Origin: a virus
IMG/VR virus record: IMGVR_UViG_3300044591_002222
Location: 1-30,612 of that record
DNA: 30,612 nt
Strand: one strand, 5' to 3'
In this document: piece after piece, positions 1-30,612 of the stretch
How the letters are laid out: each line of letters starts with the position of its first letter
Position numbering within the stretch: position 1 is the stretch's first letter
The notes under the pieces: model-generated
Database searches by the model: none
Seen by the model: the letters and a program-made list of their open reading frames with translations, nothing else
Told to the model about the DNA's origin: nothing
Program-made: the position numbers and the translations under genes

Positions 1-3000
1 GACGTTATTCCTGATTCAGATTTAGATGTGATTTGAGTATCTGCAAAATTTTTCAATCCACTGGTATGAAGTAAATTATTTACTGATGTTTTGAAGTTAT
101 CATATTCAATAGGACTTTTTATAGTATATGAAAGATTTTGGTAATAATCATTATCGGAAATTGACTGCGTATCTTGGTTTAATTTTCCAATATTATTTGA
201 CCAACCATTCTTCCTATCTATTGCATAATCAATTTCAAATCTTCCCAAATTTGGTTCTATTTTACTTATTTTTGCAATATTTCCAGATTCCTTTCCTACA
301 ATAACCTCACCTAAAGATAAATTATAAGTACCATACACTTTAATAAAATTATTTTCATAATTTGAGATGACTAAATCTCTTTCTATTCCATCAGAAATAA
401 TTTTTTCCCCAATTCTAAAATAAGATATTTTTTGTATAACTTCAAATTTGGGATAGTTATTGTAATTTATAATATTTCCAACCGAATCTTGAATAGTTTT
501 TGCTATTCCAGTATTTGTTGTTAGACCCGAAATATTAAATGTAACCCTATCAAGAATTCCGGAAGAATTATCATAATCACTGACGGTAAAAAATTCATAA
601 TTATAATCTTCAGAATTGAATCCTGTTCCAGTGGAACTTTGTTTTTGTATTCCTTCAACAAAAACTTTATCACCAATATTAAATGGATATGTACTAAATC
701 CAAAACTTGGGGTAGTTATTGCACATGTAAAAATTCCACTAGAAGATGATTCAACCTTTTGAATACTAGTACCATTGGTATTATTTGTAGCAAATAATTT
801 TACAATTGTTGATGGCAATCCTTTTGGTTCTTGAATAATCTTTAAAGAATTAATTGAACTTCCCGATAAAGTTGCTTCTAAAATTCCACTATCTATCTTC
901 TCTCCTGTTTCAGAGTTTACAATTACAATAGAAGGAGGATTTATGTAATTTTTGCCCCCATCTAAGACATTAATTTCAGAAATTGTATTTGAATTTTCAA
1001 TTGTAATTAGTGGTGATATATAAGCATTCGGCCGTAAAGTTTTGTCACAAGAATATTCAAAACCTTCATTAATGATTCTAACTTCTTTTGGATATCCTAT
1101 TGTTTTTGATTTTGGAATAGCATAGATACCTTTTCCATCTTCAGAATTAGACCCAGAAAGTGATGGAAGTTTTTTATATCCAGTTCCTCCAGAAATAATA
1201 TTAATTTTATCAATAGGTCCTTTTGCTGATGTAGAAGTTGTTGAATATTCTAGAACACTACATTCAGACTGAGAATATGTTAATTTTTCTGGAGTTTTAT
1301 TCAATGTAATATTAAAAGTTGTTGTTCCCACACCAAAGATAGAATGGGTGTCAGTGTATTGACTATCTACAAATAATATTTCTGAATAATTACTTACGTC
1401 TTTATCTGAAGTACTTATATAACCAGACTTTTCTAAATTATAATATAATTTAGTTGGTAAATTTTCATCATATTTGATGGTTATTGATGCAGTTGAGGAT
1501 ACTCCTACAGTTCCTACACCAATTAATGTAAATCCTGTAGTTTTGGCAGTAGAAACGAATTCATTTTTGAACTCCTGATCATAATAAATTTTAAATTTAT
1601 AACCAGATAAAGAAGAATCTGACAGATTAAATACTAAATTATTGCTCTTAACTGATTTTATTTGTGGATTTATCAATGAAATATTTTGATATTTTCCACC
1701 AGTACCTGCAATACTTACTACTATTGGTGGATTAACTTTGGAATCAATATATGTCTCAGAAAGTTTAATCTTGTTGTTATCAACTTTATATACAAAGTAC
1801 GATCCCGTAGATAGTCCTGATGCAATTAAATCTGTTGATGAATAGTAAATTTTATCTCCAGTATTTAAGTTATGGGAATTAATTGTGATAGTATTTGTTT
1901 GTGTACTAATACCAGTTGAGTTGAATCCAATCGGATTTATAAAAATTGTATTATCAATTGAGTTTCTTTTAACATAAACTGAAGTTGAAGTACCAATACC
2001 AACTGATAGATTTGGTATAACGGTCAGATTAATTAAATCTCCATTAGTTAAATTATGGGAAGTGGAAACTGAAACAGTAGATTTGATTTTTTCTATATTG
2101 CCAATTACTTGATCATAACTACTACTGAAAGAATATTCATCATTATTGGCATCATTAATACTTGTGAAAAATACTTCTGCAGAATTTATACTAGTTTTGA
2201 TTCCTATTGTATTTTTATTTTTGTTTACAATATATACCAGTTGAGAATTTCCAGAACTTGGAAAACTAACTGCATCTGCGGGATCAGATGTAGTTGATAT
2301 AGAAAATTGAGGAGTACCTGTAGGTTTTTCAAAAATAACTTTTTGATTATCTTTAAACGGATGATTTTCAATATAAATTCCTTTTGTTGGAATTATTCTA
2401 GTTATTGAAGAAACTCCAAAACTAAAAGTTATAGAACTTGTAACTCCAATATTAGTACCAACTCCAATACTTTCTTTTGGATTAAAATAAACTTTATCGG
2501 TTGGATATGAATTGAAATAATCAGTATTTTTTGTAAGTGTAAAATAATCTGGTAAGAAATTTATTTGTGTTGTTGCAGTATGAGATACTCCAGTTGAACC
2601 TCTTTGGACCTTTAAAATATTTAAACTTTTAAATACTTCTAAAACTTTTAATGTTTCAGAACCAATAACAATGCTACTTCCAACTGATATTGGTTCTGAA
2701 GGTAATTGGGATACGTAAATTTCAGTAGAATATCCTACCGTTGATGAAGTTATCGAAGAAATGCAAGAAGATGAATATGAAGTAACTCCTATTTGGTATG
2801 ATCCATTCAATTGACTTAGATTAGTAGAAAGTCCAGAAATTGTAACATAATCTTTATTGGATAATGTATGATATGGACTGATAAACGCCTTTATTTCTCT
2901 TCCATTCTTCCAACTAAAAACTACATTATCATAAGTTTGCACTAAAGTATTGACATTTACAATCTCTTTTCCTTTTATTGAGGATACTTTTACAATTAAT

Positions 3001-6000
3001 CCACCCCCAAATGTATCAGTATTATTAAAATCTAAAGAATCATTAATTTTATAATCCGATCCAGAATTTAAAATGTCAAAATTTTCTACAGATCCTTCCG
3101 TTACTGATTCAATAACCGATTTTTGATTTGATAATTCATTTGACTCTATTATAAAATCATTAGACGCATATTTGTCAGAAATTTTATATGGAAAAGTATT
3201 TCTAAGTAATAGTGAATTATTAAAGTCAAATGATTGATTAAGATTAGAATTATCAATTATATAATTTGACCTATACTTGTTTCCAATAAAATATGGAAAT
3301 GTTGATACTAAAGTTTGACTTTCTAATGTAGCAAAATATGCATAAACTCCATTTGGAAATTCTGGAGTTTTTCCAAATCTTCCATTATATTCATCCAAAT
3401 TCCCAGAATTTTTATATTCATAATCTTCCAAAAAGAATCCATTTGCAAATCCATTTGGTCTATCCTCAATATTACCAATATTTAATTCATATCCAGATTT
3501 TAATACTTTTAGTGAAGAAGAAGAATTTTCTTCATCTTCATATCCATAAGGTCCATATATTGGATTACCATCATAAGACCATCCAATAATTGGAGAATGA
3601 TTTAATCCAACATCGTTAAAGGAATTTCTAAGAGTATTAAAGTATCCAGAAACAGAATACTTTAACTTACCTCCCTCTTCAAGTAATAATTCATCCCCAA
3701 ATTTCTTGTTATTATTTACGGTCAAACTTCTAACTCTAGATTCTAGAAGTGCATTAATGCCAGAAGATTTTACCAAAATAGTTGTAGAAGTTGAATATCC
3801 TATTCCAGGATTAGTAATTTCTACCGAAGTTATTTTTCCATTTGCTATTACTGGTCTTAATTCTGCACCTACTCCAGAATTAGTGGGATCTGTTATAATT
3901 AAATCCGGAACAGAATAGTAATCATATCCACCATATTGGAGATTAATGGAATTTATTGATCCATTGACAATAACTGGTTTTACTTGAGCCTCTTTTCCAG
4001 TCTTTATGGTAATTAATGGTTTTTTATGAAAATTTAATACAGTTGATCCATAACCTGTACCACTTTCATACAAATAAGTATCAATAATACTTCCCCTAAC
4101 CACAGGAGTTGCTACAATAGTACTATAGTCACTAGAACTTTCTCTAGAGTAAGTTATTGAAACTGAAATATTTGGATATTTAAAATATTGATATCCAGAT
4201 CCTGTTGACAAAAATTTGACGTAATTTTTTCTATTATAGTTTGAAAGATTTGTACCTCCAATTCCAGCGTTAAATACTCTAAAAGAATTATCATTTAGTT
4301 TTGAAACATAATATTGATATGACGAAGAAAGTCCTACAATTGCTGTAGTCTGGTAATTATACTCAATAAGATCTCCCTCGTTAAATCCATGATTATCAAA
4401 ATTGATTGTGTGATTTGTGGTGGATATTCCTGTTGGTTTTACAATTAATTTTCTATTTTGATATCCCTCACCACCATCAATTACTTTAATTTCTGATATT
4501 GTTTTTTTATTTGGTACTGTTGTAAATTTATGAATCCCAGAAGTATATACCTCAGTAAATCCTACTGTGTTAATTCCAGAAGAGTAATCATAAAAAGATG
4601 GATATAATTTAATAGTATTATTACTTTCTTTTTTTATATAATATTCAGAATTGTTGGATAAAATTCTATTTTGGTCATTATTTGATCCTCCAAAATCACC
4701 AATACCGATTTCATTGTTTCCATTAGAATTGTAAATTACTCTATCACCACTATTTAAATTATGATTAGTTAAAAATGTTACAGTATCATTTTCATAATCT
4801 ACTCCACCAGATGGAGATAATCTTCCGTCAAAATAAATTTCACGATATCTTTTTTTCAAAATTGGTTCTAATACTGCCCCTTTACCGTTACCACCTTTTA
4901 CTTCAATTGATACGATGGAACTAATATCAAAATCTTGTGAATCTACGAATACCTTTTTAATATTTCCACTTAAAATTGGTTGAACTAATGCAGTTATTCC
5001 CAATCCAGCAGAGATTGTAACTAGTGGTGGATTTATAACATCATAGTTATCCCCACCATTCAAAACATTTACAGATGTTAAAGGACCATAATAAACTTTA
5101 TCGTTTGATTTGTAATTTTGAATCTCAACCCCATTGATTAACATTCCAACAGAACCTGGTTGAGTTAATTCTCCAGTTCCATTCTGAATATTTTGATTTA
5201 ATGGAAATTTCTTGAGTAATTTTTGGGCACCAATAATTTCAGATTTTTGTGTATATAATATAAATTTATGAGTATTTTGAGAATCAAAAGTTGAACTTAA
5301 ATAATTTATATAATTTTTACTACCAATAAATGATCTTGAATCATATAATTTGATTTTTTTATTATCTGCTTGAACCTCAACATAGTAAATTCCAGTTTCT
5401 AATCCAGAAATAACTGATGAACTTGGTTGATAATAAACTTTATCACCAGTAATAAATGGGACAGCACTACTAAAATTTATTGTACTATAATAATTTTCAT
5501 CAATTTTATCTGTTAACTGAAGAGCTATTGAAGATTTAGTATTTGCAGTTACATTATAAGTGTAAGGTCTTGATAAGTTTCTATTATTTGATGGAAAAGA
5601 ATTTGAAGCAACATATGCATAATCATCATTTTCATTATATACATTCAATACGTCAGATAAAATAACATCATTACCATATTCAATAGGAATTATTGAACTA
5701 CTTGCTTTATTAACTTTTCTTCTTAAATCATATTCTACATCATTATTGTACCAACCAGATAATGAAAAATCATTCAATTCAAGTGTTTTTAAATCATTAT
5801 CAATAGATTTAACATAAGGTACATTTGAACTCGTAGTTGGATATCTTACTATATTACTGTATCTTTCTACAATTTCAATAATATCTCCAACTTTTAAACT
5901 TGATTTATTGGTGATACTTTTGAGTATTGGTTTAGATCCATCAAAAGTTTCTATCTCATATCTTGAACTTGTATTGTAAATCCAAGAATTTGCAAAAATC

Positions 6001-7301
6001 TCTTTATAAGAATTCCCAGTATCTTCGATTATTTCTCCCAAAGTTTTTATTTGGACTTCATCCCCAACAGAAACTTTAAAATAATCAGATATTGGTACAA
6101 ATTCAGACAATACTCCAGTAATTCTAAATTCTACTTTTTTAGTAGTATCACCATTCTCATATCCAAAATAAATTTCATCAGATCTTATGTTATCAGCAGT
6201 ATTAATTTCCTCATCTATTCCAGTGCATCCTAAAAATTGATTAATTGTTTTATCTGTATAATTTATAGTATTATTACCAGATACAATAGTCCCAATTCCA
6301 GGAAATCCAATTGTAGAATCAACAGAAATAACGGATGATCCCACAGAAACATTTTCCAAGCATTTTGTATTTTGTGTGATAGTAAACTTTCCTTCAATTA
6401 CAGATCTTTCTTCATAACCGACAAAAAGAGAAATCTTATAATATTTTATAGTATTTTTAGAAAATATTTCTACTTCAGAAACTGATGCACTGGTAGTAGG
6501 ATCATTGGATTTAAAAATTGATTGTCCAACTAATTTTGATGGATCTCCAGAAATTCTTTCTGCAGAAATAACTTTTCTCCTTACATACTGTGCAGAAGAA
6601 GGTTTAATTAAAAAATCTTCTAAATTTACTACTTTTGGAGTTACGCCATAAAGAACATTGAATAAAATTCTAAAAGATTCCTCAGTACCTTTAGATTGAT
6701 AAAAAGATCTTGCATTTTTAATAAAGTTTCCTACATTTAAATCAGAAACAAAGTCTACATCCTCTAATCCTGGAGTTAAAGTATATTTTAATTTTTTGTA
6801 AAATTCTGTTAAAAATAATGAACTTAAATTCTGTACTGAAGATCCTAAGGTATGTGTTGAAGATTTGGAAGTAGAAAATACTAATTCTTCCTGATTTGAT
6901 ACTGCATGATAAGAAGTAATGCCACTAAATCCGCGAACACATCCAGTAAAAGTGTTAGTAGTAATTCCGGTATAAGTAATAATTTCATCATCAATTTTAA
7001 TCAGACCATATTTTTGAGGAAATCCTTTTGTACTTGTTACTGTGATAATTCCAGTTGTAGAATCAATATTTGCGCTAAGACCAACATTACCTACAACAAC
7101 TTCTGAGGTTAAATTATCTAATTTTAAATATTGATCTAAATTTTCTGCAATATCTACAGGACCACCTTGATATTCCTGAGAAATATAATATTGCTTCAAA
7201 AATTCTGAAGCTTTGGGACTTTCATCCAGTATAAATTCTGGAAGTTGATTGTCAATTATTTGTTGTATTTTGACTCTAGACTCAAATCCCGTTTGTATCA
7301 T
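1..7301 (-). CDS. Giant repetitive virion protein, probable baseplate wedge (3' end outside window)
   Basis: An open frame of at least 2,433 codons starts with ATG at 7301, 4 nt after the gp6 stop, and runs off the left edge with no stop. I checked the frame at its start, at about 3.0 kb and at the left edge. The protein begins MIQTGFESRVKIQQIIDNQ and is rich in Ser, Asn, Ile and Thr. It repeats a short beta-type pattern resembling G-G-x-x-Y-x-x-P-P-x-V-x-I, for example near 950 (DGGKNYINPPSIVIV), near 3.9 kb (YGGYDYYSVPDLIIT) and near 5.05 kb (NGGDNYDVINPPLVTI). Its place directly after gp6 matches the very large structural protein found there in T4-like cyanophages. By position it may replace T4 gp7, but it is more than twice that length. 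The baseplate role is inferred from position, and the complete length is unknown. Confidence 0.85.
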   Translation of the reverse strand, partial: MIQTGFESRVKIQQIIDNQLPEFILDESPKASEFLKQYYISQEYQGGPVDIAENLDQYLKLDNLTSEVVVGNVGLSANIDSTTGIITVTSTKGFPQKYGLIKIDDEIITYTGITTNTFTGCVRGFSGITSYHAVSNQEELVFSTSKSSTHTLGSSVQNLSSLFLTEFYKKLKYTLTPGLEDVDFVSDLNVGNFIKNARSFYQSKGTEESFRILFNVLYGVTPKVVNLEDFLIKPSSAQYVRRKVISAERISGDPSKLVGQSIFKSNDPTTSASVSEVEIFSKNTIKYYKISLFVGYEERSVIEGKFTITQNTKCLENVSVGSSVISVDSTIGFPGIGTIVSGNNTINYTDKTINQFLGCTGIDEEINTADNIRSDEIYFGYENGDTTKKVEFRITGVLSEFVPISDYFKVSVGDEVQIKTLGEIIEDTGNSYKEIFANSWIYNTSSRYEIETFDGSKPILKSITNKSSLKVGDIIEIVERYSNIVRYPTTSSNVPYVKSIDNDLKTLELNDFSLSGWYNNDVEYDLRRKVNKASSSIIPIEYGNDVILSDVLNVYNENDDYAYVASNSFPSNNRNLSRPYTYNVTANTKSSIALQLTDKIDENYYSTINFSSAVPFITGDKVYYQPSSSVISGLETGIYYVEVQADNKKIKLYDSRSFIGSKNYINYLSSTFDSQNTHKFILYTQKSEIIGAQKLLKKFPLNQNIQNGTGELTQPGSVGMLINGVEIQNYKSNDKVYYGPLTSVNVLNGGDNYDVINPPLVTISAGLGITALVQPILSGNIKKVFVDSQDFDISSIVSIEVKGGNGKGAVLEPILKKRYREIYFDGRLSPSGGVDYENDTVTFLTNHNLNSGDRVIYNSNGNNEIGIGDFGGSNNDQNRILSNNSEYYIKKESNNTIKLYPSFYDYSSGINTVGFTEVYTSGIHKFTTVPNKKTISEIKVIDGGEGYQNRKLIVKPTGISTTNHTINFDNHGFNEGDLIEYNYQTTAIVGLSSSYQYYVSKLNDNSFRVFNAGIGGTNLSNYNRKNYVKFLSTGSGYQYFKYPNISVSITYSRESSSDYSTIVATPVVRGSIIDTYLYESGTGYGSTVLNFHKKPLITIKTGKEAQVKPVIVNGSINSINLQYGGYDYYSVPDLIITDPTNSGVGAELRPVIANGKITSVEITNPGIGYSTSTTILVKSSGINALLESRVRSLTVNNNKKFGDELLLEEGGKLKYSVSGYFNTLRNSFNDVGLNHSPIIGWSYDGNPIYGPYGYEDEENSSSSLKVLKSGYELNIGNIEDRPNGFANGFFLEDYEYKNSGNLDEYNGRFGKTPEFPNGVYAYFATLESQTLVSTFPYFIGNKYRSNYIIDNSNLNQSFDFNNSLLLRNTFPYKISDKYASNDFIIESNELSNQKSVIESVTEGSVENFDILNSGSDYKINDSLDFNNTDTFGGGLIVKVSSIKGKEIVNVNTLVQTYDNVVFSWKNGREIKAFISPYHTLSNKDYVTISGLSTNLSQLNGSYQIGVTSYSSSCISSITSSTVGYSTEIYVSQLPSEPISVGSSIVIGSETLKVLEVFKSLNILKVQRGSTGVSHTATTQINFLPDYFTLTKNTDYFNSYPTDKVYFNPKESIGVGTNIGVTSSITFSFGVSSITRIIPTKGIYIENHPFKDNQKVIFEKPTGTPQFSISTTSDPADAVSFPSSGNSQLVYIVNKNKNTIGIKTSINSAEVFFTSINDANNDEYSFSSSYDQVIGNIEKIKSTVSVSTSHNLTNGDLINLTVIPNLSVGIGTSTSVYVKRNSIDNTIFINPIGFNSTGISTQTNTITINSHNLNTGDKIYYSSTDLIASGLSTGSYFVYKVDNNKIKLSETYIDSKVNPPIVVSIAGTGGKYQNISLINPQIKSVKSNNLVFNLSDSSLSGYKFKIYYDQEFKNEFVSTAKTTGFTLIGVGTVGVSSTASITIKYDENLPTKLYYNLEKSGYISTSDKDVSNYSEILFVDSQYTDTHSIFGVGTTTFNITLNKTPEKLTYSQSECSVLEYSTTSTSAKGPIDKINIISGGTGYKKLPSLSGSNSEDGKGIYAIPKSKTIGYPKEVRIINEGFEYSCDKTLRPNAYISPLITIENSNTISEINVLDGGKNYINPPSIVIVNSETGEKIDSGILEATLSGSSINSLKIIQEPKGLPSTIVKLFATNNTNGTSIQKVESSSSGIFTCAITTPSFGFSTYPFNIGDKVFVEGIQKQSSTGTGFNSEDYNYEFFTVSDYDNSSGILDRVTFNISGLTTNTGIAKTIQDSVGNIINYNNYPKFEVIQKISYFRIGEKIISDGIERDLVISNYENNFIKVYGTYNLSLGEVIVGKESGNIAKISKIEPNLGRFEIDYAIDRKNGWSNNIGKLNQDTQSISDNDYYQNLSYTIKSPIEYDNFKTSVNNLLHTSGLKNFADTQITSKSESGIT

Positions 7302-7305
7302 ATTA

Positions 7306-9225
7306 CTATCTTGTTAGATTTCCGTTTGAATAACTTGATGTATAATAATCTCTGGCAAATGTTGTTCCAGATATTTCATCCCCAGATGCAATCACATCCC
7401 TAACCATATTTATTGAACTTTTTGAAACATCAAAACTTAAATATAGATCCTTTAATCCAATTACATCATTTGATTCTGGATATGCTTGAATTTCAATAAT
7501 ATCATTTTCCTTTTCTGTAGAAGTAATGTTAATTGTTCCTAATTTAATTTCTCCTTTTACATAATCTATAGTTCCTGCAGATTGTACAATAATTTGAATT
7601 TTTCCTTCAGATGTGGGATTTTTCTTTACAACTGATATAATTCCAGTTAATCCATCAATATTTGGTGTATCCGTAAAATACAACATTTCAGTTTCTGTAG
7701 AAATTTTAAATCCAGTAGATTTAATATTATATCCTTTGGAATTTGCATGAAATTTGTTACCAAAACATAATTCATATTGTGAGAACTGATTTATTAGTGC
7801 TTTGAGATCTCTTCTAATTCTTACTTTTGTAATATTGGATGTAATTGAAACATCTGTATTATCAATAATTTGTAAAACTTTACTGTATTTAAATCTTCCG
7901 CCAAATTTATTTAAATCTGTTGATTTTGAATATTCTGTAAGTGAATTAAATACCTTTGTTTTTAAAGATTCTTCTGCAGATACTTGTGATGAATTGTAAT
8001 AAACAGAACTATCAATTTCAACATAAAGTATTTTAAGGTCAATAATTTTTTGATTAATACCTGAAACACTATATTGCTTTAGTTTATTTGCAATCTGTTC
8101 TTTGTTGAAAGATGAAACATATGTACCATTTTTGGGTTTAATACTAATAGAAACTGTCCCATACTCTGGCGGATCCAGTTCCTCTCCACCAACAATTGCT
8201 ACAGATTCTGTATCTGGATAAATTTTCTTAATGATTGCCTCATAGTCACGCGCAGTAACTGCTCTATACTGTGATGAATAGATTTTTGGGGCAAAATACT
8301 TAATTGAATTAATTTCCTCAATCTCTGCACCATTCTGAGAACGTTGATTTGTGGTAACAGTTGCTCCGTTTAATGTAGTTGGTGCTCCAGAGGAAGTTTT
8401 TAATGTAGATTGGAATGTAAATTGAGAAGCCCCATTTCCATCTTTTCCATCAGTCACAATATAATGAACTGTTATAACAGCATTGTTTTCTAATTTTTTT
8501 CCAAATCTGCCATCACCAAAAATAATCTCATACTTTTCATCTTGAACTTCCTGTATTAAGTAAATTTCTGATGTTGAGTTGATATTCAATATATTATCAA
8601 CTAAAGAATATTTGATCCCTAATCCACTATCCTGAACACCTTTAACATAGACTGAAATCGTTGAAGTATCAATATTTGGATTATTTAAAATAAATCTTTG
8701 GTCAAGAGATCCATCTACTGTAAAAGTTTTTGTTAAAAATGTTCCTTGATAGATATCAATTCCAGTAACATTTCCAGAAGAATCAATTTTATTAAAAGTG
8801 ACAGATCCATTTACTACTTTTGTTGTAATATTTTCTGGAATAGAAAACGTATATGAAGTATCATTTGCGGTTCCTACACATACTAAACCTGCTGGAATAG
8901 TTATTGTTGGAGTATCTTCAGTCGTAGTACCAGTAATGGTTACTTGCGCCTTAGCGCAGGTTCTAGAGCGTGGAGTATATCCAATGTTTCTTGCAAGTGA
9001 AACTACATTTTCTCTGAGTGTTGCAGAATCCAAAAAGGATTCATTTACAATCATATTTGAGTTAAATGCCGTAATATAAGTATTATACGCTAGAGTGTCA
9101 ATCAATACAGAAAAGTTCGATCCCTCAAAGTCAAAATCCGTGAATGTAGAGTTAGCACGGAGATAATCCTTGATGGATGTTTTTATTTGATCAAAGTCTA
9201 GATTTGTAAATTTGGTAAAAGGCAT
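7306..9225 (-). CDS. 6: Baseplate wedge protein gp6
   Basis: This 639-aa protein has nearly the length of T4 gp6 (about 660 aa). It forms the ring of wedge dimers in the baseplate that changes shape when the tail contracts. Family-like features are the N-terminal segment (FTKFTNLDFDQIKTSIKDYL), the conserved block around residues 60-100 (SFLDSATLRENVVSLARNIGY, then RSRTCAKAQVTI), and the J-type region around ARDYEAIIKKIYPDTESVAIVGGEE. It follows gp25 with only 1 nt between, and its stop is 4 nt from the giant gene's ATG, so the three are probably co-transcribed. I am confident of the family from sequence and context together. Confidence 0.93.
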   Translation of the reverse strand: MPFTKFTNLDFDQIKTSIKDYLRANSTFTDFDFEGSNFSVLIDTLAYNTYITAFNSNMIVNESFLDSATLRENVVSLARNIGYTPRSRTCAKAQVTITGTTTEDTPTITIPAGLVCVGTANDTSYTFSIPENITTKVVNGSVTFNKIDSSGNVTGIDIYQGTFLTKTFTVDGSLDQRFILNNPNIDTSTISVYVKGVQDSGLGIKYSLVDNILNINSTSEIYLIQEVQDEKYEIIFGDGRFGKKLENNAVITVHYIVTDGKDGNGASQFTFQSTLKTSSGAPTTLNGATVTTNQRSQNGAEIEEINSIKYFAPKIYSSQYRAVTARDYEAIIKKIYPDTESVAIVGGEELDPPEYGTVSISIKPKNGTYVSSFNKEQIANKLKQYSVSGINQKIIDLKILYVEIDSSVYYNSSQVSAEESLKTKVFNSLTEYSKSTDLNKFGGRFKYSKVLQIIDNTDVSITSNITKVRIRRDLKALINQFSQYELCFGNKFHANSKGYNIKSTGFKISTETEMLYFTDTPNIDGLTGIISVVKKNPTSEGKIQIIVQSAGTIDYVKGEIKLGTINITSTEKENDIIEIQAYPESNDVIGLKDLYLSFDVSKSSINMVRDVIASGDEISGTTFARDYYTSSYSNGNLTR

Positions 9226-9226
9226 T

Positions 9227-9628
9227 TTATCTGGTTGCCTCTAGTAGAAATGTAAATTGTTGCGTGGGAAATTGTTGCCCAATAATATCAAATACTACAG
9301 TCACTTCAAATGAATTATCATCTGGTTGAGGATCTACTTCTACTCTTACATTATTCACTCTTGGTTCATAATTATTGATTGTAGTTTCAATTTGAGTTTG
9401 TATGACTGATGCAGTACCATAGTCTACAAATTCAAATAAACTTGAACGAACTTCAGATCCAAGTAATGAATTAAAAAATCTTTCAGTTGGAATTGTTTCT
9501 ACTAGATTTCGAATTGATCTAGTAATCGCTCTCTCATTTTTAAGTATCGGTAGATCCTTTGTCACCGGATGTGGTTCAAAGGATAAACTAATATCTTTAA
9601 ATGATCTAGATATCCTTTGTATTGCCAT
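9227..9628 (-). CDS. 25: Baseplate wedge protein gp25
   Basis: This 133-aa protein matches the length of T4 gp25 (132 aa), a sheath-initiating baseplate wedge protein of the gp25/lysozyme-like fold that is conserved in contractile tails. The segment FKDISLSFEPHPVTKDLPILKNERAI and the following SIRNLVETIPTERFFNSLLGSEVRSSLFE are typical: core nucleation residues, then the E-R-F-F-N motif. The C-terminal half is beta-rich. ATG at 9628 has an NATAAATA-type late-promoter octamer 24 nt upstream (9652-9659), which fits a late virion gene leading the 25-6-giant gene operon. Confidence 0.94.
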   Translation of the reverse strand: MAIQRISRSFKDISLSFEPHPVTKDLPILKNERAITRSIRNLVETIPTERFFNSLLGSEVRSSLFEFVDYGTASVIQTQIETTINNYEPRVNNVRVEVDPQPDDNSFEVTVVFDIIGQQFPTQQFTFLLEATR

Positions 9629-9651
9629 TCGAAAATGAAATTTCTATATTT

Positions 9652-9659
9652 TATTTATG
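9652..9659 (-). promoter_or_regulatory. Late-promoter-like octamer (CATAAATA)
   Basis: The minus strand reads CATAAATA 24 nt upstream of the gp25 ATG. The T4 late promoter is TATAAATA and the form reported for cyanophages is NATAAATA. The match to the cyanophage form is exact and the position is right for a late gene. The motif is short, so this rests mainly on location. Confidence 0.6.
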
Positions 9660-9660
9660 C

Positions 9661-9903
9661 CTATTTCCAGGAAGAACCATAAGATGGTTCTGTCCCATAA
9701 TCCCAATCATCATAATCTTGGTCATTACGAATTTTTTCATGTAGTTCAGATTGTTTTTTAAGATCGTGCTTTGGTGCATAATCATGCATAACTTCCTGAA
9801 TCACTCTTTGTGGTGGATTTGCATTATAATCAGTGATTAACTGACTTGTTCCCCACATCTCTCTCATATAATTCGAATCTCTATCGACTGGTAAATTTGA
9901 CAT
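9661..9903 (-). CDS. Conserved hypothetical protein, 80 aa
   Basis: A hydrophilic 80-aa protein starting MSNLPVDRDSNYMREMWGTS and ending in an acidic, aromatic tail (DYDDWDYGTEPSYGSSWK). No signal peptide or membrane segment is visible. It lies between gp25 and speD with short gaps. The ribosome-binding site CAGGAG precedes the ATG and sits beside one arm of a perfect hairpin at 9912-9931. I do not recognise a domain. Its position next to gp25 suggests it belongs to the late structural block, but that is inference. Confidence 0.8.
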   Translation of the reverse strand: MSNLPVDRDSNYMREMWGTSQLITDYNANPPQRVIQEVMHDYAPKHDLKKQSELHEKIRNDQDYDDWDYGTEPSYGSSWK

Positions 9904-9911
9904 TTTAGCTC

Positions 9912-9931
9912 CTGTTTTTTGTTAAAAACAG
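9912..9931 (-). other. Perfect hairpin at the ribosome-binding site of the 80-aa gene
   Basis: Arms CTGTTTTT and AAAAACAG enclose a 4-nt loop. On the minus strand the second arm runs into CAGGAG, the likely ribosome-binding site of the gene starting at 9903. The structure could limit translation, or it could be part of a terminator after speD, because a T-rich stretch flanks it. The sequence alone does not separate these. Confidence 0.45.
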
Positions 9932-9970
9932 AACTTTTTTGGAAGGAGGTTGCTATCTCCCTACACCTAT

Positions 9971-10312
9971 TTAACGATCTATTTCTTTCAGTCTAAAGTT
10001 ATTTGAGTTAAAATATTTCAATAGTTCGAGTGCAATTAATTTTGGATTTCCTTCTCCACATGTATACACATCAATAGCAATTGCACCCTCTTCAGGCCAT
10101 GTATGGCAAGAAACATGACTTTCTGCAAGTGCAATGACTATTGTGACTCCTTGAGGTACAAAACAATGTTGAAAAATGTTAAGAATTGTCATTCCAGCGC
10201 GTTCAATTCCGCGCTCCATGACTTCCTGAATGGCAATTCCATCATTCAAGAGGTTATATTTAACATCGTAGACCTCTAATAAGAGGTGCTTACCCATCGA
10301 AAATTGTTTCAA
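9971..10312 (-). CDS. speD: S-adenosylmethionine decarboxylase proenzyme (SpeD)
   Basis: This 113-aa protein is a class 1 prokaryotic AdoMet decarboxylase. It makes the aminopropyl donor for spermidine synthesis and uses a pyruvoyl group formed by self-cleavage. The processing motif is E64-S65-H66, so cleavage would leave Ser65 as the pyruvoyl residue. His70 and Cys85 (in YTCGEGNPK) have the same spacing from it as the active-site residues of the Thermotoga enzyme. Length is normal and all key residues are present, so it should be functional. speD is a known auxiliary metabolic gene of T4-like cyanophages. A NATAAATA octamer lies 23 nt upstream (10335-10342). Spermidine made during infection may help DNA packing or host metabolism; that role is inference. 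Confidence 0.96.
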   Translation of the reverse strand: MKQFSMGKHLLLEVYDVKYNLLNDGIAIQEVMERGIERAGMTILNIFQHCFVPQGVTIVIALAESHVSCHTWPEEGAIAIDVYTCGEGNPKLIALELLKYFNSNNFRLKEIDR

Positions 10313-10333
10313 CTCAGTATTTTATTGAAAAAT

Positions 10334-10837
10334 TTATTTATTCTCAAACTTCCAGTGATTATTTGGTTTTTCCCACCAAAAATGAAGATCTTCTTTCATA
10401 TCATCATAGTATAAAGATACGAAGTCACTTTTAAATTTACTATGAATATTCTCACACAGTGCTATAGTATAATATTTTTGTTCTATTATATCAGTAATCC
10501 AACGATAGTTACCACCACGAATGACTCCTGCCTCAATCAAAACGAACTTTTTCCATCGTTTCGCCCATTTTGAATAGTTTTCAGTAAACTCTTGAAGATA
10601 TTCGGTAACATCTTCGTCAGGAAAGGGGACATTAACCGATTCAATATGAAATATTTCTTGATTTATGCTTAATGCATGTGATAAATGTTGCGTAACAATT
10701 GCAGAATAGTCTGGAGAAACCATTAAAAAACAAGTATCGGAGGGATGAATATCAATCCCCGATACTTGAATGCGATAGGTCATTTCCTGTATTAATGCTT
10801 TTTCTTTATCTTCTGAGATAAAAAGCAATGATTTCAT
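10334..10837 (-). CDS. Conserved hypothetical protein, 167 aa
   Basis: The protein begins MKSLLFISEDKEKALIQEMT and is soluble, with many aromatic residues. The middle contains FVLIEAGVIRGGNYRWI followed by YTIALCENIHSKFKSDFVSLYYDD, and the end is HFWWEKPNNHWKFENK. The middle has the alternating hydrophobic look of a nucleotide-binding beta strand and glycine turn, so a phosphoribosyltransferase-like fold is possible, but I see no diagnostic motif. Similar proteins occur in cyanophages next to this region as far as I recall. Its ATG overlaps the stop of the upstream 50-aa gene by 4 nt (ATGA), so the two are translationally coupled. Confidence 0.85.
   Translation of the reverse strand: MKSLLFISEDKEKALIQEMTYRIQVSGIDIHPSDTCFLMVSPDYSAIVTQHLSHALSINQEIFHIESVNVPFPDEDVTEYLQEFTENYSKWAKRWKKFVLIEAGVIRGGNYRWITDIIEQKYYTIALCENIHSKFKSDFVSLYYDDMKEDLHFWWEKPNNHWKFENK
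10335..10342 (-). promoter_or_regulatory. Late-promoter-like octamer (AATAAATA)
   Basis: The minus strand reads AATAAATA 23 nt upstream of the speD ATG, overlapping the last codons of the preceding gene. Motif and distance match the gp25 case, which suggests speD has its own late start. Confidence 0.5.
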
Positions 10838-10986
10838 CCTTTACCTTGACCTCTATACTTTTTACGTGCTCCGTTACGAGAAGAAGAAGCGTACTTAGTT
10901 CCTGCTCCATCTCCTTGACGAGACTTCTTAGGAGGCCCCGGAATATAAGAATTACTCTTATTCAGTCCAACTTTTGCTTTTGCCAT
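10834..10986 (-). CDS. Small basic protein, 50 aa
   Basis: The protein begins MAKAKVGLNKSNSYIPGPPK and ends ARKKYRGQGKG. It is strongly basic (Lys and Arg throughout), low in hydrophobic residues and probably disordered. It overlaps the next gene by 4 nt and lies 2 nt after the upstream 52-aa gene. Near-identical tiny basic proteins occur in other cyanophages as I recall. A nucleic-acid or virion-packing role is plausible from composition only. Confidence 0.8.
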   Translation of the reverse strand: MAKAKVGLNKSNSYIPGPPKKSRQGDGAGTKYASSSRNGARKKYRGQGKG

Positions 10987-10988
10987 GA

Positions 10989-11147
10989 TTAGTCTCCTAT
11001 AATTTCAGTTTCAATTTCGTTTGGATGTGGAGAACCTGTCTGATAAAAATCATTTGCCAGATCCTCCATAATGTCGAAGTACTCTTCTTCTGTAAGTGAG
11101 GAGTATATTTTACGTCCTTTACAAAGTATATTGTACTTGTCTGCCAT
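10989..11147 (-). CDS. Small acidic protein, 52 aa
   Basis: The protein begins MADKYNILCKGRKIYSSLTE and continues with an acidic helix (EEEYFDIMEDLANDFYQ). It starts 4 nt after the glycosyltransferase stop and ends 2 nt before the 50-aa gene, so it belongs to the same operon. No known domain is recognised. Tight spacing and a clean acidic amphipathic composition support a real gene. Confidence 0.75.
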   Translation of the reverse strand: MADKYNILCKGRKIYSSLTEEEYFDIMEDLANDFYQTGSPHPNEIETEIIGD

Positions 11148-11151
11148 TGTA

Positions 11152-11910
11152 TCAAATCACTCTTGTTTTTTCGTGACCGACTCGTACCCGAGGATCGCAC
11201 CAGATTTCAAAGCCTGCTTCTTTTGCATCCAGGCAGAATGATACATCTTCTCCACACATATCCTGAACCTCTCCAGATTCAAAGACTTGCATTTTAGGTG
11301 CAAACCATGGATACTTCATCTCAGAATGCTCGAAGACTCCTTTCTTAATCAGCAACCAACCAAAACCAGTATAATCAACGGTGAAAGGTTTCCGACGCTT
11401 TGAGATACTATCTACGGTTTCATGATTCATGACTCCACCATTATTGCGGAAATCATCTTCTTCTAACCAATGTGCAACTGAGGTCGTATGACCATCTTCG
11501 GTCGCATACCATCCAGCGGCAATATCTTTGTCCATGAGAACCAACTGCCAGAACTTTTCTGTATTAAAAACAATATCAGAATCAATCCAAAGTTGCCAAT
11601 CATAGTTCAGTTTACCATCCCAGGGAACCTGATTCGGGCCACGCAGTACATTCGCACCTAAACATTTGCATCTTGCAAAGTTTACCATGGATGAATAGTC
11701 TTGCGAGATCTGAATACTTGCCCCAGACTGAACAAGATCAAAGCAGAGTTGTACAAAACTCTTCAAATATGTGTAAGAAACACCACGACCAGGAAGGCAG
11801 AATACGATTGACTTACCCTTCACCATTTCTCTTGCAAGGTTATAATCCCATTCTTCCTGAGATTGTCCCACAACAGGCGCTTTTGCTTTTACTGTAAATC
11901 CTTTAGCCAT
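11152..11910 (-). CDS. GT-A fold glycosyltransferase, family 2-like
   Basis: This 252-aa soluble protein has a Rossmann-like start (KSIVFCLPGRGVSYTYLKSF), followed by a beta-strand and helix region that ends in the metal- and sugar-nucleotide-binding DxD motif, D110-S111-D112 in QLWIDSDIVF. The later segment VDYTGFGWLLIKKGVF and the GEDVSFCLDAKEAGFEIWCDP block resemble the acceptor and ED motifs of GT-A enzymes. It should transfer a sugar from a nucleotide sugar. The acceptor (virion protein, phage DNA or host surface) cannot be told. T4-like cyanophages commonly carry such an enzyme in this structural region. It heads a cluster with the two micro-proteins downstream. Confidence 0.85.
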   Translation of the reverse strand: MAKGFTVKAKAPVVGQSQEEWDYNLAREMVKGKSIVFCLPGRGVSYTYLKSFVQLCFDLVQSGASIQISQDYSSMVNFARCKCLGANVLRGPNQVPWDGKLNYDWQLWIDSDIVFNTEKFWQLVLMDKDIAAGWYATEDGHTTSVAHWLEEDDFRNNGGVMNHETVDSISKRRKPFTVDYTGFGWLLIKKGVFEHSEMKYPWFAPKMQVFESGEVQDMCGEDVSFCLDAKEAGFEIWCDPRVRVGHEKTRVI

Positions 11911-11957
11911 AATTTTTAGCGATTACTTCAGTATCATAACTCATTATATAGTGATTG

Positions 11958-12131
11958 TCAATCTGTGCGTTCGGTGAGAATAACTTCGTTTCCTTCAATT
12001 TTAAAGGCAATTTCAGTATCTTCATACCATGAGAGTTCATTCGCCACAATCTCAGGAATAATCACATAATATTCACCAGTAATTGGATCGACCTGTACAG
12101 ACTCAAAAATTTCCCCGGAATTTTTTTTCAT
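11958..12131 (-). CDS. AbrB/SpoVT-like small protein, 57 aa
   Basis: The protein starts MKKNSGEIFESVQVDPITGE. It continues YYVIIPEIVANELSWYEDTEIAFKIEGNEVILTE, a pattern matching the swapped-hairpin AbrB core: hydrophobic V-x-I-P, then helix, then W-x-x-x-T-x-I-x-F, then E-G-N-x-V-I-L. AbrB-like domains bind DNA as dimers or act as antitoxins. No toxin gene is adjacent; the next gene downstream is the glycosyltransferase. It sits at the border between the late structural block and the accessory region. The fold call is from pattern only. Confidence 0.7.
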   Translation of the reverse strand: MKKNSGEIFESVQVDPITGEYYVIIPEIVANELSWYEDTEIAFKIEGNEVILTERTD

Positions 12132-12190
12132 CTTTTGTATATTAGTTTACTTTTTTCAAAATTATATAGTATTTTTGATTTTTATATAGA

Positions 12191-12252
12191 GGGTCTTGAA
12201 GATCTTGTGAGGGTCTTGAAGATTCTTATGGGGGTCTTGAAGATTCTTATGG
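12191..12252. repeat. Tandem repeat, three copies of a ~20-nt unit
   Basis: The unit starts GGGTCTTGAAGAT and ends near CTTATGG. Copies begin at 12191, 12211 and 12232; the second and third are nearly identical. A related CTTATGGGG string followed by a GGGGCGC string recurs at about 18769-18784, just upstream of the plus-strand promoter. Confidence 0.75.
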
Positions 12253-12412
12253 GGCGCGGAAATTTTTTGTTTAGAGAGATATATAGAGGTCGATTTGGGT
12301 CGTTTATAGATTGGAAGGGACCCATGGGCTTAAAGGGCGCCGCCGCCGCCACCCATAAGGACTGCAAATCACGAACGCACGAATGATAAGGACTGCTGAT
12401 ACGAACACTTAA

Positions 12413-12434
12413 GGGGGAGGATTGCGCCTCCCCC
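12413..12434 (-). terminator. G/C hairpin terminator after the 134-aa gene
   Basis: Arms GGGGGAGG and CCTCCCCC pair perfectly around a 6-nt loop, 13 nt beyond the stop of the gene ending at 12447. The T-tract that follows on the minus strand is weak (TTAAGT). Confidence 0.6.
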
Positions 12435-12446
12435 GATATAACGAAC

Positions 12447-12851
12447 TCAGATAAGTTCGCTCACAATTTCATCACCTGTCAGCGTAAAAGGGTCGCCGTC
12501 GATATAATCTACTGCCTCAAATGAAGGGCAGACTGACCACGTTTCAGTCTCAATGAAGTGGTTAAGTGCAAACTGAGCGAACAACTTAGCGCCCTTGTTT
12601 GTATGAAACTGACCGAAACAATAGTGCATCTTGCTAGTGTCAATTCTGTTCGGATAGATCATAACAACCTCACAGAATAGAACACCTAAAGTTCTACCCT
12701 CACCGACCCTGAATGACACTGCAAAGTGATAATCATCTACAGTGTCAAAGTGTACAGAATCAGTGTAGATTCCACCGATGTCATCATCCTTTGGTTCCCA
12801 CTGAGAATAGCAATCCCAGGACAATTCATAACGGGAAAGTGTAGCGATCAT
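12447..12851 (-). CDS. Hypothetical protein, 134 aa
   Basis: A soluble acidic protein starting MIATLSRYELSWDCYSQWEP. It contains TVDDYHFAVSFRVGEGRTLGVLFCEVVMIYP, which looks like consecutive beta strands, and an acidic C-terminus. No catalytic motif or known domain is seen. It forms a unit on its own, closed by the hairpin at 12413-12434 and insulated upstream by the hairpin at 12885-12904. Its Trp- and Asp-rich composition resembles several other small proteins of this block. Confidence 0.75.
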   Translation of the reverse strand: MIATLSRYELSWDCYSQWEPKDDDIGGIYTDSVHFDTVDDYHFAVSFRVGEGRTLGVLFCEVVMIYPNRIDTSKMHYCFGQFHTNKGAKLFAQFALNHFIETETWSVCPSFEAVDYIDGDPFTLTGDEIVSELI

Positions 12852-12884
12852 GGCAAGAATTGCGGTGTGGTTAGGGTGAAATAA

Positions 12885-12904
12885 GGGGGGAGAATTGTCC
12901 CCCC
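12885..12904 (-). terminator. Rho-independent terminator after the 110-aa gene
   Basis: Arms GGGGGGA and TCCCCCC surround a 6-nt loop, followed on the minus strand by TTATTT. It lies just beyond the stop of the gene ending at 12912. Confidence 0.65.
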
Positions 12905-12911
12905 GATTGTG

Positions 12912-13244
12912 TCACTTAGCGTAGGTTACTTTCAGAACCTGCTTAGTCTCAACGCCAGCGATTCCGCACTTACGCTCTAGTTCACGTTCCGCCTTAAGTT
13001 GAATCTCAAGGGTCGTAACATTGTGAGAATAAGTGTAAGAATTGGAATCGCTAAGTGTAACCAAACCCCACACAGATCGGTGGGACTTAAGATTAGCGGC
13101 AGACATAATGCCTGCAATTTCACCACGAAGGCGCTTAGATTCTGCCTCGCATTCTTTCAACTTAGCGTCAGCAGTTGCCAGTGCGCCCATAAGGTGCTCG
13201 ACGGTATCGGTGACAATAGCGGCGGGCAGATCGTAGGTTGCCAT
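12912..13244 (-). CDS. Hypothetical coiled-coil protein, 110 aa
   Basis: I place the start at ATG 13244 (MATYDLPAAIVTDTVEHLMG) because the longer in-frame extension would run through the promoter module at 13295-13355. Residues 20-45 (GALATADAKLKECEAESKRLRGEI) form a likely coiled coil. The C-terminal half contains NSYTYSHNVTTLEIQLKAERELERK, another charged helix. No family is recognised. The gene appears monocistronic, with its own promoter module and terminator. Confidence 0.75.
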   Translation of the reverse strand: MATYDLPAAIVTDTVEHLMGALATADAKLKECEAESKRLRGEIAGIMSAANLKSHRSVWGLVTLSDSNSYTYSHNVTTLEIQLKAERELERKCGIAGVETKQVLKVTYAK

Positions 13245-13294
13245 TGGTCTGGGGGGCGGATCGGTTGAAAGGTCGTTTCCGATCCGTTGAAACA

Positions 13295-13355
13295 ACAATA
13301 CCACGGGATCGGGCACCACAGCAACGGGGGACTGTGACGGTTTGCGGATTGGCAC
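13295..13355 (-). promoter_or_regulatory. Palindrome-type promoter module (copy 1)
   Basis: The 22-bp palindrome is at 13334-13355, with plus-strand halves GTGACGGTT and GATTGGCAC. A -10-like TATTGT lies at 13295-13300, 33 bp away. The next start codon is at 13244. This is the leftmost copy of the family. Confidence 0.6.
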
Positions 13356-13368
13356 AAGGGGGTAGTTT

Positions 13369-13605
13369 GTATAAAGAATTAAGAATCAATCCGGATTAGA
13401 AAGTATAAAGAATTAAACAACGATTGCAAAGTATAAAGAATAACTGTCCATTGAGAAGTCCATTGTAATTAGAATTAACCACACCACTGACTATAACAAT
13501 TACAATGAACTTCTGAATGGAGAGTATAAGAATAAAGAACTGATAAAGTATAAAGAATTAAGAACTAGGTGTGATTCATTCTTAATTCTTTATATTTTAT
13601 ACTTT
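13369..13605. repeat. AT-rich repeat region with a near-perfect inverted repeat
   Basis: No gene is seen between 13245 and 13615. AAAGTATAAAGAATTA or close variants occur directly at about 13369, 13400, 13428, 13521 and 13545, and inverted at 13579-13605. Inside the array, 13447-13470 and 13498-13521 form a 24-nt inverted repeat with only two mismatches around a 27-nt loop. The pattern resembles iterons or a large cruciform. Function is unknown. Confidence 0.75.
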
Positions 13606-13615
13606 CATTCTTCAT

Positions 13616-13783
13616 TCATTTAATTAACTCTGCAGGTGATCCACAAGACTTATAGAATGCGATCATACGTTGCGCCTCATCTAATGTTGTGAATGATTGT
13701 GTGCGCCATTCACATTGATTGTATGGTGTCTGATACCTAATTGTGAACCCGATTGAATTAACTGGGCGTGAATTGTTGTGCAT
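13616..13783 (-). CDS. Conserved small protein, 55 aa
   Basis: The protein begins MHNNSRPVNSIGFTIRYQTP and contains the segment YNQCEWRTQSFTTLDEAQRM then FYKSCGSPAELI. It resembles a small family recalled from cyanophages (I-R-Y-Q-T-P-Y-N-Q-C-E-W-R-T core with a C-terminal helix). The beta-beta-turn-helix pattern is compact and no catalytic site is obvious. Its upstream region (13784-13899) holds four TCTMGWCKAGA palindromes, so it is probably controlled by that regulator. Confidence 0.8.
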   Translation of the reverse strand: MHNNSRPVNSIGFTIRYQTPYNQCEWRTQSFTTLDEAQRMIAFYKSCGSPAELIK

Positions 13784-13785
13784 GA

Positions 13786-13893
13786 ATCTAGATGTGAATG
13801 TATGTGATGATGATGTGCATCTAGACGAGATGTGAATGTGTGTGTCTCGTCTAGATGTGTGTGCGCGTCTAGTCTAGACTAATCTAGACTAGA
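13786..13893. promoter_or_regulatory. TCTMGWCKAGA palindrome cluster I
   Basis: Exact copies of the self-complementary 11-mer TCTMGWCKAGA lie at 13820-13830, 13845-13855, 13868-13878 and 13883-13893, with ATCTAGAT at 13786-13793. All are 37-110 nt upstream of the ATG at 13783. The last part, 13870-13891, forms a 9-bp stem with a 4-nt loop and is followed on the plus strand by GATTTTTTT, so it could also end plus-strand transcripts. Confidence 0.75.
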
Positions 13894-13899
13894 TTTTTT

Positions 13900-14055
13900 T
13901 CAATAATGATGCTTTGACATCACACAATTCGGATCATTGTACCATTCAGAATCCTCATAAGATTCTGTCATTCTGACAATAAGATCGTCGGATAAATTGC
14001 ACATTCCAGTTGTAACTAATTGCAGGATTTCGTCGGGAGTGAGAAAGGTTTGCAT
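13900..14055 (-). CDS. Hypothetical protein, 51 aa
   Basis: Start chosen at ATG 14055 (MQTFLTPDEILQLVTTGMCN) because further upstream the frame enters the terminator hairpin at 14077-14099. A helical N-terminal half is followed by an acidic tail (LIVRMTESYEDSEWYNDP). No known family. The stop codon abuts the palindrome cluster I hairpin. Confidence 0.65.
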   Translation of the reverse strand: MQTFLTPDEILQLVTTGMCNLSDDLIVRMTESYEDSEWYNDPNCVMSKHHY

Positions 14056-14076
14056 TGTGAGAAAAGTGTAGAGAAT

Positions 14077-14099
14077 GGGAGGGGGGATCGAATCCTCCC
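14077..14099 (-). terminator. Hairpin between the 99-aa and 51-aa genes
   Basis: Arms GGGAGG and CCTCCC pair around an 11-nt loop, just beyond the stop of the gene ending at 14108. The tail (CATTCTCTAC) is only weakly T-rich. Confidence 0.45.
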
Positions 14100-14107
14100 G
14101 TATTGTA

Positions 14108-14407
14108 TCATCCCTGAATCCAGCGGGCGATCCGCTCACGCTTGCGGAGCGGTAGAAGGCGAGTGTATTCAACCCAGCGGGCGCCCAGTTCGTGGCGCTT
14201 GATCAGTCCCTGTGCTGCCATACGCTTCAGGGTGATGGAGAGGGCGGTACGTGCCTCGTTGGACATCCCCAGCGCAGCATTGATGTCGGTGGGGCGCATC
14301 CCATCCTGATCAGTGCAATCGCTGCCATCATCCATCGGCAGAACCGACAGGATCGCCCATTGGTAGGTTGCGCCGAATGCTTTGCGGTTGGTGAGAGTGG
14401 TGAACAT
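14108..14407 (-). CDS. Winged-helix-like small protein, 99 aa
   Basis: Residues 10-90 resemble a winged helix-turn-helix: a helix with AFGATYQWAILSVLPMDD, then RPTDINAALGMSNEARTALSITLKRMAAQGLIKRHELG, where the A-L-G-M-S turn and the recognition-helix pattern L-x-x-M-x-x-x-G-L-I-K-R are typical of MarR/ArsR-like folds. The tail WVEYTRLLPLRKRERIARWI is basic. It could be a transcription factor for either of the two palindromic motifs in this window, though nothing in the sequence proves that. It has its own palindrome module upstream. Confidence 0.6.
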   Translation of the reverse strand: MFTTLTNRKAFGATYQWAILSVLPMDDGSDCTDQDGMRPTDINAALGMSNEARTALSITLKRMAAQGLIKRHELGARWVEYTRLLPLRKRERIARWIQG

Positions 14408-14431
14408 GGTTCAGTGGTGTGAACTGAGAGA

Positions 14432-14492
14432 ATCATACAGGCAGCATGGGGGATCCGTCTACGGGGGATTGTGCCACCTTGCGAACTGTCCA
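14432..14492 (-). promoter_or_regulatory. Palindrome-type promoter module (copy 2)
   Basis: The palindrome at 14471-14492 has halves GTGCCACCT and AACTGTCCA. A TATGAT -10-like box lies at 14432-14437 (33-bp gap), 24 nt from the ATG at 14407. The region beyond it to 14656 holds a leader-like sequence also seen near 16.1 kb and the terminator at 14625-14647, but no gene. Confidence 0.65.
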
Positions 14493-14607
14493 CTGCTGCG
14501 GTTTTATGGGTCTGGGGGGCCTGTAGGATAAGGGGACAATCGGCAAAGACGGCAGCAGGGTCGCTGCCTGATCAAAGGTCGCCACCGAACCTGCGCTGAA
14601 ATAATAG
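14471..14607. repeat. Duplicated intergenic leader, copy A
   Basis: This stretch shares ordered blocks with 16029-16167: the palindrome, GCGGTTTT, ATAAGG(GG)ACA, a short inverted repeat (here GGCAGC/GCTGCC), and the end block CGCCACCG..CCTGC..TGAAATA..ATAATAG at 14580-14607. Both copies lie between a terminator and a promoter module. Confidence 0.6.
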
Positions 14608-14624
14608 GGGAAAAAATATAAAAA

Positions 14625-14647
14625 AAGGGGAGCGATTGCCCCCCCTT
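14625..14647 (-). terminator. Rho-independent terminator after the GP88 gene
   Basis: Arms AAGGGG and CCCCTT pair around an 11-nt loop. On the minus strand the hairpin is followed by a long T-rich tract (TTTTTATATTTTTT). It lies 10 nt beyond the stop at 14657. Confidence 0.75.
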
Positions 14648-14656
14648 AAATATACC

Positions 14657-15391
14657 TTACACTGCAACGGGTTTCTTACTGTATCCGCTGAATTGATGAT
14701 TAGAACGACGGGCGCGAATCGCTTTGCCCCAGAGTGAACCTTTGGGTTGCGTTCCATGCACTAACAGCGCAAACGGTTTGTCACCAAAACAATGCGAGTC
14801 GTCGTGATCAACTTCTAAACCTGCAGCGTTTGCATCACCTTCGGTCATAAAGACTTTAGCGTAACGCTTAAACAATCCTGCATCAATTAGATGATCCCAC
14901 TTGCCACCATAAGATGCGGTGAAGTAGAAGTTAGCGGGAAGATTAAAGTTCAGAAAGAGTTGCAAACTCTTAGAGTAGCAATAGAACTTTAGGTCAGGAT
15001 TGCGGATTGCAACTTCAATCCAAGCGTCAAGATATGCACCAGAGAAAAAGTCTCCGCTCTCATGAATCCGCACCAGTTTAGTATTCTTTGTGCGGTATTC
15101 TTGAATGCCTTGATTGATAAGATCTGCAGCAGATCCATTCTGCAGAGCATCAACAATCAGGCGCAGATTGTTGGCGCGATTCTCAAATGCTGCATCATAT
15201 TGCACTTCTGAAGATGCAGCGAAGCAACGGAAAATAGTGTGCTCGCCGTCTTGAATGGTACGCTTGCCATTGTCATCAACAACAGCAAACGACTTGCAAA
15301 ATAATGCACCGGGGCAGGTTTTGCCTGCAGGAAGATTAAAGATCAGGGTTTGCTTGCCCAGTTTGGCGTTGCCTTTGGTGAAGTTCAGCAT
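14657..15391 (-). CDS. GP88-domain protein, 244 aa
   Basis: Start chosen at ATG 15391 (MLNFTKGNAKLGKQTLIFNL), since upstream the frame crosses a G/C hairpin and promoter. The sequence matches the pattern of the 'phage gene product 88' domain named after mycobacteriophage L5 gp88: N-terminal GNAKL and FNLPAGKTCPGA, then C-containing PGALFCKSFA, a helical middle, VRIHESGDFFS, and WIEVAIRNPDLKFYCYSKS. The conserved H-E-S-G-D-F-F and Cys residues suggest a metal or substrate site, but no activity is established for the family as far as I know. The gene is monocistronic with a strong terminator. Confidence 0.75.
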   Translation of the reverse strand: MLNFTKGNAKLGKQTLIFNLPAGKTCPGALFCKSFAVVDDNGKRTIQDGEHTIFRCFAASSEVQYDAAFENRANNLRLIVDALQNGSAADLINQGIQEYRTKNTKLVRIHESGDFFSGAYLDAWIEVAIRNPDLKFYCYSKSLQLFLNFNLPANFYFTASYGGKWDHLIDAGLFKRYAKVFMTEGDANAAGLEVDHDDSHCFGDKPFALLVHGTQPKGSLWGKAIRARRSNHQFSGYSKKPVAV

Positions 15392-15417
15392 GGCGGTCAG
15401 TGGTGGTTGACTTCCAT

Positions 15418-15423
15418 AGAATA
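15418..15423 (-). promoter_or_regulatory. Candidate -10 box for the GP88 gene
   Basis: TATTCT on the minus strand, preceded by TGC as at several palindrome-type promoters in this window, lies 26 nt upstream of the ATG at 15391. Only a degenerate remnant of the 22-bp palindrome (TGGGTCAC near 15476) is present at the usual distance. Confidence 0.35.
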
Positions 15424-15432
15424 GCATGGGAA

Positions 15433-15450
15433 GGGGGGGACGCAACCCCC
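15433..15450 (-). terminator. G/C hairpin after the 156-aa gene
   Basis: Six G and six C pair around a 6-nt loop, 25 nt beyond the stop at 15475. The tail (TTCCCATG) is only weakly T-rich. Confidence 0.5.
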
Positions 15451-15474
15451 CCATTGATCAGTGTTGCTTATGGG

Positions 15475-15945
15475 TCACTTCCAGAGACCTTCAGCGATCA
15501 AACGATTAACCAAAACCTGCGCTAGTTTGCCACATTCATCACATGCCTTTGCATACTTAATTTCAGAGCGCAAAGAATACTGTTCAGGGTTACGATGTCC
15601 ACCGAACTTGTAACGGTAAGATGCACTCACAACCTTAAGAAGTTGGCGCTTCTGAAGATCATCCTTTGCCAGTTTGTAGACAGGGATGAAATAGCGGAAG
15701 TCACCAATTGCACGGCAACGCTTTAGTTTGGTGACGATCATTGATGCAGCAGATGCACCAAAATAGGGAGTCAATTCTACCGTCAGAAAAGCATTGAAAG
15801 GTGCCAATTCTGCAGGTTCGTTGTTAGCAACTGGAGCAGGTTGCGTCGTTACTTCACTCAAACCAAGCAGAAAGTTTGCGATCTCAGTATAGGAACCGTT
15901 CAGGGTGACGGTGCTGCCGTTGTTGGTGATCGTGACGGTTTGCAT
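15475..15945 (-). CDS. Hypothetical protein, 156 aa
   Basis: Start chosen at ATG 15945 (MQTVTITNNGSTVTLNGSYT), because the longer frame runs through a palindrome promoter module. The N-terminus is a short beta region, followed by an acidic Ala/Pro linker (TTQPAPVANNEPAELAP), then a helical C-terminal domain with several Lys/Arg and Cys residues (YAKACDECGKLAQVLVNRL). The Cys pair (CDEC) might bind metal. No family is recognised. Confidence 0.7.
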   Translation of the reverse strand: MQTVTITNNGSTVTLNGSYTEIANFLLGLSEVTTQPAPVANNEPAELAPFNAFLTVELTPYFGASAASMIVTKLKRCRAIGDFRYFIPVYKLAKDDLQKRQLLKVVSASYRYKFGGHRNPEQYSLRSEIKYAKACDECGKLAQVLVNRLIAEGLWK

Positions 15946-16028
15946 GGTCTTGTTGGTGGTGGGCGGCGTCAGTGGTGCGCCGTTGAATGAATGATGCCAC
16001 GCCAGAACCGACCCACACCAGCGGCCTT

Positions 16029-16050
16029 GTGCCACTCTGCCAACTGTCAC
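16029..16050 (-). promoter_or_regulatory. 22-bp palindrome (copy 3)
   Basis: Halves GTGCCACTC and AACTGTCAC lie 84 nt upstream of the ATG at 15945. At the usual distance only a weak -10 candidate (CATCAT, about 15991) is seen. Confidence 0.55.
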
Positions 16051-16167
16051 ATCTGAGCGGTTTTGGTGTGGTTTTGCTGTATCTTATAAGGACAACCAGC
16101 ACCAACGGGGGAAGGGTATCCCTACTGAACAACACATCGCCACCGGTCCTGCAATGAAATATAATAG
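16029..16167. repeat. Duplicated intergenic leader, copy B
   Basis: Shares its ordered blocks with 14471-14607, including the end block at 16138-16167. It lies between the strong terminator at 16188-16211 and the palindrome. I see no gene in 15946-16304; a short unstructured stretch, 16212-16304, precedes the next gene's stop. Confidence 0.6.
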
Positions 16168-16187
16168 TATCGTTATATAAAGAAAAA

Positions 16188-16211
16188 TGGGTCAGGCACC
16201 ACCCTGACCCA
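16188..16211 (-). terminator. Strong rho-independent terminator
   Basis: A 9-bp stem (TGGGTCAGG / CCTGACCCA) with a 6-nt loop is followed on the minus strand by TTTTTCTTTATAT. It closes the unit of the 62-aa gene ending at 16305. Confidence 0.85.
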
Positions 16212-16304
16212 CAATCACCCACTCACCTACGCTATGATTATCTGTTCTCTTTCGCGCTGGGTGACTTTAACATTGAGCGACGGCAAACCCCTTCCGTCTT
16301 TGTC

Positions 16305-16493
16305 TTATAATTCTACCATCCAGTCCGCGTCTTTGTCAAGTGTTGCCCAGAAGTGATTGCGCCCATTGAGTGATGTAAGAAACACGCGATCACCCATGTG
16401 TTGCTCAATGATCACCTGTGCAACGGAATCCATCAGATTTGCAAAGCGATTCTTTGCCTTGCGCGAGATGGGTTTGACGGTTGCGAGTTCCAT
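16305..16493 (-). CDS. Small basic/helical protein, 62 aa
   Basis: Start at ATG 16493 (MELATVKPISRKAKNRFANL). The basic N-terminal helix (SRKAKNRFANLMDS) is followed by GDRVFLTSLNGRNHFWATLDKDADWMVEL, a beta-hairpin-like tail. No family is recognised. Its upstream region carries four TCTMGWCKAGA palindromes and one 22-bp palindrome, the only gene with both motifs, so it may sit under two regulators. Confidence 0.75.
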   Translation of the reverse strand: MELATVKPISRKAKNRFANLMDSVAQVIIEQHMGDRVFLTSLNGRNHFWATLDKDADWMVEL

Positions 16494-16521
16494 GATCTCG
16501 ATGTGTTTTGTATGTGTGCAA

Positions 16522-16609
16522 TCTAGTCGAGATTGTGTGTCTCGTCGAGATCTGTGGGCCACTTGTGTAACTGGCACATGGTCTCGACGAGATTGTAGTC
16601 TAGACTAGA
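16522..16609. promoter_or_regulatory. TCTMGWCKAGA palindrome cluster II
   Basis: Exact copies lie at 16522-16532, 16540-16550, 16582-16592 and 16599-16609; the last is inside the 12-nt perfect palindrome at 16596-16607. All are 29-116 nt upstream of the ATG at 16493. A copy of the 22-bp palindrome (16556-16577) sits in the middle. Confidence 0.75.
16556..16577 (-). promoter_or_regulatory. 22-bp palindrome (copy 4), inside cluster II
   Basis: Halves GGGCCACTT and AACTGGCAC, 63 nt upstream of the ATG at 16493. No clear -10 box is found at the usual 31-bp distance; that place is taken by a TCTMGWCKAGA copy. Confidence 0.55.
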
Positions 16610-16611
16610 TT

Positions 16612-16887
16612 TCAGAATTGAGTGGTTTTTACAATCTCTTCAGCGAGGTCGTTACCTACAACTCCAGCGATAAACTCCTGAGTTGCATCATCATCCTCAC
16701 CTTCTGCAACCCAAATGTCTTCAATCAACATGTCGAGATCAGTATCATTTTGACCAGGATTTTTGTCGAATGATTGATACATCATTTGGACAGCATAAGA
16801 TACAAGATCATCCATGTCCATGCTGTCAATCACACGGTAGCAGTGTGATTGGCAGAGATCAGAAATCTGTTCGGAAGTAAGAGTCAT
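16612..16887 (-). CDS. Acidic hypothetical protein, 91 aa
   Basis: Start at ATG 16887 (MTLTSEQISDLCQSHCYRVI), which overlaps the upstream stop by 4 nt (ATGA). The protein is strongly acidic and helical (DMDDLVSYAVQMMYQSFDKN; EDIWVAEGEDDDATQEFI). No domain is recognised. It is the last gene of a four-gene overlapping operon that starts at 17288. Acidic composition is compatible with a DNA-mimic or a protein-binding inhibitor, but that is speculation. Confidence 0.8.
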   Translation of the reverse strand: MTLTSEQISDLCQSHCYRVIDSMDMDDLVSYAVQMMYQSFDKNPGQNDTDLDMLIEDIWVAEGEDDDATQEFIAGVVGNDLAEEIVKTTQF

Positions 16888-17009
16888 TTTCTCAGGGGAG
16901 AATTGAAGTAACGAGTGAAGCATAGCACCAGGATGATGCCAGTGCTGATGACCCCGACCAGTCCGAGGACTGTCACAGTGTCGCCAGCGAAAGTGTAAGT
17001 GTCAGGCAT
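16884..17009 (-). CDS. Single-pass membrane micro-protein, 41 aa
   Basis: Begins MPDTYTFAGDTVTVLGLVGV and continues ISTGIILVLCF, giving one strong transmembrane helix (about residues 11-31), then a short basic tail (RYFNSPLRK). It overlaps the gene upstream by 8 nt and the gene downstream by 4 nt. Positive-inside reasoning puts the N-terminus outside. Function unknown. Confidence 0.75.
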   Translation of the reverse strand: MPDTYTFAGDTVTVLGLVGVISTGIILVLCFTRYFNSPLRK

Positions 17010-17157
17010 CTTCCCAAAGCAGGTGGATTTTGTTGCGAATAGCATAAACATCTTCTGGATCATACTCATCAGAATCCAGAGCATTACCGATGAAGTTGTA
17101 GATCAGATCCCACTGATCTTCGGTAAAGAAATCTTTGATGTTGGTGGTAGTTTCCAT
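17002..17157 (-). CDS. Acidic small protein, 51 aa
   Basis: Begins METTTNIKDFFTEDQWDLIY and continues with an acidic helical body (FIGNALDSDEYDPEDVYAIRNK). Its ATG shares one base with the stop of the gene upstream (TGATG). Translational coupling and composition support a real gene; no family is known to me. Confidence 0.75.
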   Translation of the reverse strand: METTTNIKDFFTEDQWDLIYNFIGNALDSDEYDPEDVYAIRNKIHLLWEDA

Positions 17158-17288
17158 CAGAAGTCCCAGTTGGAGTTGAGGAAAGCGTTCCAGGTGAGTT
17201 CATCATTGTCATCTTCATCCCTCATTTCAGGAATGTCGAAGATTTCACCAGGAGCATCAGCGATTTCAGTCCAGAGAGTGTCTTCCAT
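17157..17288 (-). CDS. Acidic micro-protein, 43 aa
   Basis: Begins MEDTLWTEIADAPGEIFDIP and ends LTWNAFLNSNWDF. It is the first gene of a four-gene operon running to 16612, with a palindrome-type promoter (TATACT) 29 nt upstream of the start. No family is recognised. Confidence 0.7.
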   Translation of the reverse strand: MEDTLWTEIADAPGEIFDIPEMRDEDDNDELTWNAFLNSNWDF

Positions 17289-17317
17289 GTGGTTGGAGGT
17301 GTGTGGTTGACTTTGTA

Positions 17318-17376
17318 AGTATAAGGGCACTGGAGGCGATCCTAGTGCCCTCTTGTGCCAGTTCCTATGCTGTCAC
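17318..17376 (-). promoter_or_regulatory. Palindrome-type promoter module (copy 5)
   Basis: The palindrome at 17355-17376 (halves GTGCCAGTT and TGCTGTCAC) overlaps the stop codon of the gene ending at 17365. A 31-bp gap holding an 8-bp hairpin (AGGGCACT 17324-17331, AGTGCCCT 17344-17351) separates it from the TATACT box at 17318-17323. The hairpin probably terminates the upstream gene. No TTGACA-like -35 is seen. Confidence 0.75.
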
Positions 17377-17829
17377 ATAGTTGGGGATTTCCACCCTTTC
17401 TACTGGTGCCTTGTAGTTAATCTTGAACGCCTTCCAGTTATCATTCAGATCGAAGAGATAAGCAAACTCTTCGCAAGAATTGCCAGAGACAAACTCATCG
17501 AAACTGGTATGAGTAGGATCTTCACCATCACCACGCTCCGAATGATAGAGTGGTTGAGGTTCACGATCATTCTCATACTTCAGATAACCAGCGGCGTCAT
17601 GAATATACTCTCCATTCTCATCGCGAAGAGCAGAAGAATGATCCCAAGTGCCACGAGTCCGCAGAGAACTCATAGATCCACCGTCGATGAGATCCATTAC
17701 TTTTTCGCGATCCTGATAATGCTCTACCAGAATCCTACCATTGCCTGTAGGATAACCATCCCAGTGGCAGTAGACGCTAACCACAGTGTGATTGCCAAGT
17801 TCGATTCCGATGCGTGAGCGAGTTCCCAT
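17365..17829 (-). CDS. Conserved phage protein with HWDGYP motif, 154 aa
   Basis: Begins MGTRSRIGIELGNHTVVSVY and has CHWDGYPTGNGRILVEHY, a motif I recall from a conserved phage and bacterial family of unknown function (S-x-x-G-I-x-L at the start, then V-Y-x-H-W-D-G-Y-P). The following DLIDGGSMSSL is also typical. The C-terminal half (FAYLFDLNDNWKAFKINY) is beta-rich. The length fits the family. It has its own promoter module upstream. Confidence 0.8.
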   Translation of the reverse strand: MGTRSRIGIELGNHTVVSVYCHWDGYPTGNGRILVEHYQDREKVMDLIDGGSMSSLRTRGTWDHSSALRDENGEYIHDAAGYLKYENDREPQPLYHSERGDGEDPTHTSFDEFVSGNSCEEFAYLFDLNDNWKAFKINYKAPVERVEIPNYVTA

Positions 17830-17854
17830 GGTGTTGTGAGTGGTGAACGAGTTC

Positions 17855-17913
17855 AGTATGGCAGGGGATCACGGATTCCGCAACCCCCTGGTGGACAGTT
17901 CAGAAACCGTCCA
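17855..17913 (-). promoter_or_regulatory. Palindrome-type promoter module (copy 6)
   Basis: The palindrome at 17892-17913 (halves TGGACAGTT and AACCGTCCA, one mismatch) overlaps the stop of the gene ending at 17900. CATACT at 17855-17860 lies 31 bp away and 25 nt from the ATG at 17829. A G/C hairpin lies between. Confidence 0.65.
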
Positions 17914-18067
17914 TTGCGTCTTCCAGAGCACAGATCAGGCCGTCGAAGTCCTCTGATGCAGGAAGAACACTGGTCAGAGTGTACACCAGATCCTTGCCGT
18001 ATTCCTCAGCAAGTTCGTTCAGGTACTCCTTCCGATTGGCGTAACCGTTCTCAGTGTAGATGCTCAT
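17900..18067 (-). CDS. Small acidic protein, 55 aa
   Basis: Begins MSIYTENGYANRKEYLNELA and continues helical and acidic (EEYGKDLVYTL; EDFDGLICALEDAMDGF). The stop overlaps palindrome copy 6. Likely monocistronic. No family is recognised. Confidence 0.7.
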   Translation of the reverse strand: MSIYTENGYANRKEYLNELAEEYGKDLVYTLTSVLPASEDFDGLICALEDAMDGF

Positions 18068-18108
18068 GGTGAAAAAAGCAAATGAGGTGGTCTCTCAACC
18101 ACGTCCCC

Positions 18109-18167
18109 AACATAAGGCATCAGATCCAGATAGGTCAATAGGTAGTGGACAGTCTCATAAGTGGCAC
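18109..18167 (-). promoter_or_regulatory. Palindrome-type promoter module (copy 7)
   Basis: The palindrome at 18146-18167 has halves TGGACAGTC and AAGTGGCAC. A TATGTT -10-like box at 18109-18114 is 31 bp away and 41 nt from the ATG at 18067. It lies 12 bp from the first TTTTCCACA box. Confidence 0.65.
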
Positions 18168-18179
18168 AAGATCATTGAG

Positions 18180-18245
18180 TTTTCCACAGACCTGTGGAAA
18201 AACCTGTGGAAAACTCATCAAATTGTGGAAAACTTTTTTTCCACA
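18180..18245. promoter_or_regulatory. Cluster of five DnaA-box-like sites (TTTTCCACA)
   Basis: Perfect TTTTCCACA or its complement occurs at 18180-18188 (+), 18193-18201 (-), 18205-18213 (-), 18224-18232 (-) and 18237-18245 (+). TTTTCCACA is the DnaA-box form reported for cyanobacterial oriC. By simple base-frequency arithmetic, about 0.2 copies would be expected in the whole window. With two more copies at 19117-19136 they bracket an origin-like region. Confidence 0.75.
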
Positions 18246-18266
18246 GGCAATCACCATACTGTTACA

Positions 18267-18419
18267 TCAGTACCAATCATAAGAATCTTTAATGGTAACA
18301 TAGACATTCTCATCACCTTCAAGTTCCAATAACTCTTTCCAGTCCATGTCCTCTACGTTCAGATCATCATAACACTCAATATCAAGTGTGACTCGTACCA
18401 GGCGCTTCTGTGCTAACAT
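18267..18419 (-). CDS. Conserved small protein, 50 aa
   Basis: Begins MLAQKRLVRVTLDIECYDDL and continues DMDWKELLELEGDENVYVTIKD. The R-V-T-L-D-I-E-x-Y-D-D start and D-W-x-x-L-x-x-L-E-G core resemble a micro-protein family I recall from cyanophages. It sits between the DnaA-box cluster and palindrome cluster III. A short beta-alpha-beta protein, function unknown. Confidence 0.75.
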   Translation of the reverse strand: MLAQKRLVRVTLDIECYDDLNVEDMDWKELLELEGDENVYVTIKDSYDWY

Positions 18420-18447
18420 GATTCTTGTGCGATGTGATTACATTCTA

Positions 18448-18588
18448 TCATGCATAATGACGATATGCAAGCGTTTCGTAATCTTGCCCGTCGCGTGTGT
18501 ATTCCTCATCGAGTTCCTGTGTGTACTCGTCGAGATCCTGCCCATAATCGTTGCTGTATGTATAGTCTAGATCGTAGTCGTCGTACAT
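18448..18588 (-). CDS. Very acidic Tyr-rich protein, 46 aa
   Basis: Begins MYDDYDLDYTYSNDYGQDLD and ends with an arginine-containing tail (DYETLAYRHYA). About half the residues are Asp, Glu or Tyr. It is preceded by a TATAAT box (18618-18623) and by cluster III palindromes, one of which lies 2 nt upstream of the ATG. Part of the coding sequence (18525-18535) itself contains a one-mismatch copy, read as Asp-Leu-Asp-Glu. Composition resembles acidic inhibitor or DNA-mimic proteins, but no family is known. Confidence 0.6.
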   Translation of the reverse strand: MYDDYDLDYTYSNDYGQDLDEYTQELDEEYTRDGQDYETLAYRHYA

Positions 18589-18734
18589 AACTCGTCGAGA
18601 TCCTGTGGTACTGTGTGATTATAGCATAATTCTCGACGAGATGCAAGTATGATGCTCAGGTCTCGTCGAGAATCATGATTCTATATATGCAATCTCGACT
18701 AGATTTGTGTGCTTTTGTGAACATCTCGTCTAGA
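18525..18734. promoter_or_regulatory. TCTMGWCKAGA palindrome cluster III
   Basis: Exact copies lie at 18631-18641, 18661-18671, 18693-18703 and 18724-18734. One-mismatch copies (ACTCGTCGAGA) lie at 18525-18535 and 18590-18600. The last four starts are 30-32 bp apart, about three DNA turns. A TATAAT box on the minus strand at 18618-18623 lies 7 bp from the copy at 18631, so a bound protein would sit in the promoter spacer. Confidence 0.8.
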
Positions 18735-18801
18735 TCTTATAAGAATTGCATATATTATGAAGTCTTATGGGGGGTTTTGGGGCGCTCGCGGGGGTGGGGG
18801 C

Positions 18802-18830
18802 TTGACAAACTGCGCGTCTTATGCTAAACT
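18802..18830 (+). promoter_or_regulatory. Consensus sigma-70 promoter, plus strand
   Basis: TTGACA at 18802-18807 and TAAACT at 18825-18830 are 17 bp apart, an ideal spacing for a host-type housekeeping sigma factor. It is the only strong plus-strand promoter I see, and it drives transcription into the tandem-repeat array and on to the zinc-ribbon gene at 19202. The 40 bp upstream are G-rich. Confidence 0.8.
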
Positions 18831-18845
18831 CCCTTAACTTGCATA

Positions 18846-19100
18846 AGAACTGAAGGTTTCTATAAGGTTTCTATAAGGTTTATAAGAAGTTTACACTGAA
18901 GGTTTCTATAAGGTTTCTATAAGGTTTATAAGAAGTTTACACTGAAGGTTTCCATAAGGTTTCCATAAGGTTTATAAGAGGTTTATAAGAGGTTTATAAG
19001 AGGTTTCTATAAGGTTTCTATAAGGTTTATAAGAAGTTTACACTGAAGGTTTCCATAAGGTTTATAAGAGGTTTATAAGAGGTTTACAAGGTATTATAAG
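18846..19100. repeat. Nested tandem-repeat array (TATAAGGTTT units)
   Basis: Short units of about 11-12 bp (AAGGTTTCTAT, AAGGTTTAT, AAGAGGTTTAT) alternate to form a longer unit. Two 46-bp units that are perfect copies start at 18850 and 18896, then expanded and degenerate units start at 18942 and 19043. The array lies directly downstream of the plus-strand promoter and contains stops in the frames I read, so it is probably a non-coding transcribed or replication-related repeat. Confidence 0.8.
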
Positions 19101-19116
19101 ATACTAATTTTTATAG

Positions 19117-19136
19117 TTTTCCACAGTTTTTCCACA
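19117..19136 (+). promoter_or_regulatory. Two DnaA-box-like sites at the right edge of the array
   Basis: TTTTCCACA occurs at 19117-19125 and 19128-19136 in the same direction, 11 bp apart, immediately before the AT-rich tract. They match the five sites at 18180-18245. Confidence 0.65.
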
Positions 19137-19201
19137 ATAAACAAAACAGCAACATATATTTTTTAATACATTTTTTTTAATTAACATTTATTTAATAAAT
19201 T
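19137..19201. other. AT-rich tract resembling a DNA-unwinding element
   Basis: About 65 bp of almost pure A/T with T8 and T6 runs and TTAATTAA-type strings lies just right of the paired TTTTCCACA sites. This is the layout of a bacterial unwinding element. It also serves as the leader of the plus-strand gene, which has no strong ribosome-binding site. Confidence 0.5.
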
Positions 19202-19384
19202 ATGAGTCGCATTACTAAAAGACCACAAAACATGTGTTATAACTGTTGGTACACATGGTATCCAAGAGGTAAGAACATATCCAATATCTGTCCTAATTGT
19301 GGTAGTCGAAGTACTGGTTTTGATCTAGGTGGTATCATACTACTTGTGATACTGGTGATATTCATATTGTTGATTCTTCATTAA
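19202..19384 (+). CDS. Zinc-ribbon membrane protein, 60 aa
   Basis: This is the only plus-strand gene I can support. The N-terminal half is a zinc ribbon with C12-x2-C15 and C30-x2-C33 (MCYNCWYTWYPRG and NICPNCGSRS), and the C-terminal 20 residues (GGIILLVILVIFILLILH) form one transmembrane helix. The ribbon should face the cytoplasm. It is transcribed from the promoter at 18802-18830 through the repeat array, and converges on the last gene of the nine-gene operon with a 4-nt overlap of the ends. It may anchor a nucleic acid or protein at the membrane; that is inference. Confidence 0.85.
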   Translation: MSRITKRPQNMCYNCWYTWYPRGKNISNICPNCGSRSTGFDLGGIILLVILVIFILLILH

Positions 19385-19560
19385 ACAATAATTACAATTT
19401 GATCATTTTGATTGTAAGCCGTCACCCAATCAACTTCTTCTAAGGAGAGTTCATCATCTATTTTAAGATCATCACAACTAGAGATTAACAAGGTAACATT
19501 CTGTTTTAGTTTCTCCATAGAATATCCTTGAAGTTCTTCAATAAGATCAAGATAAGTCAT
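19381..19560 (-). CDS. Conserved small protein, 59 aa
   Basis: Begins MTYLDLIEELQGYSMEKLKQ and continues NVTLLISSCDDLKIDDELSLEEVDWV. The opening M-T-Y-x-x-L-I-E-E-L and a middle V-T-L pattern match a family of cyanophage micro-proteins as I recall. It is the ninth and last gene of the chain that starts at 21202, overlapping the previous gene by 4 nt. Confidence 0.75.
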   Translation of the reverse strand: MTYLDLIEELQGYSMEKLKQNVTLLISSCDDLKIDDELSLEEVDWVTAYNQNDQIVIIV

Positions 19561-19724
19561 AAGTTTCTTCCTTTCAATTCAATTTCTAGTAATTGAATAT
19601 AAGCATCAACTTCAGGTATGCACGATGAATAAAACATGGCGTCTGCAAGTTCACACCACAGATCCTCTGATGGAGCATCTTTCATTTCCTCTTCAGTGAG
19701 AAAGCAAGGTGGTAGTATTATCAT
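19557..19724 (-). CDS. Hypothetical protein, 55 aa
   Basis: Begins MIILPPCFLTEEEMKDAPSE and continues DLWCELADAMFYSSCIPEVD, a helical acidic protein with three Cys. ATGA overlaps on both sides show translational coupling. No family is recognised. Confidence 0.7.
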   Translation of the reverse strand: MIILPPCFLTEEEMKDAPSEDLWCELADAMFYSSCIPEVDAYIQLLEIELKGRNL

Positions 19725-19957
19725 TGATTATCATCCACAAGTTGACGCAATTCAAGAAGAACTTCAGGTGTACACTTCTCTAGTATCATCTCATCCTCAT
19801 CATCAGGATAAAACAATTCATTACACCAATACTCAAATAACTTATCATTCAGATAGGAGAGATTGTCCAATTCCTGATAGATCTCAGCAGAGAGTTTTTC
19901 AAACGTATCCAGTACTCGATTAGGAGTGTACTGACTTGTAAGTGATTGATTCATCAT
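19721..19957 (-). CDS. Acidic helical protein, 78 aa
   Basis: Begins MMNQSLTSQYTPNRVLDTFE. The rest is helical and acidic (KLSAEIYQELDNLSYLNDKL; PEVLLELRQLVDDN). The start is either of the first two Met codons. It overlaps neighbours by 4 nt at both ends. No family is recognised. Confidence 0.75.
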   Translation of the reverse strand: MMNQSLTSQYTPNRVLDTFEKLSAEIYQELDNLSYLNDKLFEYWCNELFYPDDEDEMILEKCTPEVLLELRQLVDDNQ

Positions 19958-20241
19958 GGTTTTACAGTTTGAATGAGAATTCGTTCTTTGGTAGTGTCTC
20001 GTGCTTTTGCAAGTTGTTCAATCGCTTCTTGACGGTGTTTTGGAAGTTGATCCCATTCCACATGCTTTTCGACATATGCTTGAGGAAGAACATCGTCCAA
20101 TACATCACCAAACTTCTCAAGTTTTTCTGCCAGGAAATTAGAAATATACCAGGCAATTCCAAAAGGAGCACATACAACTAAACGAAGTACAAACCAATGT
20201 GGAATGTATTTGATGTAGGGATAGGTTTTGATTTCAGTCAT
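19954..20241 (-). CDS. Membrane-associated protein, 95 aa
   Basis: Begins MTEIKTYPYIKYIPHWFVLR. One hydrophobic segment (HWFVLRLVVCAPFGIAWYIS, about residues 15-34) could anchor it in the membrane. The C-terminal 60 residues are a charged helix (KLEKFGDVLDDVLPQAYVEK and HRQEAIEQLAKARDTTKER). Chained by ATGA overlaps in the nine-gene operon. No family is recognised. Confidence 0.75.
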   Translation of the reverse strand: MTEIKTYPYIKYIPHWFVLRLVVCAPFGIAWYISNFLAEKLEKFGDVLDDVLPQAYVEKHVEWDQLPKHRQEAIEQLAKARDTTKERILIQTVKP

Positions 20242-20411
20242 TTGTTTGCAAGATAGTTGAGATCGTTTGTGATACGTTGTGCTTCTTGTGGTGAGTTACA
20301 TTCAGAAGCAATGTAACTGAATCCATTGGAAAATGTGCGATGAATCTGATTACCTTTGGCGGTATAAGATCCGTGCATAACAGGAATCTGATTCAGAAGA
20401 AATCGAATCAT
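20238..20411 (-). CDS. Small protein, 57 aa
   Basis: Begins MIRFLLNQIPVMHGSYTAKG and continues NQIHRTFSNGFSYIASECNS. A short beta-rich protein with a helical tail (PQEAQRITNDLNYLA). It overlaps the next gene by 4 nt and the previous stop by 1 nt. No family is recognised. Confidence 0.7.
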   Translation of the reverse strand: MIRFLLNQIPVMHGSYTAKGNQIHRTFSNGFSYIASECNSPQEAQRITNDLNYLANK

Positions 20412-20659
20412 CAACCTCCACCATACACATAATCCACAACTTCTTCCTTCTCATAAGGAACATTCTCAATCACTTTGATCGCTGCAGTATTGAAATCTGT
20501 TTGTATGTTTTGATTATGTGCTTTTGACCAATCAGCATCTCCATCCATTCCAAACTTTTCCATAAAGATTTGTTCGCAACGTGGCAGAGATTCGGCAGCG
20601 ATCACACACATTCCTGCACTGTAATCATAAAGAACATCATTGATAATGTAGAGATTCAT
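20411..20659 (-). CDS. Hypothetical protein, 82 aa
   Basis: Begins MNLYIINDVLYDYSAGMCVI, a beta-hairpin-like start followed by a helix (LPRCEQIFMEKFG), and ends in an acidic strand and Gly tail (YEKEEVVDYVYGGG). A single base is shared between its stop and the next start (TGATG). No known family. Confidence 0.75.
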   Translation of the reverse strand: MNLYIINDVLYDYSAGMCVIAAESLPRCEQIFMEKFGMDGDADWSKAHNQNIQTDFNTAAIKVIENVPYEKEEVVDYVYGGG

Positions 20660-20817
20660 TTGTTTTGTTGAATGTCAAGGTAAGGTTGATTGTACATCAT
20701 ATGATCAAGAATCATACCGATCTTTTGGCGATAGGTCTCATCATGATTTTTGCTACACTCTTCATATGCATCGTAGAGTTTAGCATAGAGTGTGTCCCAG
20801 TGCTCTTGAGTAATCAT
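20656..20817 (-). CDS. Helical small protein, 53 aa
   Basis: Begins MITQEHWDTLYAKLYDAYEE and continues as one or two charged helices with His and Met (KIGMILDHMMYNQPYLD). 4-nt overlaps on both sides. No family is recognised. Confidence 0.7.
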   Translation of the reverse strand: MITQEHWDTLYAKLYDAYEECSKNHDETYRQKIGMILDHMMYNQPYLDIQQNK

Positions 20818-20972
20818 TGCTCAGAGTAAAGTTTCCAGGAGTCAGAATGAATACCAAGTTCTTCACATCGTACTTCATAGGCGATACGTTGAAGCAGACG
20901 CAGTGGCATGTCTTCGACAGATGTTTGAATAGAGCGACGAATCTGTTGATCTTGAACGGTGTCAGTGATCAT
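20814..20972 (-). CDS. Helical small protein, 52 aa
   Basis: Begins MITDTVQDQQIRRSIQTSVE and continues DMPLRLLQRIAYEVRCEELG, largely helical. It shares the M-I-T opening with its neighbour at 20656, perhaps by chance. 4-nt overlaps on both sides. Confidence 0.7.
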   Translation of the reverse strand: MITDTVQDQQIRRSIQTSVEDMPLRLLQRIAYEVRCEELGIHSDSWKLYSEQ

Positions 20973-21202
20973 GGTTGGGAAGGTTGCAGATTGTACTTAT
21001 TACACATAAGATCTCTCACCAATTCACGATCATAACTGTCACCAAGGAAACTTTGACCTTTGATCTTATGAATCCTGATAATGTCATTGGTTGCCTTGCG
21101 AGCGATGGTACGATTGGCACCCATAGGGTAGATGCCATCAGGACCATAAAAATCCATCACATAATCAATAAAGTGATTGATTTCTTCCTTTTGAAGAGTC
21201 AT
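20969..21202 (-). CDS. Hypothetical protein, 77 aa (first gene of the nine-gene operon)
   Basis: Begins MTLQKEEINHFIDYVMDFYG, then has GPDGIYPMGANRTIARKATNDIIRIHKIKG, a pattern of helix, loop and helix ending in a basic helix. It might bind a small ligand or nucleic acid, but no motif is diagnostic. The operon promoter (TATAAT, 21225-21230) lies 22 nt upstream and the palindrome at 21262-21283. Confidence 0.8.
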   Translation of the reverse strand: MTLQKEEINHFIDYVMDFYGPDGIYPMGANRTIARKATNDIIRIHKIKGQSFLGDSYDRELVRDLMCNKYNLQPSQP

Positions 21203-21224
21203 GAGTGATTTGGTTGACTCTGTT

Positions 21225-21283
21225 ATTATAGGGGCAGACTGGTGAGGAGTGAGGGGGCCTTGTGCCAGTTGATCAAGTGTCCT
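21225..21283 (-). promoter_or_regulatory. Palindrome-type promoter module (copy 8)
   Basis: The palindrome at 21262-21283 (halves GTGCCAGTT and AAGTGTCCT) overlaps the stop of the 416-aa gene. A perfect TATAAT box at 21225-21230 is 31 bp away. No -35 hexamer is seen. It drives the nine-gene operon. Confidence 0.8.
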
Positions 21284-22523
21284 TCTTTGGTTGCGTCTTG
21301 GTTCTTCTCTCTTTACCTTTTGCTCTCATTGTACGTGATGGAGTTTTATCAATGGACTTATTTGCAGTCTCCTTATCCATCATTACATAAGATCCTTGTG
21401 CCTGGCCTTCTCTTGGAGTGAATCCACCATGTGCATTTGGTACTCTTACAACTTTATCACCTTTCTTAAATGCAGATCGCGCCTGATCTACTGCACTGGT
21501 TGGTTTACCTTTCTTATCATTAATGTCTTCATCAGACGCAGATGACATCCATGATTTGATATTCTTACCAAAGTCTCTGGGTGAATCAGTACTTGTAACT
21601 TTTGGATTGACTAATCTTAAATTAACTCTTGAATAACCATAATCACTCCCGACTCTGGATGATGGTGTGGTATAAACAATTCCCTTACGATCATCAGGAT
21701 GATATGTACCAGTCGATGGTGAATCCTTGAATCCACCTCTCATAATCTCATTCTTATTTGATGCAGTCGTATAATGTGCCGTGCGAAGAACTCTCATTCT
21801 TCTTCGCGCTTCGGTGATGAACATCAAAAAACTTCTTTGTTCTTTTACACTCTCTCTTCTTCCTACACCAACATTACGATATGTCGTGGAAGGTTTAGAG
21901 TCTTCTATGGGTTTAATGCCTAATTCTTTCTTCAGTTGTTCTTTATTTGCTGATTTTTGAAGTGCCGCTTTTACTCTATCTTTGATTTCTTTTCTTTGCG
22001 CTCCATATAATCCTACACCACTACCTGGTGTTGCTGTTTGAATATCAGTGATTGGACTACCAGGGTGTATTGCTTGTTTTCCACTTTTTTCTGTATATCG
22101 ATTCCATACTTCAACTGGTGCTCTTCCTACTTTAGGTTTTGTAGATTGTGGTAATCCTTGATAGAATGGTTCTTTTGATCCTGATACAAATCTCTGTCTC
22201 ATCGTCATGGATGCATCAGGAGTCGTAAACATTGTGTAGTCAGACTTTTGCTTTACTCCAGGTGCAGTAGGATGATATGGATCTTTTGCCGCCGTTCTTT
22301 GTGTTTGAGGCCAAGATTGTGGTTTTTGTGTATAGGTATATTTGGATCCTCTTGCAGTTTGAAATCCAGTCACTTTACTGGGCAACTTGACTGTTTTTGT
22401 GACCTCTTTTCCTACCTTAGGAATTGCTTTTTGCAATGCCTTTGATTTTACAAATTGTCTGGCGGCCGCCTTGATGAGTGATGGTAACAGTGCTTCGTCA
22501 ATAAACTGAGAATATGACTTCAT
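21273..22523 (-). CDS. Probable capsid-targeted internal protein with ART-like C-terminal domain, 416 aa
   Basis: The N-terminus MKSYSQFIDEALLPS closely resembles the capsid-targeting propeptide of T4 internal protein III (MKTYQEFIAEA). T4 gp21 protease cuts after I/L-x-E, here I8-D9-E10. A second, similar site, FITE238-A239, splits the protein before a domain of about 178 aa. That domain has H250-Y-T-T, I-M-R-G-G-F, G281-I-V-Y-T-T-P and Y-G-Y-S-R-V-N-L-R-L, which resembles the NAD-binding half of H-Y-[ED] ADP-ribosyltransferases and KptA-like folds. The usual catalytic Glu is not clear (G-S-Y-V-M-M-D at 377-383). The first 230 residues are basic, Pro/Ser/Thr-rich and likely disordered. A NATAAATA octamer at 22544-22551 fits a late gene. 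By analogy with T4 Alt it may be packaged and injected; this is inference. Confidence 0.65.
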   Translation of the reverse strand: MKSYSQFIDEALLPSLIKAAARQFVKSKALQKAIPKVGKEVTKTVKLPSKVTGFQTARGSKYTYTQKPQSWPQTQRTAAKDPYHPTAPGVKQKSDYTMFTTPDASMTMRQRFVSGSKEPFYQGLPQSTKPKVGRAPVEVWNRYTEKSGKQAIHPGSPITDIQTATPGSGVGLYGAQRKEIKDRVKAALQKSANKEQLKKELGIKPIEDSKPSTTYRNVGVGRRESVKEQRSFLMFITEARRRMRVLRTAHYTTASNKNEIMRGGFKDSPSTGTYHPDDRKGIVYTTPSSRVGSDYGYSRVNLRLVNPKVTSTDSPRDFGKNIKSWMSSASDEDINDKKGKPTSAVDQARSAFKKGDKVVRVPNAHGGFTPREGQAQGSYVMMDKETANKSIDKTPSRTMRAKGKERRTKTQPKKDT

Positions 22524-22543
22524 CTGAACAGAATCTTTTCTGT

Positions 22544-22551
22544 TATTTATT
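22544..22551 (-). promoter_or_regulatory. Late-promoter-like octamer (AATAAATA)
   Basis: AATAAATA on the minus strand lies 21 nt upstream of the ATG at 22523. A hairpin (ACAGAA, 4-nt loop, TTCTGT) sits between it and the start. Same motif and distance as before gp25 and speD, which supports late expression of the capsid-targeted protein. Confidence 0.55.
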
Positions 22552-22750
22552 CTAATGATTCGATTTCGGCCGCAAGATTTAGTAGATCATTTTTATCCAG
22601 TACAATCAGATTATTTTGTGCAGTATAATTTACAATGTATTCGGATATAATACGCAATGTAGATGCAATCAGTTTATTTTCAGTATCTGCACCTTGATGA
22701 TTGCGAGAATCCCAAATGGCATTCATGATAGTTTGTGCTCTTTCACTCAT
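22547..22750 (-). CDS. Hypothetical protein, 67 aa
   Basis: Begins MSERAQTIMNAIWDSRNHQG, followed by a helical stretch (NKLIASTLRIISEYIVNYTA) and a second helix (LLNLAAEIESLE). No motif. It overlaps its upstream neighbour by 4 nt, and its stop falls in the late-promoter region of the 416-aa gene. Confidence 0.8.
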   Translation of the reverse strand: MSERAQTIMNAIWDSRNHQGADTENKLIASTLRIISEYIVNYTAQNNLIVLDKNDLLNLAAEIESLE

Positions 22751-22920
22751 CGTAGATTCTCCTTAATAGTATCAAGACAATCATTCCAGTTACCTTCGGT
22801 TTCTTCAGGCAACCACTTAATCATCATATCCAAAAATGCATCCACATGATCTTCAGGAACCCATCCCCCATTGACCATGAGATGGCGCAATTTGAAATCA
22901 GATAGTTTTGGCTTTGGCAT
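22747..22920 (-). CDS. Hypothetical protein, 57 aa
   Basis: Begins MPKPKLSDFKLRHLMVNGGW, then a helix with an acidic Trp-rich end (FLDMMIKWLPEETEGNWNDC). A good AAGGAG ribosome-binding site precedes the ATG. 4-nt overlap with the next gene. No family is recognised. Confidence 0.7.
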   Translation of the reverse strand: MPKPKLSDFKLRHLMVNGGWVPEDHVDAFLDMMIKWLPEETEGNWNDCLDTIKENLR

Positions 22921-22940
22921 GTTATGAAACTCCTTCTTTT

Positions 22941-23111
22941 TCAGATACCATTCAGAAAGTCGTGAAGAGCATCTTGATACTCCTCTTCAGTATTAAAAGT
23001 GCGAAGTCCAATAGTACATGGAAAAGTTCGCTTCGGAGCACGAGTCTGACGAATCTCCTGCTCGGTGTAACCTTTCTCAATCAGTTGTGCGACGTAAGGA
23101 TTGGAAGTCAT
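22941..23111 (-). CDS. Hypothetical protein, 56 aa
   Basis: Begins MTSNPYVAQLIEKGYTEQEI and continues with a basic segment (RQTRAPKRTFPC) and an acidic helix (TEEEYQDALHDFL). It is the first gene of the small operon 23111-22547, with a palindrome-type promoter 22 nt upstream. No family is recognised. Confidence 0.75.
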   Translation of the reverse strand: MTSNPYVAQLIEKGYTEQEIRQTRAPKRTFPCTIGLRTFNTEEEYQDALHDFLNGI

Positions 23112-23133
23112 AATGTTGGTGAATTACTTTGAT

Positions 23134-23191
23134 AGTCTAATGGCACCCAGGTGAATCTGGATGCCTTGTGTGCCAGTTGTCAGACTGTCAC
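23134..23191 (-). promoter_or_regulatory. Palindrome-type promoter module (copy 9)
   Basis: The palindrome at 23170-23191 (halves GTGCCAGTT and GACTGTCAC) overlaps the stop of the gene ending at 23188. A hairpin GGCACCCAG / CTGGATGCC lies at 23142-23165. The -10 candidate is TAGACT at 23134-23139, 30 bp from the palindrome. Confidence 0.7.
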
Positions 23192-23592
23192 TTGTTCATC
23201 TGTAGAGTTGGAACTGGCATACCACCTTCGGTAGGAACATAGATGGTTACGTTACCATTCTTGCTACCATCTTCCAGACCAGTGATGTAAAGATACTGCA
23301 GATACTCACGGTTGTCTTTCAAAGAATTACCAATGATTTGATTTGCTTTTGCGACACCAGTGGCACGAATCACCTCAGCATCAGCAAGTTGTTGTGCAGA
23401 ATCTTTCTTTGCTTGTGCTTCCAGAACTGCAACCTGGCGAGTGTATTCTGCTTTCTGAAGTTCTGCTTTACCTTGCAGAGATTGCGCCCACACATTATAA
23501 AGAGGGCCAACCACTGCATTGATAATCATCAGACTCAAAAGAAAAGAAACGCCAATGATGCCAGCGTTGCGAAGAGTGTTATCAGGTTTCAT
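23188..23592 (-). CDS. SPFH/prohibitin-tail-like membrane protein, 134 aa
   Basis: A transmembrane helix at about residues 10-30 (GIIGVSFLLSLMIINAVVGP) is followed by a long coiled coil (AELQKAEYTRQVAVLEAQAK; QLADAEVIRATGVAKANQII) and a tail YLQYLYITGLE..VTIYVPTEGG. The coiled coil and tail closely match the C-terminal half of prohibitin/HflC-type SPFH proteins (A-E-x-I-R-A-x-G-x-A-x-A-N-x-I-I; I-Y-V-P-T-E). The SPFH domain itself is missing, so this is a short form. It may join or disturb host SPFH complexes and membrane proteolysis (inference). It lies in an envelope-protein cluster. Confidence 0.8.
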   Translation of the reverse strand: MKPDNTLRNAGIIGVSFLLSLMIINAVVGPLYNVWAQSLQGKAELQKAEYTRQVAVLEAQAKKDSAQQLADAEVIRATGVAKANQIIGNSLKDNREYLQYLYITGLEDGSKNGNVTIYVPTEGGMPVPTLQMNK

Positions 23593-23611
23593 AATTTACC
23601 TCAAATAAAGT

Positions 23612-24034
23612 TCAGGGAGTAATCCAATCGTAACCATCAGGTTCTTTAACAGTCTCAAATCCATCATATTCATCAATACGATAAGGACCAGAGACTTCTT
23701 CAATAGCAAGTTTAGCACACATTCCGTTTGCTTTGTCACCCAGTTCTTCTACAACTTGAGCAAGAATAGGATCGTGACGGGAAATATTATGGTCACTCCA
23801 AGTTTGTTCGGAATGCTTTTTGTTGTAAGCAATTCGTTCTTCAATTGGAGCAGAATACCAGGGTTCTGGTTTTGTAAGACGTTCTTCGGGTGGAACCAAC
23901 CAAACGGTGAACATATCCATGAAGTCACCATTTTCAATCCAAACTTCTTTGCCTTGAAGTTCCCAGTAACGCTTACATGCTTCACGGGACAGATTGAACC
24001 CACCGTAGCAGGCATTATAAACAACTTTAGTCAT
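23612..24034 (-). CDS. Conserved hypothetical protein, 140 aa
   Basis: Start at ATG 24034 (MTKVVYNACYGGFNLSREAC); the TTG two codons upstream is less likely. The opening Y-N-A-C-Y-G-G-F-x-L-S and the ending G-P-Y-R-I-D-E-Y-D-G-x-E-x-V match a widespread phage and bacterial family of unknown function. It is soluble, with no known catalytic motif. The start is 2 nt after the lipoprotein gene's stop. Confidence 0.85.
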   Translation of the reverse strand: MTKVVYNACYGGFNLSREACKRYWELQGKEVWIENGDFMDMFTVWLVPPEERLTKPEPWYSAPIEERIAYNKKHSEQTWSDHNISRHDPILAQVVEELGDKANGMCAKLAIEEVSGPYRIDEYDGFETVKEPDGYDWITP

Positions 24035-24036
24035 AA

Positions 24037-24522
24037 TCAAAGTTTGAAAGGAGAAACAATAATACGGGGTTCAACATAAACAGGACGGGTTTTGCCACTA
24101 CCATCAGGATCAGAACACAACACCCAAGTTCCTTCAGCACTGGAAGGAGAGAACAGACCATTAGGATCTGCCTGTGGAAGAGTCGTGCCAGTGTATTCAT
24201 ATTTCTCAGGATTCGTGTATTGAGTAGCAGCAGGAAGACCATAACCGATAGAGTTGCACAGAAACACTGGACGACCAGTAGTTTCAGGAACAGTGTAAGT
24301 ATAAGTCACCAGACCATCCTGATCACGCATTTCAATAATCTGCTTCAGCAACTTACGTTCACGGAAGTTCTTGATAGCAGGCATACCAGTCTGTGCCGTG
24401 CCTTCTTGTAGAATGCGTTCTTGTTGTGCTCGTTGCTTATCATCAGAATCTCCATATTCATCACACCCAACAAGAGTTACGCTCAGAAGTGCGATTGAAG
24501 CAAGAGCAATAAAAGGTTTCAT
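24037..24522 (-). CDS. Putative lipoprotein, 161 aa
   Basis: The signal sequence MKPFIALASIALLSVTLVGC has a lipobox (LVGC) with Cys20 as the acylation site, so it is likely exported and anchored to a membrane by lipid. The body contains NFRERKLLKQIIEMRDQDGL, FLCNSIGYGLPAATQYTNPE and ADPNGLFSPSSAEGTWVLC, segments I recall as conserved in a family found in phages and bacteria. The conserved GLP and NPE segments are typical. It follows the small membrane gene at 24525 with a 2-nt gap. Confidence 0.85.
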   Translation of the reverse strand: MKPFIALASIALLSVTLVGCDEYGDSDDKQRAQQERILQEGTAQTGMPAIKNFRERKLLKQIIEMRDQDGLVTYTYTVPETTGRPVFLCNSIGYGLPAATQYTNPEKYEYTGTTLPQADPNGLFSPSSAEGTWVLCSDPDGSGKTRPVYVEPRIIVSPFKL

Positions 24523-24524
24523 AA

Positions 24525-24842
24525 TCAGTTAGGAAGATTGGAGATGAATGATTGGAGGTCGGTAGGCATGGCATCAGCAGGAACTTCTACAGCACGATGA
24601 CGAATTACATCGGCAAGTGCTTTCTTATGTTCAGGTGATGCTTTGATGTATTCAAACTGCATATTTTGCAGTTCTTGAACAGCACCAGTTCGGAAGGATT
24701 TTGACTGTTCAAAAGTGTTCCTACGAACATTCTCAAACTTAGGAGCAAAGAATGACGTAAAAATCAGTTCGTGATAGGTAAGACCCCAGGCAAGGGCACC
24801 AACACCAACAACACCGCCGACAATAGCAAGAATAGGTTTCAT
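24525..24842 (-). CDS. Membrane-anchored protein, 105 aa
   Basis: One N-terminal transmembrane or signal-anchor helix (LAIVGGVVGVGALAWGLTYH, about residues 4-24), then a soluble helical domain (KFENVRRNTFEQSKSFRTGA; EHKKALADVIRHRAVEVPAD). It resembles a phage family that travels with the lipoprotein next to it. It is probably anchored in the inner membrane with the helical domain outside. Function unknown. Confidence 0.8.
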   Translation of the reverse strand: MKPILAIVGGVVGVGALAWGLTYHELIFTSFFAPKFENVRRNTFEQSKSFRTGAVQELQNMQFEYIKASPEHKKALADVIRHRAVEVPADAMPTDLQSFISNLPN

Positions 24843-24843
24843 A

Positions 24844-25035
24844 TCAATTATAAGTGCAGAGTTGTGTCATTCTACCATACTGGATGCCTTCAGACCATTT
24901 GCCTCCAGCATTCATACACGCTTGTTTTGAAGGAAGAATAGAGTTGCCAGTAGCAATACTAAACAAAGCAGCACATCCAATACCAGCAATAGCAACAACA
25001 ATCATCAGTTCAACAAGAGTGAATCCGTTTTTCAT
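24844..25035 (-). CDS. Type IV prepilin-like protein, 63 aa
   Basis: The N-terminus MKNGFTLVELMIVVAIAGIG is a complete prepilin motif: G4 is the cleavage position, F5 the N-methylated residue and E9 the +5 Glu, followed by a hydrophobic helix. Host prepilin peptidase PilD should process it. The rest is very short, with Cys40 and Cys60 that could form a pilin-type disulfide. It is far smaller than a major pilin, so it looks like a minor pseudopilin. It overlaps the membrane gene at 25032 by 4 nt. It may block or alter host pili or competence, a possible superinfection block (inference). Confidence 0.85.
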   Translation of the reverse strand: MKNGFTLVELMIVVAIAGIGCAALFSIATGNSILPSKQACMNAGGKWSEGIQYGRMTQLCTYN

Positions 25036-25220
25036 TTGGAAGAAACGTTAGTTTTGAAAATAAGATTGGCAAGAAAGATAATAGCAAAGTTCTGCCAGAA
25101 GGACAAGGATACACCAAACCAAGACAGAATCAGTCCAAGCAATGCTGCTTCAAAGAATAGTCCAGCAACAGCAATTACAATGACACCAAAAGCAAAACCA
25201 AGAGCAGTAGAAGTTTTCAT
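25032..25220 (-). CDS. Small membrane protein, 62 aa
   Basis: Two hydrophobic helices (LGFAFGVIVIAVAGLFFEAA and LGLILSWFGVSLSFWQNFAI) and a short tail. The C-terminal FKTNVSSK is a pattern I recall in a family seen near phage lipoprotein and pilin-like genes. 4-nt overlap with the prepilin-like gene suggests joint function in the envelope. Confidence 0.8.
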   Translation of the reverse strand: MKTSTALGFAFGVIVIAVAGLFFEAALLGLILSWFGVSLSFWQNFAIIFLANLIFKTNVSSK

Positions 25221-25223
25221 AGG

Positions 25224-25766
25224 TCAGATTGCCTCAGTCACCAGTTTAGCACCTTTGAACTTGGATCGGGCGCTTTTGTTCTTGGTATCCACACCAGTCA
25301 CCACGGCAACCTGAGGAGTGCTGGAACCAGTGTAGAGTAGCACATCACCTTTCTTCAGAGCATCAGGAGTACCAACATAATGAGTCTCTTTACCACCCAT
25401 AGTGGCACTGAAAGTATAAGGCACAACTTCTTCCAGATCTTTCTTGTCAAAGACGTGAATCTTACCAGTGCCTTTTTCTTCAATCAGATATTGGTTGCTA
25501 CTGTTGGTGCCGATGTGAGTGCCATAGGCAACAGCACCATCAACGGTGAAAGAATAGAGAGTTTTAGTATCAGCAGTCATTTCAGTTTCCTCATCGTAAA
25601 GTTTTAGATCGTTTCCGTTAGCAGAGAATGATTGATTGTTATGAAGATATTTACAAGAGTAATTTCCTCCATAATAATCATAACCATTATATCTGTAAGT
25701 AACCTTGGCAGGTTTCTTTCCGTATTGTTTGGTGACAATATCACCAACATTAAATGTTTGTGTCAT
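25224..25766 (-). CDS. Hypothetical beta-rich protein, 180 aa
   Basis: Begins MTQTFNVGDIVTKQYGKKPA. The first 60 residues resemble an SH3-like barrel (VGDIVTKQYGKKPAKVTYRY, then CKYLHNNQSFSANGNDLKLY). The rest is beta-rich with Gly turns (VVPYTFSATMGGKETHYVGT; KKGDVLLYTGSSTPQVAVVT) and a basic tail. It could contain two SH3-like units. No known family. Confidence 0.75.
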   Translation of the reverse strand: MTQTFNVGDIVTKQYGKKPAKVTYRYNGYDYYGGNYSCKYLHNNQSFSANGNDLKLYDEETEMTADTKTLYSFTVDGAVAYGTHIGTNSSNQYLIEEKGTGKIHVFDKKDLEEVVPYTFSATMGGKETHYVGTPDALKKGDVLLYTGSSTPQVAVVTGVDTKNKSARSKFKGAKLVTEAI

Positions 25767-25768
25767 AA

Positions 25769-26038
25769 TTAAAGAGATTCAACTTGTGAAAGAAGATTAT
25801 CAATATCCTCCACGGATTGATAACCAATTACATCATCCGTGATGGGAGTATCATAGCAGATTTCCCAGTCTTCTTCAAGTCCTTTGAGAATTGCCACCTC
25901 ATACAGTCCTTCTTCAGCACCATATGAACCAGGAAATTGTACTACACTCACACCATATCCATTTGGAAAAAAGTGTCGTGCCGCAATACCATCTGGCATA
26001 TTGCCGTGTGGTTGAAAGTTAAGATCAGTGAATTTCAT
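25769..26038 (-). CDS. Conserved hypothetical protein, 89 aa
   Basis: Begins MKFTDLNFQPHGNMPDGIAA. The blocks VSVVQFPGSYGAEEGLYEVAILKG and WEICYDTPITDDVIGYQSVE match a conserved phage family of unknown function as I recall. It is a single soluble domain. Close spacing on both sides. Confidence 0.85.
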   Translation of the reverse strand: MKFTDLNFQPHGNMPDGIAARHFFPNGYGVSVVQFPGSYGAEEGLYEVAILKGLEEDWEICYDTPITDDVIGYQSVEDIDNLLSQVESL

Positions 26039-26040
26039 AA

Positions 26041-26286
26041 TCAGTTACCAAATCGTTGTGCCCAAAGAGAATATGAATGATTTTTCATATGTTCAAGCAT
26101 TTCATAACGCTGTCGAATCTCAGAGTCTTCATCAAAATCATAAATGCATGGAATTGCAAGATCCATTCCATCAATAGCATGATTCAGAATACTATTCAGA
26201 AGATCGTGCTCTTCATAGGTGAACTCCATCGTGACTGGTTGTTGATCACAATAGTTTTCTTCGGTCAATTCAAGAGTTTCATTCAT
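26041..26286 (-). CDS. Acidic helical protein, 81 aa
   Basis: Begins MNETLELTEENYCDQQPVTM, then MEFTYEEHDLLNSILNHAID and a second helix (EIRQRYEMLEHMKNHSYSLW). The start shares a base with the preceding stop (TAATG). No family is recognised. Confidence 0.8.
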   Translation of the reverse strand: MNETLELTEENYCDQQPVTMEFTYEEHDLLNSILNHAIDGMDLAIPCIYDFDEDSEIRQRYEMLEHMKNHSYSLWAQRFGN

Positions 26287-26435
26287 TACTGTGCAGGTGG
26301 TAGTGTTGGACGATTCATTTCAACAGTTTGTTTCTGGATTTGAAACATGATACCATTGAGTGCATTTGCAACAGGGGTAAATCCAATCGTTGCAACAATA
26401 ATACCAAAGATTGTACCAGAAATGAAGTTAATCAC
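26286..26435 (-). CDS. Membrane protein, 49 aa (GTG start)
   Basis: Proposed start GTG at 26435, 1 nt after the upstream stop (TAATGTG), giving a protein with one transmembrane helix (FISGTIFGIIVATIGFTPVA) and a soluble C-terminus. A longer upstream extension would overlap the gene at 26437 heavily and adds a basic stretch unlike its neighbours. The start is uncertain. Function unknown. Confidence 0.55.
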   Translation of the reverse strand: MINFISGTIFGIIVATIGFTPVANALNGIMFQIQKQTVEMNRPTLPPAQ

Positions 26436-26436
26436 A

Positions 26437-26595
26437 TTATTTCTTACAATTTGAATTTGTAGGGAATGCCTGACAATACTCCTGATGTGCTTTAGTTTGT
26501 GAGTAAACTTTCCACATTTGATTATCCCGTTGAATTGCCCATACATTCCACATTAGAATGGCAATGACTCCAAGATAGATGTAGGTTGTCCTCAT
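26437..26595 (-). CDS. Single-pass membrane protein, 52 aa
   Basis: Start at ATG 26595 (MRTTYIYLGVIAILMWNVWA), an N-terminal signal-anchor helix followed by a polar tail with two Cys (EYCQAFPTNSNC). It starts 24 nt downstream of the TATAAT box of module 10 and leads the small operon to 25224. Confidence 0.75.
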   Translation of the reverse strand: MRTTYIYLGVIAILMWNVWAIQRDNQMWKVYSQTKAHQEYCQAFPTNSNCKK

Positions 26596-26619
26596 CTGAT
26601 ATGCGTCGATTACTTTGAT

Positions 26620-26678
26620 ATTATAAGGGCACTCCACTAAGATTGGAATGCCTCTTGTGACAGTTCTTAGATCGTCAC
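26620..26678 (-). promoter_or_regulatory. Palindrome-type promoter module (copy 10)
   Basis: The palindrome at 26657-26678 (halves GTGACAGTT and GATCGTCAC) overlaps the stop of the gene ending at 26675. A perfect TATAAT lies at 26620-26625, 31 bp away, with a hairpin (GGCACTCCA / TGGAATGCC) between. No -35 hexamer is seen. Confidence 0.8.
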
Positions 26679-26962
26679 ACCTCTACGATGTCACCATGAG
26701 CGCGAGCACGATTCACCAGAGCACCCCAGGAGGTCAGAGAGCATACTTCAGGATCGTTCATGATGCTGTACCACAGTTCGGCAGTAGCATCGTCCTCAAC
26801 CTCATAACGGTAGACCTTATCGGAACTGTGATAGGACACCAGCACATCATAAGAGTCATTACCCTCAGCGGAAGGAACCAGTTCCAACATGCTGACAGCA
26901 CTCGATTCTTCTTTGGTGAAGGTACGAGCAATAACAAAAGGATGACGAGTTGTAGTGATCAT
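26675..26962 (-). CDS. Hypothetical protein, 95 aa
   Basis: Begins MITTTRHPFVIARTFTKEES. A beta-strand region (YDVLVSYHSSDKVYRYEVED) followed by helices (ATAELWYSIMNDPEVCSL) loosely resembles small phage KTSC-like domains, but key residues are not clear. It is monocistronic, ended by the palindrome and hairpin of copy 10. Confidence 0.75.
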   Translation of the reverse strand: MITTTRHPFVIARTFTKEESSAVSMLELVPSAEGNDSYDVLVSYHSSDKVYRYEVEDDATAELWYSIMNDPEVCSLTSWGALVNRARAHGDIVEV

Positions 26963-27007
26963 AATTTGAGTTTCAAGTGGTAGTGCGGATTTGTTCCGCT
27001 TGTAAGT

Positions 27008-27066
27008 AGTATAAGGCCAAAGTCTGGAGTCTGGAATCAGGAGTGTGCCACTTAAAAAACTGGCAC
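27008..27066 (-). promoter_or_regulatory. Palindrome-type promoter module (copy 11)
   Basis: An almost perfect palindrome at 27045-27066 (halves GTGCCACTT and AACTGGCAC) overlaps the last codons of the gene ending at 27052. TATACT at 27008-27013 is 31 bp away and 45 nt from the ATG at 26962. Confidence 0.75.
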
Positions 27067-27201
27067 AATCTCAATGTCTTTGCATCCTTGTTGCTTTACC
27101 ATCTGTTCCCAGAATCCAGCGTCTTCAATTGTAAGAAATGTTGCTACCTGTTTGGAGTAGCACTTTTTCTTTGGTTTGAGGTAAATTACTTGGTACTTCA
27201 T
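27052..27201 (-). CDS. Conserved micro-protein, 49 aa
   Basis: Begins MKYQVIYLKPKKKCYSKQVA and ends GCKDIEIVPVF. The pattern Y-x-K-P-K-K-x-x-Y-S-K-Q-x-A-T-F and the end D-I-E-I-V-P resemble a micro-protein family recalled from cyanophages. It overlaps the preceding gene's coding region by 77 nt in another frame, which is unusual here. Its stop is inside the palindrome of module 11. Confidence 0.75.
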   Translation of the reverse strand: MKYQVIYLKPKKKCYSKQVATFLTIEDAGFWEQMVKQQGCKDIEIVPVF

Positions 27202-27397
27202 TATGAATGTAGATCTCAATAGGTTGATTATCGTTCCAGTGCCGAACCACACCAGCAACGATAAATGCATTTGTAATTAGATAAGTTAGAAAGATAAACG
27301 TGCGGATTATAGCAATCGTATCAGACTCTTTATCACATTTGGATGCTTTTTCTCCTAGTGCTTTTGCCCACCATCTCCAGAGTGTTTTATTCTTCAT
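27125..27397 (-). CDS. Membrane protein, 90 aa
   Basis: Start at ATG 27397 (MKNKTLWRWWAKALGEKASK). A basic Trp-rich N-terminus, then a transmembrane helix (TFIFLTYLITNAFIVAGVVR), and a C-terminal region that shares DNA with the next gene in another frame. The W-W-A-K-A-L-G-E-K-A-S-K-C start resembles a family recalled from cyanophages. It overlaps its upstream neighbour by 11 nt. Confidence 0.8.
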   Translation of the reverse strand: MKNKTLWRWWAKALGEKASKCDKESDTIAIIRTFIFLTYLITNAFIVAGVVRHWNDNQPIEIYIHNEVPSNLPQTKEKVLLQTGSNISYN

Positions 27398-27620
27398 AAA
27401 TTGACTCTCTTGATTTAACATAAGTAAGTTCTTTCCATTGATTATGGTAACATAAGATCATCAAACGGTCATTACGATGAATTGAACACGCTTCATAATT
27501 TTCTTCATTCTTTGGTTTAACTCCAATCTCAATGGTAATATATTCTTTACTCTTAAAATAAACCCACCCTTCAATAGGTGATCTCCACTTCACATAATCA
27601 TTAACCTTTGGTTCATACAT
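27387..27620 (-). CDS. Conserved small protein, 77 aa
   Basis: Begins MYEPKVNDYVKWRSPIEGWV and has YFKSKEYITIEIGVKPK, with W-V-Y-F-K and E-Y-I-T-I-E-I-G-V-K-P-K recalled as a common core of cyanophage homologues, then IHRNDRLMILCYHNQWKELT. Beta-rich and soluble, likely an OB- or SH3-like fold. Function unknown. Confidence 0.85.
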   Translation of the reverse strand: MYEPKVNDYVKWRSPIEGWVYFKSKEYITIEIGVKPKNEENYEACSIHRNDRLMILCYHNQWKELTYVKSRESIYEE

Positions 27621-27891
27621 ATGCTGATTCTAATGGAGTTTTCTTTGGAATCATGGCAGAATAAGGTGTTGTTTGTTCTACACTAACAACGTTCCCAACT
27701 GTGCTTGAGTTGACGGGGGCGTAATATACTCTTTTCTTGGAATCGTAAAATCCCCATATTGATCGCACAGACTTACCAAGGTTATAATCAAAAGTAGCAG
27801 AGTTGCGAATCCAGATGGCAATGTAATTTCTTTTGAACTGTTTGAACTCATAAGAATAACCTTTGGGTGCTTTGTGAGGAAACTCAATCAT
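27613..27891 (-). CDS. Conserved small protein, 92 aa
   Basis: Begins MIEFPHKAPKGYSYEFKQFK. The blocks FKRNYIAIWIRN, VRSIWGFYDSKKRVYYAPVN and STVG..VSVEQTTPYSAM match a conserved family of cyanophage proteins as I recall. A single beta-rich soluble domain. 8-nt overlap with the next gene. Confidence 0.85.
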   Translation of the reverse strand: MIEFPHKAPKGYSYEFKQFKRNYIAIWIRNSATFDYNLGKSVRSIWGFYDSKKRVYYAPVNSSTVGNVVSVEQTTPYSAMIPKKTPLESAYV

Positions 27892-28124
27892 CAGGTTGTA
27901 AAGGAACTAACAACACGCGACTCTTCGTTTTCTGCAAGAGCAAACTTATCAGAGTTCACAACACGTTCCATAATGCGAGAATCATGAGAGTTTTCATATT
28001 CATCACGCCAATCAAGCAACAAATCATGGCATTCATTATCATTTTCTGCGATGACACTAACTACGCCACCGTATTCAGAAGAAGGAAACGGAACCCAGTA
28101 GTCAACGATATAAAGATACTTCAT
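27891..28124 (-). CDS. Conserved small protein, 77 aa
   Basis: Start at ATG 28124 (MKYLYIVDYWVPFPSSEYGG); a GAGGAG ribosome-binding site lies upstream. The motif V-D-Y-W-V-P-F-P-S-S-E-Y-G-G-V-V is a typical cyanophage micro-protein pattern as I recall. An acidic helix follows (CHDLLLDWRDEYENSHDS). 1-nt overlap with the next gene. Confidence 0.8.
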   Translation of the reverse strand: MKYLYIVDYWVPFPSSEYGGVVSVIAENDNECHDLLLDWRDEYENSHDSRIMERVVNSDKFALAENEESRVVSSFTT

Positions 28125-28137
28125 TTCTTGTGGTAAG

Positions 28138-28308
28138 TTACTCCTCAATTGTAGTGGAATGTTTGAGATTTGTCAACTGTCTTTGAAGTTCAATTTGAAT
28201 TGAAATGAGATGAGAATACAAAAACTTTTGATATTCATTACCCTCAATCAGAGAGGTAATGTTATCAATTTGCATAAGAGCAAAAAGAATTTTAGTGGAT
28301 TGATTCAC
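28138..28308 (-). CDS. Helical small protein, 56 aa (GTG start)
   Basis: GTG at 28308 overlaps the stop of the upstream gene (ATGTGA), giving MNQSTKILFALMQIDNITSL and a charged helix (YSHLISIQIELQRQLTNLKH). No other start fits the tight spacing. No family is recognised. Confidence 0.65.
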   Translation of the reverse strand: MNQSTKILFALMQIDNITSLIEGNEYQKFLYSHLISIQIELQRQLTNLKHSTTIEE

Positions 28309-28508
28309 ATGAACTCCATCATGTAGTAATCACAGGTCACTTCCAATTCTGCTGCTTTTTGTTCAATTTCTTGTGCCATCGCATGTTTTGCCTGAGCACG
28401 ATGATTTTCATACACCTTACGACCTTCGTAGTAAAGTTCTTCAACTTCAAAATGTTTCATAAAGTCATCAAATGCTTCAATAAATTCTTGTAAGTCTTTG
28501 TTGTTCAT
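28305..28508 (-). CDS. Helical acidic protein, 67 aa
   Basis: Start at ATG 28508 (MNNKDLQEFIEAFDDFMKHF). Two charged helices, one a likely coiled coil (RKVYENHRAQAKHAMAQEIE), and a Met/Tyr-rich tail. No family is recognised. Confidence 0.75.
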   Translation of the reverse strand: MNNKDLQEFIEAFDDFMKHFEVEELYYEGRKVYENHRAQAKHAMAQEIEQKAAELEVTCDYYMMEFM

Positions 28509-28515
28509 AGATCTA

Positions 28516-28713
28516 TTATAGAGTAGTTCCAAACCCCTTAGTAGGACGATGTGGTGGTGTGGCAACTGGCACAGGTACAATCACCTCTGCAAACATTCCA
28601 TTCAAAATGTCATCACAGATTCGATAATCCTTTCCATCCAGTGGTACACGATTCATCTGATAATACCTTACGGCATTATAGATGATTTTTTGTTGTTCAA
28701 GTGTAAAATCCAT
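28516..28713 (-). CDS. Small protein, 65 aa
   Basis: Start at ATG 28713 (MDFTLEQQKIIYNAVRYYQM). A helix is followed by PLDGKDYRICDDILNGMF and a Pro-rich tail (VPVPVATPPHRPTKGFG). It shares one base with the upstream stop. Homologues occur in cyanophages as I recall. Confidence 0.8.
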   Translation of the reverse strand: MDFTLEQQKIIYNAVRYYQMNRVPLDGKDYRICDDILNGMFAEVIVPVPVATPPHRPTKGFGTTL

Positions 28714-28925
28714 CAATTTCCTCCAAGTGCTTTTGGTAATCCCATAAAAATTAAAAATGTAAGAAGTGCCACCACATCCCAACATCTGTTTCGAATCATA
28801 TAAGGAAGCGCAAGAAGATTTCCAATCATATACAGTCTTGCACCTACTGCCGTATCATGATACAACGTCATGTAGAATGCAAAAACAATTGTAATACTGG
28901 AAAGAACTCTAGCCTTGGATTCCAT
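28713..28925 (-). CDS. Small membrane protein, 70 aa
   Basis: Two to three transmembrane segments (SSITIVFAFYMTLYHDTAVG, LYMIGNLLALPYMIRN, VVALLTFLIFMGLPKALG). The core L-Y-x-I-G-N-x-L-A-L-P-Y-M-I-R-x-x-C-W-D-V-V is recalled as conserved in cyanophage homologues. An inner-membrane protein. Function unknown. Confidence 0.85.
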   Translation of the reverse strand: MESKARVLSSITIVFAFYMTLYHDTAVGARLYMIGNLLALPYMIRNRCWDVVALLTFLIFMGLPKALGGN

Positions 28926-28928
28926 ATG

Positions 28929-29132
28929 TTAAAACGATGGAGTCACTTCATAACGTAGTTCGACTGTTGATCGATCCATCTTCTCATAGATTGAATACAA
29001 CTTATTATACAGTGCCGAAGCACTTCCATAATCTTTAGCAATCATCCTTTCATCAGAAATACTTACATTTTTCAATATAGAAAGAATAATACCAATCTCA
29101 TGAACATTTAGTCTTACAAAATCTTCATTCAT
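28929..29132 (-). CDS. Hypothetical protein, 67 aa
   Basis: Begins MNEDFVRLNVHEIGIILSIL, a helical region with a following pattern of charged helices (ASALYNKLYSIYEKMDRS). No family is recognised. 3- to 4-nt gaps to both neighbours fit one operon. Confidence 0.75.
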   Translation of the reverse strand: MNEDFVRLNVHEIGIILSILKNVSISDERMIAKDYGSASALYNKLYSIYEKMDRSTVELRYEVTPSF

Positions 29133-29136
29133 TTTT

Positions 29137-29496
29137 TTAATCCCATGATACGTTTTGAAGAAGAAATCCAGGCATCACATAGGTCCATCCAGTAGCGCCA
29201 GGTTTATAATCCCACTTATATTCGTATTTATTATGAGAATCCCAAGTCATATAACCTTTTTCTTTATCAAATCGTCCTTTGATCGTCAGACTAAATTTGT
29301 TAGAGAAAATATTACGAGTGCGAAGAGCACCACTTGATTCTCTGGTTTCCACAACCTTACAAACATCTGATATGAATTCAGTCGGTGTTTCTAATGTACA
29401 AGAAGTCTCATACATGAAAGGGCGATAGATTTTTTGTTGTTGTGCAAATACTGGATTTGCAAGAAAAATTGTAGCAAAAAGAATTAGTTTTTTCAT
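29137..29496 (-). CDS. Exported protein, 119 aa
   Basis: Start at ATG 29496 (MKKLILFATIFLANPVFAQQ), with a clear Sec signal peptide and a predicted A-x-A-type cut after FA. The mature part is beta-rich, with two Cys (TSCTLETPTEFISDVCK) that could form a disulfide, and aromatic repeats (YKWDYKPGATGWTYVMP). It overlaps the RlpA-like gene by 1 nt, so the two are probably co-expressed in the envelope. Confidence 0.8.
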   Translation of the reverse strand: MKKLILFATIFLANPVFAQQQKIYRPFMYETSCTLETPTEFISDVCKVVETRESSGALRTRNIFSNKFSLTIKGRFDKEKGYMTWDSHNKYEYKWDYKPGATGWTYVMPGFLLQNVSWD

Positions 29497-29810
29497 CAGA
29501 TGACTCTCCAACAAACAGTAGCGTTTCCCTTACTCGTAGAAGAAATATGAGCAAAGGCAGCATAACTAAGATCCAGATCAGCATGAGAATATGGACCACG
29601 ATCATTGACCCGAACAATGACTTGTTTTCCGTTGTTTTGGTTCGTTACCCTAATTTTACTACCCATAGGTAGATAAGGGTGAGCTGCAGTCCAACGATAA
29701 GCATCAAACCGCTCACCGTTAGCAGTTGTTTGTCCATGAAATCCGTCTCCTACTCCATAAAATGTGGCGATACCGCAGGCAAGTCCAGCAATAAGTGTTT
29801 CAACCATCAT
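29496..29810 (-). CDS. RlpA-like double-psi beta-barrel protein, 104 aa
   Basis: The whole protein matches the RlpA double-psi beta-barrel: GIATFYGVGDGFHGQTTANG, then E-R-F-D and TAAHPYLPMGSKIRVTNQNN, then GKQVIVRVNDRGPY and DLDLSYAAF. The H of AAH and the D of NDRGP are positioned as in RlpA-type lytic transglycosylases. There is no peptidoglycan-binding SPOR domain. A short hydrophobic start (METLIAGLACG) could be a weak signal. It may loosen peptidoglycan during lysis or entry; inference. Confidence 0.85.
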   Translation of the reverse strand: MMVETLIAGLACGIATFYGVGDGFHGQTTANGERFDAYRWTAAHPYLPMGSKIRVTNQNNGKQVIVRVNDRGPYSHADLDLSYAAFAHISSTSKGNATVCWRVI

Positions 29811-29883
29811 TTCAAATCGATGTGATCAAAGTTTAGCATACTTAATCAAAAAAGTAATCAGTGCTTTCCTCAATTACCATGTA

Positions 29884-29941
29884 ATTATACTACCTGCATC
29901 AGGCGATTGGGGAACGAGTGTGCCACTTTAGGAACTGGCAC
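29884..29941 (-). promoter_or_regulatory. Palindrome-type promoter module (copy 12)
   Basis: The palindrome at 29920-29941 (halves GTGCCACTT and AACTGGCAC) lies inside the 3' end of the metalloprotease gene. A perfect TATAAT at 29884-29889 is 30 bp away, overlapping that gene's stop, and 73 nt upstream of the ATG at 29810. Confidence 0.75.
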
Positions 29942-30361
29942 ACCTTGTTTCTCAATTAAGTACTCCAGATATAGTGTTTCTTCTTGTTCCCGTGCTTCAA
30001 TTTCGTGTGGTTGATGCCAATAGTCATACCTTTCAACAGGTTCTTTAGAATAACACAATTTTCCATATCGGATCCGCAGAGAACCGACTACCCACTGCCG
30101 CAGGTGGACCAGTTCGTGTAAAAGAGTTTTTATATACAACTCCTCACACATATAGGTGTTGAGTTCAATCAAAAACTCACGAGGACGATAAGATTCTCCC
30201 ACATAGTCACAGTAACCATAAACTTGCTCACGACGCAGACCACGGTGACGAATCTCCACCTCAATCTTATGGCGTGGAAGGAACTTATTCAGAAACCAAG
30301 TGGTAACATCCTGGCAGGTACGTTTAGAGTAACCATATCCAGACATTTCAAAGTAAGACAT
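29885..30361 (-). CDS. SprT-like zinc metalloprotease, 158 aa
   Basis: The zinc-binding motif is H82-E83-x2-H86 in TLLHELVHLRQWVVG, with the usual preceding helix. Further on, YWHQPHEIEAREQEETLYLE gives a third ligand candidate and the Glu-rich helix seen in SprT-like proteins. The N-terminus (TTWFLNKFLPRHKIEVEIRH) is a typical helix and strand. It may be a protease acting on DNA-protein links or host proteins; substrate unknown. The 3' end codes through palindrome copy 12. Confidence 0.75.
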   Translation of the reverse strand: MSYFEMSGYGYSKRTCQDVTTWFLNKFLPRHKIEVEIRHRGLRREQVYGYCDYVGESYRPREFLIELNTYMCEELYIKTLLHELVHLRQWVVGSLRIRYGKLCYSKEPVERYDYWHQPHEIEAREQEETLYLEYLIEKQGVPVPKVAHSFPNRLMQVV

Positions 30362-30422
30362 TGACCCCAGTGCAAGAAATAAATGAACGAAGAAATGAAG
30401 ATCAGTTTGTCAGTTGTTGTCA

Positions 30423-30612
30423 TTAGTTACATCCAAATCCTGCACCACCAATAAATGCTCCAAGAGGAACTGACCATTTATAACCATCACCCCGACTCAT
30501 ACTAGCAGCAACACCACCACCAAGAATGGCACCCAAAAATGTTCTTGAAGGATCACAATAAGACCTTCTTGATTGTCCACATGGAATTTGCTCTCTGTAG
30601 ATAAAACCATCA
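30423..30612 (-). CDS. Glycine-zipper-type small protein (5' end outside window)
   Basis: The last 62 or so codons are visible and end with TAA at 30423-30425. The sequence has TFLGAILGGGVAASMSRGDG and SVPLGAFIGGAGFGCN, two glycine-rich helices of the glycine-zipper type that pack in membranes, preceded by a Cys-containing segment (PCGQSRRSYCDPSR). Related proteins occur in many phages and bacteria as outer-membrane or virion components. The start lies beyond the right edge. The gap 30362-30422 shows no gene. Confidence 0.75.
   Translation of the reverse strand, partial: DGFIYREQIPCGQSRRSYCDPSRTFLGAILGGGVAASMSRGDGYKWSVPLGAFIGGAGFGCN

Follow-up and report, generated by a model that had tools for sequence, protein, structure and literature searches.

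The stretch of DNA analysed here (the window, 30,612 nt at its full length) is a 30.6-kb IMG/VR virus fragment of a T4-like cyanophage related to S-SRM01, and it carries three clusters of the self-complementary 11-mer TCTMGWCKAGA upstream of small genes on the minus strand (Table 1). A first-pass annotation made from the letters alone had listed 12 exact copies of this pattern in three clusters, and we recovered all of them, against a mean of 0.05 copies expected from dinucleotide-preserving shuffles, none of which reached 12. The two one-mismatch copies it had noticed at 18525 and 18590 are both real, and two more were found at 18561 (TATAGTCTAGA) and at 16594, the latter overlapping the exact site at 16599. 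Its statement that no copies lie outside the clusters holds for the 30.6-kb fragment at the exact and the one-mismatch level, and two-mismatch matches outside clusters I–III occur in the window at chance level. The minus-strand ORFs starting at 13783, 16493 and 18588 were confirmed as the small genes downstream of the clusters, and the start-to-start spacing in cluster III, previously given as 30–32 bp, was measured as 30, 32 and 31 bp. Near-copies 18525 and 18561 lie inside the first ORF behind cluster III, while 18590 immediately precedes its start codon.

Table 1. Palindrome clusters, promoters and genes discussed in the text (window positions; exact copies by first base).
Feature	Position	Strand	Remarks
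Cluster I	13820..13893		exact copies 13820, 13845, 13868, 13883, and a degenerate copy, 13787; between stop of ORF 13900-14055(-) and start of ORF 13616-13783(-)
Cluster II	16522..16609		exact copies 16522, 16540, 16582, 16599; upstream of ORF 16305-16493(-)
Cluster III	18525..18734		exact copies 18631, 18661, 18693, 18724; one-mismatch copies 18525, 18561, 18590
Sigma-70-type promoter	18618..18646	-	TTGCAT-N17-TATAAT; spacer holds site 18631-18641
46-aa ORF behind promoter	18448..18588	-	MYDD...LAYRHYA; near-copy 18525 reads L-D-E in frame
50-aa second gene of cluster III unit	18267..18419	-	phrog_12516
62-aa gene behind cluster II	16305..16493	-	phrog_1653
55-aa gene behind cluster I	13616..13783	-
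Divergent sigma-70-like promoter	18802..18830	+	TTGACA-N17-TAAACT, no site; read by eye
57-aa AbrB/MazE-like protein	11958..12131	-	candidate regulator
99-aa winged-helix protein	14108..14407	-	weak MarR_2; second, weaker candidate

Over the arrays the consensus reads aaTCTCGWCGAGAtt and is dyad-symmetric, with A or T as the centre base in no fixed orientation. Positions 4 and 8 inside the site covary (odds ratio 4.5, p = 7e-10, uncorrected for shared ancestry), and dyad symmetry with covarying halves would suit the operator of a repressor. We also find the site repeated far above chance and clustered upstream of genes, as repressor operator arrays are.

The motif is not confined to the window. 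S-SRM01 carries arrays at three places matching those described here, S-T4 and P-SSM2 have one array apiece, and more than 200 loci in IMG/VR bear arrays. A motif count in other cyanophages, proposed earlier as a check, gave the same picture in the whole relatives S-SRM01, S-T4, P-SSM2 and G003, where nearly all exact copies fall within one to three arrays. The three relative orientations of paired sites gave hits in 86, 87 and at least 120 viral contig stretches, an altered inverted pair in none. Bacterial and archaeal genomes (257 Gb) yielded only 12 scattered matches to paired sites, none of them in a record named as cyanobacterial. Phages of Prochlorococcus, of marine Synechococcus and of freshwater Synechococcus have the motif in common. 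At least one gene points away from the array in 210 of 213 cases, only 3 arrays being convergent, and 1410 sites are intergenic versus 77 in coding sequence. Neighbouring sites are most often 31–32 and 22–24 bp apart; a simple phase test for helical periodicity gave a broad maximum near 9 bp, so that exact phasing shows in these two spacing peaks only. Shared ancestry is corrected for in these counts by dereplication only. We found no description of the motif (CTCGACGAG, CTCGTCGAG) together with cyanophage in the open-access literature, nor in the literature on cyanophage promoters.

As the arrays are dense, the mere overlap of a site with a promoter means little, and a fixed register alone counts. 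Such a register was found. Site 18631-18641 immediately follows the -35 hexamer of the cluster III promoter and shares that hexamer's last T, an arrangement identical or nearly identical in S-SRM01, P-SSM2 and many IMG/VR contigs. Where a sigma-70 promoter is present, one site either follows the -35 hexamer directly or starts on the last T of the -10 hexamer. Among 77 promoters near arrays (the set after dereplication at 70% identity), sites lie at -16 to -18 (29) and at +5/+6 (15) relative to the -10 element, and most other registers hold one or two sites each. The choice varies by lineage, with the site in the spacer in the window, S-SRM01 and P-SSM2 and beside the -10 in G003, and it stays on the core promoter. 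Units of the cluster III type often have -35 and -10 hexamers that match or nearly match the consensus (TTGACA-N17-TATAAT) and enclose the site; in units of this type the overlap of site and core promoter follows a defined register. Among the 118 unique regions upstream of the phrog_12516 gene, 93 contain a sigma-70-like promoter that a site overlaps.

We consider the palindromes to be probably operators of a dimeric, repressor-like DNA-binding protein at early promoters of the host sigma-70 type in T4-like cyanophages. For cluster III this is well supported. The first-pass annotation had likewise suggested operators of a second regulator, and the fixed promoter registers in many dissimilar contigs, the arrays upstream of genes and the spacing peaks bear this out by position, best at cluster III; clusters I and II, mostly without a canonical promoter, fit it less well. 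In cluster III, the best-defined unit, the spacer downstream of the -35 hexamer is taken up by one site, and a second would fall between the start codon and the predicted start of transcription; further sites follow upstream at about 31 bp, corresponding to three helical turns, and two more near-copies fall within the first ORF. Protein on these sites would prevent RNA polymerase from binding the promoter or from escaping it, neighbouring dimers could bind cooperatively, and the arrays would likely serve to shut off or tune a small group of early genes.

Clusters I and II differ from this arrangement. A sigma-70-like promoter is rare in their orthologous regions (5 of 21 for cluster I, 10 of 34 for cluster II), which speaks against operators there. 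Cluster I, for which many loci have orthologous arrays, shows no clear sigma-70 promoter in the window. In cluster II two sites flank a minus-strand TACAAT (16597-16592), which has its T in common with one of the two.

Since any copy can pair with any other, neighbouring copies might instead act in the 5' leader of the mRNA as hairpins, serving as attenuator, terminator, or stability or processing element, which we hold to be unlikely as a general explanation and possible for cluster I. Folding of the window sequence gives two perfect hairpins at cluster I (z -8.0) and a single nested hairpin at cluster II (z -6.6). The second pair of cluster I together with a T run resembles a terminator on the plus strand, but there are no genes on that strand there. 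Neighbours in the cluster I arrays of relatives lean towards complementary centres (27 versus 11), with perfect 9/9 pairs in 22 of 38, and some inner positions of neighbours covary strongly at a spacing of 20–27, as a hairpin predicts. Over all arrays, however, neighbours are no more likely to have complementary centre bases than identical ones (214 complementary versus 250 same), the same holds for cluster III (77 versus 78), and adjacent copies in cluster II are mostly the same (15 versus 41); we therefore rejected pairing as the general purpose of the motif. Moreover, pairing between copies needs no palindromy of the single copy, and it leaves unexplained both the fixed -35/-10 register and the sites upstream of the expected transcript start. 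A search of the window against Rfam at gathering score gave no match.

It is distinctly unlikely, in our estimate, that the protein on the arrays is an activator that recruits RNA polymerase, not a repressor, notably at clusters I and II, where a -35 is missing. The -10-like TACAAT, TATAAT or TATACT between two sites of cluster II without a good -35, seen in the window and in several relatives, would suit an activator, and multiple upstream sites at 31–32 bp are compatible with it as well. Yet the near-consensus hexamers of cluster III with a site between them would need no help, and there polymerase and protein would compete; the register also shifts between lineages, and sites occur downstream of the start too. 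We give still less credence to a host transcription factor whose operators the phages copied. No single phage-encoded regulator was found to co-occur with all arrays, as such a factor would allow, but paired sites are practically absent from bacteria, phages of three host groups have the motif in common, and the NtcA and Pho signals searched in cyanophages by Sullivan et al. 2010 differ in sequence (PMC3037559). Very improbable, finally, is a role of the arrays in a replication origin or in a partition or recombination locus, with their promoter position a by-product: all seven DnaA-box-like TTTTCCACA of the window do lie around cluster III (18180–19136), near tandem 11-bp repeats, an AT-rich stretch and a divergent promoter, but these origin-like features recur only partly in S-SKS1 and are absent in S-SRM01, P-SSM2 and G003, whose arrays have no DnaA-box clusters beside them, the other two clusters (2 and 4.7 kb away) lack such context, and TTGACA-type divergent promoters stand at the matching place, by eye, in array-bearing and array-free relatives alike, adjoining the same gene. 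The recombination or partition sites proposed earlier accordingly gained little, with the arrays of a genome spread across as many as three upstream regions and hardly any array in a convergent position.

The best candidate for a regulator using the putative operators, albeit with counterexamples, is the AbrB/MazE-like protein encoded nearby. Its family matches PF04014 in 14 of 29 members (best E 2.6e-5) and AbrB TIGR01439 in 9, while the window protein itself matched no family profile. AlphaFold2 predicts a swapped-hairpin fold for it (monomer pLDDT 83, pTM 0.50), and the top PDB matches of the predicted structure are AbrB, MazE and SpoVT, with E no better than 0.03. An AbrB-like protein is present in 62 of the 64 array loci having gp25, and in 15 of 20 array-bearing records versus 1 of 10 array-free ones. 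This co-occurrence is strong, but exceptions run in both directions, so that we do not take the protein as a proven regulator: array-bearing G001, G003, L097 and L137 have no close homologue, and Sf-CH5 has the protein and no arrays. The winged-helix protein was rejected, being found in only 13 of 233 array-bearing loci. Tentatively, and with more doubt than confidence, we suggest that T4-like cyanophages possess a repressor system of their own, in which a phage-encoded dimeric regulator, possibly of AbrB/MazE fold and replaced by other proteins in some lineages, would shut off a small early regulon via arrays with sites even in coding sequence and could silence a superinfecting phage of the same type.

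Several temperate-phage operator families, namely the P1 C1 sites, the conserved inverted repeats of phiC31 and SPBRE of SP-beta, similarly have the operators of one regulator repeated at several early promoters, and those of phiC31 and SP-beta are palindromic as well. They differ in sequence and phage group, and the cyanophage regulator is putative; to our knowledge the T4-like cyanophages considered here are not temperate, and we know of no lysogeny among them. The PeSL cassettes of T4, a promoter with a stem-loop between genes, are alike in combining a promoter with inverted repeats between phage genes and in varying among relatives, whereas the arrays consist of many copies of a short palindrome in fixed promoter register, without a general terminator hairpin. 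Closer in layout are the operators and stoperators of mycobacteriophage L5 and cluster A, one sequence repeated at several promoter and intergenic places of the phage genome, with a proposed role in halting initiation and elongation (PMC9283540). Clusters I and II and their relatives also occupy promoterless intergenic places, where a block of elongation would fit. In contrast to the L5 sites, which are asymmetric 13-mers, bound by monomers, oriented with transcription and spread genome-wide in a temperate phage, the cyanophage sites are palindromes with an unoriented A or T centre, densely arrayed at one to three genome positions in T4-like phages.

T4-like cyanophages are abundant in lakes and sea. 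Their transcription control has so far been described mainly as host sigma-70 early and T4-type late promoters (TATAAAT), besides NtcA and Pho boxes; the promoters under the arrays are of this sigma-70 early type, and the palindrome laid over them is not among the motifs searched (PMC3037559). The recurrence of arrays at fixed promoter positions points to an undescribed control circuit of repressor type, and an operator common to Prochlorococcus, marine and freshwater Synechococcus phages to a dedicated, so far unnamed regulator. P-SSM2 and S-SRM01 are isolated phages whose hosts have been isolated too, which makes the question directly testable.

The genes under the arrays form a defined set, in which phrog_12516 is the commonest gene (158 of 235 array-bearing loci). 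We also considered the phrog_12516 and MYDD genes as regulators and rejected them: Bellamy and S-SM2 retain the former behind promoters that lack an array, and Sf-CH5 retains both, with phrog_12516 again behind a promoter without array. Because they are retained without arrays, both look like regulated genes. The 55-aa gene behind cluster I is replaced in S-SRM01 by an HNH endonuclease gene on the opposite strand.

The first-pass annotation had reported 12 exact copies of the palindrome TCTMGWCKAGA, confined to three clusters and spaced 30-32 bp apart in cluster III. All 12 were recovered at the same positions, against 0.05 expected from dinucleotide-preserving shuffles; a one-mismatch scan of the window added only 18525, 18561, 18590 and 16594, all within the clusters, and the spacings in cluster III are 30, 32 and 31 bp. 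The window, a complete IMG/VR virus record of 30,612 bp, encodes T4-like baseplate proteins and is nearest to Synechococcus phage S-SRM01 (67% for gp6; part of the region is 80% identical at the DNA level), and all genes concerned lie on the minus strand. The consensus of 722 unique sites is aaTCTCGWCGAGAtt, with neighbor spacings peaking at 31–32 bp and secondarily at 22–24 bp (counts that ignore common ancestry), and the symmetric letters 4 and 8 covary inside one site (odds ratio 4.5, ancestry again ignored). S-SKS1 carries an array in reduced form; at 150700-151500 many successive half-sites ACGAGAT occupy the leader and first ORF in place of full palindromes, and the binding unit may thus be a putative half-site CGAGA.

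Features of the window around the palindrome arrays
Feature	Position	Strand	Sequence or remark
Cluster I	13820-13893
Cluster II	16522-16609
Cluster III	18525-18734
ORF behind cluster I	13616-13783	-
phrog_1653 gene	16305-16493	-
MYDD ORF	18448-18588	-
phrog_12516 gene	18267-18419	-
Cluster III promoter	18646-18618	-	TTGCAT-CTCGTCGAGAATTATGC-TATAAT
Second sigma-70-like promoter	18442-18470	-	TTGCAT-N17-TAGAAT
Promoter before tandem repeats	18802-18830	+	TTGACA-N17-TAAACT
Tandem repeats of ~11 bp	18843-19100		AGGTTTATAAG / AGGTTTCTATA; no gene
DnaA-box-like sequences	18180-18245, 19117-19136		TTTTCCACA
Second dyad	about 13330, 14470, 16030, 16550, 17350, 18160
Repeats behind the cluster I ORF	13360-13620		AGTATAAAGAATTAAGAA, with long inverted repeats
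AbrB/MazE-like protein, 57 aa	11958-12131
Winged-helix protein	14108-14407

With genes called by a finder that had been trained on the loci's own long ORFs, we found 1410 sites in intergenic regions and 77 within called genes; the 213 arrays with near flanking genes lie between tandem (163), divergent (47) or convergent genes (3). Perfect TATAAT hexamers are overrepresented at set distances from the site. Among 77 promoters with at most two mismatches to consensus, dereplicated at 70% identity, the site starts at -16 to -18 relative to the -10 in 29, placing the palindrome in the spacer immediately behind the -35 hexamer, and at +5/+6 in 15, where it starts with the final T of the -10; most other registers hold one or two. 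Counterparts of the cluster III promoter are TTGCAT-CTCGACGAGCATTATGC-TATAAT in S-SRM01, with a different center base, and TTGACA-ATCTCGACTAGATCTGG-TATAAT in P-SSM2, and in G003, a whole array-bearing relative, the site abuts the -10. A site overlaps the promoter of the phrog_12516 gene in 93 of 118 unique upstream regions. In Sf-CH5, Bellamy and S-SM2 this gene has a promoter but no array, so a promoter that is otherwise common to these phages has either gained the array or lost it.

In near-consensus promoters the palindrome occupies either the interval from -35 to -10 or the -10 together with the start, a placement that points to a repressor, which would compete with RNA polymerase at the core promoter; binding, repression and timing are all inferred. 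Additional copies three helical turns apart suggest cooperative binding. Cyanophage early genes reach their peak early, and 95% of the genes common to P-HM2 and P-SSM2 retain their time class (PMC5082946).

Genes recurrently found downstream of arrays encode the 46-aa MYDD...LAYRHYA ORF, the 50-aa phrog_12516, the 62-aa phrog_1653 and the 55-aa cluster I product, as well as GIY-YIG and HNH endonucleases (labels from the sequences and the annotation of S-SRM01). The GIY-YIG genes are unrelated to the other array genes and have sites on sigma-70-like promoters in 6 of 11 cases, which provides independent support. An operator near-copy within the MYDD ORF reads L-D-E in frame. The second promoter coincides with the end of this ORF (LAYRHYA, then TGA) and is kept in S-SRM01, S-T4 and P-SSM2 as TTGCAT/TTGCAC-N17-TAGAAT/TATAAT; these bases may serve both coding and promoter roles.

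S-SRM01 has three arrays at places corresponding to those of the window, with partly different letters, while S-T4 and P-SSM2 have one each, the counterpart of cluster III; that of S-T4 sits in a stretch found at both ends of its record, and in the 252-kb genome of P-SSM2 all four exact copies fall inside 140 bp. No exact copies were found in S-CRM01, S-PM2, S-SM2, S-RSM4, Bellamy, S-CAM7, ACG-2014f, Sf-CH5 and DSL-LC02. Searching IMG/VR for two CTCGWCGAG-type copies separated by 4 to 34 bases yielded 86 stretches in which the centers are A then T, 87 with the reverse order and at least 120 with identical centers; an altered inverted pair gave none. Bacterial and archaeal genomes totaling 257 Gb gave 12 scattered matches to paired sites, which marks the feature as one of phages. 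Temperate phages are already known to have operator families served by a single regulator. No description of the palindrome was found in the open-access literature, and it is none of the sigma-70, T4 late, NtcA and Pho signals for which Sullivan et al. searched T4-like cyanophages (PMC3037559).

Orthologues of clusters I and II follow the stop codon of the gene before them, and in those of cluster I CA-rich linkers 12 to 14 bases long are common. A sigma-70-like promoter is present in only 5 of 21 regions for cluster I and 10 of 34 for cluster II; in the window and in several relatives, a -10-like hexamer lies between two sites of cluster II. Promoterless arrays within operons could block elongation, by analogy with the L5 stoperators, for which this was proposed (PMC9283540), although L5 sites are asymmetric and those of the window palindromic. 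The leader RNAs of clusters I and II in the window can also fold into strong hairpins. Among relatives, cluster I has 27 complementary against 11 non-complementary neighboring centers, cluster III has 77 against 78, and in cluster II the adjacent copies give 15 against 41; hairpins are thus not a general rule but may form in cluster I. In S-SRM01 (locus L005, 4957-5510) the place of the gene behind cluster I is taken by an HNH endonuclease gene on the opposite strand, so that the array is convergent, a rare exception. A second dyad, TGTGCCA...TGTCCA/TGTCACA or TGTGACA...TGGCACA, recurs close to the ends of genes. One copy, which forms a hairpin midway through cluster II, is retained in the orthologues of that cluster.

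By co-occurrence the best regulator candidate, a lead rather than an answer, is the 57-aa AbrB/MazE-like protein. Its family matches PF04014 in 14 of 29 members and AbrB in NCBIfam, and the best PDB matches of a structure model are AbrB, MazE and SpoVT, with weak E-values. Of 64 array loci in which gp25 is also found, 62 encode the protein; among records, 15 of 20 with arrays encode it, versus 1 of 10 without (p 0.001, ancestry ignored). It is absent from the array-bearing records G001, G003, L097 and L137 and occurs without arrays in Sf-CH5. The winged-helix protein is rarer still.

All seven DnaA-box-like sequences of the window surround cluster III, and together with an AT-rich stretch and the tandem repeats the region looks like a replication origin. 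Comparable repeats and a comparable TTGACA-type promoter occur in S-SKS1 and G003. S-T4 (L261), Bellamy and Sf-CH5 (L480) share the stretch GATACTAYCCAA behind a divergent promoter adjoining the phrog_12516 gene; it is present in array-free phages too.

Follow-up and report, generated by a model that had tools for sequence, protein, structure and literature searches.

A minimal prepilin-like protein family of cyanophages, under purifying selection and encoded near SPFH-type genes

The window analysed here is one entire IMG/VR viral contig of 30,612 bases. Positions 24844..25035 on its minus strand encode a 63-aa prepilin-like class III (type IV) micro-protein, hereafter the micropilin, identified on the basis of its ORF translation, profile matches, selection and an AF2 model. 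The ORF begins with ATG, and its translation (MKNGFTLVELMIVVAIAGIGCAALFSIATGNSILPSKQACMNAGGKWSEGIQYGRMTQLCTYN) is exactly that given in an earlier note on this DNA, which had claimed a full class III start, two late cysteines and a 4-nt overlap with a small membrane gene; all three are present. The start carries G4, F5 and E9, the last being E5 of the mature chain, and the predicted cleavage after G4 would leave F5 as the mature N-terminus. This is the class III arrangement: an N_methyl motif with glycine at -1, phenylalanine or tyrosine at +1 and glutamate at +5, and a hydrophobic helix after it. The protein scores above the curated cut-offs of both Pfam N_methyl PF07963 (33.3 bits against 21.2, E 3.2e-8) and NCBIfam TIGR02532 (IV_pilin_GFxxxE; 26.6 bits against 16.3). 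The late cysteines are C40 and C60, and a third, C21, lies inside the transmembrane helix.

The upstream gene (25032..25220, minus strand) encodes a small membrane protein of 62 aa, shares bases 25032-25035, at its stop, with the micropilin start and adjoins the prepilin in many relatives; the two genes may be translationally coupled. Next downstream, on the same strand, are a 105-aa protein with an N-terminal hydrophobic segment (24525..24842), kept in Synechococcus phage S-SRM01 (gp137) and several relatives; a predicted lipoprotein of 161 aa (24037..24522; phrog_24725), whose LVGC lipobox is read directly; a 142-aa cassette protein (23612..24040), whose listed ORF opens at TTG, a later ATG start being likelier; and a 134-aa transmembrane protein (23188..23592) related to the C-terminal part of the SPFH family phrog_200 and also to phrog_11227 ('protease'). 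Other members carry in place of this last gene a full SPFH/Band_7 protein of 270 aa. Farther upstream, on the same strand as the prepilin, are genes for a DPBB/RlpA-like protein (29496-29810; Pfam 1e-22) and a SprT-like protein (29885-30361); a SprT gene is also found near the SPFH gene of Aeromonas phage Ah1 (L104).

The AF2 model of the micropilin, of modest confidence (pLDDT 74, pTM 0.36), consists of a helix at residues 7-28, a short helix at 37-42 and a hairpin at 46-52/55-61. In a type IVa pilin, a protein of about 120-160 aa, the head comprises the C-terminal half of a long helix and a roughly four-stranded beta sheet. The modelled 63-aa chain, with one helix, one short helix and a two-strand hairpin, does not have the head of a type IVa major pilin. 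A Foldseek search of the model against the PDB found no structural relative, and nothing in Pfam, NCBIfam or the PDB sequences detectably matches the C-terminal part; weak 'baseplate wedge' matches to the C-terminus were seen.

The contig is T4-like, and its gp6 shares 67% identity with that of S-SRM01, the closest isolate found, which came from a Singapore reservoir. The marine setting proposed in the earlier note is thus unsupported, and the nearest isolate makes a freshwater origin look likelier than a marine one. Downstream of gp6, a single minus-strand ORF of at least 2433 aa (3-7301) runs off the contig end; the P-SSM2 gene at the equivalent place is annotated gp7 and spans 15.6 kb. A match to psbA or psbD is present in all five family records longer than 200 kb, in four of which the matching part is nearly identical; with a partial match in a sixth, the total is 6/34 contigs. 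The presence of these genes on the large contigs indicates that the viruses of the family are cyanophages. Baseplate genes such as gp6, on the same strand and contig as the micropilin, would fit a membrane component of the virion, or one associated with the tail, that is synthesised in prepilin form. We consider this very unlikely, given that the gene sits in a variable small-gene cassette of changing order outside the structural block, and we know of no phage virion part that needs prepilin processing.

Relatives of the micropilin were found on 42 viral contigs in IMG/VR besides the window. A protein scan of viral contigs returned 30 loci, 27 of them belonging to the family; an alignment scan returned 41 loci, and a second alignment scan likewise 41. 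The other three loci of the protein scan (L029-L031) come from other viruses and are ordinary, larger pilins, several to an operon and each about 150 aa long; we placed them outside the micropilin family. With the window counted, there are 30 unique family coding sequences, none of them from L027, L028 or L072, where the gene is cut or broken. The pattern [GS][FY]T[LI][VIF]EL occurs in 27/30 of these, and the same 27 keep E5. Of the remainder, L021 has lost G-1 and E5, although its C-terminal domain is retained and an SPFH gene still lies nearby, and L026 and L071 are without the class III N-terminal helix. A scan with PF07963 gave a match in 30/34 family contigs, always to one gene per contig, and above the cut-off in 28/34; there was none in L026, L028, L071 or L072. 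The earlier note had allowed that a single occurrence in one genome with no conserved neighbours would undo its reading; the 42 further contigs, and an SPFH-type neighbour kept in 30/34 loci, speak otherwise.

Outside this set, tblastn searches of 50,697 phage records with the whole prepilin, and with just its C-terminal half, turned up no genuine relative; all hits were brief chance matches at E values of 2 or worse. Exact peptide patterns, which could miss distant relatives, found no cellular relative in genome contigs; the sole match (L074) fell by chance within an out-of-frame ORF on a contig with no relation to the family. Some family loci are rearranged. In L071 (494-637) a natural deletion fuses the beginning of the membrane gene upstream, in frame, with the C-terminal part of the prepilin, and L072 (4860-5130) has the same type of joining deletion out of frame; both could be assembly errors. 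In the prepilin gene of G032, part of the helix is duplicated in tandem.

Selection was computed as pN/pS on 28 of the 30 unique sequences, with the motif-less L021 included and L026 and L071 left out for want of an N-terminal helix, because the 25-row set that fits the motif selects for it. In these 28 sequences pN/pS was 0.20 (0.13-0.33) over the seven motif residues G4-L10, 0.91 (0.78-1.03) over the rest of the transmembrane helix, which is nearly unconstrained, 0.44 in the linker and, in the C-terminal two-cysteine domain, 0.23 (0.18-0.28); the intervals are the 2.5-97.5% range of resampling and are rough, since the sequences are related by descent. Purifying selection is thus strong on the signal GF/Y-T-L/I-V/I-E-L, and because synonymous positions vary, the constraint acts on the protein. 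In pilins, E5 serves assembly. The contrast of 0.20 in the motif with 0.91 in the helix indicates that selection keeps the recognition motif and E5 and not a generic anchor; no other evidence argues as strongly that processing or pilin-type docking matters as this retention of motif and E5 beside a drifting helix. As L021, L026 and L071 are without an intact class III part, the C-terminal part may matter in some lineages.

These values also bear on whether the motif arose by chance or is what remains of a host pilin that was captured and is decaying. Small size and the broken or fused N-termini of L026, L071 and L072 are what decay might produce. Set against them are the 42 other contigs, the kept gene overlap and pN/pS of 0.20-0.23 in both functional parts, and the selection analysis refutes this explanation, which we regard as scarcely credible. 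A chance motif is excluded by the PF07963 and TIGR02532 matches, the contigs with relatives and purifying selection on the protein.

The earlier note had paired the prepilin with its small membrane neighbour. Among the 34 mapped loci the order of small neighbour genes shuffles; 17 have a small upstream gene that runs 4 nt into the prepilin start, and in 12 of these it is the membrane gene of the window type. The most constant neighbour is instead an SPFH/Band_7-type gene, found on the same strand and at most 2 kb downstream of the prepilin in 30/34 loci (29 from neighbourhood mapping, and L021 from a separate look). The full type (270 aa) matches Band_7 (2.6e-19) and phrog_200, and the short type (134 aa) phrog_11227/phrog_200. 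The exceptions are L019, L026, L056 and L057. L056 and L057 have an SPFH gene in the genome, about 7 kb from the prepilin; in L019 it is as if the gene had been deleted and its tail left, as an ORF downstream of the prepilin (6186-6302) ends in full-SPFH tail residues (..MDFLPGGLTG..). The short SPFH-type proteins of 134-135 aa (window 23188-23592, L005:1494-1901) have very different transmembrane N-termini and a constant C-terminal part, and those of S-PM2 and S-SZBM1 begin with ..QNGF[TA].., which resembles a prepilin start without E5. S-SRM01 (L032, NC_070963.1) has the same cassette, with an unannotated homologue of the window membrane ORF at 3759-3950 and, in the prepilin position, an unannotated hydrophobic membrane ORF of 28 aa (3947-4033).

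The SPFH association suggests a different role, in which the class III helix would serve chiefly to hold the protein in the inner membrane and the C40-C60 hairpin would be a periplasmic partner or client of the SPFH protein; the role, in which pili would have no part, might lie in quality control of the membrane, the timing of lysis or superinfection resistance. We hold this to be a real possibility and the main rival to the reading we prefer, though we lean away from it. The proximity of the SPFH-type gene, the high conservation of the C-terminal part and the persistence of C-terminus and SPFH gene in the motif-less L021 all argue for it. Selection on G-F-T-L-x-E-L, E5 included, beside a near-neutral helix would be unexpected of a plain anchor; phages W12-W14 and S-CREM1 carry an SPFH gene without any N_methyl protein, and the prepilin and SPFH genes are apart in L056 and L057. 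Phages with SPFH and no N_methyl protein include K470, T5_ev219 and Miro.

Pilins are known from other cyanophages. An N_methyl protein was found in 2/10 cyanophage isolates searched (S-CAM7 and ACG-2014f; 8/10 lack one), and a full-size pilin of about 126 aa is present in 49 Synechococcus phage records, nearly all annotated 'pilin'; a phage-borne pilin as such is therefore not new. Like the micropilin, these marine proteins (phrog_3433 'pilin') are class III pilins of T4-like cyanophages, but they have a longer leader and a pilin-like body, and a check of S-CAM7 and one ACG-2014f record found no SPFH gene. The phrog_3433 match to the micropilin covers residues 2-22 only (E 7.8e-5), so that homology does not extend over the whole length, and the micropilin family is separate from the ACG-2014f and S-CAM7 pilins. 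A protein of 167-187 aa directly follows the marine pilin in both genomes (L117:2389-2952, L116:2551-3054), making the two a possible pair; after the ACG-2014f pilin it is phrog_3415 (one record tested).

These full-length pilins, together with the resemblance of the micropilin family to a trimmed pilin, might point to a working pilin or minor pilin that keeps the host pilus or competence running, or alters either for the benefit of the phage. With 59 mature residues and no pilin head, a C-terminal part unmatched in Pfam, NCBIfam and PDB sequences, and no cellular relative found by exact peptide patterns in genome contigs, such a role seems improbable. Type IVa pilins and geopilin PilA-N are not known to have a cysteine hairpin. 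Their N-terminal 25 residues match the micropilin (PDB 9egp, 7tgg, 2m7g), and the solved mature chains of geopilin PilA-N are similarly tiny; unlike the micropilin, they form the major filament subunit of a cell.

The reading we prefer, tentatively and at a probability of about 40%, is that the micropilin is a host-processed minimal type IV prepilin of the phage that acts at the pilus or competence platform. During infection it would enter the inner membrane, where the host prepilin peptidase (PilD) would cut after G4 to give a 59-aa mature chain: one helix with E5 and a small periplasmic hairpin, probably closed by a C40-C60 disulfide. The mature protein might then dock as a pilin or minor pilin into the host type IV pilus or competence platform and, having no normal pilin head, limit pilus function as a decoy or cap. 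The likely benefit would be superinfection exclusion or control of DNA uptake, and the protein may act alongside the SPFH protein of its cassette. The micropilin and its SPFH neighbour suggest a viral tool that tampers with the host pilus or inner membrane; the coupling could instead reflect a membrane or lysis function that has nothing to do with pili, and a pilus-platform role and an SPFH partnership can both be true. The phage proteins PfsE, Tip and Aqs1 are not known to be prepilins. The passages of PMC8764522 on these proteins describe them as acting on the type IV pilus machine to prevent superinfection, PfsE (Pf4), a tiny membrane protein, by blocking at PilC, and Tip (D3112) and Aqs1 (DMS3) by blocking PilB. 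By analogy, the micropilin may inhibit the type IV pilus through PilB or PilC.

A separate group of phages shows a similar layout. Table 3 of PMC1524935 (2006) gives an N-terminal methylation motif for 44RR2.8t ORF097c, beside the SPFH gene ORF098c, and for Aeh1 ORF040c, and the word 'pilin' is absent from the main text. These Aeromonas mini-proteins and the 49 Synechococcus phage records correct the view of the earlier note that a virus with a pilin is unusual; its prepilin-like start and gene overlap stand, and its marine setting is unsupported. ORF097c and its relatives (phrog_11263) are 72 aa long, begin with GFTLIELM and have cysteines at C40 and C58, and the 44RR protein sits between a Band_7 gene and a lipoprotein-like gene. 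They come from a different phage family and differ in neighbour order, and their C-terminal part is not detectably homologous to that of the cyanophage micropilin: the phrog_11263 match covers residues 3-42 only (E 8e-5), short of the whole length, and C-terminal homology was rejected, its score lying below the shuffle mean with 186/200 column shuffles equal or higher. The common layout is accordingly either convergent or very old.

The mini-prepilin adjoins SPFH in 6/6 44RR-type records inspected (44RR, phiAS4, 25, UP87, GomatiRiver_11 and avDM1), which favours an SPFH-linked envelope role, although these records are mutually related and represent few independent cases. The avDM1 protein ends differently and has no cysteine pair. 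The class III ORF of Aeh1 and Ah1 lies 12-14 kb from the SPFH gene (the Aeh1 ORF as read is 28 aa), a separation that gives no support for adjacency and counts against such a role. An N_methyl match was present in 8/12 records searched for this parallel; a Rhizobium phage hit (H155) had none.

What is new is the minimal phage-only prepilin family, its selection signature and its SPFH coupling. Within the scope searched, the portions consulted of the literature on phage pilins, cyanophage SPFH proteins, S-SRM01 and type IV pilus exclusion do not describe the family, and the passages searched in the S-SRM01 paper (PMC8557907) do not mention a pilin. A broader proposal, which we consider rather doubtful, is that at least two T4-like phage families independently built an envelope module of SPFH and a two-cysteine micropilin, often with a lipoprotein nearby, that would be processed by the host peptidase, assemble with SPFH in the inner membrane, and block or re-purpose the pilus or competence machine. 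A viral protein that retains just the residues recognised by the peptidase of the host would give the virus a direct hold on the type IV pilus. Cyanobacteria take up DNA by this pilus. It also keeps marine picocyanobacteria suspended and helps them evade grazers, according to PMC7994388. The recurring SPFH partnership in cyanophages and Aeromonas phages suggests a testable role for phage SPFH proteins, for which 44RR2.8t is an isolated phage carrying the SPFH and class III pair. In UP87 (L102, 2189-2644) and GomatiRiver_11 (L103, 2186-2644), about 77 extra in-frame residues precede the class III signal, and the ORFs are annotated as one protein of 151-152 aa; the extension is either an unusual leader or a wrong start.
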